This document shows, piece after piece, positions 1 to 64,000 of a stretch of 64,000 nucleotides of DNA. Each line of letters starts with the position of its first letter. Within the stretch, counting starts at the first letter, position 1. The stretch is from the NCBI RefSeq assembly GCF_017352195.1, contig NZ_CP071445.1, positions 1,116,001-1,180,000 of the forward strand. The letters are read 5' to 3'. Below the pieces are notes generated by a model. It made no database searches, was not told the DNA's origin, and saw only the letters and a list, made by a program, of their open reading frames with translations. Both the position numbers and the translations under genes were made by a program. The DNA is from Sedimentibacter sp. zth1 (lineage in GTDB: Bacteria > Bacillota > Clostridia > Tissierellales > Sedimentibacteraceae).

Positions 1-523
1 TATAAATATTTCTTCTTTTTGCTTCATTAACAAAGTTGTATATATGCTCATCCGAACTATCTTCATATACATATACTTGTTTTATGTTTAATTTTTTGGC
101 AAGATATAACCTTGTATGGCCATCTAATACAATATTATCACTTTTGCTTTTTAAAATTGGTACAACAAAATTTTCCTCGCTTTTAGCCCAACAAGACACA
201 TTATATAATTTTTCTTCATCAATGTAAAATTGAGATGGTTGTAACTTATTTATATCGCATTTGTAAACGTTTACATCGTTAAATTGCCTAATCAATCTAT
301 TGTTTTTACTATAAAACTTACAAATATGTCTCGAATAAAATCTGAATTCCTCTATGATTTTATCTATATAACTATAATCATTATAATAAATTATTGCCGA
401 ATCCTTTCCTGTAATTAAAAATTCACAAGGATATTTTCTGTCTATTAAATAGGCTCCATGTTGCTTAAGTATTTGTTTATTAAATCTATTATCATCATAT
501 ACGTCAACTCTTTGTATTTTCAT
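1..523 (-). CDS. ParB/Srx-like nuclease-fold protein (partial, runs off left edge)
   Basis: The minus strand is open from an ATG at 523 to the window edge (at least 174 codons), preceded by a strong site (TAGGAGGG). The C-terminal part that is visible reads V-L-D-G-H-T-R-L-Y-L-A-K-K-L, followed by a K-Q-V-Y-V-Y-E-D strand. This is the G-H-x-R box of ParB/sulfiredoxin-fold domains, in which a His/Arg pair contacts nucleotide or DNA phosphate. The N-terminal ~110 residues (Lys/Tyr/Asp rich) are not recognised. Family members act in partitioning, as nucleases or as transcription co-regulators; I cannot say which applies here. The 3' end is outside the window, so total length is unknown. No other gene is close on this strand. 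Confidence 0.55.
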   Translation of the reverse strand, partial: MKIQRVDVYDDNRFNKQILKQHGAYLIDRKYPCEFLITGKDSAIIYYNDYSYIDKIIEEFRFYSRHICKFYSKNNRLIRQFNDVNVYKCDINKLQPSQFYIDEEKLYNVSCWAKSEENFVVPILKSKSDNIVLDGHTRLYLAKKLNIKQVYVYEDSSDEHIYNFVNEAKRRNIY

Positions 524-710
524 AGTATTCCCTCCTATATTGATAAGGTATATTTTATATCGTTTGTATCATTTTACCACATTTTAAATTATTATTCAAC
601 AAAACATACAATACAGTAAATTATTTTTTATAACCTAAGAGGTTAAAATGGAAAAAATAAATTATAACGGTAATATTTAATATTAATAAAATTGTCATGT
701 AAATTAATCT

Positions 711-747
711 AAAACAGCATATTACTTAAAAATAATATGCTGTTTTT
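711..747 (-). terminator. Intrinsic terminator after the HD gene
   Basis: A 14-bp perfect inverted repeat (AAAACAGCATATTA / TAATATGCTGTTTT) with a short A-rich loop lies just past the stop of the HD gene. Both flanks are T/A-rich, so it could work in both directions. Confidence 0.75.
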
Positions 748-755
748 ATAATCAT

Positions 756-1334
756 TTAATTGTTTATGCTATTATTTATCGTTTCTTCGCAGCTTTTCAT
801 AGCATCTAATGTATTTTGTAACAGCTTATCTAAATCCCATCCAAGCATTTCTGCTCCTTGTTTTATGACATCTCTAGAACATCCTGCAGCAAATTTTTTA
901 TCTTTAAACTTTTTCTTTAAGCTTGGCAACTCCATATCCATAACGCTCTTTGAAGGTCTCATTCTTACAGCTGCACCAATAAGTCCTGTAAGCTCATCTG
1001 TCGCAAATAACACTTTTTCCATAATATGTTCAGGCTTTATCTCTGAACATAACCCAAAACCATGACTACATATTGATTTTATAAAATTATCACTTGCATT
1101 TATCTCTTTCAATAATTCTTTTGCCTTTTGACAATGTTCATCAGGGTAACTTTCAAAATCAATATCATGCAATAATCCAACTAAACCCCAATAATTTTTT
1201 TCATCCTTAAATCCAAGCTCATTAGCAAAATAACTCATTACACCTTCGACTGTTAATGCATGTAATATATGAAAATCTTCCTTATTATACTTCCTTAACA
1301 ATTGTAAAGCTTGATCTCTTGTAACTATCTCCAT
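756..1334 (-). CDS. HD-domain phosphohydrolase-like protein
   Basis: This is a 192-residue soluble protein with the HD superfamily pattern: His25 in F-H-I-L-H, the L-L-H-D pair at about 56-57, and a later S-H-G motif with an acidic residue in A-T-D-E-L. These are the metal ligands of HD hydrolases. The family contains nucleotidases and other metal-dependent phosphohydrolases; the substrate here is not evident. The start is an ATG with an AAAGGAG site. It lies 18 nt downstream of the GPP34 gene on the same strand, so the two are probably co-transcribed and end at the hairpin at 711-747. The family call is firm, the function is unknown. Confidence 0.75.
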   Translation of the reverse strand: MEIVTRDQALQLLRKYNKEDFHILHALTVEGVMSYFANELGFKDEKNYWGLVGLLHDIDFESYPDEHCQKAKELLKEINASDNFIKSICSHGFGLCSEIKPEHIMEKVLFATDELTGLIGAAVRMRPSKSVMDMELPSLKKKFKDKKFAAGCSRDVIKQGAEMLGWDLDKLLQNTLDAMKSCEETINNSINN

Positions 1335-1352
1335 AAATATTTCTCCTTTGTT

Positions 1353-2042
1353 TTATAATATGACTGTAGTTATAATTGCTAAAATAATACAAAACAAATT
1401 ATCAATTGTTTTCAACGTTCTTAAAACAACAATATTATCACTGTTTTCCATTGCATTAGTTACTTTCTCTTTTATTATTTTGCACTCTTTATTGGGAAAA
1501 TATTGATATATAAGATCTGTTTTATCTAGTAACCTCGCTAGTATAATCATATCATAATCTTTTACCTTTTCTTCAAATACATTTGATTTTATTTTGCTAA
1601 TTATTTCTTCAACTGACGCTTGATTAACTTTAAATTTAGATTTTTCAATACCAAACATTCCTGCTTTTTTATACTCTTGTAATACTCCTTCATTAACTAG
1701 ATCTGAAATTAAATTTTTACTGAAATTATCAAAATACTGTTTTTTAAAGTTCAAAAAAAACATAGAAGTAACTTCAGCAACAGTTTTTTTCTTAGAATCC
1801 AGTAATACTTGATAAATAATACTTAAGTATTTCAAGTTATCTGGTAAAGGTTTAATTATTGAAAAAGCTAAATCACTTTTATCTCCATCACCATTTAAAA
1901 CTTCAATAACTTTATTTTTTTCAAGCTCATATAATCCCAATGACATTAAAGCAACAATGGTAGCCTGATTAAATAATGAATCAGGATTCCTTTCTTTATT
2001 TATTGAAAGTAAAAGAAACTGGTTTGTTATTGCAATATCCAT
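1353..2042 (-). CDS. GPP34 (GOLPH3/Vps74-like) family protein with C-terminal membrane segment
   Basis: The protein has 229 residues. The N-terminus (Q-F-L-L-L-S-I-N-K-E), the helical A-L-M-S-L-G-L-Y-E-L-E stretch, the L-V-N-E-G-V-L segment and the late I-L-A-R-L-L helix match the layout of the GPP34 fold, which in eukaryotes binds phosphoinositides at the Golgi. Bacterial members are uncharacterised. The last ~18 residues (C-I-I-L-A-I-I-T-T-V-I-L) form a hydrophobic tail that could anchor the protein in the membrane. The start is an ATG after a TGGAGGAT site. It is the first gene of a pair with the HD protein. The fold assignment is by pattern memory, so moderate confidence; no function is proposed. 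Confidence 0.5.
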   Translation of the reverse strand: MDIAITNQFLLLSINKERNPDSLFNQATIVALMSLGLYELEKNKVIEVLNGDGDKSDLAFSIIKPLPDNLKYLSIIYQVLLDSKKKTVAEVTSMFFLNFKKQYFDNFSKNLISDLVNEGVLQEYKKAGMFGIEKSKFKVNQASVEEIISKIKSNVFEEKVKDYDMIILARLLDKTDLIYQYFPNKECKIIKEKVTNAMENSDNIVVLRTLKTIDNLFCIILAIITTVIL

Positions 2043-2512
2043 ACATATCCTCCATTAAATTTTTTTAGTATAAAACTAAAATAATTTTATAACCTCTTTT
2101 ATAACATTTTCATAACTTTGCCCACTTATTTAATATGATGGTAATTTTCTAAACGTCTAACTATAGTTTATTCATTTTAACATTGTGTTTATTCATTTTC
2201 AACCATTTTACGTATATTTTGTTATTGTTTTGTATAACAACCTGTTATATATATTTTATAGAAATTAAAATGTTTTCTGTAAGCATCTCAACATTTTAAT
2301 TTCTAGATTGTAATTTTAACATTTTCTTAATTTTTGATTATAAGTATTATAATGATAATTATTTTAAATAAACAATTATCATTATATACATAATATACAT
2401 ATATATATGTCGAATTTTATCTTAAAATATAAATATATAATAAATTAATCTACTTCTATTCTTTCTTTGACTAAATATTTAAAATTTCAACTAAAATATA
2501 TTTTTTAACATT
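2043..2512. other. Gene-free AT-rich interval with a long inverted repeat
   Basis: No convincing ORF is visible on either strand. The only clear structure is a 16-bp inverted repeat (TAGAAATTAAAATGTT and its complement) at about 2259-2305 with a 15-nt loop and no following T tract. The sequence GTTTATTCATTTT occurs twice near 2166-2200. The promoter of the GPP34-HD pair must lie in the right-hand side of the minus-strand upstream region (left of 2200). Confidence 0.6.
2259..2305. repeat. 16-bp perfect inverted repeat
   Basis: Arms at 2259-2274 and 2290-2305 are perfectly complementary. There is no T tract, so it is not an obvious terminator. It could be an operator or a relic hairpin; its role is unknown. 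Confidence 0.6.
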
Positions 2513-2552
2513 AAAAGCTCTTTGCCTTGTCTTGACAAGGTAAAGAGCTTTT
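2513..2552 (-). terminator. Candidate terminator of rrn1
   Basis: An 18-bp stem (with one G-T pair) and a 4-nt loop: AAAAGCTCTTTGCCTTGT / ACAAGGTAAAGAGCTTTT. It is the first strong hairpin downstream of the rrn1 5S gene on the minus strand. The U tract is short on the minus side and better on the plus side (TTTTATTTTT). Confidence 0.6.
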
Positions 2553-2556
2553 ATTT

Positions 2557-2603
2557 TTAAGAGCCAGATTATTTTTTTCTTGCATAAAAATAATCTGGCG
2601 ATG
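2557..2603 (-). repeat. Duplicated 5S tail, distal copy
   Basis: A 47-bp direct repeat of 2753-2799 differing at a single position. On the minus strand it contains the last ~11 nt of 5S (CATCGCCAGATT) plus the hairpin in which TAATCTGG pairs back with the 5S end. Only the end of a 5S gene is present, so it is a remnant. Confidence 0.8.
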
Positions 2604-2752
2604 GCTGCTTGACCTAACCCCATTTGCATACTTAAGTGCTATCTTTCATAGCAAATGGTGGTAGGTCAGCCGCAATGAGTACCAAATCTATGTGAGCATG
2701 GTCTTTGCGAACAAATAGATTTGCTGTACGAAACTGCACACTTTCTCTATTC
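2604..2752 (-). repeat. Rearranged 23S-5S spacer modules downstream of rrn1
   Basis: Two hairpins occur: GACCTA..CCATTTGC with GCAAATGG..TAGGTC (about 2609-2669), and AAATCTAT with ATAGATTT (about 2688-2722). Variants of the same two hairpins sit in the 23S-5S spacers (for example about 3119-3206) in the opposite relative order. This looks like leftover from a second 5S unit. Confidence 0.55.
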
Positions 2753-2789
2753 TTAAGAGCCAGATTACTTTTTTCTTGCATAAAAATAA

Positions 2790-2799
<10 letters not shown>
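2753..2799 (-). repeat. 5S tail hairpin repeat, proximal copy
   Basis: This copy overlaps the true 3' end of the rrn1 5S gene. The inverted repeat CCAGATTA...TAATCTGG would pair the mature 5S 3' strand with downstream sequence, competing with 5S helix I. It may mark processing or termination. Confidence 0.7.
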
Positions 2800-2905
<106 letters not shown>

Positions 2906-2914
2906 TTAGTATAA

Positions 2915-3215
2915 CTCGTTCTTTTTCATCAACTCTACGTCATTACTCATTCTTTCGTCAGTTGCGTACCTAATGTACGTGCCTTCCTCATTCATTCGCA
3001 TTTCTTGATTTGATAAAAAATTACTTCGTTATGTTATATATTAAGTTATTATTATATTGAAAGTTTGAACTTTCAAAATTGTACAGGAAAAACTTTTTGA
3101 GATTTGTCCGACTGCATCACAAATCTATTTACTCACTTACGTTCGTATAGATTTGGATTTCGCTGGATCTGACCTACCATCCATTTGAGAATCAAATGGG
3201 GTTAGGATCATTATT
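2915..3215 (-). other. 23S-5S spacer of rrn1 with hairpin modules
   Basis: It holds a ~115-bp module (about 2915-3030, tip hairpin GTAC..GTAC, ending in the word AAAAAATTACTTCG) and a ~50-bp module (about 3104-3153, stem AAATCTAT/ATAGATTT). It also holds a GACCTA..CCATTTG hairpin next to the 23S end (about 3169-3206). The first module is shared with rrn4 and absent from rrn2 and rrn3. The second is absent from rrn2, where a single GATTTG remains. Confidence 0.7.
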
Positions 3216-8321
<5,106 letters not shown>

Positions 8322-8370
8322 TCTGTTCTCAAGCTTACGCTTGGCATTAACTCGATATTTTTGTTATCTG

Positions 8371-8464
8371 CTGTGTCACTACTCTTCATCACTCGCTTAC
8401 GTACTTTAGTACGTGCGCTCGTTCTTCATCGCGTTCCTTGCATATAGCAAAACTATCTTCGTTA
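8371..8464 (-). repeat. Hairpin module in the rrn1 leader
   Basis: A palindrome ACGTAC-TTTA-GTACGT is flanked by TCGCT and GCGCTCG words and ends in ACTATCTTCG. It is the same module type as in the spacers, and is conserved in the leaders of rrn2 (33666-33759) and rrn3 (50751-50844). It may be an RNase III or antitermination structure (inference). Confidence 0.6.
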
Positions 8465-8603
8465 GTTGTTGTTGTTTTTGTTTTTACTGTTTTTTGTTCT
8501 ATTTCTATACTCTTGCGAGTACTGAAACTAAAGGTTGTTCTTATGCTGTTTTATTGTCTAAGGTTCATTTTTCAATGCTTTGCTGTCTCTCAACAGCTTT
8601 ATT

Positions 8604-8632
8604 AGTTTACCATCTCTGTCGAAGTTTGTCAA
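8604..8632 (-). promoter_or_regulatory. rrn1 promoter P1
   Basis: TTGACA, 17-bp spacer, TAAACT, followed within a few bases by AAAGCTGTTG. It is the promoter nearest to 16S. Confidence 0.75.
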
Positions 8633-8698
8633 GAACTTTTTTAAATTATTTATTTTTACATTTTATAACTTGTTTCGCTCTTTTTCGACAGCTTTAAT

Positions 8699-8727
8699 AG
8701 ATTATCACACTTATACTTTTTTGTCAA
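8699..8727 (-). promoter_or_regulatory. rrn1 promoter P2
   Basis: TTGACA, 17-bp spacer, TAATCT, followed by ATTAAAGCTGTCGAAAAAG. The same downstream word follows promoters of rrn2, rrn3 and the 4-tRNA operon. Confidence 0.8.
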
Positions 8728-8782
8728 CTAATTTATTTTATTTAATTACTCTTAACTGATGTGTCTTTCCGACAGCTTTGAT

Positions 8783-8811
8783 ATATTAACATGTTTTTAA
8801 CATTAAGTCAA
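8783..8811 (-). promoter_or_regulatory. rrn1 promoter P3
   Basis: TTGACT, 17-bp spacer, TAATAT, followed by ATCAAAGCTGTCGGAAAG. It is the most distal of three tandem promoters. Confidence 0.75.
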
Positions 8812-8880
8812 CGTGTTTTTACAAAACAATCAAATAGCACAATTATAATATAACCTAATTTTTTATATAAATACATAAAT

Positions 8881-8931
8881 AAAAAAATCTATGAGTAATA
8901 AATATAAATTTGTTTTTACATCTCATAGATT
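8881..8931 (-). terminator. Terminator of the FMN glutamate-synthase-like gene
   Basis: A 10-bp stem (AATCTATGAG / CTCATAGATT) with a 26-nt loop, followed on the minus strand by a run of seven T. It separates this gene from the rrn1 promoters. Confidence 0.7.
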
Positions 8932-8941
8932 ATGTATTATA

Positions 8942-10450
8942 TTAAGCATTCATTAGGTTTACAGCATCTTGAGTTAACGGAATTAAGTCACTTTTATCTA
9001 AATATTTTATATCGAATTTTCTATTAAGTGCTGAAAAATGTTTTACACCAAATGCTATTTTATTAAGATATGAAAAAACTCCAATAGCACCTGTTGAAAA
9101 TTTATTTGCATCTTTTCCATATATAGCTCTTAAATCAGGTAAATCTCCAAAAATCTCTTGTATACTAGAACCGTATTTTTTATATCTTTCAGGTACCTTA
9201 CAATTAATTATCAAATTACCTACATTTTTACTTGTCATTGCAGCTGCCATAGATGCTCTACATAAACCTATACTTGTAATATTATTTTCACCATACGCCA
9301 AAGCTTTAAAAACCTGATCTTCACTAGAAAATCCGCCTGTTATTGTGATAGCTGGAATTTCAATTTCTTCTGCTTTCATTTTTTTAATTATTTTTACAAC
9401 TGTATCCTCTAAGCAAACAGTCGGTAATGACCATTCGTTCATCATTTTACACGGACTGTATCCACTTCCTCCACCAGCACCATCAAAAGTAATCATATCT
9501 ACTCTTTCATTAGATGCAATTCTTAAAACTCTTTCTATATCTACTTTATCATAACCAGCCATTTTAAAATATATGTTTTGGGCACCCATTTCTCTTAATT
9601 CTCTTATTCTTTTATGTAAAAAATCCTCATTCCACAACGGTAATCTACTATAAGAATAAAAGTTTGGACAAACCCCATCATCATATGATTTTTGAACATC
9701 TTTATCAGCTGGATTTGGATAAACTATCTCTCCACTATTATGTGCTTTCATAGCAGCTTCCAAATTTTTAAGTTTTATTGCTGGTTGCGTTCCCTTTGCA
9801 GATTGTCCAAATTTTAATTCTATAGCCTTTGCTCCATATTTACTAATTGCAATTTCCGGTACGCCTAACATGTCATCTTCTACATTGCATTGTACTACTA
9901 TTTGACCATATCCTCTATAATACATATTGAAGGAATCCAAAACTTGTCCTATGAATGGAAACTCTTTTATTTTTCCATTCTCTATTACTAAATTTTCATC
10001 CTTATTTCTTGCATTTTCTCCTACTACACATGTAACACCAGCCATAGCTGCACCACCAAAATAATCTTTCCAATTTAGCTTTATAAGTGCTGGTAAAATT
10101 ATTGGTATCGCCATTTTAACTTTATTTAATGAACCATATTCTCTTTCTAATTTTACGTTATAAATTGTCGCTTCTTCATAAGTTTCATTTGCTCCAATTG
10201 CTCCAAAAACACGACCATTAATATTAAAGCACGAATAATCCAATGGATAATCTTTTTCAGACGCTATTTGATTTGTTCCTGTTGTTGTAGGATACACAGT
10301 TTGAGCTCCCAAAACTGCTGACAATCCTATGTCACAAGTTCCTAAACATTCTTCTGTACAAAATGAACACATTCCTGATTGTGGAGAAATAAAATTACTC
10401 CTATTTTTCGTAAATTCAAAACCAGAACTTAAACTTGGTGAATAAGTCAT
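8942..10450 (-). CDS. FMN-binding glutamate synthase family protein (GltB central/FMN domain-like)
   Basis: 502 residues. The bulk matches the FMN-binding TIM-barrel domain of glutamate synthase: I-E-L-K-F-G-Q-S-A-K-G, then V-D-M-I-T-F-D-G-A-G-G-G-S-G-Y-S-P, then I-P-A-I-T-I-T-G-G-F-S-S. The N-terminus has a Cys-rich stretch (C-S-F-C-T-E-E-C-L-G-T-C, about residues 27-39) that could hold an Fe-S cluster; this is inference. There is no glutaminase domain, so it is not a complete GltB. Such stand-alone proteins are common in anaerobes and mostly uncharacterised. The start is an ATG after TAGGGAGGTAG. The DUF2812 gene lies 27 nt upstream on the same strand; the terminator at 8881-8931 follows. 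Confidence 0.85.
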   Translation of the reverse strand: MTYSPSLSSGFEFTKNRSNFISPQSGMCSFCTEECLGTCDIGLSAVLGAQTVYPTTTGTNQIASEKDYPLDYSCFNINGRVFGAIGANETYEEATIYNVKLEREYGSLNKVKMAIPIILPALIKLNWKDYFGGAAMAGVTCVVGENARNKDENLVIENGKIKEFPFIGQVLDSFNMYYRGYGQIVVQCNVEDDMLGVPEIAISKYGAKAIELKFGQSAKGTQPAIKLKNLEAAMKAHNSGEIVYPNPADKDVQKSYDDGVCPNFYSYSRLPLWNEDFLHKRIRELREMGAQNIYFKMAGYDKVDIERVLRIASNERVDMITFDGAGGGSGYSPCKMMNEWSLPTVCLEDTVVKIIKKMKAEEIEIPAITITGGFSSEDQVFKALAYGENNITSIGLCRASMAAAMTSKNVGNLIINCKVPERYKKYGSSIQEIFGDLPDLRAIYGKDANKFSTGAIGVFSYLNKIAFGVKHFSALNRKFDIKYLDKSDLIPLTQDAVNLMNA

Positions 10451-10477
10451 AAAACTACCTCCCTAGAATTTAAAAAT

Positions 10478-11614
10478 TTAAATATCTTTTAATATATTCC
10501 TAGCATGTGACTTTAAATCCTCATGTCCCTTGTATTGTATATATAAAGCCTTATTATCTTTATATATTAGTAAAAACTGGTACTCATGTAATTTTGCATA
10601 TACCATATTTTCTTTTATATCAAATTTAACTTCATTTTTTTTATTAAATATTTTTGCTGAATTCTTTCTATCTACATTAAAATACTTAATAGTGCTAATA
10701 TAATCTTCTATCAATATATTAGTTAGTTGTGGAAAGAGCAACTCATAATATTCTATTTCTAGCTCTATTACACCATATTCTGCATATTCATATATTTTAT
10801 AATACTTAGGTGATAATACTTTTTTGTAAACATCTACTGTATCAAAATACATATTGTTTTCATTATTTTCTATATTAATAAGTTCTGTAAACACTTGCAT
10901 GCACTCTAAATCTTCTATATGCTTATGTTGATGCATATCAATATCTTTTAATGATACAATTAATACTAATATATTTAGCAATAGAACCAAAGTAAACTTA
11001 ATTATTCTTTTTATATTTACATTTTTTATTTTATTGTTACCATATAATGCGGTATATGAACAAAATTCAATACTATTTAATAATGAATTATAATCATATT
11101 TACTATTAAATAAAGATAAACTTGAAAACAATAAGGCTAAAATACAAAATATATAGTTATTTTGTATGAAATTTATAAATGAACCTATTGTGCCTATGTA
11201 TAATATTATATAAATAATCGCAAGAATTACTGACACCTTTATTGTATTTTTAATTGTCTTTATTACTTCTACTAACTTATCCGATAATATTTCAATATTA
11301 TTTTTTGAAAATGATCCTATAGAATAATTCTTCGATTTTGAGTAATATATTCTAAAATGCTTTGATGAGGTTATATATTCAAGGCCATAGTTACTATATT
11401 TATTATTATAATCCTCTACTATATTATCTTCATCATTTTCTATATATGGTTCGATGTAATACCTTATTTTCTCATACTCTGAATTACTAAACCTTGCAAA
11501 GTTATTACCAATACTATTAAGAATTAACCCGTTTTCCGCTTTTTTATTTAACCACAAAACTAATGAACACATATCATACTGGTTAAACGGTACTATATAA
11601 ATATAACTTTTCAA
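10478..11614 (-). CDS. DUF2812-like membrane protein
   Basis: 378 residues with a TTG start (site AGGGGGAAT). The N-terminal part has the DUF2812 pattern: a W-L-N-x-K-A-E-N-G-L motif near residue 24, then a basic-aromatic strand R-Y-Y-I-E-P-Y, and a second G-L-E-Y-I...F-R-I-Y-Y-S element. Four hydrophobic helices follow between about 128 and 225 (two pairs). The C-terminal ~150 residues are hydrophilic and not recognised. In clostridia DUF2812 genes often sit beside PadR regulators, but none is present here. The function is unknown. Its 3' end is 27 nt before the FMN enzyme gene, so the two may be co-transcribed. Confidence 0.6.
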   Translation of the reverse strand: MKSYIYIVPFNQYDMCSLVLWLNKKAENGLILNSIGNNFARFSNSEYEKIRYYIEPYIENDEDNIVEDYNNKYSNYGLEYITSSKHFRIYYSKSKNYSIGSFSKNNIEILSDKLVEVIKTIKNTIKVSVILAIIYIILYIGTIGSFINFIQNNYIFCILALLFSSLSLFNSKYDYNSLLNSIEFCSYTALYGNNKIKNVNIKRIIKFTLVLLLNILVLIVSLKDIDMHQHKHIEDLECMQVFTELINIENNENNMYFDTVDVYKKVLSPKYYKIYEYAEYGVIELEIEYYELLFPQLTNILIEDYISTIKYFNVDRKNSAKIFNKKNEVKFDIKENMVYAKLHEYQFLLIYKDNKALYIQYKGHEDLKSHARNILKDI

Positions 11615-11731
11615 ATATTCCCCCTGTATAATAATTATTTCTAAATATAAATAAAAAAGATTTACTACTATACTTATAATATTAACATATTTTACTTATA
11701 TTTTCAAATTATTACACAGTATAAATATCAT

Positions 11732-12772
11732 TTATTCTATACCGTTAAAGTTATTCCCACCTAATCTCCAAATAGAAATTCCATAAGTGTCACTTTTATT
11801 TATTATACTCCTCCAGTAGTTCAATGTAGTACTATCAGCATAGAAAACCTTATGTAAAACATCTGCATCATCTAAATACTGAAAATATAATGTTTGGCTT
11901 TCATTATCTCTTTGTGCCGTACAATTATAATCTATTTGTAGTTTTCTTGCTTGCTTTTCCGTCAAAGAAACTGTCTTTTCTCCTTCTGCCCAGTTGAATC
12001 CTCCAGTAGCAATTGCAAATTCCTTTTTACCAGGCAATGTTGAGGCCTTTTCTACAACATTTTTTAAAAATTCTGTATTTGCTTTTGGACCAGGTTTACT
12101 GCTTATTCCAAATAGATTATAACACATAATAGCATATGTCGGTCCTTCCGAAAAAGTTAGCTTTTCAAAAGGAGTTAAACTCTCCAAAGTAATTCTAACA
12201 TCTATGTTATTTGCTACTGCTTGAGTGTATAAATCTTTGCAAAATTTGTTAAAAACATCCCAAAGATGCATATCCTTTCTTATATTTTCATAGTCAATTT
12301 CAATACCATCGAATCCATATTTTTTCGTTATTGAAATTATATCATTAATATGTTTTTGCCTATTCTCATCTTCACCAAGCAATCTATACAAAATATCGGT
12401 GTCTTTTAGTGAGGATGACTTATTTTCATATTTTATATCATTTACAAATGTTAAATAGTAATTGAAATTTTTATCTTCATATTCATATTTAACACTAGAA
12501 TAAGTATCTAATAATTGTTGGGGTATCACGATTTTATCATTTTTATCAAAATAAGTACTGAAAAGATAAATATCATTAAGCTCATTTTTTATTATTTCAA
12601 TCTCTTCTATTATATTATTAGTATCCCAATATACTGTCCAAGCTGAATTATTAACTTTTATTTTTTCTTCATAGTTTGAATTGTTTATATCTCCAAAATC
12701 ATTATTTTTAACATTTGTATATATTGCTAAAGCTATAATAACAATTATTAATATAATAGCGATTTTTTTCAT
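11732..12772 (-). CDS. Membrane-anchored glycoside hydrolase family 18 protein
   Basis: 346 residues. An N-terminal hydrophobic segment (about 4-19) acts as signal anchor. The catalytic signature D-G-I-E-I-D-Y-E (D-x-x-D-x-D-x-E type) is intact, as are the Y-A-I-M-C-Y-N strand and a late I-S-I-W-R-L-G-G motif near the C-terminus. GH18 enzymes cut beta-1,4-linked GlcNAc polymers by substrate-assisted catalysis. The gene is the last of four in a polysaccharide operon, 22 nt after the deacetylase-like gene, with its own GGAGGAAA site. It may trim or release the polymer made by the PilZ-GT2 synthase; that role is inferred from context. Confidence 0.8.
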   Translation of the reverse strand: MKKIAIILIIVIIALAIYTNVKNNDFGDINNSNYEEKIKVNNSAWTVYWDTNNIIEEIEIIKNELNDIYLFSTYFDKNDKIVIPQQLLDTYSSVKYEYEDKNFNYYLTFVNDIKYENKSSSLKDTDILYRLLGEDENRQKHINDIISITKKYGFDGIEIDYENIRKDMHLWDVFNKFCKDLYTQAVANNIDVRITLESLTPFEKLTFSEGPTYAIMCYNLFGISSKPGPKANTEFLKNVVEKASTLPGKKEFAIATGGFNWAEGEKTVSLTEKQARKLQIDYNCTAQRDNESQTLYFQYLDDADVLHKVFYADSTTLNYWRSIINKSDTYGISIWRLGGNNFNGIE

Positions 12773-12794
12773 TGCGTTTCCTCCACATAATTTA

Positions 12795-14456
12795 TTAGAA
12801 AACTTTTATAAACCAATTAGTAACCTTAAACCATAAATCTTTTGCATTATAGACTACTTTTTCTACGCCTCTTAAACTTCCATCAAAAATCATATTATTA
12901 TTTTTACCTTTAATGATAAGATTTTTAAAAATACCATCATATACATCATCATATACATCATATTTTGCATCTGTATTGTTATAAACATCATTCCATTTTG
13001 ATTGTAAATATATATAACCTATATCAAGCTTTGTTTTCAAATCTAAATTATTAACAACTAATTTGCCATCAATTATTACATTCAAACAATTGCCATCTAA
13101 TAAAATTTCAACTTCTTTGTTATTTCCTATATTAAACTCATCTAAATTAATCTCATAATTAACCTTTTGTTTTCCGTTACTTTCTTTAGAAAAAACAATT
13201 AAATTATTATTTATTATTTCAACTAAAATATAACTGGATAATTCTTTATCAGCCCTTAAATATATTGATTGTTCACCACGGTTATTACCTTCTAAACTAA
13301 CTGATAAATTAATATTATCATATTTTTTATTATTTTTTAATCTCAGCAAACCATTACTACCAGGCTTAGTTGTTAATATAATCTTATCATTAACAAATTC
13401 TGCTTCACCCTCAATTTTATCCCATTCGCTTGCTTTTTCTAAATCACCCACAATAAAATTTATATCATTTTTTGTATCATCCAATACATGCATTAACAAA
13501 TGATTAGCTGACCATTCTGCATGTACATTTATTCTTGTTAAATTATAAATTGAACTTTCAATATTGTTTAATGAGTTTCCTTCTCTATTAAAATTTATAT
13601 CAAAATTATTCTTTATGCATTCTTCATTTATTACACTTACTTTGTCGTTAGTACCAAACTGTCCACTATTGGAATGCATAAGAACATAAAGCTTTGGTGG
13701 AAAACCTATCTCTTTTTTATAAATTTCATTCAAAAGAGTATAATCTATTTTTATCCTATCCTTCATTTGTGAAAAGTTTTCCTTAGGTACATCGTATTCA
13801 TCTCTGATATAATCCATTAAATAGTGATTATAGTTTTCTTCAATATTTGCTTTTTGTTTTAAAAATTCTATTGAATTAAGCTCACCAAGGTAATTATCAT
13901 TTTTATCAAAAACATTTATATATTCTAGTCTGTAGCCATTTGTACCTAATTCCCAAAAACTATTTTTTAATAGTTTTTTTAGCTCGTCTTTGTTTAAAAA
14001 TCTGCTATCTTCATTTTCCAATTTTTCTGCATAGCCTAAAATTGTTGCTTTATAATTGTACTTTTCCAATATATCTTGCGTAACAATAGCCGTATCTTTT
14101 CTACCATCTTCAAAAAGTAAATATAAAGCTTTTTCAGGTAGAGCTTTATCATGCAAATAATAATTTATTATATCTTCTTGTGTTATAGTAATATATCCCG
14201 ACTTTTTTAGAGCACATAGCTGTTTATTAATTTTTTCTACACTAACAAGTGATTCTGTACCTTCTCTATCAACGCCTTTATATGACAAAGCAACAAATCC
14301 GGAGTTCACACCATATGAAATTTCACTTGCATCAAATGGTTTATATGTTTTAAATGTAAATATTGCTTTAATTATTATATATAATAAGATTAATATAATT
14401 ATACCTTGTATTACGCCTCTTATCATCTTTTTAATATCTTTCTTTTTAATTGCCAT
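12795..14456 (-). CDS. Polysaccharide-deacetylase-like protein with C-terminal lectin-like domain
   Basis: 553 residues. One N-terminal transmembrane segment (about 13-30) is followed by an extracellular NodB-like region starting G-F-V-A-L-S-Y. The usual T-F-D-D-G motif reads L-L-F-E-D-G-R, so the first metal Asp is Glu, and no clear H-x-x-x-H metal motif is seen; catalysis is doubtful. The segment from about 335 to 520 looks like a concanavalin-type beta-sandwich (repeating strands such as I-I-L-T-T-K, I-Y-L-R-A-D-K, V-I-I-D-G-K). It overlaps the end of the synthase gene by 11 nt, so translation is coupled. A polymer-binding or export-assisting role is inferred, by analogy with the PgaB part of the pga system. 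Confidence 0.65.
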   Translation of the reverse strand: MAIKKKDIKKMIRGVIQGIIILILLYIIIKAIFTFKTYKPFDASEISYGVNSGFVALSYKGVDREGTESLVSVEKINKQLCALKKSGYITITQEDIINYYLHDKALPEKALYLLFEDGRKDTAIVTQDILEKYNYKATILGYAEKLENEDSRFLNKDELKKLLKNSFWELGTNGYRLEYINVFDKNDNYLGELNSIEFLKQKANIEENYNHYLMDYIRDEYDVPKENFSQMKDRIKIDYTLLNEIYKKEIGFPPKLYVLMHSNSGQFGTNDKVSVINEECIKNNFDINFNREGNSLNNIESSIYNLTRINVHAEWSANHLLMHVLDDTKNDINFIVGDLEKASEWDKIEGEAEFVNDKIILTTKPGSNGLLRLKNNKKYDNINLSVSLEGNNRGEQSIYLRADKELSSYILVEIINNNLIVFSKESNGKQKVNYEINLDEFNIGNNKEVEILLDGNCLNVIIDGKLVVNNLDLKTKLDIGYIYLQSKWNDVYNNTDAKYDVYDDVYDGIFKNLIIKGKNNNMIFDGSLRGVEKVVYNAKDLWFKVTNWFIKVF

Positions 14457-16317
14457 ATTTTGACTTTCCTCTATTTTTAATCTTTTCTTTTTTCTTAAGT
14501 GCTTTTACATCCTCAGGGGTCATACGAGTTCCCCAAGTTGTTTTCCAAAATGTAAACCATGCAATTGGCATTTGCCACAATAGAACGGCTTCATAATACA
14601 GGCAAAATAGTATTCCAAATATCCAAGTTGAGCTTCTTTTAAGGAATAATTGAGTTACACTCATCATCATAGACATCATTAAAATTCCAACAATAAAAGT
14701 CAAAGGAAAAACTTTATTAACTATAGGAACAAAGAATAAATTATACAATACTACAATTGGAGCAGCAATTGGAACTATTATACCCATATAAAAGAATATA
14801 GCCATAAAAGGTTCTTTTTTCCACATAAAACCAGATGCAATGATTGATTCTCTCAACCATGACCTTTTCCACCTCATTTGCTGTTTTAAAAACACCTTAT
14901 ATTTATTTGGAACAATAGTCTGACATATAGCAGAATCTTGATAACATGTTCTGTGCTTACGAAGTACAAAATTTGTCATACTTCTGTCATCTCCAAAAGT
15001 CGCTCTTTGACGAAGAAATTTTTGATTTAGCCACTCATCCATATGCTCAATAACTATGGATTTTTTATAACATGAAAGTGGACCTGATAAACAAGTTACA
15101 GCATCAAAATAAGATTCTGCGGCTTTCATTATCCTAAAAGCAATATAATACCTTACAGATTGCATTTTTGTTAATGTATTTGTATAAGTATTTGCTACAT
15201 CAGTTCTACCTGATACCCCGCCCATTTTAGGATCTTTAAATGGTTGAACCAAATTTCTAATTGCAAATGGATCTAAAAAGCTATCCGAATCTACAAAAAC
15301 AACTAGTTCATGTTTAGCGAGCATAACACCTCTTGCTAGAGCATCTCTTTTACCTTTATTTTTATCCTGTACTACATATTTCACTCTTGTCTTTGTCTTA
15401 AATCTCTCAGACTCTTTATGCAAAATATCTATTGTCTCTATTATTTTTTCTACCGATTTATCAGAAGAGTAATCATCTACAACTATAATTTCAAGATTAT
15501 CAACGGGATAATCTTGATTGACGCAACTTAATATTGTTTTTTGAATCCATTCTTCCTCATTAAAGCAAGGTATAATAATGGTTACTCCTGGAGTAAAATT
15601 AATATCAACCTTTGCTTCCCTATACAAAGAACCAAAAAAATATCTACTAAGTAAAAACACTGCCGCTATAATACTATAGAGATAGAAAAATTTATTGAAC
15701 TCAAAATACAAAACGCTCTCTACCCTCATAAGCAAAATAAATAACGTTACAAAAAATAACATTAATGAAGATAAAATCAAAGTAAATGCACCACGTCTTC
15801 TTTTTGCATATATTGATAATGGTATCTTAAATTTCACACCACATTCTATATTATTTTCACCAATTTCGTTAATTCTTACAAAAATAACAGATTGTTTTAC
15901 CTTCATTTCATAACCTTCGGGCATCGAACCAGGTATTATCTCAAACTTAAAGATTACCTTTTTAGCATTTTGTATTGTTTTCATATCTTTTTTATCAATA
16001 ATTTTGATAAGCATACCTGTTGCAGAAATATTTAAACTCTTACAAATAAAAATATTTTTGGATTTATCATTATTGATACAAGTTACTTCAATATCATAAG
16101 AACATATATATCTAATACCCTCCTGCACTTGTTTTACATACTTCTTTTTTTCAAGCTCATATACAGCTTTACTGTCAACCCATCTTCTATCATTATTAGT
16201 TCTATGGCTATCAGGATCAGGGACATTCGAAAGTAATCTCCTATCACGATTTGGATTTACCAAAACATCTAAAATTGTATTTTCACTATTTTTGTCCGTT
16301 TTTCTAAATAAACTCAT
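14446..16317 (-). CDS. PilZ-domain family 2 glycosyltransferase (processive polysaccharide synthase)
   Basis: The start is placed at 16317 (M-S-L-F-R-K), after a GGGGGA site, not 36 nt upstream, giving 623 residues. The N-terminus holds a PilZ domain with an N-R-D-R-R basic stretch and N-I-S-A-T-G (N-x-S-x-x-G), the cyclic-di-GMP contact motifs. Two transmembrane helices follow, then a GT2 core with V-V-D-D-Y-S-S, V-F-V-D-S-D-S, a G-D-D-R acidic site and Q-Q-M-R-W (Q-x-x-R-W), then about four C-terminal helices. These are the catalytic and acceptor motifs of synthases such as PgaC, BcsA and hyaluronan synthase. It probably polymerises and exports a hexosamine polymer under c-di-GMP control (inference). 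It is the second gene of the operon, 19 nt after the triple-NodB gene. Confidence 0.85.
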   Translation of the reverse strand: MSLFRKTDKNSENTILDVLVNPNRDRRLLSNVPDPDSHRTNNDRRWVDSKAVYELEKKKYVKQVQEGIRYICSYDIEVTCINNDKSKNIFICKSLNISATGMLIKIIDKKDMKTIQNAKKVIFKFEIIPGSMPEGYEMKVKQSVIFVRINEIGENNIECGVKFKIPLSIYAKRRRGAFTLILSSLMLFFVTLFILLMRVESVLYFEFNKFFYLYSIIAAVFLLSRYFFGSLYREAKVDINFTPGVTIIIPCFNEEEWIQKTILSCVNQDYPVDNLEIIVVDDYSSDKSVEKIIETIDILHKESERFKTKTRVKYVVQDKNKGKRDALARGVMLAKHELVVFVDSDSFLDPFAIRNLVQPFKDPKMGGVSGRTDVANTYTNTLTKMQSVRYYIAFRIMKAAESYFDAVTCLSGPLSCYKKSIVIEHMDEWLNQKFLRQRATFGDDRSMTNFVLRKHRTCYQDSAICQTIVPNKYKVFLKQQMRWKRSWLRESIIASGFMWKKEPFMAIFFYMGIIVPIAAPIVVLYNLFFVPIVNKVFPLTFIVGILMMSMMMSVTQLFLKRSSTWIFGILFCLYYEAVLLWQMPIAWFTFWKTTWGTRMTPEDVKALKKKEKIKNRGKSKYGN

Positions 16318-16336
16318 GTTATTTTCCCCCAATCTT

Positions 16337-18775
16337 CTAATGTAGATAATCACTCAACTTTGCAAATTTAAATTTTGTTGGATCATCATAAGATTTTTGT
16401 TCATTAGCCGTTAAATATAAATCCAATGCTTGTGCTGTATACTTACTCTCATCAGACATATGCATAACGATTATACTGCCTGATTCAATTGATTGTAGTA
16501 AATATCCACCTTCTGAATATAACCCATTTTGTAGAACACTAAGTAATTGCTCAACACTTTTAGCTTCATAATCTCCAGTTGAAAAATCTCCTGAAATAGA
16601 ATATTTATAACCACAATCAAATACTGTTTTCAAACCAATATAACTTACTGCCAAAGTAGGCGGTCTAAAATATAAAGTTAATAAAGGTATGTCATTTATA
16701 ACAACATCTCCTACGATATTTTGCAAAATATTATAGGATTTTACTATATCATCTATAAATATCTCCGTTTGATCATCTGTTAAGGTCACATATTTGTTTT
16801 CTGATTGAATATAATTTGACAACGTTAAATGTTCATTACTGTGACTTCCTATGTCATGTCCTTCCATTGCTATCGCTCTTAAAAGATTTGGATTTTGCTC
16901 TACATAGTTTGTTCTAACAAAGAAACTAGCTTTTACATTATGTTTCTTCAAAACACTTAATATTTTATCTATAGCTATATCCGAACCCCAGTCGTCAAAT
17001 GTTAAAAAAACTGTATTATCATCATTTGGTATCTTTCCAGTCTTATCTAGCAATACAATTTCACTTTCATTAAAACCAGGCAGCTTATTCACATTTTTTA
17101 CAAAAGGATTGCCTATATAATACTTAAATATTTTATTTATATAATCATCTTGTTTATCTGATAATTGCCCTGGATAAATCGTATTTTTTAAGCTAGATAA
17201 TATTTTATCTTCTTGAACTGGATAACTATATATATTTTTTTCATCGTTTAAAATCTCGCTTATTGTTCTTATAGGATAAGTTGTTTTTGAAGTAGCCATC
17301 ATGCATATAGAATTAATTAAAAGCTCTTCATCATCAAAATAATTCATCCTACACAAAATACTTTGTCCTCTTTTAAGCGCCTTAACATTTGGCGCAAATG
17401 TACTTTTTATAACTTTTTCAGCATTTGTTTCTGCCTTATTTTCTAATTTTAAACCCGAATCATATTTTATTACCTTCATAGAATTAGCAGAAGCTGCTTC
17501 TAATGTCTCATTTTTTATTTCAGACCATGGTTGTAGTATTATATTTGTCTCATATTTAAATTTCTCTTTTAGTAATTCCTTTGCTGTTTCAATTTGATAA
17601 CATGCTTCATAATAATCAAATCTATTATTTACTAAAACTGCAATCCCTATTTCATGCCCAGTTTCAATTAGCTTTTGTATACTAGCAGTATTATTTTTTA
17701 TTTCATCTGTTGTAACAAAAAATGTAGCTTTAGCATCTAATTTATTTAAATTTTCTACAATACCGTTGAATTCCGAACTGTTTTCAACTTCTCCTAAACC
17801 ATAAAACATAAAAGAAACAGCCCTTTTCGTTGTTCTTATTTCACTAATTGGAGATGCTTTTTTACCATTATTTGATATTCTGAGTTGCTCATATAGTTCT
17901 TTATAATTAGTATTATCTATCGCTGTTAGCAACATACTAACAGTATCTATGATTGATTTTTCTTGTGTTTTATTATCTGTCTCTACATTTGAGCTATTAC
18001 TTGAATCTTGAACAGGTATTTCATCTTTTTTTAGAGATATATACTCAGTTTTATCTATAAGCTCATTTAATTTTACAGAAACAATACTTCCTTTTTTTAG
18101 GTTATCAACGTATCCTTGTGCAGCATCTAATGAATTAAAACTATTTATATCAAGAATATAATTAGTATCAACGACATCATTTATACCCAATGCCTTTGTT
18201 ATATCTAATATTTCATCAGAATAATTAGTAGCATTACATTTAAGAATTTCAGGCTCAACACCACTCGCGTTGTATATTATGCTACTTGCTCTAGCAAAAT
18301 CCTGTATTATACTTTCACTATCAAGCTTGTCCATGAACTTAGTTGCTTTTAAAGTATAGTTACCAATTTTATGACCTGCATTAATAATAATTTTTACTGT
18401 TTCATAGTCTTCTGCAGTTTGAATTCCTGAAACAAAAAAAGTTGCCTTAGTGTTATGCTTTTCTAGTAATTTAATTATCTCGTATACAATTTTTCTATCT
18501 GGCAAGCCCTCAAATACAATTTCAATCTTTTTATCACTTTTTTCTGATATATCAATTATATTAGCTTGTCCTAAATCTTTAGTTAAATTTTCTTTTGTTT
18601 TTTTTATTCTTTCTTCTGTACCATCATTCAAATTTACTGTTTCTACTATTTCTCCAGTTATTTTGTATTTATTGTTTTCATATCTAAAAAAACAAAGCAA
18701 TGAGATTACAATAATTACTATGATACAAAATATATATACGAATATTTTTCTTGAATTTATAAATTTTTCTATCAT
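16337..18775 (-). CDS. Triple NodB-domain polysaccharide deacetylase
   Basis: 812 residues with an N-terminal membrane anchor (about 10-28). Three NodB homology units lie in series. Unit 1 (about 88-255) has V-F-E-G-L where T-F-D-D-G is expected. Unit 2 (about 315-510) has F-M-F-Y-G-L. Both keep the K-A-T-F-F-V strand and G-H-x-I-G motif but lack metal ligands. Unit 3 (about 580-800) has L-T-F-D-D-W, K-A-S-F-F-V, G-H-D-I-G-S-H-S-N-E-H (H-x-x-x-H) and Y-F-R-P-P, so is catalytically complete. The first two may bind substrate. It is the first gene of the operon, with start ATG and a GGTGGGTG site, and probably removes acetyl groups from the nascent polymer. Confidence 0.8.
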   Translation of the reverse strand: MIEKFINSRKIFVYIFCIIVIIVISLLCFFRYENNKYKITGEIVETVNLNDGTEERIKKTKENLTKDLGQANIIDISEKSDKKIEIVFEGLPDRKIVYEIIKLLEKHNTKATFFVSGIQTAEDYETVKIIINAGHKIGNYTLKATKFMDKLDSESIIQDFARASSIIYNASGVEPEILKCNATNYSDEILDITKALGINDVVDTNYILDINSFNSLDAAQGYVDNLKKGSIVSVKLNELIDKTEYISLKKDEIPVQDSSNSSNVETDNKTQEKSIIDTVSMLLTAIDNTNYKELYEQLRISNNGKKASPISEIRTTKRAVSFMFYGLGEVENSSEFNGIVENLNKLDAKATFFVTTDEIKNNTASIQKLIETGHEIGIAVLVNNRFDYYEACYQIETAKELLKEKFKYETNIILQPWSEIKNETLEAASANSMKVIKYDSGLKLENKAETNAEKVIKSTFAPNVKALKRGQSILCRMNYFDDEELLINSICMMATSKTTYPIRTISEILNDEKNIYSYPVQEDKILSSLKNTIYPGQLSDKQDDYINKIFKYYIGNPFVKNVNKLPGFNESEIVLLDKTGKIPNDDNTVFLTFDDWGSDIAIDKILSVLKKHNVKASFFVRTNYVEQNPNLLRAIAMEGHDIGSHSNEHLTLSNYIQSENKYVTLTDDQTEIFIDDIVKSYNILQNIVGDVVINDIPLLTLYFRPPTLAVSYIGLKTVFDCGYKYSISGDFSTGDYEAKSVEQLLSVLQNGLYSEGGYLLQSIESGSIIVMHMSDESKYTAQALDLYLTANEQKSYDDPTKFKFAKLSDYLH

Positions 18776-18797
18776 TTTTCACCCACCAAAAAAATGT

Positions 18798-18813
18798 TTA
18801 GGCATATGTCTAA
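18798..18813. promoter_or_regulatory. Near-perfect palindrome in the exopolysaccharide leader
   Basis: TTAGGCATATGTCTAA, a 16-bp palindrome with one mismatched pair, lies in the 5'UTR 22 nt upstream of the triple-NodB start. It could be a repressor operator. No c-di-GMP riboswitch fold was found in this short leader. Confidence 0.45.
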
Positions 18814-18846
18814 GCGCTTGTATTTTTACTTCTTGATTTATATAAA

Positions 18847-18875
18847 ATTATATGATAAATATAAAATATTATCAA
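18847..18875 (-). promoter_or_regulatory. Promoter of the exopolysaccharide operon
   Basis: TTGATA, 17-bp spacer, TATAAT on the minus strand, about 70 nt upstream of the first gene. Confidence 0.7.
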
Positions 18876-18892
18876 CTAAATATTTATATAAT

Positions 18893-18926
18893 AAAAAAAC
18901 TAACTATATTTCAAGTTAGTTTTTTT
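18893..18926 (-). terminator. Terminator of the 4-tRNA operon
   Basis: A 13-bp perfect stem (AAAAAAACTAACT / AGTTAGTTTTTTT) with an 8-nt loop just past tRNA-Phe; it ends in seven T on the minus strand. Confidence 0.85.
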
Positions 18927-18942
18927 ATCATAATTTATATTT

Positions 18943-19018
18943 TGGTGCCCAAAGGCGGAATCGAACCACCGACACGGGGATTTTCAGTCCCCTGCTCTAC
19001 CGACTGAGCTATCTGGGC
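18943..19018 (-). tRNA. tRNA-Phe (GAA)
   Basis: A full cloverleaf with encoded CCA; the anticodon loop CTGAAAA reads GAA. Last gene of the Lys-Pro-Ile-Phe operon. Confidence 0.95.
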
Positions 19019-19031
19019 ATATATATATTTA

Positions 19032-19108
<77 letters not shown>

Positions 19109-19128
19109 ATAATTTATATATACATATA

Positions 19129-19205
19129 TGGTCGGGGCGGCAGGATTTGAACCCGCGGCCCTCTGGTCCCAAACCAGATGCGCTACCAAACTGCGCTACG
19201 CCCCG
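19129..19205 (-). tRNA. tRNA-Pro (TGG)
   Basis: Full cloverleaf, anticodon loop TTTGGGA (TGG), encoded CCA. Same sequence as the copy at 27549. Confidence 0.95.
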
Positions 19206-19233
19206 TTACGACCGCTACGTTACCTCTAAATAA

Positions 19234-19309
19234 TGGTGATCCATCCGCGATTCGAACGCGGGACACCCTGATTAAAAGTCAGGTGCTCTGCCAGCTGAGC
19301 TAATGGATC
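19234..19309 (-). tRNA. tRNA-Lys (TTT)
   Basis: Full cloverleaf, loop CTTTTAA (TTT), encoded CCA. First gene of the operon. Its D arm reads CAGCTGGC, whereas the copies at 27648 and 40642 read CAGCCGGC. Confidence 0.95.
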
Positions 19310-19355
19310 ATAATATATTATTTGAGCTAATTCGCCATTTTTCGACAGCTTTAAT

Positions 19356-19384
19356 AGATTATCATAAACTGTATTATATGTCAA
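19356..19384 (-). promoter_or_regulatory. Promoter of the 4-tRNA operon
   Basis: TTGACA, 17-bp spacer, TAATCT, followed by ATTAAAGCTGTCGAAAAA, the same initial transcribed word as the rrn promoters. Confidence 0.85.
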
Positions 19385-19504
19385 CATTTTTTAATAAAAT
19401 TTTAATAATATTCTAATAATATATAACTGTTAATAATATGAAAATATGATATTATTATATTATAAATTAATTTATTTACAAATTTCTAGAGGGGGAACTC
19501 GAAA

Positions 19505-20752
19505 TTGCTTAATAATAATTTTAATTGTTTAGTTAAAAAGTATAAAAAAGTTTGGTATAGTTTAGATAATAAGCTAAACATAAATTTAAATACATATTCT
19601 AAATTAGATAAAATTCAATTTGAAAAGGAAGTTGCTCAAATTAAAATCAAAATACTAGATCTTTTAAAAACTTTTCCGCAATCTGATATAGATAGGAAAA
19701 CTTGGTCTAAAAATTTTAAACTTAATTTGATTAGTAGTATTCAAGATATTTCTATAGATAAAAATAAAGTTATTAAATATTTTATGGATACTGGTATACT
19801 TGAATCAACAAATACTTTTTTTAGTATGAGTAAAAATGAAAATTTATCAATTGAAAGTTTAGGTCAAGCAATACGAAATGCTTGGATTATGAACATTTTG
19901 CAACTTATATTTCAAAGAAATATAGAATGCTCAAAATCTGTATTTGCATATAGTATGCTATATCCTTATACAGACAATTATATTGATAGTAACATTGAAT
20001 ACACTCAAAAAATCAGTTATAGCAAAAATTTTCTAAGCCGACTTAATGGTAATTTAGTTGAGCCTTTAAATGATTATGAAAAAAACATATTTAAAATGAT
20101 TAAGTTAATAGAATCTGAATTTAATCGTAATGATTACATAGAAGTCTATGAAAGCTTAATACTCATACACAATTCTCAAACAAATAGTCTAATACAGCAA
20201 AATATTACAATTCCATTTGAAAAAGATATACTAGATATAATATTTAAGAAAGGTGGTTCTTCTGTTTTAGCAGACGGTTATTTATTAAGTGGACAATTGA
20301 CAGAAATAGAATTCAATTTTGCAGTATCTTTTGGAATTTTACTTCAGTTATGTGATGATATAGAAGATATTCAAAATGATATCGACTCAAAAAATGCAAC
20401 TATTTTTTCATTAGCTGCCAATAATAAAAATTTAAATTTACTTGCTAATAAATTATTGAATTTAGTAAATTATTGTTTTGAAAATGATATTTCAAATTTT
20501 AACTTTGATAATAAAGAAAATGTAACTAATTTTATGTATTACTGTTGCAACTACTTAGTTATCGCTGGAATAATTTCAAACAAAAAATATTTTAATCGAA
20601 AATATGTAAAATATCTACAACAATTTATCCCTGTAAGAATGAATTTTATAAAAAAATTTACTAGAAATACAAAAAAAGAAATTGATAAAATTCTTAATAT
20701 GTATGATGAAAACACAAAAAAAGAAATGATAAACTATATAAATCTTTTATAA
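19505..20752 (+). CDS. Isoprenoid-synthase-fold (class 1) protein
   Basis: 415 residues with a TTG start after GAGGGGG. The protein is all-helical, Asn/Lys rich, without a signal or membrane segments. It has two acidic motifs at helix ends: Y-T-D-N-Y-I-D (Asp157, Asp161) and L-C-D-D-I-E-D-I-Q-N-D (about 283-292), with a G-G-S-S-V-L-A-D-G-Y helix before the second. This spacing is that of trans-prenyltransferase/terpene-synthase folds, where the Asp clusters bind magnesium diphosphate. The motifs are not canonical D-D-x-x-D, so product and activity are unknown. It stands alone on the plus strand, between a tRNA operon and a convergent membrane operon. Confidence 0.55.
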   Translation: MLNNNFNCLVKKYKKVWYSLDNKLNINLNTYSKLDKIQFEKEVAQIKIKILDLLKTFPQSDIDRKTWSKNFKLNLISSIQDISIDKNKVIKYFMDTGILESTNTFFSMSKNENLSIESLGQAIRNAWIMNILQLIFQRNIECSKSVFAYSMLYPYTDNYIDSNIEYTQKISYSKNFLSRLNGNLVEPLNDYEKNIFKMIKLIESEFNRNDYIEVYESLILIHNSQTNSLIQQNITIPFEKDILDIIFKKGGSSVLADGYLLSGQLTEIEFNFAVSFGILLQLCDDIEDIQNDIDSKNATIFSLAANNKNLNLLANKLLNLVNYCFENDISNFNFDNKENVTNFMYYCCNYLVIAGIISNKKYFNRKYVKYLQQFIPVRMNFIKKFTRNTKKEIDKILNMYDENTKKEMINYINLL

Positions 20753-20774
20753 TATATCACCTCCAAAACAACCT

Positions 20775-20816
20775 AAAAAAAATGCTCTTAATTTTATCAA
20801 TCAAGAGCATTTTTTA
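20775..20816. terminator. Bidirectional terminator
   Basis: AAAAAATGCTCTT / AAGAGCATTTTTT with a 13-nt loop between two convergent genes; T runs lie on both sides. Confidence 0.85.
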
Positions 20817-20824
20817 GTTAATTT

Positions 20825-22894
20825 TTATTTATCTATTGCTTCGGTTCTGTATATAAATTTTACTTTTCCAGTCATATCTTCTGAAATTCCACCGAAATTT
20901 TGATATTCTTTTGAAATATTTACTACTGCCTTAATTCTATCAACTACGTTTGTTACGTCATCACCAACTAGACTAACTAGTTTATTGATTCCTTCATCAC
21001 TCAATTGTTTCATCCCATTGGATAATTGCATTGAACCATCTTGTAATTCTATGATTCCTTCAATTAATGCCTTTGAAGCATCTTGTAATGTTGTAATTCC
21101 TTCATAAAGACTATTACTAGCTGATGATAATTTTTCAGTACCATCTGCTAATTGTAAAACACCTTGGTTAAGTATATTACTGCCATTATATGCTTTATCT
21201 ACACCGCTTGTATAAGTAATAACACCATCATAAAATTGTTTATAAGTATCTAATTGCTCAACAAGACCTTTTATACTCTTTTGTCCATTTTCAGCATTTG
21301 CTGCAAGATTTTTGATCTTATTAATCATTTCTTCACTACTCATTTGTTGGTTGATAAGCTCAGCTTCTTTATCAGATACAAGTTTTGTAATTGTTGCTTT
21401 AACTTCTTCGCTTTGCATTTGAGCATTAACTGCACCTTCTATTTGTGCTTTTACTTCTTGACTAATTTGTCCATTTCCAGTTGCAACTTTATATTGCTCA
21501 ATAGTCATATTGAATTTTTCCAATACAGCACCAAATACTTGTTGGTTTACAGCCATTGTTACTTGTTCCGTAATTACAGATTCATTAGCCTTTACAGCAT
21601 CCGTAACTTTTTTTAGAGCTCCGTTATAAACTCCATCGTAAGCATTATCACCACCAAGTGATTTTAAAATACCGTTTAATATTTCATCATAATTTTCAAT
21701 AGTAAGTGTTGGTACATCTACTCCTGCTTTAGCTAACTCGTTTTGTGCAGTTCCTAATAATGTATTGAATACTTGTTCAGCACCACCGTTTAGCATAGCA
21801 CTATTTTTATTAAGCTCTTTCAATCCACTATTTAAAGTATCAACTCCAACTTTTAGCTTACCTGTGTTTTCATTTAAGCTATTTGCTCCTTCTGACAAAG
21901 CCTTAGCTCCATTAGCTAATTTATTAACTCCATCTATTAATTCATTAGATTTTTCTAATAATAAGCTAATACCATTATATAAATCTGAAGAACCATTAAC
22001 AAGCTTTTCAGTTGCAACACTTAGTTCACCTAAAGAGTTTTCAAGATCTCCTAGTGAGTTAATATTATCCACATCTAAATGATTGAACATATCATTTGTA
22101 GCAAGTGTTATTGTTGTTTCTAAAGAAAAATCTTGTACATCGGCTGTAATTTCAACATTATTAGGTATAGATAATTTACTTTCTCCAATAGCCAAACTTT
22201 CTTGCATACCTGGAAGTGCAAAACCAATAACTACACTTCTATCACCGTCATTTATGATTTTACCATTTGAAACTTTGATATTTGTAAAATTAGTATTGTC
22301 TAGTACCATACCACTTAGCATAACAAATGGAACATATACTTCATCATTTTTACCGTTAATGCTAACAGTTTTTCTTTGATTATTTATATAGTTAAAAGTC
22401 ATTGTAACTTTTCCACTTTTACCTACTAACTCACTTGAAGATATTTCTTTACCATCAAGTTTATATCCAATAGATACTGTAACAGGTAATTCTTTATCTA
22501 TTTCTCCCTGATAATATATGTCTTTTCCTTCTGCATCCCAAACACAAATATTGTTATCATTCATTGTATATTGCTCTTCACCATTAACATTAACAATATT
22601 AGTAGCGTCAGTTTTATCATTTAGTTTATCATTACCGTTTATATTTTTAACCCAATCACTAACTATAACTTTTTTTGCAGTTCCATCAGAATTAGCAATA
22701 ACATAAACTGTTTCATCCTTATCAGCTTCATCATTTACTAAAATACTTTCTAATTTATTAGTTATATTGTTAGGTGTTTCCTTATTAGTTTCATCCTTAT
22801 CGTCGGATTGTTGTGCAAATACAAATACTGTACCTGTGAAAATCAATCCTATAATAACTGTAATAGATAATATTTTATAAAATTTAGTATTCAT
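20825..22894 (-). CDS. Exported YhgE/Pip-like repeat protein partnered with an MMPL transporter
   Basis: 689 residues. A signal peptide or anchor (about 9-27, ending V-F-A-Q-Q) is followed by ~230 residues of extracellular beta-rich sequence. Then come long heptad-like helices with repeated L-x-x-G-x-x-x-L-x-x-G units (for example L-I-D-G-V-N-K-L-A-N-G-A-K-A-L), as seen in YhgE/Pip/phage-infection-type proteins. No C-terminal membrane helices are seen, unlike full-length YhgE. It is the last gene of the DUF308-MMPL operon, 27 nt after the MMPL gene with an AAAGGAGGAAA site. In clostridia such proteins commonly sit with RND/MMPL pumps and may extend the pump through the wall; this role is inferred. 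Confidence 0.65.
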   Translation of the reverse strand: MNTKFYKILSITVIIGLIFTGTVFVFAQQSDDKDETNKETPNNITNKLESILVNDEADKDETVYVIANSDGTAKKVIVSDWVKNINGNDKLNDKTDATNIVNVNGEEQYTMNDNNICVWDAEGKDIYYQGEIDKELPVTVSIGYKLDGKEISSSELVGKSGKVTMTFNYINNQRKTVSINGKNDEVYVPFVMLSGMVLDNTNFTNIKVSNGKIINDGDRSVVIGFALPGMQESLAIGESKLSIPNNVEITADVQDFSLETTITLATNDMFNHLDVDNINSLGDLENSLGELSVATEKLVNGSSDLYNGISLLLEKSNELIDGVNKLANGAKALSEGANSLNENTGKLKVGVDTLNSGLKELNKNSAMLNGGAEQVFNTLLGTAQNELAKAGVDVPTLTIENYDEILNGILKSLGGDNAYDGVYNGALKKVTDAVKANESVITEQVTMAVNQQVFGAVLEKFNMTIEQYKVATGNGQISQEVKAQIEGAVNAQMQSEEVKATITKLVSDKEAELINQQMSSEEMINKIKNLAANAENGQKSIKGLVEQLDTYKQFYDGVITYTSGVDKAYNGSNILNQGVLQLADGTEKLSSASNSLYEGITTLQDASKALIEGIIELQDGSMQLSNGMKQLSDEGINKLVSLVGDDVTNVVDRIKAVVNISKEYQNFGGISEDMTGKVKFIYRTEAIDK

Positions 22895-22921
22895 TATATT
22901 TCCTCCTTTTGTTACATTTCA

Positions 22922-25012
22922 TTATTTATTTAATTGTACTAATTTTTTGCTCTTTCTAATGTCAACAGTTGTCTTACATATTATTTTATCAAATACCATA
23001 AACATTGAAGGTAATATCAATATTACTGATGCCATACTTATTAAAGCACCTCTTGCCATCAAATTACACATTGAACTAATTATATCTATATCTGAATATA
23101 CTGCAACTCCATATGTAGCTGCAAAGAAACCTAATGCACTTACTATAATTGATGGAATTGATGTAGACAATGCAGTTGATATTGCTACTTTTTTATCATG
23201 ACCGATAATACGTTCTTTTTTGTACCTTGTTGTCATCAATATTGCATAATCAACAGTCGCTCCAAGTTGAATTGTACTTATACAAATTGGTGCAATAAAT
23301 GGTAACGACGTATTTGCATAGTATGGTATACCAAGATTTATACAAATTGCAAATTCAATAACTGCAACCAATATAACGGCCAATGATGGACTTTTTAATA
23401 CAAATAATATTATTAAAAATATAGCAGCTATCGAAATTATACTAACAACAGTAAAGTCACGATCTGTTACATCTATTAAATCCTTTGTACATGGGGCTTC
23501 ACCTATTAACATCCCATTTTCATCATATTTTTTAATAATATTGTTAATATCTGTTATCTGTGAATTAACTTCGTCACTTGAAACATAATATTTAGAACTT
23601 ACTAAAAATAACTGATATTTATCTTCCTTTAATAAATTAACAATTGAATCTGGTAATATTTCTTGCGGTATAGTTGAACCAATCAATGAATCAAATCCTA
23701 TCGCAAATTTAACTCCATCAACATTTTCTATTTGACCTATCATATTTTTACAATCTTTATGTGACATGTTAGAATCAGCTAAAATCATGTGTGTTGAAGC
23801 TATGTCAAAATCATCAATTAATTTTGTATTAGCTATAACATATTCCATATCTTTAGGCACTACAGTACTCATATCATAATATACAAGCTCATTTGTATAT
23901 CCATAAAGTGATGGTAATAATAATAATACAAATATAATTATAAAAATAATTGGACGTTTTATAATTAATCTTGATACCTTATCCATACTTGGTATTAGAG
24001 ATCTATGACGTGTTTTTTCAATTAACTTATCAAATACTAATATTAATGGTGGAAGTATTGTTACACATCCTATAACACCTAACAAAACTCCTTTTGCCAT
24101 TACAATACCTAAATCTTTACCCAAAGTAAATGTCATAAAGCAAAGTGCGATAAACCCAGCAATTGTAGTGATAGAACTTCCTAATACTGATGTAAAAGTT
24201 TCTGCAATAGCAGTGGACATTGCTTCTTTTTTATCGCCGTTAAAAGCAATTTTATGCTCTGAATAACTATGCCACAAAAATATAGAATAATCCATTGTTA
24301 CAGCTAACTGCAATACCGCAGATAGTGCTTTTGTGATATAAGATATTTCTCCAAGAAAATAATTTGAACCTAAATTATAAAGAATTGCTATACCAATACT
24401 TATAAGAAACACAAATGGTATAACCCATGAATCCATAAATATCATCATTGCAGCACAAGCAAGTAAAACTGCAATTCCTACATATACAGGTTCTTCTTTT
24501 TCACATAAGTTTTTTAAATCTGTTACTAATGCAGACATGCCTGTAATGAAACACTTTTCACCACAAACTTTCCTTACATCTCCAATAGCATTTATAGTTG
24601 CATCCTCTGAAGTTGATGTATCAAAGAATACTGCCATAAGAGTTGAATCACCTTTGTTAAAAGCATCATAATATTTTTCTGGTAGAATCTCCATTGGAAC
24701 AGTAACATCAAACAAATTATCATACCAAACGACATCATTAACGTGTTCAACTTTTTCAAGTTCCGATTTCAATGAGGCTACCTCGTATGGCTTCATTCCA
24801 TCAACTATAACAAGTGAAAAAGCACCTTTTCCAAAATCATCTAATAATATATTTTGCCCTTTGACAGTATCCATGTCTTCAGGAAGATAATCTAGAATAT
24901 CGTAATTAACTCTTGTATTAATAATTCCTAATATTGATGGAATTAAAAGTAAAATAGCAATTATTAAAATTATATTTTTGTGTTTAACAACTGCTCTACT
25001 GAATTTCAGCAT
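22922..25012 (-). CDS. MMPL/RND-family membrane transporter
   Basis: 696 residues with the RND architecture in two halves. Each half has one N-terminal helix, a ~150-residue outside domain, then five helices. The helix-4 motifs read T-M-D-Y-S-I-F-L-W-H in half one and A-T-V-D-Y-A-I-L-M-T in half two, with an Asp in each as the proton-relay candidate. G-x-x-x-D-Y and late R-S-L-I-P loops agree with the MMPL group, which exports lipids or amphipathic compounds. The substrate is not known. It lies in an operon: DUF308 gene 14 nt upstream, YhgE-like gene 27 nt downstream, with a TetR gene further upstream, so it is probably induced by a ligand. Confidence 0.85.
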   Translation of the reverse strand: MLKFSRAVVKHKNIILIIAILLLIPSILGIINTRVNYDILDYLPEDMDTVKGQNILLDDFGKGAFSLVIVDGMKPYEVASLKSELEKVEHVNDVVWYDNLFDVTVPMEILPEKYYDAFNKGDSTLMAVFFDTSTSEDATINAIGDVRKVCGEKCFITGMSALVTDLKNLCEKEEPVYVGIAVLLACAAMMIFMDSWVIPFVFLISIGIAILYNLGSNYFLGEISYITKALSAVLQLAVTMDYSIFLWHSYSEHKIAFNGDKKEAMSTAIAETFTSVLGSSITTIAGFIALCFMTFTLGKDLGIVMAKGVLLGVIGCVTILPPLILVFDKLIEKTRHRSLIPSMDKVSRLIIKRPIIFIIIFVLLLLPSLYGYTNELVYYDMSTVVPKDMEYVIANTKLIDDFDIASTHMILADSNMSHKDCKNMIGQIENVDGVKFAIGFDSLIGSTIPQEILPDSIVNLLKEDKYQLFLVSSKYYVSSDEVNSQITDINNIIKKYDENGMLIGEAPCTKDLIDVTDRDFTVVSIISIAAIFLIILFVLKSPSLAVILVAVIEFAICINLGIPYYANTSLPFIAPICISTIQLGATVDYAILMTTRYKKERIIGHDKKVAISTALSTSIPSIIVSALGFFAATYGVAVYSDIDIISSMCNLMARGALISMASVILILPSMFMVFDKIICKTTVDIRKSKKLVQLNK

Positions 25013-25026
25013 TTTAATTTCCTCCT

Positions 25027-25599
25027 TTATTTCTCTGTAAAATTAGGTTTAGATGGTAAAAACCTCTTTACTAGTTTTATTGTATAAATTGCAACGCACA
25101 AATTTTCAATTCCATCAGCTATTAATGCAATTCCTATAATAACTGATAAAGCCAACACGCCTTCAAATGGATTGAAAATTAGAAGTAGTCCAACAATTGC
25201 TGTGATTATTGCCAATATAAGTATTAGCCACCAGTTGTCTAATCCAAACTGTCTTGCTTCCTTGGCTGTTTGTAATTTAAATGTACCATCTATTATTACA
25301 AATATACCTATAACAACATTTAGAAAAACAAGTATATTTTTGGGGTGTAAGATTAATACTAATCCAATTAGCATTGTAAAAATACCTAATGCAAAATCAA
25401 ATTGAAAGGCTAATCCATAAGTATCATTTACAAAATAACTAATAAATTTGATAATACCACAAATTAATGTTATTAACCCAACTATATAGCATAATGTCAA
25501 TTCAGTTGCTTCAGTTAAAAATATTAGTAATATACCAAGTGCAATCAAAACTATTGAATATGCTACATAAGCAGTTTTTGCTTTTTTAACAGAATCCAT
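25027..25599 (-). CDS. DUF308/HdeD-family membrane protein
   Basis: 190 residues with six hydrophobic helices in three pairs, the third pair separated by a D-N-W-W hinge. The repeated G-I-x-x-I-x-x-G and I-A-D-G-I-E-N turns are typical of the HdeD/DUF308 family, known in E. coli for acid resistance but of unclear function elsewhere. It starts at ATG after TGGAGGTC and is the first gene of the transporter operon, with a TATAAT promoter at 25647-25675. Its link with the MMPL pump is only positional. Confidence 0.75.
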   Translation of the reverse strand: MDSVKKAKTAYVAYSIVLIALGILLIFLTEATELTLCYIVGLITLICGIIKFISYFVNDTYGLAFQFDFALGIFTMLIGLVLILHPKNILVFLNVVIGIFVIIDGTFKLQTAKEARQFGLDNWWLILILAIITAIVGLLLIFNPFEGVLALSVIIGIALIADGIENLCVAIYTIKLVKRFLPSKPNFTEK

Positions 25600-25646
25600 A
25601 TTAAGACCTCCATTTCCAAAATATAATTCTTATTGACTACTTTTAT

Positions 25647-25675
25647 ATTATATAAACTTCATGTCCTATCTACAA
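25647..25675 (-). promoter_or_regulatory. Promoter of the DUF308-MMPL-YhgE operon
   Basis: TATAAT preceded at 17 bp by TTGTAG (only three bases match the -35 consensus), 48 nt before the DUF308 start. The weak -35 suits a regulated promoter. Confidence 0.55.
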
Positions 25676-25680
25676 TAAAC

Positions 25681-25721
25681 AAAAACAGCGCATTGTTGGA
25701 ATTTCCAACACTACGCTGTTT
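25681..25721 (-). terminator. Hairpin with inner palindrome between tetR and its target operon
   Basis: Outer stem AAAACAGCG / CGCTGTTTT, inner palindrome GTTGGAA-T-TTCCAAC (25694-25708). On the minus strand it ends in T-rich sequence, so it can terminate the tetR transcript. The inner palindrome lies 19 nt upstream of the -35 box and could also be the TetR operator. Confidence 0.55.
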
Positions 25722-25728
25722 TTGTTTT

Positions 25729-25760
25729 ATTTTCCGACAAACCCTAAGTTTTGTCGGAAA
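25729..25760 (-). terminator. Terminator of the tetR gene
   Basis: A 12-bp stem TTTTCCGACAAA / TTTGTCGGAAAA with an 8-nt loop, directly after the tetR stop; the first of two successive hairpins. Confidence 0.65.
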
Positions 25761-25767
25761 ATTTATT

Positions 25768-26349
25768 TTATCGATTTTCTTTTTTAAAAGAATTCTTATT
25801 ATCTGCTTTAATAAGTGTTTGTCTAATGTTTCCATCAAACAAATATCCCATTCTATGAATTATTACTGAAGGATCATCTTTCATTCCTTTTCCTAACCAT
25901 TCTAATGTCATACCAACTAAAGCATATTTATATAGGTCTGAAATTATTTTAATATCTAATTCATTAACATTTAAATCAGTTACCTGTGATTTAACAACCT
26001 TTATCATCATATCATCAACAACATTATATATATAATTCTCAAGGTGTTCACGATTTAACGAGTTATATACGTGATATATTGCTTTTTTATTTTTTGTTGC
26101 AAATTCAATACTTTCAATAAAACCATCTACCCATGAAGAATAATCTTTATGTGCAAGAATAGTTTTTTCCGCTTCCATTTTAAATAAATCAGCTAATAGG
26201 GCATATATATCCTCAAAATAATAGTAAAATGTACTTCGATTAACTCCACAATCATCAACAATGTCTTTAATGGTTATCTTATCAAGTGGATATTCATTTA
26301 ATAGTTTAACAAAAGATGAGATAATAGCTATTTTAGTAAATTGAGACAT
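25768..26349 (-). CDS. TetR/AcrR-family transcriptional regulator
   Basis: 193 residues. The N-terminal helix-turn-helix reads I-T-I-K-D-I-V-D-D-C-G-V-N-R-S-T-F-Y-Y-Y-F (about 24-44), the classic TetR recognition helix ending in F-Y-Y-Y-F. The C-terminal ~140 residues are a helical ligand/dimer domain resembling the DhaS-type C-domain (G-M-T-L-E-W-L-G near residue 155). The start is an ATG with AAGGGAG. It is followed by two hairpins and then the DUF308-MMPL-YhgE operon in the same direction, the usual place for a local repressor. Ligand unknown. Confidence 0.85.
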   Translation of the reverse strand: MSQFTKIAIISSFVKLLNEYPLDKITIKDIVDDCGVNRSTFYYYFEDIYALLADLFKMEAEKTILAHKDYSSWVDGFIESIEFATKNKKAIYHVYNSLNREHLENYIYNVVDDMMIKVVKSQVTDLNVNELDIKIISDLYKYALVGMTLEWLGKGMKDDPSVIIHRMGYLFDGNIRQTLIKADNKNSFKKENR

Positions 26350-26378
26350 ATGAACTCCCTTATATATAATATGTTATA

Positions 26379-26407
26379 ATTATAGCATATATTTATTAAC
26401 CTTTCAA
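26379..26407 (-). promoter_or_regulatory. Promoter of the tetR gene
   Basis: TTGAAA, 17-bp spacer, TATAAT, 30 nt before the tetR start. Confidence 0.7.
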
Positions 26408-26493
26408 GAATTGTAATTATACATTAATTATGTTAATATACAGTAAAATATTTATCTAAATAATATTATAATTTAGGAGAATAATAAAAGATT

Positions 26494-27333
26494 ATGATAC
26501 AACCAGAAAAATGGCGAGAAACAATTAATCCTTTTAGTATTAATTATAAAAAATTTATATTAAAGGAAATATTAGGATATCCACATGCAGGAAATGATGT
26601 TTTTTATGTGAAAGGAATATTTGACAACAAAATTTGTAACGCTTATATTAAAATTGAACGTCAAAAAGGAGCAAACATTGTGAATGAAGCTAATGTTATT
26701 AAACAATTATCATTTGATTTTGTTCCAAAAATATTAGAATATTCTGAAAGTAACCCAAAATATATCATAACTGAAGAAGCAATTGGTGAACGTCTTTCTT
26801 ATTTATTAGATATAGACAAAGAACATACCTCATTATATTATATGGAATCTTACGGAAAAGCTTTGGCAGAATTTCATAAATTAAAATTAAATTGCAATGA
26901 TGTCATTCATAGACGTTTTTTTGACATACCCCCACATGATTACATGGTAAAATGGAATCTTATTACAGCTGAAGCGTTTTTACTTAATAATAGTCCAAAA
27001 AACAATTCCAAATGCTTTGTTCATGGAGATTTTCATTATGCAAATATTTTATGGAATAAAAACAGAATTTCGTGTGTTTTAGATTATGAATTATCCGGCA
27101 ACGGTATTAGAGAATTTGATATTGCATGGGCTATTTTTTTACGTCCCGGACAAAAATTCTTAAAAACAAAAGAAGAGAGGGACTTATTTTTAGAAGGCTA
27201 TAAACGCTTACAAAATTTTGATATGTTTTCTGTTAATTATTATTTAGTATTAATCGCAAGTTATTTTTATTCTATGGGCAATCAAAATTATCGTTTTGAT
27301 GTTGATAATATAATCAGTGATATAATCAATTAA
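26494..27333 (+). CDS. Aminoglycoside-phosphotransferase-fold kinase
   Basis: 279 residues, start ATG after TAGGAGAAT. The catalytic loop F-V-H-G-D-F-H-Y-A-N-I-L (H-x-D-x-x-x-x-N, about 177-188) and the metal motif V-L-D-Y-E (about 200) are intact. A lysine-bearing N-lobe strand precedes them, with T-E-E-A-I-G-E as hinge. This is the APH/choline-kinase fold, which phosphorylates small hydroxyl compounds including some antibiotics and macrolides. The substrate cannot be read from sequence. It is divergent from the tetR gene, separated by 144 nt, and might be co-regulated. It stands alone on the plus strand. Confidence 0.75.
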   Translation: MIQPEKWRETINPFSINYKKFILKEILGYPHAGNDVFYVKGIFDNKICNAYIKIERQKGANIVNEANVIKQLSFDFVPKILEYSESNPKYIITEEAIGERLSYLLDIDKEHTSLYYMESYGKALAEFHKLKLNCNDVIHRRFFDIPPHDYMVKWNLITAEAFLLNNSPKNNSKCFVHGDFHYANILWNKNRISCVLDYELSGNGIREFDIAWAIFLRPGQKFLKTKEERDLFLEGYKRLQNFDMFSVNYYLVLIASYFYSMGNQNYRFDVDNIISDIIN

Positions 27334-27521
27334 CTGGATTTACTATAATAAAAAAGTTGCTACGCAACTCCGCTAGGGGGACCTATGTCCCCCTTCGGCA
27401 TAAAAATGCCTACTTCATAAGCATTTTTTCTGAGCACCCTCCTTAAAGGCAAGGGCGTCCCGTCCTTTGCAATCCTCGTTTTTTTATATACTAGAAATAG
27501 AACTTTCATAGTATATAAAAA
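27334..27521. other. GC-richer hairpin-rich island
   Basis: No gene. Successive short hairpins occur: GTTGC/GCAAC (27357-27368), GGGGGAC/GTCCCCC (about 27376-27393), GGCAT/ATGCC (27397-27410). They carry the CTCCGCT word also found in the rrn modules. It is of a composition unlike the AT-rich surroundings and similar in style to 40385-40485. Confidence 0.5.
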
Positions 27522-27545
27522 AAGACAAGATAATAACCTTGTCTT
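27522..27545 (-). terminator. Terminator of the rrn2-tRNA operon
   Basis: AAGACAAG / CTTGTCTT stem with a T run on the minus strand, just past tRNA-Pro. Confidence 0.8.
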
Positions 27546-27548
27546 ATA

Positions 27549-27625
27549 TGGTCGGGGCGGCAGGATTTGAACCCGCGGCCCTCTGGTCCCAAACCAGATG
27601 CGCTACCAAACTGCGCTACGCCCCG
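27549..27625 (-). tRNA. tRNA-Pro (TGG)
   Basis: Full cloverleaf with encoded CCA; last tRNA of the array downstream of rrn2. Confidence 0.95.
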
Positions 27626-27647
27626 TATGTTTTTCTCTTAAATAAAA

Positions 27648-27723
27648 TGGTGATCCATCCGCGATTCGAACGCGGGACACCCTGATTAAAAGTCAGGTGC
27701 TCTGCCGGCTGAGCTAATGGATC
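27648..27723 (-). tRNA. tRNA-Lys (TTT)
   Basis: Full cloverleaf, loop CTTTTAA, encoded CCA. Confidence 0.95.
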
Positions 27724-27742
27724 ACTATATAAATTGTAAAAA

Positions 27743-27817
27743 TGGCTGGAGTAGCAGGATTTGAACCTACGAATGCTAGAGTCAAAGTCTAGTGCCTTAC
27801 CGCTTGGCTATACCCCA
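27743..27817 (-). tRNA. tRNA-Gln (TTG)
   Basis: Full cloverleaf, loop CTTTGAC (TTG), encoded CCA. Confidence 0.95.
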
Positions 27818-27822
27818 ACTTA

Positions 27823-27899
27823 TGGTGAACCAGAAGGGAGTCGAACCCCCGGCACACGGCTTAGAAGGCCGTTGCTCTATCCAGCTGAGCTACTGGTCC
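27823..27899 (-). tRNA. tRNA-Arg (TCT)
   Basis: Full cloverleaf, loop CTTCTAA (TCT), encoded CCA; only 5 nt from tRNA-Gln. Confidence 0.95.
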
Positions 27900-27913
27900 A
27901 TAATATTTTCAAA

Positions 27914-27989
<76 letters not shown>

Positions 27990-28046
27990 ATATATCATAC
28001 CATTACTTCAATAATCTACTTATTCTACTAACCTAGTTTGTTAAAA

Positions 28047-28122
28047 TGGTGGAAACAATAGGGCTCGAACCTATGACCCCCTGCTTGTAAGGCAGATGCT
28101 CTCCCAACTGAGCTATGCTTCC
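28047..28122 (-). tRNA. tRNA-Val (TAC)
   Basis: Full cloverleaf, loop CTTACAA (TAC), encoded CCA. Confidence 0.95.
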
Positions 28123-28129
28123 ACTTAAA

Positions 28130-28204
28130 TGGTGACCCTACCGAGACTCGAACTCGGGTTACTTCCGTGAAAGGGAAGTGTCTTAACCGCTTGACCATAG
28201 GGCC
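28130..28204 (-). tRNA. tRNA-Glu (TTC)
   Basis: Full cloverleaf, loop CTTTCAC (TTC), encoded CCA. It begins only 7 nt after the 5S gene, so it is part of the rrn2 transcript. Confidence 0.95.
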
Positions 28205-28211
28205 ATATCAA

Positions 28212-28327
<116 letters not shown>

Positions 28328-28497
28328 TTAGTATAACTCGTAATTTAAAAATTACTTCGTTATGTTATATATTAAGTTATTATTAAATTGAAAGTTTGAA
28401 CTTTCAAAATCGCATAGGAAAAACTTTTCGAGATTTGGATTTCGCTGGATCTGACCTACTATCCATTTGAGAATCAAATGGGGTTAGGATCATTATT

Positions 28498-33616
<5,119 letters not shown>

Positions 33617-33897
33617 TCTGTTCTCAAGCTTACGCTTGGCATTAACTCGATATTTTTGTTATCTGCTGTGTCACTACTCTTCATCACTTGCTTACGTACT
33701 TTAGTACGTGCGCTCGTTCTTCATCGCGTTCCTTGCATATAGCAAAACTATCTTCGTTAGTTGTTGTTGTTGTTGTTTTTACTGTTTTTGTTCTATTTCT
33801 ATACTCTTGCGAGTACTGAAACTAAAGGTTGTTCTTATGCTGTTTTATTGTCTAAGGTTCATTTTTCAATGCTTTGCTGTCTCTCAACAGCTTTATT

Positions 33898-33926
33898 AGT
33901 TTACCATCTCTGTCGAAGTTTGTCAA
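33898..33926 (-). promoter_or_regulatory. rrn2 promoter P1
   Basis: TTGACA, 17-bp spacer, TAAACT, followed by AATAAAGCTGTTGAGAG; same as rrn1 P1. Confidence 0.75.
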
Positions 33927-33994
33927 GAACTTTTTTAAAAATTATTAGTAATTAATTTTTCATTATTCATCCGCTCTTTTTCGACAGCTTTAAT

Positions 33995-34023
33995 AGAATA
34001 TCATTTTTTGTTTTCTGTGTCAA
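33995..34023 (-). promoter_or_regulatory. rrn2 promoter P2
   Basis: TTGACA, 17-bp spacer, TATTCT, followed by ATTAAAGCTGTCGAAAAAG. No P3 like that of rrn1/rrn3 is seen here. Confidence 0.8.
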
Positions 34024-34472
34024 TACTTATTTTAATTTATTATTTGACTAAAAATTACAACATTAAATGTCTGCTTATTTCAATGAATTTTATAGTGTAA
34101 ATATTTCTATTGCAATGTAATAACCTAGTTTGCGGAATATAATGTACCCAAATACAAGTTGATATATATGGGTGTTGCTCATTTTACTTACAAGCAAAAA
34201 AATTAAATAACGTAATTATTCCACTTGATGCAGTGGCTACAATTAATCCAATTAAAGTACCAAACCCATGCAATTACTGTCATAAGAATAATACATATTA
34301 ATGCAAACAATAATTTAATAGTAATATGTTTAGTTTTGTATTTTCTAATTAACAACCAATATTGGGGCAAATTTTTCACCCTTTTTCAATAACTGTAGGA
34401 TATGACATTATTTATAACCTCATAATAAGATATAAATTTCTTTTCGTTACCTCAAATCTGACTATATACTTA
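34024..34472. other. Gene-free interval with a possible decayed ORF
   Basis: No supported gene. On the minus strand a ~50-codon open stretch (about 34364 to 34205) would encode a hydrophobic peptide containing L-L-F-A-L-I-C-I-I-L-M-T-V-I-A, but it lacks a clear ribosome site or homology. It could be a membrane-protein remnant. The sequence upstream of rrn2 P2 shows no further promoter. Confidence 0.4.
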
Positions 34473-35024
34473 TTAAACCACGACGGTTAACCTTGTAACG
34501 TCAAATCCCTCTGCATGCTTTTTACAATATATATCTGTACACTTTTTGTATTTTTCAAATGTCTTTTTTGCCTCACACTTATCTGTGTAGACTTTCCAAC
34601 AACCTACAAACTTAAAACCATGTCCTTTATTTTTTATAAATGCCTTTATATCCCTAAGAGGATAACCAAGAAATACACCAATTTCATGTGGAAAGTCATT
34701 TCCAATGGTAAGTTTTTTTGAAAGATATTCAAGACACTTTTCTATACTTTCAGTAAAATAACCGCTTTCTTCCAATAATCTGATAATCTCTTTTTTACCA
34801 AGCTCCTTTTCAAGCTGCTTTTTTCTATAAACATATATTAGCGCAATTCCACTATTTTTTCGGAGCGCTACAAAAAATATACCTCTTTTATTAAATATAG
34901 AATTCCATTCATCAAGCTCTGCCAAAAGCTGTATTTCACTTTGAAATTTATATGTAAATAAATTTCCCATTTTCATTCCTGCCAAAGTTGGAGAGCAGTG
35001 CCTTACTATAATTTTACTGGACAT
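34473..35024 (-). CDS. DUF3793 family protein
   Basis: 183 residues, start ATG after AAAGGAGGTGA. Diagnostic segments are H-C-S-P-T-L-A-G-M-K near the N-terminus, F-P-H-E-I-G-V-F-L-G-Y-P-L-R-D-I-K-A-F-I (about 111-130) and G-C-W-K-V-Y with a following Cys-containing tail. These are hallmarks of DUF3793, a clostridial family of unknown function often near iron-transport genes and flavodoxins (family knowledge). It follows the DUF2325 gene by 13 nt, and both lie downstream of a TTAGT-N4-ACTAA palindrome like those at feoA, suggesting iron-controlled expression (inference). Confidence 0.8.
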   Translation of the reverse strand: MSSKIIVRHCSPTLAGMKMGNLFTYKFQSEIQLLAELDEWNSIFNKRGIFFVALRKNSGIALIYVYRKKQLEKELGKKEIIRLLEESGYFTESIEKCLEYLSKKLTIGNDFPHEIGVFLGYPLRDIKAFIKNKGHGFKFVGCWKVYTDKCEAKKTFEKYKKCTDIYCKKHAEGFDVTRLTVVV

Positions 35025-35037
35025 AAAATCACCTCCT

Positions 35038-35322
35038 TTATACTGTATATTCTTCCAAAATTTCTTTTAGTGCTGTCATCGAACTTGAATGACAGCGAGT
35101 GATCCGAATATTTTGACCTTTGGTTTTAGCAAGAGCTGTTTTCACCATTTTATGCGAAACAGTCTTTGTAAACAGTACAAGCAAATCAGGCGATCCAATT
35201 TTGTTTTTAAGTCCCATCATTTGTGTAAAAACCTTTGCTTTACAATTGTATTTTCTACACAAAAACTTATACTGACAAACCATACAATCATTTCCACCAA
35301 CAATTACTACACTCAACTTCAA
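35038..35322 (-). CDS. DUF2325 family protein
   Basis: 94 residues, TTG start after TTGGAGGA. It has a Rossmann-like layout: V-V-I-V-G-G-N-D at the N-terminus, a middle L-L-V-L-F-T-K-T-V-S-H-K-M strand-helix, and C-H-S-S-S-M-T-A-L at the C-terminal turn. These are conserved in DUF2325, small proteins often beside DUF3793 and Feo genes. Two further Cys (C-M-V-C) follow the first strand and could bind metal. The function is unknown. It is the first gene after the palindrome at 35388-35419. Confidence 0.8.
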   Translation of the reverse strand: MKLSVVIVGGNDCMVCQYKFLCRKYNCKAKVFTQMMGLKNKIGSPDLLVLFTKTVSHKMVKTALAKTKGQNIRITRCHSSSMTALKEILEEYTV

Positions 35323-35387
35323 TCCTCCAATACATTTGTATTATCTTTATATTTCTCTAAAATAATTACATAAATTTTTTTCTTTAT

Positions 35388-35419
35388 AAGCTACAGTTAG
35401 TAAAAACTAACTGTAGCTT
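35388..35419 (-). promoter_or_regulatory. Iron-box-like palindrome upstream of DUF2325-DUF3793
   Basis: The core TTAGT-AAAA-ACTAA (35397-35410) lies within a 14-bp-arm inverted repeat (AAGCTACAGTTAGT / ACTAACTGTAGCTT). The core equals the pattern of the two sites at the feo promoter. The long arms could also act as a terminator or attenuator after the DtxR gene; the T run is on the plus strand, which favours an operator for minus-strand genes. Confidence 0.6.
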
Positions 35420-35454
35420 TTTTTAAACTTTCAATCAGAATTATTCAGCTATAA

Positions 35455-35856
35455 TTAATATTTCATATCCAATAAAGCCATCATTTTATCAGACATAGCA
35501 GAAAATTTGAGATACCCAAGTTCAAAAAAAAGCGTAACAGCAACTTTTCTTGCATCATAGATGTCAAAGCCGAAAATTTTATTATAATATATTTCAACCG
35601 GATAAAAACAAGCATTGCACTCTGTGATGATTTCCTTGCCTTTCTCTGTAATACTTACTTTGCCATAATGTGGTTTATATATCAAGTCCAATTCACATAG
35701 TCCGTTTATCATTGTATGAACACTTGGCTTTGTAACTCCAAGTAGTTTTGCTACATCTTTACATTGTATTTTAGTTGACTCATTAGAAAGCTCAGAAAGT
35801 ATAAGCATATATTTTATTTGAGTTATTGTAAGTTCATTTTTTTGAACTTTTACCAT
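35455..35856 (-). CDS. DtxR/MntR-family metal-dependent repressor
   Basis: 133 residues. The N-terminal winged helix reads K-Y-M-L-I-L-S-E-L then V-A-K-L-L-G-V-T-K-P-S-V-H-T-M-I (about 37-56) and a wing with Y-G-K-V-S-I-T-E-K-G. A helical dimer/metal domain follows, with an F-F-E-L-G-Y segment. There is no SH3-like third domain, so it is short, of MntR-like size. Such regulators repress uptake genes when Fe or Mn is bound. It is the last gene of the feo operon, and the palindromes at the feo promoter are candidate operators, giving autoregulation (inference). Start ATG after TTAGGAGGAT. Confidence 0.8.
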   Translation of the reverse strand: MVKVQKNELTITQIKYMLILSELSNESTKIQCKDVAKLLGVTKPSVHTMINGLCELDLIYKPHYGKVSITEKGKEIITECNACFYPVEIYYNKIFGFDIYDARKVAVTLFFELGYLKFSAMSDKMMALLDMKY

Positions 35857-35892
35857 TGTTAATCCTCCTAAAAAACTCCGCTCTTCTAAAAA

Positions 35893-36069
35893 TTACTTAA
35901 CTTTAGTATGACAACTCGCAGACATAGGACAAGTACTGCAATTACAGCCACATAAAGATTTTCCTTTTTTCATATTTTTGGTTAGATTATTGATAATTGT
36001 TGCGATAATCGTCAATAGAACTATCGATATAATAATTGTTGCAATATTTGATATGATCCAAGCAAACAT
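35893..36069 (-). CDS. FeoB-associated Cys-rich membrane peptide
   Basis: 58 residues; the start is taken at M-F-A-W-I-I-S (36069) because TAGGAGGA precedes it, not at the 24-nt upstream ATG inside the feoB end. One transmembrane helix (about 5-27) is followed by a cytoplasmic tail with C-G-C-N-C-S-T-C-P-M-S-A-S-C, five or more Cys. This matches the small FeoB-associated Cys-rich family (FeoC substitute) downstream of clostridial feoB. It may receive or sense ferrous iron at the membrane (inference). Confidence 0.8.
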   Translation of the reverse strand: MFAWIISNIATIIISIVLLTIIATIINNLTKNMKKGKSLCGCNCSTCPMSASCHTKVK

Positions 36070-36092
36070 TGTGCATCCTCCTATATATTTCA

Positions 36093-38231
36093 TTATTTAA
36101 TTAGTACCTTTTTTTGCAAAGTGCTACTTTCTTTATAAGGTCTGAACAACATAAAGAACATTATGGCAATAAGTATAAAAGCACTTGTTACGCCAACTGT
36201 GTTTCCACTTCCCATAAAGAACATACCAAGCTGATAAACAATAAGGGAAACAGTATAAGCAAATACTGTCTGATAACCAATTGCAAACCAAGTCCATTTG
36301 CTATTATTCATCTCACGCTTAATTGCACCAATTGCTGCAAAGCATGGAGCACAAAGCAGATTAAAAATTAAGAAAGAATAACCTGCAAGTGCAGAATAGT
36401 CAGCCTGAAGCAACGACCAAATTTCCACACCATCCTCTGCAACCTCTCCAAAGCCATAAAGAATACCAAAAGTACCTACAACATTTTCTTTTGCAACAAG
36501 TCCGAGGATTGTAGCAACAGCAGCCTTTGGATTTCCAAATCCTAGAGGTTTAAAAAACCAAGCAATAGATGAACCAATTGATTCAAGAATACTTCCCTCA
36601 TAGTTTTCTACCATCTTCATAGACCAACTGAAGGTAGAGGTAAACCAAATTAGAATTGCGGAAAGTAAAATAATCGTTCCAGCTTTTTTAATAAATGACC
36701 AACCACGCTCCCACATCGAACGTAGAACAGCACCAACAGTTGGTAAATGATAAGAAGGCAATTCCATTACAAATGGCGCAGGTTCACCTGAAAATGGCTT
36801 TGTCTTTTTCAGCATAATACCAGAAACAATAATTGCTGCAATACCTACAAAATAAGCTGATGGTGCTACCCACCATTTTCCTCCTAAAAGTGCTCCTGAA
36901 ATCAATGCGATAATTGGCAGTTTTGCACCACAAGGCATAAAGGTTGTGGTCATAATTGTCATTCTGCGATCACGCTCGTTTTCAATAGTACGAGATGCCA
37001 TAATACCAGGAATACCACATCCTGTACCTATTAGCATAGGAATAAAAGATTTGCCTGAAAGTCCAAATTTTCTAAAGATACGATCCAGTACAAATGCAAT
37101 TCTAGACATATATCCGCATTCTTCCAAACCTGCTAACATGATAAACAATACAAAAATTTGTGGTACAAAGCCCAAAACAGCACCGACGCCACCTATAATA
37201 CCATCAACAATTAAGCCTTGTAACCAAGAAGCACATCCAATACTCTCAAGGGAAGCCGATACAGTAGGCAAGATCCATTCTCCAAACAAAGTATCATTAG
37301 TAAAAGCCGTTACAATATCACCAATCGTTGTTACTGAAATATAATAAACAACAAACATAACAATTGCAAAAATAGGTAAAGCTAAGAAACGATTTGTCAC
37401 TACCTTATCTATTTTATCCGAAGTTGAAGATTTATCTTTATTTTTGCGTTTATAACAACATTTAATTACACTTGCTATGTATATGTATCTTTCGTTAGTA
37501 ATAATACTTTCTGCATCATCGTCCATTTCATCTTCAGCTTCAACAATATGCTCCTCAATATGTGAAACAATCGTTTTGTCTAAATTAAGATGTTGCATTA
37601 TCTTTTCATCTCGCTCAAATATCTTAATCGCATACCAACGCTTTTCTGCTTCCGAAATTTCATCTCCCAAAGATTCCTCAATATGTGCAATTGCATGTTC
37701 AACAACTCCATTAAAGCTGTGCTGTGGCTGAATATCTACATTTGATTTTGCAAGTATTAATGCTTCAGTGGCAAGTTCGTTAATACCTGTGGCTTTCATT
37801 GCTGATATTTCCATTACTTTACACCCAAGTTGTTTTGAAAGTTCTTCGGTTCTAATAACATCACCATTCTTTTTAACAACATCCATCATATTTATTGCAA
37901 CAATAACAGGAATAGTAAGCTCTGCAAGTTGTGTAGTAAGATAGAGGTTTCTCTCTAAGTTTGTTCCATCAACAATGTTGATTATTGCATCCGGTTTTTC
38001 CTCAATTAAATAATTTCTTGATACTACTTCTTCAAGTGTATAAGGCGAAAGTGAATAAATGCCAGGAAGGTCTGTGATTGTAACTTCTTTGTTTGATTTC
38101 AACTTACCTTCTTTTTTCTCTACAGTAACACCGGGCCAGTTGCCAACATATTGATTTGCGCCCGTTAAAGCATTAAACAGTGTTGTTTTACCACTGTTGG
38201 GATTTCCTACAAGTGCTATTTTAATACCCAT
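36093..38231 (-). CDS. feoB: Ferrous iron transport protein B
   Basis: 712 residues. The N-terminal G domain has G1 G-N-P-N-S-G-K-T-T (9-17), switch G-V-T-V-E-K-K, G3 D-L-P-G (54-57) and G4 N-M-M-D. A helical GDI-like spacer follows (about 170-270). The membrane part has about 8-10 helices and the Gate motifs with I-P-M-L-I-G-T-G-C-G-I-P-G and F-M-P-C-G-A-K-L-P, where Cys and Gly line the ferrous-iron path. It takes up Fe(II) driven or gated by GTP. The start is an ATG after GGTAGGAT. It lies between two feoA genes upstream and the Cys-rich peptide downstream. Confidence 0.95.
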   Translation of the reverse strand: MGIKIALVGNPNSGKTTLFNALTGANQYVGNWPGVTVEKKEGKLKSNKEVTITDLPGIYSLSPYTLEEVVSRNYLIEEKPDAIINIVDGTNLERNLYLTTQLAELTIPVIVAINMMDVVKKNGDVIRTEELSKQLGCKVMEISAMKATGINELATEALILAKSNVDIQPQHSFNGVVEHAIAHIEESLGDEISEAEKRWYAIKIFERDEKIMQHLNLDKTIVSHIEEHIVEAEDEMDDDAESIITNERYIYIASVIKCCYKRKNKDKSSTSDKIDKVVTNRFLALPIFAIVMFVVYYISVTTIGDIVTAFTNDTLFGEWILPTVSASLESIGCASWLQGLIVDGIIGGVGAVLGFVPQIFVLFIMLAGLEECGYMSRIAFVLDRIFRKFGLSGKSFIPMLIGTGCGIPGIMASRTIENERDRRMTIMTTTFMPCGAKLPIIALISGALLGGKWWVAPSAYFVGIAAIIVSGIMLKKTKPFSGEPAPFVMELPSYHLPTVGAVLRSMWERGWSFIKKAGTIILLSAILIWFTSTFSWSMKMVENYEGSILESIGSSIAWFFKPLGFGNPKAAVATILGLVAKENVVGTFGILYGFGEVAEDGVEIWSLLQADYSALAGYSFLIFNLLCAPCFAAIGAIKREMNNSKWTWFAIGYQTVFAYTVSLIVYQLGMFFMGSGNTVGVTSAFILIAIMFFMLFRPYKESSTLQKKVLIK

Positions 38232-38315
38232 TTTAATATCCTACCTTTCGATTTGATAAGCAGCCACTAACTGACTGCTATAAAAATTACAGAATTTTAT
38301 GTCTGCTTCGACTTT

Positions 38316-38537
38316 TTACTCAATTTCAATCATCTTTGCATCCGCCTTGCGAAGTGTCAATTCATAACCACGCACGGTAATTTCAATCGGATCGCCAAGA
38401 GGTGCAACCTTGCGAATATACAGCTCTGTGCTTTTTGTAATACCCATATCCATAATTCTACGTTTAACTGCCCCATCACCGTGAAGCCTTTTAACTACAA
38501 CGATTTGACCAATTTTAGCTTCTCTAAGTGTGCTCAT
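38316..38537 (-). CDS. feoA: Ferrous iron transport protein A (second copy)
   Basis: 73 residues from M-S-T-L-R-E-A at 38537, chosen because an AAGGAGGAAAG site precedes it; 14 extra upstream codons lack support. SH3-like FeoA fold: G-Q-I-V-V-V, K-R-R-I-M-D-M-G-I-T, P-L-G-D-P-I-E-I-T-V-R-G-Y-E-L-T-L-R. FeoA binds the FeoB G domain and stimulates transport. Two feoA copies in tandem are common in clostridia. Confidence 0.9.
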   Translation of the reverse strand: MSTLREAKIGQIVVVKRLHGDGAVKRRIMDMGITKSTELYIRKVAPLGDPIEITVRGYELTLRKADAKMIEIE

Positions 38538-38580
38538 ATTTCTTTCCTCCTTGAAATTTGTATGTAAATTGCAAAGCAAA

Positions 38581-38793
38581 TCACACCATAATCTTTGCTG
38601 CCATTTCCTTACTGATAGCTACACGGGACTCTTTTACATTTACAATTACATTTCCCGCAAGTTCAGAAACAACAGTAATACTTGTACCTACAATAAAGCC
38701 CAATTTTTGAAGGTGAAAACGAATATCTGATTTTCCACCAATTTTCTTAATAATGTTATCAACGCCAATTGTAGCGTATGTAAGTGGCATCAT
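38581..38793 (-). CDS. feoA: Ferrous iron transport protein A (first copy)
   Basis: 70 residues, start ATG after GAAGGGT. It has the FeoA core: K-S-D-I-R-F-H-L-Q-K-L-G-F-I-V-G-T, V-V-S-E-L-A-G-N-V-I-V-N-V-K-E-S-R-V-A-I. It differs from the second copy in the metal/turn region (no P-L-G-D-P). It is the first gene of the feo operon, about 85 nt downstream of the -10 box, with two TTAGT-N4-ACTAA palindromes in its leader. Confidence 0.9.
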   Translation of the reverse strand: MMPLTYATIGVDNIIKKIGGKSDIRFHLQKLGFIVGTSITVVSELAGNVIVNVKESRVAISKEMAAKIMV

Positions 38794-38822
38794 TTGTACC
38801 CTTCTTTCTACTTTGTTTTGGG

Positions 38823-38836
38823 TTAGTTATAACTAA
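38823..38836. promoter_or_regulatory. Iron-box-like palindrome 1 in the feo leader
   Basis: TTAGT-TATA-ACTAA, extended to GGTTAGTTATAACTAACC. It sits in the 5'UTR between the promoter and feoA. Confidence 0.75.
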
Positions 38837-38855
38837 CCCATGCTCAAAAAAATAG

Positions 38856-38869
38856 TTAGTTGTGACTAA
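38856..38869. promoter_or_regulatory. Iron-box-like palindrome 2 at the feo start site
   Basis: TTAGT-TGTG-ACTAA, 8 bp downstream of the -10 box, thus covering the transcription start. Its centre is 33 bp (three turns) from that of palindrome 1. Confidence 0.75.
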
Positions 38870-38877
38870 CCAATTAA

Positions 38878-38906
38878 ATAATACACCATAATATTTTGCC
38901 TGTCAA
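38878..38906 (-). promoter_or_regulatory. Promoter of the feo operon
   Basis: TTGACA, 17-bp spacer, TATTAT on the minus strand. Confidence 0.8.
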
Positions 38907-38968
38907 TACTTTATTTTAAAATTTTGTGATTTTTTCATTAGTATATTTTTAAGTAGTAACTAGAGACA

Positions 38969-38997
38969 TTGACATAAAAAGTATTATATGCTATACT
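38969..38997 (+). promoter_or_regulatory. Promoter of the broken yibE/F gene
   Basis: TTGACA, 17-bp spacer, TATACT on the plus strand, divergent from the feo promoter. Confidence 0.65.
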
Positions 38998-39056
38998 TTT
39001 TTCTAAGTTAGCCACCGCAAACCACATGGTATTGCATAGATTTTATATTTCAAGGA

Positions 39057-40237
39057 GTGTTGTTTAGGAAAGAAAAAAAAATAGTTCAAAGTCTATTTTT
39101 ACATTTATTTGCGTTTGCATATTATCATTAATCTTTATAATAGTCGGAAGTAATATTTGTAATTACGACTCAACTGAAACATTAGAAGGAACAGTAGAAA
39201 CAGCTAAGATTATTTCTGTCCTTGATATTCATTCACAAGAAATATATGAAGGAGTAAAGAGTACCACTGTTCAATTTAAAGCAAAGATTACTTCTGGTGA
39301 ATTTAAAGGACAACAGTTTCTTATGGAACAAAGCATTGACGAAATGATTTTACCAACTCCTAAGCAAGTAGAAAAGGGAGATTCAATACTTGTATCAAAT
39401 TCTCCTGGAATAAATAATACTGAAATGATGTGGTGTTATTTGGGACCGAACAAGCTTTACGGTATGATTGTTTTGGCATCTGTATTTATTTTACTAATTT
39501 TGATTATTGGAAAGAAGAAAGGGATTACAACTATTGCATCTCTTGTTTTTACAGTTTCAGCAATTTTTGCAGTGTATATACCATCAATTCTTTCGGGCAA
39601 AAATATTTATCTTTCAACTTGCATTATTTCAATATTTGTTATTCTTTCAAGTTTAATTATTATTAATGGACTTAGCAAGAAAACTCTTTGTGCAGTTGTC
39701 GGAAACATTGGTGGAATTTTAATTGCAGGGATTTTAGCATTATTTGTAAATTCAGCACTTGAAATAACTGGTATGGTAGATCAAGATTATGTATTTCTAA
39801 CAATGCTTGAAGGAGATATTTCTATTGATCTTCGTGCAGTAGTGTGGTGAGGAATTATTATAGGTTCATTGGGAGCTATAATGGATGTATCTATGTCTAT
39901 TGCTTCGGCAATGCAGGAACTATCTGTTGAAATGAAAAACAAAAGTTTTCGTAGAATGGCTCGCTCCGGAATGAACATTGGTCGTGACGCAATTGGAACA
40001 ATGACAAATACGCTAATTTTAGCATATGTCGGAAGTTCACTTGCAATCATTTTACTATTTACTGCATACAATAGAAATATCTTGTTGCTATTAAATTTAG
40101 AAATGATTGTTGTTGAAGTTATTCAAGCTATTGTTGGAAGCATCGGAATTCTACTAGCAGTTCCCGTAACCGTTTTATTTGCAGCATGGATATTTAACAA
40201 AAACAATTACAACAAATTATGCAAAGTAGAACAATAA
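39057..40237 (+). pseudogene. YibE/F-family membrane protein, disrupted twice
   Basis: The start is in frame GTG/TTG just after AAGGAG (about 39057-39062), but a run of nine A (39073-39081) puts the rest one frame off; one added A would fuse L-F-R-K-E-K-K to N-S-S-K-S-I-F-T. The downstream frame then runs as a YibE/F protein: an N-terminal helix, a beta-rich outside domain, then seven to eight membrane helices, with I-I-I-G-S-L-G-A-I-M-D-V-S-M-S-I near residue 270. That frame is cut at 39848-39850 by a TGA (V-V-W-stop-G-I-I-I) and continues to 40237. A6-A10 runs can be read by slippage, and the TGA might be decoded, but two lesions favour a pseudogene. It may have been a transporter subunit. 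Confidence 0.65.
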
Positions 40238-40332
40238 AAAAATACACAAATCAGGTAAAATGTATCCTGAGAACAAATTGATAGAATTTAACGTGGGTGA
40301 ATATATTATCTTAATCAAAACATATTTAAGCA

Positions 40333-40358
40333 CAAAAAAACAGTCTCTCGACTGTTTT
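40333..40358 (-). terminator. Distal copy of the tRNA-Leu terminator
   Basis: AAAACAG / CTGTTTT stem with CTCTCGA loop; a direct repeat of the terminator at 40513-40538. Confidence 0.6.
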
Positions 40359-40365
40359 TTCTCTT

Positions 40366-40502
40366 TGGTACAGGTAAAGGGACTATGAAAGCTCCGCTTT
40401 CATCCTCCTTGCACTTTCGTGCCGCGGATCATTTGTCTAAAAACCTGCCACTGGCAGCTTTTCTTCACGCTAAATGCCCACTTTGGGTTCAAGTCCCTTT
40501 AT
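40366..40502 (-). repeat. Rearranged tRNA-Leu 3' fragments around a hairpin module
   Basis: At 40366-40384 lies a copy of the last ~19 nt of tRNA-Leu(TAG). At 40485-40501 lies an inverted copy of its T arm (GGGTTCAAGTCCCTTTA). Between them are short hairpins (GAAAGC/GCTTTC, GCAC/GTGC, CTGCCA/GGCAG). It looks like a module inserted at or copied from the tRNA end. Confidence 0.6.
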
Positions 40503-40512
40503 TTTTAAGCAT

Positions 40513-40538
40513 AAAAAAAACAGCCTCTCGACTGTTTT
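40513..40538 (-). terminator. Terminator of the orphan 5S-tRNA operon
   Basis: AAAACAG / CTGTTTT stem followed by eight T on the minus strand, 6 nt after tRNA-Leu. Confidence 0.8.
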
Positions 40539-40543
40539 CTCTT

Positions 40544-40626
40544 TGGTACGGGTAAAGGGACTTGAACCCCCACGGTCTCCCACTAGATCCTAAGTCTAGC
40601 GCGTCTGCCAATTCCGCCATACCCGC
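40544..40626 (-). tRNA. tRNA-Leu (TAG)
   Basis: Class II tRNA with a variable arm, loop CTTAGGA (TAG), encoded CCA. Last gene of the orphan 5S operon. Confidence 0.95.
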
Positions 40627-40641
40627 ATAAATATTTTTAAA

Positions 40642-40717
40642 TGGTGATCCATCCGCGATTCGAACGCGGGACACCCTGATTAAAAGTCAGGTGCTCTGCC
40701 GGCTGAGCTAATGGATC
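40642..40717 (-). tRNA. tRNA-Lys (TTT)
   Basis: Same as the rrn2-array copy; loop CTTTTAA, encoded CCA. Confidence 0.95.
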
Positions 40718-40738
40718 ATAATACTAAATTAATTAAAT

Positions 40739-40813
40739 TGGCTGGAGTAGCAGGATTTGAACCTACGAATGCTAGAGTCAAAGTCTAGTGCCTTACCGCT
40801 TGGCTATACCCCA
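40739..40813 (-). tRNA. tRNA-Gln (TTG)
   Basis: Loop CTTTGAC, encoded CCA; identical to the copy at 27743. Confidence 0.95.
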
Positions 40814-40818
40814 ACGTA

Positions 40819-40895
40819 TGGTGAACCAGAAGGGAGTCGAACCCCCGGCACACGGCTTAGAAGGCCGTTGCTCTATCCAGCTGAGCTACTGGTCC
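40819..40895 (-). tRNA. tRNA-Arg (TCT)
   Basis: Loop CTTCTAA, encoded CCA; order Glu-Arg-Gln-Lys equals the rrn2 array without Val and Thr. Confidence 0.95.
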
Positions 40896-40921
40896 ATAAT
40901 TATATTACATTTTAAAAATAT

Positions 40922-40996
40922 TGGTGACCCTACCGAGACTCGAACTCGGGTTACTTCCGTGAAAGGGAAGTGTCTTAACCGCTTGACCATAGGGCC
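40922..40996 (-). tRNA. tRNA-Glu (TTC)
   Basis: Loop CTTTCAC, encoded CCA; 6 nt after the orphan 5S gene. Confidence 0.95.
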
Positions 40997-41002
40997 ATAT
41001 TA

Positions 41003-41118
<116 letters not shown>

Positions 41119-41158
41119 TAAATTTATTTTATACATATTTCATCAATAAAGCTTGTAT

Positions 41159-41187
41159 AGTTTAACATAAACATTTTGATAAGTCAA
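41159..41187 (-). promoter_or_regulatory. Promoter of the orphan 5S-tRNA operon
   Basis: TTGACT, 17-bp spacer, TAAACT, about 40 nt before 5S. The initial transcribed sequence (ACAAGCTTTATTG) only partly resembles the AAAGCTGTCG word of the other stable-RNA promoters. Confidence 0.7.
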
Positions 41188-41271
41188 TAGATTTAGGTGA
41201 ATTGTATTTATGTTAATATTGGAATATAAGTATTTTATTGTACAATTTTACTCAATTTCTAAGTATATTTT

Positions 41272-43086
41272 TTATTTATTTATCCTAAATTTATAATTTA
41301 CCAATTCAATTAATTTATCTGGTGCATAATTTGAATATACCATTTCTTTTGCTTTTAATGGATCATCCGTAATTATATTATCCACACCTAAATTTATCAT
41401 TTTAACTAAATCAGCTTCATTATTAACAGTCCATGCATATACATCCTTCCCTTTATTTTTTATTGTGTTAACTAACCTTTTAGTTATAAAGCTATGCTCA
41501 ACACTGAATCCATCCGCATAAGGTAAAACAGCAATTTTTCCATATGCAAGAGTTGTTACATAAATTGTCTTTATATCTGGGTCAATTTGTTTTATTCTTT
41601 TTATAATATCATATTTTAGAGATGTTACAACACAATCACTCTCAAAATTATTATTTTTTATAATATTAACTACTGCATCTTCTAAACCTTTTTCATGTCC
41701 AGTAGGTTTTAATTCAATATTTAATTTAATTTTACCCTTAGCTAATTTTATGACTTCATCTAGTGTTGGAATCCTTTCACCACTAAATTCTTCGCCAAAC
41801 CATTTCCCCGCATCTAATGTTTTAACTTCATCAAAATTTACATCCCAAATATATTTATTGACACCTGTAGTCCTTCTAAGGTTACTATCATGCATTACAA
41901 TTATTTCACCATCTTTTGTTTGTTGTAAATCTATTTCAACCCAATCAGCAAAATGATTAATTGCACTTTCTATAGCAATAATTGTATTTTCAGGTGCATT
42001 AGCAGAATCACCTCTATGAGCTGTTATGCTTGTTTTATGAAACAATTCTACCTTTAAATCAAGTGAATTGCCTTCGAAAAATAGCAAGTAAAAGTTGTTT
42101 AGAATTAAAACTACTGCAATAAATATATATATTTTTTTAGCTAGCTTAAGCTTTCTTAAAACTATCTTAGGCTTTTTATAATTATATATTATTTCTCCAA
42201 TGTCTTCTTTTTGATTAAAATAGCAAGAACTAATGTAAGCAAAAACAATTGGTAGAGTAAATAAAATAGAAACACCTACTAATAGTATAAAAATCAATCT
42301 ATAGGAGTTGAAAGTAACAACACCTATTACCTCATTCACTCCTAATGCTTTTCCAAAATTAAATATAATTAACACACTTAAAATCAAAAACAAACTATTC
42401 ACTATTGAAATAACAAGATTCCATAATATAAGTCCAAAAACTGTTTTAGTATAGTCATTTCTAATTAAATTCATACTTTTATCACAAGCGCTCTTAATAT
42501 TACAATTTTCTATACAAAAATAATAAAATGCATATATTAACCTCATCAGTATAATTGAAAATAATATAATTAATCCGGTAAAAAAAACCAATCGATTTCT
42601 ATTTGAATTAATAAAATTTAAAAGAATATTTGGTAATTTAATTAAATATGCAATTTGAACGAATTGCGTAGCTATCAATAAAGGAAAAATAAATATAATT
42701 AATAGAAGTAAAAAAATATTAACTCCTTTAAATAATTTAGCACACGAAATTATACCAAAACGGAATATATCTCTTACTGATACAGAAATTTTATAATATG
42801 ATGCATGATAACATCCAACTAAAGCAGTTATTTCAAATATTACAAATATAGCAAAACCTATTAAGAAAAATGCAAGCATTAAAATCGATGTAGGTTTAGT
42901 AATAAAACTTTCAATATTGTCATAGGATAAATAATTCATTCCATTTAATTTCATTGAAAAATTTAATATTACAATTGTGCTTGGGGCAAATAATAATACC
43001 ACTATAAATTTATAAATTATTTCAAATAACGCTATTGATTTAAAATTAGTTTTTATTAGCTCTAAGCCTAAGCTTTTTTTTAACAC
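41272..43086 (-). CDS. Membrane-bound glycerophosphodiester phosphodiesterase
   Basis: 604 residues from a GTG at 43086 (site TAGGTGAT); a GTG three codons upstream is possible but overlaps that site. The N-terminal ~340 residues have about seven to eight membrane helices (GPDPase_memb type). The C-terminal GDPD TIM barrel begins T-A-H-R-G-D-S-A-N-A-P-E-N-T, with V-E-I-D-L-Q-Q-T-K-D-G, I-V-M-H-D and I-E-L-K: all catalytic His/Glu/Asp residues are present. It hydrolyses glycerophosphodiesters or related lipid/teichoic-acid head groups; the membrane part suggests lipid-side action. It is monocistronic, 150 nt upstream of the orphan 5S operon. Confidence 0.85.
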   Translation of the reverse strand: MLKKSLGLELIKTNFKSIALFEIIYKFIVVLLFAPSTIVILNFSMKLNGMNYLSYDNIESFITKPTSILMLAFFLIGFAIFVIFEITALVGCYHASYYKISVSVRDIFRFGIISCAKLFKGVNIFLLLLIIFIFPLLIATQFVQIAYLIKLPNILLNFINSNRNRLVFFTGLIILFSIILMRLIYAFYYFCIENCNIKSACDKSMNLIRNDYTKTVFGLILWNLVISIVNSLFLILSVLIIFNFGKALGVNEVIGVVTFNSYRLIFILLVGVSILFTLPIVFAYISSCYFNQKEDIGEIIYNYKKPKIVLRKLKLAKKIYIFIAVVLILNNFYLLFFEGNSLDLKVELFHKTSITAHRGDSANAPENTIIAIESAINHFADWVEIDLQQTKDGEIIVMHDSNLRRTTGVNKYIWDVNFDEVKTLDAGKWFGEEFSGERIPTLDEVIKLAKGKIKLNIELKPTGHEKGLEDAVVNIIKNNNFESDCVVTSLKYDIIKRIKQIDPDIKTIYVTTLAYGKIAVLPYADGFSVEHSFITKRLVNTIKNKGKDVYAWTVNNEADLVKMINLGVDNIITDDPLKAKEMVYSNYAPDKLIELVNYKFRINK

Positions 43087-43276
43087 ATATATCACCTACC
43101 ACTTATTTTAATGTCACTTATAAATTATATATCTGTTTACTATAAAATGAAATATATATTACAAAGTATTTATTTTTTACTACTAAATATTCATTATTTA
43201 AATATAATTTTATGTTATTTATTTTTGCAACTTGTCCGATATATATTTTATAAGAACATAATTAGGAGGATTTATT

Positions 43277-43537
43277 ATGAAATTATCACCTATAGATTCA
43301 ATAAATAAAATACATGAAAATCATAATCATGATACTAATAAGGAAAAACAAAAGAAAAATTTTACTAAAAATGATAACAGCAAAAAAGATAAACAAGAGA
43401 TAGACTTAAATATAGATTCAAATCAATTGCATAGTTCAAATGCGAAACAAAACTTCAATAAAATACTTAACAATGAACAAATAGAATATTTAAAATCAAA
43501 TATAGGAAAAATATATACAAAAACAATACATAAATGA
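43277..43537 (+). CDS. Small hydrophilic hypothetical protein
   Basis: 86 residues, start ATG after TTAGGAGGA, so translation is likely. The sequence is Lys/Asn/Asp rich with N-H-N-H-D, no Cys, no signal and no membrane helix; it may be partly disordered, with a helix in I-E-Y-L-K-S-N-I-G-K-I near the C-terminus. I do not recognise it. It ends with a TGA stop and a hairpin follows, so TGA serves as an ordinary stop here. Confidence 0.55.
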   Translation: MKLSPIDSINKIHENHNHDTNKEKQKKNFTKNDNSKKDKQEIDLNIDSNQLHSSNAKQNFNKILNNEQIEYLKSNIGKIYTKTIHK

Positions 43538-43580
43538 TATTAATGACTAAATTATAATTACTTTTGGTTCTATAATAAAT

Positions 43581-43622
43581 GTGGGGTGCATGAAAAATAT
43601 TTTCATTATCCCAGCATTTTTT
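43581..43622 (+). terminator. Terminator of the small hypothetical gene
   Basis: An imperfect stem (TGGGG...CCCA with inner ATGAAAA/TTTTCAT) followed by six T. Confidence 0.6.
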
Positions 43623-43636
43623 ATATACAAAAAAAG

Positions 43637-44045
43637 GCACTTATGATTCAAAACTGCTATAATGTTAGTTGATTAGACCAAACAGAAAGGGATTTTGATA
43701 TAAGTGCTATCTAATTCTACCAATAATTTATTAAATTTAAAATATGAATCTTATGACTTTTTACCTAAATATCATAGAATAACTAATAGATTAGCTTTTT
43801 ACATATGTACAGAACTTAAGAAAACTAAATCTATGAAAGAAATTGCTATGGATACCAATGTTTCTATATCTTCTGTTATGAGCTTATTTAACTATGTTAA
43901 TTATGGAGTGCCTAAACTTGCTTCTGTTTTATCTATTGATGAATTTAAGGGTAATACCGTAGCTGGTAAATACTAATGTATTCTTGTTGATGGTCAAAAA
44001 AACAAAGTAATTAACATTTTACCTCACCAGCTATTGACAAAAAGC
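43637..44045 (+). mobile_element. ISL3-family insertion sequence remnant
   Basis: A left-end-like GGCACTTATGATTC (43637) precedes a GTG-started reading frame (43704) with I-T-N-R-L-A-F-Y-I and V-L-S-I-D-E-F-K-G-N, the conserved ISL3 transposase block around the second catalytic Asp. A TAA stop at 43974 replaces the Q of K-Y-Q-C-I-L; the frame resumes as C-I-L-V-D-G-Q. The N-terminal zinc-finger part is deleted and the 3' two thirds are missing. No right end is seen. Dead element. Confidence 0.75.
43704..44030 (+). pseudogene. ISL3 transposase fragment with premature stop
   Basis: 90 codons before the TAA, then about 18 more recognisable codons (C-I-L-V-D-G-Q-K-N-K-V-I-N-I-L-P). Internal deletion after residue ~18 and C-terminal truncation. 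Not functional. Confidence 0.75.
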
Positions 44046-44078
44046 CATAAAAAAAAGCAGGAAATATTTCACTGCTTA
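44046..44078 (-). terminator. Terminator of the rrn3-tRNA operon
   Basis: AAGCAG...CTGCTT stem with an inner GAAATATTTC palindrome, then eight T on the minus strand. Confidence 0.8.
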
Positions 44079-44102
44079 CATTAGCGATATTAAATTATAA
44101 AT

Positions 44103-44176
44103 TGGAGGCGCCACCCAGATTTGAACTGGGGATGAGGGTGTTGCAGACCCGTACCTTACCACTTGGCTATAGCGCC
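44103..44176 (-). tRNA. tRNA-Cys (GCA)
   Basis: Loop CTGCAAC (GCA), encoded CCA; last in the rrn3 array. Confidence 0.95.
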
Positions 44177-44193
44177 TTAATAATATAAAAAAA

Positions 44194-44271
44194 TGGGGTA
44201 AATAGTGGGAATCGAACCCACGACCTCCAGAGTCACAATCTGGCGCGCTAGCCGACTGCGCTATATCTACC
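44194..44271 (-). tRNA. tRNA-His (GTG), A37 form
   Basis: Loop TTGTGAC (GTG), extra G at -1 opposite C73, encoded CCA. The second copy at 58437 differs at positions 9 and 37. Confidence 0.93.
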
Positions 44272-44280
44272 ATAATTTTT

Positions 44281-44354
44281 TGGAGCGGGTGAAGGGAATC
44301 GGACCCTCGCAACCAGCTTGGAAGGCTGGGGCTCTACCACTGAGCTACACCCGC
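44281..44354 (-). tRNA. tRNA-Gly (TCC) with C55
   Basis: Loop CTTCCAA (TCC), encoded CCA. The T loop reads TCCGATT, so the near-universal T55 (pseudouridine) is C. Confidence 0.93.
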
Positions 44355-44386
44355 ATTATATGCGTTTTAATATTTTCTGTTACTTT

Positions 44387-44461
44387 TGGAGCGGAAGACG
44401 AGATTCGAACTCGCGACCCTCGCCTTGGCAAGGCGATGCTCTACCACTGAGCCACTTCCGC
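44387..44461 (-). tRNA. tRNA-Gly (GCC)
   Basis: Loop TTGCCAA (GCC), encoded CCA, normal TTCGAAT T loop. Confidence 0.95.
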
Positions 44462-44475
44462 ATTTTAAACTTAAT

Positions 44476-44560
44476 TGGTGGGAAGGACTGGATTCGAACC
44501 AGTGAAGGCGTTGCCAACGGATTTACAGTCCGTCCCCTTTAGCCACTCGGGAACCCTCCC
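44476..44560 (-). tRNA. tRNA-Tyr (GTA)
   Basis: Class II, loop CTGTAAA (GTA), long variable arm, encoded CCA. Confidence 0.95.
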
Positions 44561-44581
44561 ATATTATGTTTTTATTGAAAA

Positions 44582-44658
44582 TGGCGACTTGGATGGGGTT
44601 CGAACCCACGACCTCCAGCGTGACAGGCTGGCATTCTAACCAACTGAACTACCAAGCC
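44582..44658 (-). tRNA. tRNA-Asp (GTC)
   Basis: Loop CTGTCAC (GTC), encoded CCA. Confidence 0.95.
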
Positions 44659-44677
44659 ACATTCAATTTTATAAAAA

Positions 44678-44753
44678 TGGTGGAAACAATAGGGCTCGAA
44701 CCTATGACCCCCTGCTTGTAAGGCAGATGCTCTCCCAACTGAGCTATGCTTCC
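44678..44753 (-). tRNA. tRNA-Val (TAC)
   Basis: Loop CTTACAA (TAC), encoded CCA; same as the copy at 28047. Confidence 0.95.
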
Positions 44754-44771
44754 ATGTTTTTTATTTTGTAA

Positions 44772-44846
44772 TGGTGACCCTACCGAGACTCGAACTCGGG
44801 TTACTTCCGTGAAAGGGAAGTGTCTTAACCGCTTGACCATAGGGCC
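44772..44846 (-). tRNA. tRNA-Glu (TTC)
   Basis: Loop CTTTCAC (TTC), encoded CCA. Confidence 0.95.
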
Positions 44847-44854
44847 TTTTATTT

Positions 44855-44931
44855 TGGTAGCGGCGAACGGATTTGAACCGCTGACACTGCGGGTATGAAC
44901 CGCATGCTCTAGCCAACTGAGCTACGCCGCC
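44855..44931 (-). tRNA. tRNA-Met (CAT), elongator
   Basis: Loop TTCATAC (CAT), acceptor GGCGGCG, encoded CCA. Sequence style is that of elongator Met rather than the Ile2 type. Confidence 0.9.
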
Positions 44932-44965
44932 ATTCTCGTAATTGTCAGTATTACTTCTATATTTT

Positions 44966-45041
44966 TGGTAGCGGGGACAGGATTCGAACCTATGACCTTC
45001 GGGTTATGAGCCCGACGAGCTTCCAGCTGCTCCACCCCGCG
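44966..45041 (-). tRNA. tRNA-fMet (CAT), initiator
   Basis: Loop CTCATAA, unpaired C1-A72 end (CGCGGGG), GGG/CCC anticodon stem typical of initiators, encoded CCA. Confidence 0.95.
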
Positions 45042-45057
45042 ACAATTTAATTTAAAA

Positions 45058-45146
45058 TGGTACCGAAGACCAGACTTGAACTGGTACGTTCTTTAGGGAA
45101 CGCAGGATTTTAAGTCCTGTGCGTCTGCCAATTCCGCCACTCCGGC
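45058..45146 (-). tRNA. tRNA-Leu (TAA)
   Basis: Class II, loop CTTAAAA (TAA), encoded CCA. Confidence 0.95.
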
Positions 45147-45153
45147 ACATTCA

Positions 45154-45228
45154 TGGCTCCGAGGGTGGGGCTCGAACCCACGACCTACCGGTTAACAGCC
45201 GGTTGCTCCACCATTGAGCTACCTCGGA
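45154..45228 (-). tRNA. tRNA-Asn (GTT)
   Basis: Loop CTGTTAA (GTT), encoded CCA; first tRNA after the rrn3 5S. Confidence 0.95.
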
Positions 45229-45260
45229 ATATCTATTCTAATTAAATATTTAGATATCAA

Positions 45261-45376
<116 letters not shown>

Positions 45377-45595
45377 TTAGTATAACACGTAATCTAAAAA
45401 TTACTTCGTTATATTGTATATTAAGTTATCATTAAATTGAAAGTTTGAACTTTCAAAATTGTATAGGAAAAACTTTTCGAGATTTGTCCGACTGTATCAC
45501 AAATCTATTTACTCACTTACGTTCGTATAGATTTGGATTTCGCTGGATCTGACCTACCATCCATTTGAGAATCAAATGGGGTTAGGATCATTATT

Positions 45596-50701
<5,106 letters not shown>

Positions 50702-50944
50702 TCTGTTCTCAAGCTTACGCTTGGCATTAACTCGATATTTTTGTTATCTGCTGTGTCACTACTCTTCATCACTCGCTTACGTACTTTAGTACGTGCGCTC
50801 GTTCTTCATCGCGTTCCTTGCATATAGCAAAACTATCTTCGTTAGTTGTTGTTGTTTTTGTTTTTACTGTTTTTGTTCTATTTCTTATACTCTTGCGAGT
50901 ACTGAAACTAAAGGTTGTTCTTATGCTGTTTTATTGTCTAAGGT

Positions 50945-51139
50945 GCGAACAAATTTCGTCAAAAATTTTAAGTCAATTTGCACTTCGCAACGGCGTTAGC
51001 CATGTTGCGGGTTCTTATAAATTATCTTTTTTAGCACTTTCTGCGTTACTTTCATTTTCCAGTGCTCGTGTATTCTTTATACACTGTGCGCTTCAAATTT
51101 CAGTTGCCTTGAAATTATCTAAAAAATATTAATTTATAT
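50945..51139 (-). repeat. 195-bp insertion in the rrn3 leader
   Basis: rrn1 and rrn2 read GTCTAAGGT directly joined to TCATTTTTC; here 195 bp separate the two words. The insert has nested hairpins: CGCAAC-GGC-GTTA-GCC-AT-GTTGCG (50986-51009), AGCAC/GTGCT, and GTGTA/TACAC. The first is the reverse complement of a hairpin in the tRNA array at about 58829-58852. It separates promoter P1 from the leader module. Confidence 0.8.
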
Positions 51140-51178
51140 TCATTTTTCAATGCTTTGCTGTCTCTCAACAGCTTTATT

Positions 51179-51207
51179 AGTTTACCATCTCTATCGAAGT
51201 TTGTCAA
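51179..51207 (-). promoter_or_regulatory. rrn3 promoter P1
   Basis: TTGACA, 17-bp spacer, TAAACT; AAAGCTGTTG follows. Confidence 0.75.
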
Positions 51208-51274
51208 GAACTTTTTTAAAATTATTTATTTTTACATTTTATAACTTATTTCGCTCTTTTTCGACAGCTTTAAT

Positions 51275-51303
51275 AGATTATCACACTTATACTTTTTTGT
51301 CAA
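51275..51303 (-). promoter_or_regulatory. rrn3 promoter P2
   Basis: TTGACA, 17-bp spacer, TAATCT; ATTAAAGCTGTCGAAAAAG follows. Confidence 0.8.
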
Positions 51304-51358
51304 CTAATTTATTTTATTTAATTACTCTTAACTGATGTGTCTTTCCGACAGCTTTGAT

Positions 51359-51387
51359 ATATTAACACATACAAAAACATATGTCAA
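51359..51387 (-). promoter_or_regulatory. rrn3 promoter P3
   Basis: TTGACA, 17-bp spacer, TAATAT; ATCAAAGCTGTCGGAAAG follows. Confidence 0.8.
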
Positions 51388-51427
51388 TAATATTCTTACC
51401 AATTTTTATATATTCTATATTTTAGTT

Positions 51428-51988
51428 CTATACAGCTCTAATTTGTTTGATTTTATCAGAAATACTTTTTAAATCTTGCCAAGCATCTTTTTTTGCAGAT
51501 TCATTTCTCAATAAATATGATGGATGATATATTGCAGTAAATAAGATACCGCCCTTATCTACCCATTTGCCCCTCATAGACGTTATTGTTTTATTTGAAT
51601 AAATAAGCTTTTTAGCGGCAACTGAACCTAAACAAACTATAATCTTAGGATTTATTAATTTAACTTGCCATCTTAAGTAATCAATACACAATTCTTGTTC
51701 ATCATCCATTGGATTTCTATTTTTCGGTGGTCTACATTTTACGATATTAGTAATATATATATCTTCTCTAGTAAGATTAATAGATTTAATCATTTTTTCA
51801 AAAAGCTGTCCTGCCTTTCCAACAAACGGTCTTCCTTGCAAATCTTCATTATATCCAGGTCCTTCACCAACAAACATAATAACGGAATTTGCATTACCCT
51901 CACCAAAAACAACATTAGTTCTCATTTCAGATAATCTACATTTATTACACTTTAAGCAAAATTTCTTTACTTCATCTAATGTATACAC
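51428..51988 (-). CDS. Family 4 uracil-DNA glycosylase
   Basis: 186 residues from a GTG at 51988 (site GGAGAT). It has G-E-G-P-G-Y-N-E-D (41-49, catalytic loop, Glu in place of Asp/Asn), Q-G-R-P-F-V-G-K-A-G, N-I-V-K-C-R-P-P-K-N-R-N-P (81-93) and H-P-S-Y-L-L (155-160). The four Fe-S ligand Cys of the family are C14, C17, C85 and C101. The enzyme removes uracil from deaminated DNA at the start of base-excision repair. It is divergent from clpB and stands alone, just upstream of the rrn3 promoters in the same direction; no terminator is evident between them. Confidence 0.9.
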   Translation of the reverse strand: MYTLDEVKKFCLKCNKCRLSEMRTNVVFGEGNANSVIMFVGEGPGYNEDLQGRPFVGKAGQLFEKMIKSINLTREDIYITNIVKCRPPKNRNPMDDEQELCIDYLRWQVKLINPKIIVCLGSVAAKKLIYSNKTITSMRGKWVDKGGILFTAIYHPSYLLRNESAKKDAWQDLKSISDKIKQIRAV

Positions 51989-52144
51989 TTTAACATCTCC
52001 AAACTATAAAAGTTATATCTAAGATAATTATATAACACACACTATCATAATTCAATATACATTCTATATTGATAATATATATGAGTAGACATAAAAAATT
52101 TATCAGTGTAAAATAGAATGTATAAAGTAGAAAGGTGTGATTAC

Positions 52145-54730
52145 ATGAATGCTGATAAATTTTCAGAAACTGGAATTCAAGTTATGCGTGACTCTCAAAG
52201 CATAGCAATAAAATATGGAAATGTTGAATTAACTGAATTACATATGCATTTAGCAATTATTAAGCAAAAAAATACTATAATAGCGAATATATTAAAAGAC
52301 ATGGATATCGATATATTTTCATATATTAGGGATATAGAACAAGCAATAGATAAGCTTCAAAAGCAAGATGCTTTAACTAAATTATATTACAATAGAACAT
52401 CACAAAAAATTATTCTTGTTGCAGAAGACTTTGCTAGGGAAATGTATGAATCTCTTATAGGCTTAGAGCACTTATATCTTGCTATTTTGAAGGAAAATAA
52501 AATTACAAGTCAAAGCATTTTTGAAAAATATAATATTCATCTTCAAAAATTCTACGATAAATTGATAGAACAAAAATCTACTCTTAAAATAAAAAACAAT
52601 AAGGTAGAAGGGTTGACCAACATTTTATTAAAATACGGAAGAGACTTAACTGCTGAAGCTATTCAGGGTGAATTAGACCCTGTAATAGGTAGAGAAGAAG
52701 AAATTAATAGAATGATTCGAATATTATCAAGAAGAACAAAAAACAATCCAGTTATAATTGGAGATCCAGGCGTTGGAAAAACTGCAATTGTAGAAGGATT
52801 AGCACAAAGAATTATTAGAAATGATGTACCAGATGCCTTAAGAGATAGAATTATTTTTTCATTAGATATGGGATCACTTATAGCTGGTGCTAAATTCAGA
52901 GGAGAATTTGAAGAAAGACTTAAAGAAGTATTAAAAATACTAAAAAATTCAAATGGTCAAATAATACTATATATAGATGAACTTCATACAGTAGTTGGAA
53001 CTGGAGATTCAAATGGTGGACTTGATACATCTAATATGTTAAAACCTATGCTTGCAAGAGGAGAAATTTTAACCATTGGTTCTACTACATATGATGAATA
53101 CAAAAAATTTATTGAAAAAGACGGAGCTTTGGAAAGAAGATTCCAAAAAATATTAGTTGAAGCTCCAACGGTTGAACAAACTATATCAATACTTCGAGGT
53201 ATAAAATCAAAATACGAAATGCATCATGGTATTAGAATATCCGATAAATCTATAATAGCCTGTGCTATATTATCTGATAGATATATCTCTGATAGATTTC
53301 TACCTGATAAAGCAATTGATTTAATGGATGAAGCTTCCTCAATGGTGAGAACAAATGTAGATTCACTTCCAATTGAAATTGATGAAATGCAAAGAAAAAT
53401 TTTACATTTAGAAATCGAAAAAATTTCATTATCACAAGAAAATGATAGTTTCTACACTCGGAAATGTAAGGAATTAGATAATAATATAAATACTCTAAAA
53501 AACCTATATGAAATCGAATTCAAGAAATGGGCAATTGATAAAAAAATAGTTGATAGAATAAAACAAATTAAGCAACAAATAAATGAGGTTAAAATTCAAG
53601 TAGATGAAGCAACTAGAAAAAATGATTTTGAGAAAATTTCAGAACTTAATTTTTTCAAACTAAAGAAATTAGAAAATGAAGAATTAAAATTAAATAAAAA
53701 ACCATATACATACAAAATAAAAGAAGAAGTTACCGAAGATGATATTGCTGAAGTAGTTTCAAAATGGACAGGCATTCCAATTAGTAAATTGACTGAAACA
53801 GAAAAACAAAAAGTATTGAACTTAAATTCTATTCTGCATGAGCAAATTGTCGGACAAGAAGATGCAGTTTGTGCTGTATGTAATGCAATCATTAGAGCTA
53901 AATCTGGTGTTAAAAAATTACAAAAACCAATTGGAACATTTATGTTTTTAGGTCCTACAGGAGTTGGTAAAACACAACTTGTTAAAACACTTGCTAAAAC
54001 ATTATTTGAGAATAAAGCAAGTTTAATAAGATTAGATATGAGTGAATACATGGAAAAACACTCTGTATCTAAGCTTATAGGTGCACCTCCAGGATATATT
54101 GGTCACGATGATGGTGGTCAACTTACTGAAGCAGTCAGAAAGCAACCATACAGTGTTGTTTTATTTGATGAAATTGAAAAGGCAAATTCTGAAGTTTTCA
54201 ATTTGCTTCTTCAAGTATTGGATGAAGGTAGACTTACCGACAGTAAAGGTAGAACTATTGATTTTAAAAATACTTTAATAATCATGACATCTAATATTGG
54301 ATCAGGTAGTATTGTAGAAAAATTTAATTTAAATTATTATGAAAATATTGAACAAAGTATAAGAGAAAAAGTAATGCAAATATTAAAAGAAAAATTTAAG
54401 CCTGAATTTTTAAATAGACTTGATGATATTGTTCTATTTAAACCACTAAATAAATGTGATTTAGAAAAAATTATAAATATAGAATTGCTACAAATAAATA
54501 AAGACCTAAGCAATCAAAAAATTAACATAGCATTGGACAATACATGTATTAAATACATTATTGAAAATTCATTTTCTGTTCAATATGGAGCAAGACCTAT
54601 AAAAAGATTTATAGAAAAAGAAATTACTACTGAAATAGGCAGAATGATACTACAAGATAAAATAAATAAATTTGACTCTCTGTTAATTTTATATAAGGAC
54701 AATAAGTTAGTATTTAAAATAAATAACTAA
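52145..54730 (+). CDS. clpB: ClpB-type AAA+ disaggregase
   Basis: 861 residues from ATG 52145 (site GAAAGGTG); a codon run nine residues upstream lacks support. The N domain has two Clp_N repeats (about 5-145); NBD1 has G-D-P-G-V-G-K-T (206-213) and L-Y-I-D-E-L-H-T-V-V-G; a ~110-residue coiled-coil middle domain is of ClpB length; NBD2 has G-P-T-G-V-G-K-T, F-D-E-I-E-K-A and the sensor R-P-I-K-R-F-I-E. It solubilises aggregated proteins with DnaK. No CIRCE or CtsR repeat is visible upstream. The N domain is rather divergent from common ClpB and lacks the I-G-F/L ClpP-binding loop, in agreement with ClpB and not ClpC. Confidence 0.85.
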   Translation: MNADKFSETGIQVMRDSQSIAIKYGNVELTELHMHLAIIKQKNTIIANILKDMDIDIFSYIRDIEQAIDKLQKQDALTKLYYNRTSQKIILVAEDFAREMYESLIGLEHLYLAILKENKITSQSIFEKYNIHLQKFYDKLIEQKSTLKIKNNKVEGLTNILLKYGRDLTAEAIQGELDPVIGREEEINRMIRILSRRTKNNPVIIGDPGVGKTAIVEGLAQRIIRNDVPDALRDRIIFSLDMGSLIAGAKFRGEFEERLKEVLKILKNSNGQIILYIDELHTVVGTGDSNGGLDTSNMLKPMLARGEILTIGSTTYDEYKKFIEKDGALERRFQKILVEAPTVEQTISILRGIKSKYEMHHGIRISDKSIIACAILSDRYISDRFLPDKAIDLMDEASSMVRTNVDSLPIEIDEMQRKILHLEIEKISLSQENDSFYTRKCKELDNNINTLKNLYEIEFKKWAIDKKIVDRIKQIKQQINEVKIQVDEATRKNDFEKISELNFFKLKKLENEELKLNKKPYTYKIKEEVTEDDIAEVVSKWTGIPISKLTETEKQKVLNLNSILHEQIVGQEDAVCAVCNAIIRAKSGVKKLQKPIGTFMFLGPTGVGKTQLVKTLAKTLFENKASLIRLDMSEYMEKHSVSKLIGAPPGYIGHDDGGQLTEAVRKQPYSVVLFDEIEKANSEVFNLLLQVLDEGRLTDSKGRTIDFKNTLIIMTSNIGSGSIVEKFNLNYYENIEQSIREKVMQILKEKFKPEFLNRLDDIVLFKPLNKCDLEKIINIELLQINKDLSNQKINIALDNTCIKYIIENSFSVQYGARPIKRFIEKEITTEIGRMILQDKINKFDSLLILYKDNKLVFKINN

Positions 54731-54748
54731 TTCTTTTAATAAAAATAA

Positions 54749-54779
54749 GCTGTTGTAAAATTAAATTATTTACAACAGC
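54749..54779. terminator. Bidirectional terminator between clpB and the OCD-like genes
   Basis: GCTGTTGTAAA / TTTACAACAGC stem; T-rich on the minus side, weaker on the plus side. Confidence 0.75.
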
Positions 54780-54791
54780 CTTAATATAAAT

Positions 54792-55883
54792 TTATGCTAG
54801 TGCTCTTCCTATATTTTTTACAAAATCTTGTGTATTTGTTACAACTGATGTAGCTGTTAGTGTTCCTCTGTCAGCTAATTTATTTACAGCAAATTCCTGA
54901 ATATCAACTGTATACATGTAAACTGGTCTTATTACACCATCGAATTCATTATAAGACGGTGTCATATTACCAGTGGCAATGGTAAATAAAATTGTTGATA
55001 CCATGATTATTGTTGATGTTTTACGTGCATGCTTACGCATAGCATTCTGTGCTTCATATACGTTATCATATGTTCCTGGCAAAGTAAATCTATCTCTTAC
55101 AGTGCTTGCAAGTACAAATGGAACATTGCATTCAACACAAGCTTTCATTATACCATCCTTTACCTGTCCTGATTTAACGAATGATTCTATTGAGCCCGCT
55201 TCTCTAACCATATTTATTGTTTCATAATAATTTTCATATGTATTCTGTTCTCTTCTAAATACCTTTTGTCCCCATGTAGTACCAAATGTTCCACATTCTA
55301 AATCAAAAGCTGCAAGGCTTGTACCACAAAGTATAGCATTTACATATCCTTCTCTAATAAGTCTTTCCATAGCATTTCTTGTATCTTCATCAAGACTTAT
55401 AGCTGTACCTAAAACCCATGTAACATAACCATTCTTAGCTTTTTCATGTTTAAGAATTTCATAAAGTTGGTCATAGTCAATGCTAAATGCAGTTTCTCTT
55501 GATCTACCGCTTCTAAAAGCAAATGTATCAGAATCATGTGATTTATTAACAAATCCTTGAGTATACATATAAATTCCTTGACTTCCATCTTCTGTTCTAC
55601 CAATAACTACTTTATCGCCAACTTTTAAATTTCTAAATTCTACTATATTTACAGATTCTTTTCCCATTTCATCATATGCCACACAAACTGTATCCATTCT
55701 ACTTTCAGTAGCCAAAACCCATTTATTATTAATTTTAAAATATTCAGGAAAAACAGACAATGCATGATAATTAGCTGGAGAAACTCCATCCTTAACTACC
55801 TCCACCAAAGTGGCATTTGGTGCATTTATGAAAATTTCTTGGTTAAAGTCAGGTGGTGTATATTTAGGAATATTTAATGCCAT
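54792..55883 (-). CDS. Archaeal-type ornithine cyclodeaminase-like protein (LOR/SDH family), copy B
   Basis: 363 residues, start ATG after AAAGGAGGAAA. The N-terminal half is a beta-rich domain (V-K-D-G-V-S-P-A-N-Y; K-V-G-D-K-V-V-I-G). The C-terminal half is the Rossmann-type domain of the TIGR00300/LOR-SDH group: G-Y-V-N-A-I-L-C-G-T-S-L-A-A-F-D-L-E, R-E-A-G-S-I, C-N-V-P-F-V-L-A-S-T-V-R-D-R and a late V-Y-M-Y-T-V-D. An archaeal relative is known as ornithine cyclodeaminase (family knowledge), as is the C-terminal half of cyanobacterial arginine-dihydrolase fusions. R-D-D-G-P-L-P of copy A is R-D-R-F-T-L-P here, so activity may differ. It begins directly after the stop of copy A, so is translationally coupled. 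Confidence 0.65.
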   Translation of the reverse strand: MALNIPKYTPPDFNQEIFINAPNATLVEVVKDGVSPANYHALSVFPEYFKINNKWVLATESRMDTVCVAYDEMGKESVNIVEFRNLKVGDKVVIGRTEDGSQGIYMYTQGFVNKSHDSDTFAFRSGRSRETAFSIDYDQLYEILKHEKAKNGYVTWVLGTAISLDEDTRNAMERLIREGYVNAILCGTSLAAFDLECGTFGTTWGQKVFRREQNTYENYYETINMVREAGSIESFVKSGQVKDGIMKACVECNVPFVLASTVRDRFTLPGTYDNVYEAQNAMRKHARKTSTIIMVSTILFTIATGNMTPSYNEFDGVIRPVYMYTVDIQEFAVNKLADRGTLTATSVVTNTQDFVKNIGRALA

Positions 55884-57074
55884 TTATTTTTCCTCCTTTA
55901 TTTTAAGTTCTTTTTCTTTTTCATCTTTTTTTACATTAGTTCTTTCACAGTATTCATTTACATTAACTTCAACGCTTTCAACCTGTAAATCTTCAACTGG
56001 TGTTAACAATGCCTTTTGAACATTTACTACAAAATCCTGTACATTTGTAACTAAAGTCCTTACTGCAATGTTTTCTCTAGCTGCCGCAACTTTATTAACA
56101 ACGTTTTCAGTTACATCAACAGTATACATAAATACTGGAACTATTGCTCCATCTTCTTTTATTCTATAGCTTGATGCTAATTCTGCTGTAGAAACAGAAT
56201 GAAGCATTGTAGCTAAACAAATAACAAGTGTTGCTTTATCAGTTTGCTCTTTAACTGCATTTAAGCCTTTTGAAACATTATGATATACTTCTGGTAATGG
56301 TCCATCATCTCTTATAGAACCAGCTAATACAAATGGTATATCTAATTTATTAAGCGTCTTAATAAATCCATTTTTAACATTACCATCAGCTATAAATTTA
56401 TCTATTGATCCTGCTCTTCTAACCTCATTTAATAAATCCAAGTGATTATAATGTCCCATTGGTTGTGAAACTTGTGTGTAAATATTTTGTCCTAATGCAG
56501 TATCTAAATATCCACCTTCAAGATCATGTGTAGCCATAGCATTACCTGCTAGCAAAGCTTGTACATAACCATTTTCTGCAAGTTGAGATAAACCTATTCT
56601 TGTATCAAAATCAAATACAACTGAAGGTCCTAAAACCCATACTATGTATCCTCCATTTTCTTTTTCATAACGCATAAGGTCGAATAAATAATCATAGTCG
56701 TTAGTAAATGATGTTTCAACAGATTTGCCTGCATGACTAATAACAGCTTCATCAAATCCCTCTCTATAAACTATGACTCCATTTGTTCCATCTGATTCTT
56801 TCCCTAAAACAACCTTGTCTCCTAAAACTAAATCATTTAACTCTTTTATAATAATATCCTCTTTTTGTAAAACAGCTACACAATTCTGTGAATTATGTTT
56901 AGGTAATATCCACCTATTATTGTAATGATAATAAGTAGGTATATGACTAGTTAGATAAAAACCCTTTGGGGATACTCCATCCTTTTTTACTTCGGCTACT
57001 CTTATTTCATTTGCACTTAAGAATTTTTCAGAAGTAAAATCCGGTGGTGTGAACTTTGGTAATTCAAATGCCAT
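55884..57074 (-). CDS. Archaeal-type ornithine cyclodeaminase-like protein (LOR/SDH family), copy A
   Basis: 396 residues, start ATG after AAAGGAGC. Same layout as copy B: V-K-K-D-G-V-S-P-K-G-F, V-L-G-D-K-V-V-L-G, then G-Y-V-Q-A-L-L-A-G-N-A-M-A-T-H-D-L-E, V-R-R-A-G-S-I, L-A-G-S-I-R-D-D-G-P-L-P and M-Y-T-V-D. The R-D-D-G-P-L-P motif is that of the known family, so this copy seems the more canonical. A ~30-residue charged tail (K-K-D-E-K-E-K-E-L) is absent from copy B. The pair may form a heteromer, or one may be a regulatory subunit (inference). Likely substrate ornithine or a related amino acid; not proven. Confidence 0.65.
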   Translation of the reverse strand: MAFELPKFTPPDFTSEKFLSANEIRVAEVKKDGVSPKGFYLTSHIPTYYHYNNRWILPKHNSQNCVAVLQKEDIIIKELNDLVLGDKVVLGKESDGTNGVIVYREGFDEAVISHAGKSVETSFTNDYDYLFDLMRYEKENGGYIVWVLGPSVVFDFDTRIGLSQLAENGYVQALLAGNAMATHDLEGGYLDTALGQNIYTQVSQPMGHYNHLDLLNEVRRAGSIDKFIADGNVKNGFIKTLNKLDIPFVLAGSIRDDGPLPEVYHNVSKGLNAVKEQTDKATLVICLATMLHSVSTAELASSYRIKEDGAIVPVFMYTVDVTENVVNKVAAARENIAVRTLVTNVQDFVVNVQKALLTPVEDLQVESVEVNVNEYCERTNVKKDEKEKELKIKEEK

Positions 57075-57570
57075 AAAATGCTCCTTTTGTTTAAATATTT
57101 TTGATGTTTATAATTACTCACATAGCAATTCTCTATATGAAATTAAACATAATTTGTTATTAATTTAATTATCAATTTATTGAATGAGTTTTTGTTGCAA
57201 AATTACTTATTTAATTGTTATTTCCCAATATAAGTATATTTTATTATAACATATTTTTAAAAAAAATCCATTAAAATAAATAAAATATTCAAAATTATTT
57301 ATTTGTTAATTTTTTATCTTAATATATAATATTTTATATTTAATTAATTAATTTTGGCATTTTACTTATTTATATTCTGATTTTTACATATATCATATTA
57401 TATTTAGATATATTTAGATTTTGTATATTTTAAAATTTTATTAAAATATATAATGTTTACTAAAGTATATTTATTATTTTATCGTATATTATTAAATATT
57501 ACATACTAATTAGTCAAATTACCAGGTTATACATATTTTTTTGTACTATAATTAATAAAATATTGAAAAT
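57075..57570. other. Very AT-rich gene-free interval
   Basis: About 500 nt of almost pure A/T with no ORF, no clear hairpin except short ATTAAT repeats, and no tRNA. It must hold the promoter of the OCD-like pair near its left end, but AT richness makes a specific call unsafe. No riboswitch was recognised. Confidence 0.6.
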
Positions 57571-57614
57571 AAAAAAGCCCACCTTAACTTCATATCAAGA
57601 GGACTTAATGTGCT
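57571..57614 (-). terminator. Terminator of the MGMT gene
   Basis: An imperfect hairpin (AGCACATTAAG...TTAAGGTGGGCT) followed by six T on the minus strand. It begins after the distal TAA stop at 57621, not after the internal TGA, which supports a longer gene. Confidence 0.65.
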
Positions 57615-57620
57615 AATACT

Positions 57621-58076
57621 TTATTTTTCTATTTCCAGTAGATATTTTTTAATATTTAAACCACTTGCATAACCAACCAATGAACCATCGGAACCTATAA
57701 CTCTGTGTCATGGTACTATTATTGATATTGGATTTTTGTTATTTGCCATTCCTACAGCTCTGTATGATTTTGAATTTCCTATAGCAATAGCTATATCTTT
57801 ATAACTTCTCGTTTCTCCATAAGGTATATTTAATAATTCTCTCCATACTTTTTTTTGAAATTCTGTGCCATTTAACATCAATGGAACATTAAATACTTTT
57901 CTTTGTCCATTAAAATATTCCGTTAATTGCTTAACTACTTCATCGGATAATTTTGAATCTTCAATTACTAAATTTTCATAATTATCTACAATAGTTATTG
58001 ATGTTATGTAATCTTTAAAATAAACTATTTTAATTAACCCAACTGGCGAATTAAAGTAAGTATATTTCTCATCCAT
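57621..58076 (-). CDS. ogt: O6-alkylguanine-DNA methyltransferase with in-frame TGA at the active-site Cys (candidate selenoprotein)
   Basis: 151 residues if the TGA at 57708-57710 is decoded as selenocysteine (residue 123). Start ATG at 58076 after GAGAGGCGG. It has the full MGMT layout: N-terminal beta domain, F-Q-K-K-V-W-R-E-L-L, I-P-Y-G-E-T-R-S-Y-K-D-I-A, Y-R-A-V-G-M-A-N-N-K-N-P-I, then I-I-V-P-U-H-R-V-I-G-S-D-G-S-L-V-G-Y-A-S-G-L. The family motif is P-C-H-R; the acceptor Cys is the TGA. The 28 codons after it are intact and reach a TAA with a terminator beyond. A hairpin with a G-starting loop lies 21 nt past the TGA. The alternative is a single C-to-stop mutation (TGC/TGT to TGA). The enzyme transfers alkyl groups from O6-guanine to itself. 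Confidence 0.75.
57669..57698 (-). promoter_or_regulatory. Candidate bSECIS hairpin downstream of the MGMT TGA
   Basis: mRNA stem AUAG-(GUU)-CCGAU, loop GGUUC, AUUGG-(UUGG)-UUAU. The loop starts with G and lies 21 nt after the UGA, within the known bacterial range (about 16-37). Coding constraint could also give a weak hairpin; folding energy was not computed. Confidence 0.55.
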
Positions 58077-58202
58077 TAAATTACCGCCTCTCAATCTTTT
58101 ATACTAATATAATATTATTATATCATGTATTAATTGCTATTTAATATGAAGATATTTTTTTTTGTATTATTATAAGCATTATATATAAAACAATTGAGAA
58201 AT

Positions 58203-58226
58203 AAAAAAGCACTTATTGCTAAGTAC
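58203..58226 (-). terminator. Terminator of the rrn4-tRNA operon
   Basis: A short stem GTACTTA/TAAGTGC followed by six T on the minus strand, about 35 nt past tRNA-Arg. Confidence 0.7.
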
Positions 58227-58259
58227 ATTTAAATCAATTTACAATATATTTTGTGTAAT

Positions 58260-58336
58260 TGGTGCACCCTAAGGGATTCGAACCCATGACCTTTCGGTTC
58301 GTAGCCGAACACTCTATCCAACTGAGCTAAGGGTGC
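58260..58336 (-). tRNA. tRNA-Arg (ACG)
   Basis: Loop CTACGAA (ACG; A34 would be inosine), encoded CCA. Present only in this array. Confidence 0.95.
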
Positions 58337-58344
58337 ATATAAAT

Positions 58345-58418
58345 TGGAGGCGCCACCCAGATTTGAACTGGGGATGAGGGTGTTGCAGACCCGTACCTTA
58401 CCACTTGGCTATAGCGCC
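58345..58418 (-). tRNA. tRNA-Cys (GCA)
   Basis: Identical to the copy at 44103. Confidence 0.95.
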
Positions 58419-58436
58419 TTAATAATATAAAAAAAA

Positions 58437-58514
58437 TGGGGTAAATAGTGGGAATCGAACCCACGACCTCCAGAGCCACAATCTGGCGCGCTAGCCGACT
58501 GCGCCATATCTACC
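58437..58514 (-). tRNA. tRNA-His (GTG), G37 form
   Basis: Loop TTGTGGC. It differs from 44194 by A9 to G9 and A37 to G37; the rest, including G-1, is the same. Confidence 0.93.
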
Positions 58515-58523
58515 ATAATTTTT

Positions 58524-58597
58524 TGGAGCGGGTGAAGGGAATCGGACCCTCGCAACCAGCTTGGAAGGCTGGGGCTCTACCACTGAGCTACACCCGC
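58524..58597 (-). tRNA. tRNA-Gly (TCC) with C55
   Basis: Same as 44281, including the unusual TCCGATT T loop. Confidence 0.93.
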
Positions 58598-58629
58598 ATT
58601 ATATGCGTTTTAACATTTTTTGTTACTTT

Positions 58630-58704
58630 TGGAGCGGAAGACGAGATTCGAACTCGCGACCCTCGCCTTGGCAAGGCGATGCTCTACCACTGAGCCACTT
58701 CCGC
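58630..58704 (-). tRNA. tRNA-Gly (GCC)
   Basis: Same as 44387. Confidence 0.95.
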
Positions 58705-58718
58705 ATTTTAAACTTAAT

Positions 58719-58803
58719 TGGTGGGAAGGACTGGATTCGAACCAGTGAAGGCGTTGCCAACGGATTTACAGTCCGTCCCCTTTAGCCACTCGGGAACCCT
58801 CCC
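58719..58803 (-). tRNA. tRNA-Tyr (GTA)
   Basis: Same as 44476. Confidence 0.95.
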
Positions 58804-58895
58804 ATATTTTCAGTAAAATTATTTTCCGCAACATGGCTTACGCCGTTGCGTCTTTCGCATTGTGTATTGAAATTACTCCGTAATTTCTGCGAAAA
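58804..58895 (-). repeat. Hairpin module next to tRNA-Thr in the rrn4 array
   Basis: Nested palindrome CGCAAC-AT-GGC-TTAC-GCC-GTTGCG (about 58829-58852) and AAATTAC-TCC-GTAATTT (about 58870-58886). The first matches, in reverse complement, the one in the rrn3 leader insert. It and tRNA-Thr together are absent from the rrn3 array. Confidence 0.7.
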
Positions 58896-58971
<76 letters not shown>

Positions 58972-58994
58972 ATGTATCTTGTTTTTATTGAAAA

Positions 58995-59071
58995 TGGCGA
59001 CTTGGATGGGGTTCGAACCCACGACCTCCAGCGTGACAGGCTGGCATTCTAACCAACTGAACTACCAAGCC
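58995..59071 (-). tRNA. tRNA-Asp (GTC)
   Basis: Same as 44582. Confidence 0.95.
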
Positions 59072-59090
59072 ACATTCAATTTTGTAAAAA

Positions 59091-59166
59091 TGGTGGAAAC
59101 AATAGGGCTCGAACCTATGACCCCCTGCTTGTAAGGCAGATGCTCTCCCAACTGAGCTATGCTTCC
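59091..59166 (-). tRNA. tRNA-Val (TAC)
   Basis: Same as 44678. Confidence 0.95.
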
Positions 59167-59184
59167 ATGTTTTTTATTTTGTAA

Positions 59185-59259
59185 TGGTGACCCTACCGAG
59201 ACTCGAACTCGGGTTACTTCCGTGAAAGGGAAGTGTCTTAACCGCTTGACCATAGGGCC
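59185..59259 (-). tRNA. tRNA-Glu (TTC)
   Basis: Same as 44772. Confidence 0.95.
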
Positions 59260-59267
59260 TTTTATTT

Positions 59268-59344
59268 TGGTAGCGGCGAACGGATTTGAACCGCTGACAC
59301 TGCGGGTATGAACCGCATGCTCTAGCCAACTGAGCTACGCCGCC
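59268..59344 (-). tRNA. tRNA-Met (CAT), elongator
   Basis: Same as 44855. Confidence 0.9.
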
Positions 59345-59378
59345 ATTCTCGTAATTGTCAGTATTACTTCTATATTTT

Positions 59379-59454
59379 TGGTAGCGGGGACAGGATTCGA
59401 ACCTATGACCTTCGGGTTATGAGCCCGACGAGCTTCCAGCTGCTCCACCCCGCG
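59379..59454 (-). tRNA. tRNA-fMet (CAT), initiator
   Basis: Same as 44966. Confidence 0.95.
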
Positions 59455-59470
59455 ACAATTTAATTTAAAA

Positions 59471-59559
59471 TGGTACCGAAGACCAGACTTGAACTGGTAC
59501 GTTCTTTAGGGAACGCAGGATTTTAAGTCCTGTGCGTCTGCCAATTCCGCCACTCCGGC
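59471..59559 (-). tRNA. tRNA-Leu (TAA)
   Basis: Same as 45058. Confidence 0.95.
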
Positions 59560-59566
59560 ACATTCA

Positions 59567-59641
59567 TGGCTCCGAGGGTGGGGCTCGAACCCACGACCTA
59601 CCGGTTAACAGCCGGTTGCTCCACCATTGAGCTACCTCGGA
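59567..59641 (-). tRNA. tRNA-Asn (GTT)
   Basis: Same as 45154; first tRNA after the rrn4 5S. Confidence 0.95.
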
Positions 59642-59673
59642 ATATCTATTCTAATTAAATATTTAGATATTAA

Positions 59674-59789
<116 letters not shown>

Positions 59790-60099
59790 TTAGTATAACT
59801 CGTTCTTTTTCATCAACTCTACGTCATTACTCATTCTTTCGTCAGTTACGTACCTATTGTACATGCCTTCCTCATTCATTCGTATTCCTTGATTTGATAA
59901 AAAATTACTTCGTTATATTGTATATTAAGTTATCATTAAATTGAAAGTTTGAACTTTCAAAATCGCATAGGAAAATATTTTCGAGATTTGTCCGACTACA
60001 TCACAAATCTATTTACTCACTTACGTTCGTATAGATTTGGATTTCGCTGGATCTGACCTACCATCCATTTGAGAATCAAATGGGGTTAGGATCATTATT

Positions 60100-64000
<3,901 letters not shown>

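Follow-up and report, generated by a model that had tools for sequence, protein, structure and literature searches.

Redox functions are attributed to most of the selenoproteins known so far (PMC9312934), and the selenoprotein catalogues also hold a DNA repair protein. A selenocysteine (Sec)-containing methylated-DNA-protein-cysteine methyltransferase (COG0350/PF01035, example ABB14497) is catalogued as a predicted selenoprotein (PMC9312934, PMC13188914), with one Sec sequence tabulated against 2,879 Cys sequences (PMC2398784), and PMC9312934 cites Zhang and Gladyshev 2007 (Olavius symbiont) for it. Sec has also been engineered into human alkylguanine-DNA alkyltransferase (AGT): the Sec145 protein shields E. 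coli deleted for ada and ogt against MNNG, and the Asn137Ala (N137A) change is tolerated with Sec145 but not with Cys145 (PMC4150793). In most alkyltransferase-like (ATL) proteins the motif is PWHRV, with Trp at the acceptor site (PMC10779285), and these proteins bind O6-alkylguanine and pass the lesion to nucleotide excision repair. The literature searched contained no experimental work on a Sec alkyltransferase occurring in nature and, in the passages available, no report of its breadth, of repeated gain or loss, or of a Sec gene as the sole copy. The passages of PMC12013277 searched do not contain 'methyltransferase', and no word starting with 'selen' occurs in the body of a review on alkyltransferases from 2023. 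We here analyse a gene predicted to be of this kind from Sedimentibacter sp. zth1, located in a 64,000-nt stretch of DNA (the window). An earlier note, made from the letters of the window, had proposed a Sec at the catalytic position and had suggested that Sec-containing MGMT homologues are mentioned in selenoproteome surveys; the family does stand in tables of PMC9312934, PMC13188914 and PMC2398784. The gene belongs to a known, little-studied family of predicted selenoproteins, and the class itself is not new.

The gene and the selenocysteine machinery of its genome

The minus-strand frame 58076..57621 holds 152 codons including its TAA, and its sole internal stop is a TGA at codon 123, exactly at the acceptor Cys of the P-C-H-R motif. 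The features of the locus are the following.

57621..58076, minus strand: O6-alkylguanine-DNA alkyltransferase (MGMT/Ogt) gene, predicted Sec form, ATG to TAA, 151 residues, Sec123, from profile and fold matches
57708..57710, minus strand: TGA codon 123, predicted to be read as selenocysteine, acceptor of P-U-H-R; TGA in 24 genes versus Cys in 74 homologues
57677..57691, minus strand: SECIS-like hairpin CCGATG-GTT-CATTGG (or CCGAT-GGTTC-ATTGG), with a G-led loop 21-22 nt past the TGA
about 57575..57606, minus strand: terminator-like stem-loop, then a T run, from a 60-nt fold of 57620-57561 (-11.6 kcal/mol)
58077..58094, minus strand: possible ribosome-binding region (GAGGCGG) before the ATG at 58076, by eye

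The earlier note had read the locus in the same way, as a frame with a single in-frame stop on the acceptor codon, 28 further codons up to a TAA with an intact C-terminus, a hairpin with a G-led loop 21 nt past the TGA and a terminator after the TAA. Each of these was recovered: the stop is at 57710-57708, the C-terminus is not decayed, the hairpin (57691-57677) starts its loop 22 (or 21) nt on, and the stem-loop with its T run is present, though the consensus scan does not list it. In the list of open reading frames, a TTG at 58094 is an alternative in-frame start.

The read-through protein matches PF01035 with 117.3 bits (cut-off 27) over residues 72-151, spanning both sides of the TGA, TIGR00589 with 117.5 bits (cut-off 46.4), and PF02870, the N-terminal ribonuclease-like domain, with 40.6 bits (cut-off 21) over residues 4-67. 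Because a TGA and not a Cys codon stands at the PCHR acceptor, we class the gene as a predicted Sec form and not as an ordinary Cys enzyme. By sequence the nearest solved relative is M. tuberculosis OGT (3.4e-36; PDB 4bhc, 4wxc), and the predicted fold matches solved MGMTs (TM 0.85 to M. tuberculosis OGT). The AlphaFold model is moderate, with a mean pLDDT of 76.3 and values below 50 for residues 127-138, just past the acceptor site, so active-site distances were not taken from it. In a 12-row alignment of Sec proteins, N115 (eight residues ahead of the acceptor), H124 (after the acceptor) and E150 (the C-terminal Glu) are invariant. We take them to correspond to Asn137, His146 and Glu172 of human AGT.

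The genome, a single contig of 3.13 Mb, carries selA, selB, selC (tRNA-Sec) and selD, the set expected of a selenoprotein-making bacterium and the check that the earlier note had proposed. All four lie together, within about 5.5 kb of each other. The tRNA-Sec gene (C1:1213061-1213154; 63.4 bits, cut-off 47) fits its Rfam family over the full length, with UCA in the anticodon loop. Beside it are SelB (401.6 bits, cut-off 242.25), SelA (615.7 bits, cut-off 267.9) and SelD (378 bits, cut-off 125), all by TIGR curated cut-offs. The selD gene (L070:12479-13522, minus) has its own in-frame TGA, in the context T-A-G-U-A-A-K-I-G, and so has the gene for the glycine reductase subunit GrdA. Since the machinery is present together with in-frame TGA codons in selD and GrdA, Sec decoding of UGA is to be expected in this cell.

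Two further observations concern the surroundings of the gene. Just downstream (54792-57074) are two adjacent minus-strand genes of 363 and 396 aa, whose products look similar by eye. The window also holds two long tRNA arrays in nearly the same order beside 5S genes (44103-45228 and 58260-59641), three shorter tRNA arrays and, within the 64 kb, four 23S rRNA genes.

Recurrence and history of the TGA codon

Profile and protein searches, together with a DNA pattern, yielded 24 distinct genes in which precisely this codon is TGA, 23 of them besides that of the window. They comprise this gene, four of the Soehngenia group, three in one deltaproteobacterial clade (L058, L065, L066), L104, eight of Nitrospirota and seven of Fusobacteriaceae, so that the groups beyond the source genus are Soehngenia, Fusobacteriaceae, Nitrospirota and two deltaproteobacterial lineages. 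Soehngenia belongs to the Tissierellales of the Bacillota. The in-frame TGA aligns with the Cys of homologues, as expected of a bacterial selenoprotein.

Closer to home the picture is different. In the family, 25 of 27 genomes have a match by profile search and only the window's own has the TGA; the 24 matching genomes among the other 26 contain 27 genes, each of which is free of internal stops and has Cys as the acceptor. There is no second genome of the same genus among the 27. The homologue alignment that the earlier note called for gave a divided answer: TGA recurs in 23 other genes, including all four of the Soehngenia group, and the 27 other genes of the family all carry Cys. Because they do, the Sec form appears to be lineage-specific, which speaks partly against the Sec reading.

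In the order, 229 of 249 genomes match and, among the matches listed, TGA is found in the window's genome and in all four of genus g79 (G219-G222, the Soehngenia group). A degenerate DNA pattern run over the contig collection gave 12 hits, nine of which are alkyltransferases with TGA at the acceptor codon (the genes of G220 and G222 again among them). The other three (L059, L063, L064) are chance hits with no alkyltransferase in frame. Further Sec genes came from profile searches around three of the pattern-found genomes. Around a Desulfocapsa genome, the search of its order matched 209 of 242 genomes and, among the matches listed, two of four TGA rows have it at the site (G254, G460); the corresponding numbers are 50 of 61 genomes with a match and seven with TGA at the site for Fusobacteriaceae, and 13 of 14 and eight for the Nitrospirota order. 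One more TGA row (L131, G942) is uncounted, as its translated stretch is partly N-masked and gave no site. In the window's class the pattern occurs in one of 391 genomes, the window's own, in a scan that left out the four Soehngenia-group genomes; on this count the Sec form is rare, and by these searches it is concentrated in few lineages. A scan of viral contigs for the DNA pattern gave no hits. Three other candidates for recoding were rejected: in G367 and G430 the acceptor is Cys and the TGA is the ordinary terminator, and G068, listed with an internal TAG, also has Cys at the site.

SelB scores above its cut-off in 22 of the 24 Sec genomes (not in G256 and G933), in five of nine Cys relatives of the same groups and in one of the three genomes with chance pattern hits. 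With two Sec genomes below the cut-off and five Cys relatives above it, SelB alone does not separate Sec from Cys genomes sharply. Matches were counted in 22 Sec genomes, many of them incomplete; in 17 the Sec gene is the sole match to an alkyltransferase, and a second match is found in the window's genome, G219, G460, G933 and G935. In the window's genome this second match (C1:361028-361261, L002) is a very divergent alkyltransferase-like gene with a stop-free 199-aa frame and an intact PCHR, an end branch of 4.71 on the tree and a position about 7 kb from the GrdA gene. Two other neighbourhoods stand out. In both L058 and L065, from deltaproteobacterial genomes, an M-R-P-C-x-C-G-[TGA]-C stretch lies directly upstream of the alkyltransferase start; it could be a further recoded site or belong to the end of another gene. 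In three genomes of the Soehngenia group (L105, L106, L060) the Sec alkyltransferase comes right after a membrane-protein frame of about 255-270 aa, and these frames look alike by eye.

The codons past the TGA carry a trace of selection. Over the 28 post-TGA codons, pN/pS is 0.08-0.33 in nine of ten Sec pairs (0.31 for this gene versus L052) and 0.63, from four changes, in the tenth (L061 versus L069). As some genes enter more than one pair, the stretch is short, and synonymous sites of the distant pairs are close to saturated, these values are a sign, not a measurement, that translation continues past the TGA.

A tree built from 78 homologues requires six changes of the Sec label, at least four of them forced by well-supported branches, and a tree of a chosen subset (38 of 98 rows, with the site masked) requires eight, at least six of them forced. 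The Sec state hence seems to have been gained or lost several times. In the Nitrospirota clade, three Cys genes are scattered among the eight Sec genes. One of these Cys genes, L123 (G937:C131), reads TGT in its PCHR motif, followed by a perfect 7-bp hairpin of SECIS type; with starred support it is sister to the Sec gene L122 (G938), and G937 retains SelB. The simplest reading is a probable recent reversion from Sec to Cys that left a fossil SECIS. In the source genus, represented by one genome, the gain is not datable.

The hairpin downstream of the TGA

The bacterial SECIS (bSECIS) model, as given in passages of PMC13188914, requires a 3-9 nt loop carrying G in its first two positions, a 4-16 bp stem, a spacing of 16-37 nt and a minimum free energy (MFE) of -7.5 kcal/mol or lower. 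The hairpin of this gene fits the geometry, with a 6-bp stem, a 3-nt loop (GUU) and a spacing of 22, or a 5-bp stem, a 5-nt loop (GGUUC) and a spacing of 21. Its MFE is -8.0 kcal/mol for 50 nt past the TGA and -8.7 for 60 nt; four stretches of 40-50 nt give -6.1 to -7.2, and the two longest give -8.3 and -8.7, so that the MFE limit is reached in some stretches only. Equally stable folds are found in 7.8% of 500 synonymous recodings, and 60 of the 2197 TGA triplets in the window (both strands, all frames) have an equally stable hairpin at a spacing of 18-26 nt. In Cys genes of the same order, five of 33 have four or five of the inner five pairs and two of 33 have all five, like this gene. The hairpin is modest and alone would not prove Sec.

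At the GrdA TGA the best model-like hairpins are weak, for example GATTT-GGA-AAATC, with its loop 23 nt on and +0.6 kcal/mol as a bare stem-loop. Measured in this simple way, the hairpin of the alkyltransferase (-3.8) exceeds in stability that of GrdA, an established selenoprotein encoded in this genome; the true element of GrdA may be a different fold. In the SelD gene, the loop of the strongest model-like hairpin begins 33 nt past the TGA.

Taken across the 24 Sec and 74 Cys genes, the hairpin goes far beyond chance, and the conservation that the earlier note had made a test of its proposal is one of position and not of bases. A G-led hairpin of bSECIS geometry is present in all 24 Sec genes, with its loop 18-24 nt past the TGA and a bare stem-loop energy of -2.9 to -13.7 kcal/mol. 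At a spacing of 16-37 nt, the model's own, the median is -7.45 kcal/mol for the 24 Sec genes and -1.65 for the 74 Cys genes (rank test p = 1.3e-7). At 18-26 nt, a range picked after the first folds had been seen, it is -7.45 and 0.0 (p = 7e-13). The former p value is the safer one, and both overstate the difference, as related sequences are not independent. Of the Cys genes, 20 of 74 reach -3.8 kcal/mol at 16-37 nt and nine of 74 at 18-26 nt. This comparison left out the three chance hits, rows with a stop near the site, short rows and duplicates, as well as L131, which has no site. A Gly codon supplies the loop G and is present in Cys genes too; the difference lies in the pairing.

The stem is CCGAU/AUUGG in this gene, GCCAA/UUGGC, CCAGA/UCUGG or ACCAAC/GUUGGU in the Soehngenia group, GUAAGU/ACUUAC in Fusobacteriaceae, GCUCAGC/GCUGGGC in Nitrospirota and CGACG/CGUCG in the deltaproteobacterial clade; the position is, on these sequences, conserved while the stem bases differ by lineage. 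In Fusobacteriaceae the full 6-bp stem is present in all seven Sec genes and in none of the six Cys genes fetched. Synonymous recoding of 12 Sec genes gave fractions of equally stable folds from 0.002 to 0.214; the values for two Fusobacteriaceae genes (0.194 and 0.214) and for this gene (0.078) are not striking singly. The 60-nt MFE is -7.5 kcal/mol or lower in 11 of 12 Sec genes computed (-7.3 for L052), although for some of them (L054, L065) the MFE fold differs from the hairpin described, and the Fusobacteriaceae stem-loops (-2.9 kcal/mol) pass the limit only with the surrounding sequence.

Decoding of codon 123 and comparison with described systems

We consider it very probable that the gene encodes a full-length alkyltransferase with UGA codon 123 decoded as selenocysteine, and the proposal of the earlier note is supported overall at the sequence level. 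Sequence establishes the frame and the machinery, shows that the codon recurs together with a hairpin and, in lineages with pairs, that there is selection past the TGA; we infer Sec insertion itself and a chemical gain from selenium. SelB and tRNA-Sec would decode codon 123 as Sec, directed by the hairpin just downstream. The selenolate would then attack the O6-alkyl carbon of O6-alkylguanine in one turnover, like the thiolate of the Cys enzyme, and the alkyl group would be kept as Se-alkyl-selenocysteine. A selenolate, ionised at neutral pH, should need less help from the active-site network. The Asn matching human Asn137 is kept in all 24 Sec and all 74 Cys genes, under a gene filter that would also have admitted a row with the A-V-G motif but no such Asn. 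This Asn may also serve base binding, or its loss may be hindered by a Sec state that is too recent or too easily reversed.

An extension of this reading, which we regard as improbable, makes UGA 123 a selenium-sensitive three-way switch. With selenium, SelB would insert Sec to give the direct-reversal repair enzyme; without it, most ribosomes would stop at the UGA, and rare near-cognate read-through by tRNA-Trp would give a full-length protein with P-W-H-R, the ATL motif. The idea is thinkable because most ATL proteins have Trp (TGG) where MGMT has Cys (TGY), with UGA between the two, and the selenium supply would then decide whether one gene provides the suicide enzyme or a flag for damage. 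In passages of PMC10779285, however, the Trp-to-Cys change in an ATL does not yield an alkyltransferase, so the two proteins are not simply interchangeable.

That the TGA is a true stop, a nonsense mutation leaving a fresh pseudogene and a useless 122-residue stub, is very improbable. One base separates TGC or TGT from TGA, the genome has the second, stop-free alkyltransferase-like gene, and the genus is represented by one genome in a family that otherwise has Cys. However, such a mutation would have had to fall exactly on the catalytic codon and leave the 28 codons after it intact here, where they are selected in lineages with pairs, in a genome with the sel machinery and at a codon that is TGA, followed by a hairpin, in 23 other genes. 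A sequencing or assembly error at the Cys codon is a very remote prospect: the genus has a single genome and metagenome assemblies are the source of many other Sec genes, but the genome is one 3.13-Mb contig, the same codon recurs in other assemblies, some on contigs above 1 Mb (G219, G927, G931), and a positioned hairpin accompanies the TGA.

Two other decodings have hardly any probability. Reading of UGA as tryptophan would give a PWHR protein resembling the ATL proteins, most of which carry that motif; against this, the N-terminal domain missing in Atl1 is present here (PMC10779285, passages) and the site has TGA and not TGG, so that the gene is no ATL on either count, the long selB and selA frames are free of in-frame TGA, which argues that UGA is not a general sense codon, SelB is encoded, and none of the 98 homologues, a set gathered as MGMT relatives, has Trp at the site (there is no tRNA-Trp gene within the 64-kb window). 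Reading as cysteine by an unusual tRNA would restore an ordinary enzyme, but the tRNA-Sec fits its family with a UCA anticodon, both tRNA-Cys genes in the window read GCA, and SelA and SelD are present.

For the selenocysteine reading, the use to which the residue is put is odd, as a suicide enzyme spends one costly Sec per repaired lesion. The apparent repeated gain or loss, the 7 of 50 Fusobacteriaceae and 8 of 13 Nitrospirota-order matching genomes with the Sec form, and its presence as sole match in 17 of 22 genomes suggest that the selenolate is worth its cost in these lineages. A Sec alkyltransferase would tie DNA repair capacity to selenium supply. Natural Sec/Cys pairs make it testable what Sec gains in a non-redox, single-turnover alkyl transfer, and the hairpin behind the Cys codon of L123 offers a view of a probable Sec-to-Cys reversion.

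Among described systems, the Cys-type Ogt/MGMT enzymes are the closest solved relatives (M. tuberculosis OGT, PDB 4bhc, 4wxc), with an acceptor Cys in place of the predicted Sec. Atl1 (PDB 3gva) shares the DNA-binding domain as a weak match; unlike this gene, Atl1 and the ATL proteins have Trp at the site and are without the N-terminal domain and transfer activity (PMC10779285, passages). Human AGT Sec145 has Sec at the same catalytic position and is active in DNA repair in E. coli, but it was engineered through UAG and EF-Tu and is not natural (PMC4150793, passages); in nature, the Asn that corresponds to its Asn137 is retained in 24 of 24 Sec genes. The catalogued Sec methyltransferase is of the same family and likewise predicted to contain Sec; the catalogue passages give no site, hairpin or experiment for it. 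The comparison is by catalogue entry, the example ABB14497 being from Carboxydothermus hydrogenoformans. To that entry the present analysis adds 24 genes with their hairpins, the selection past the TGA, and the gain or loss of the Sec state.
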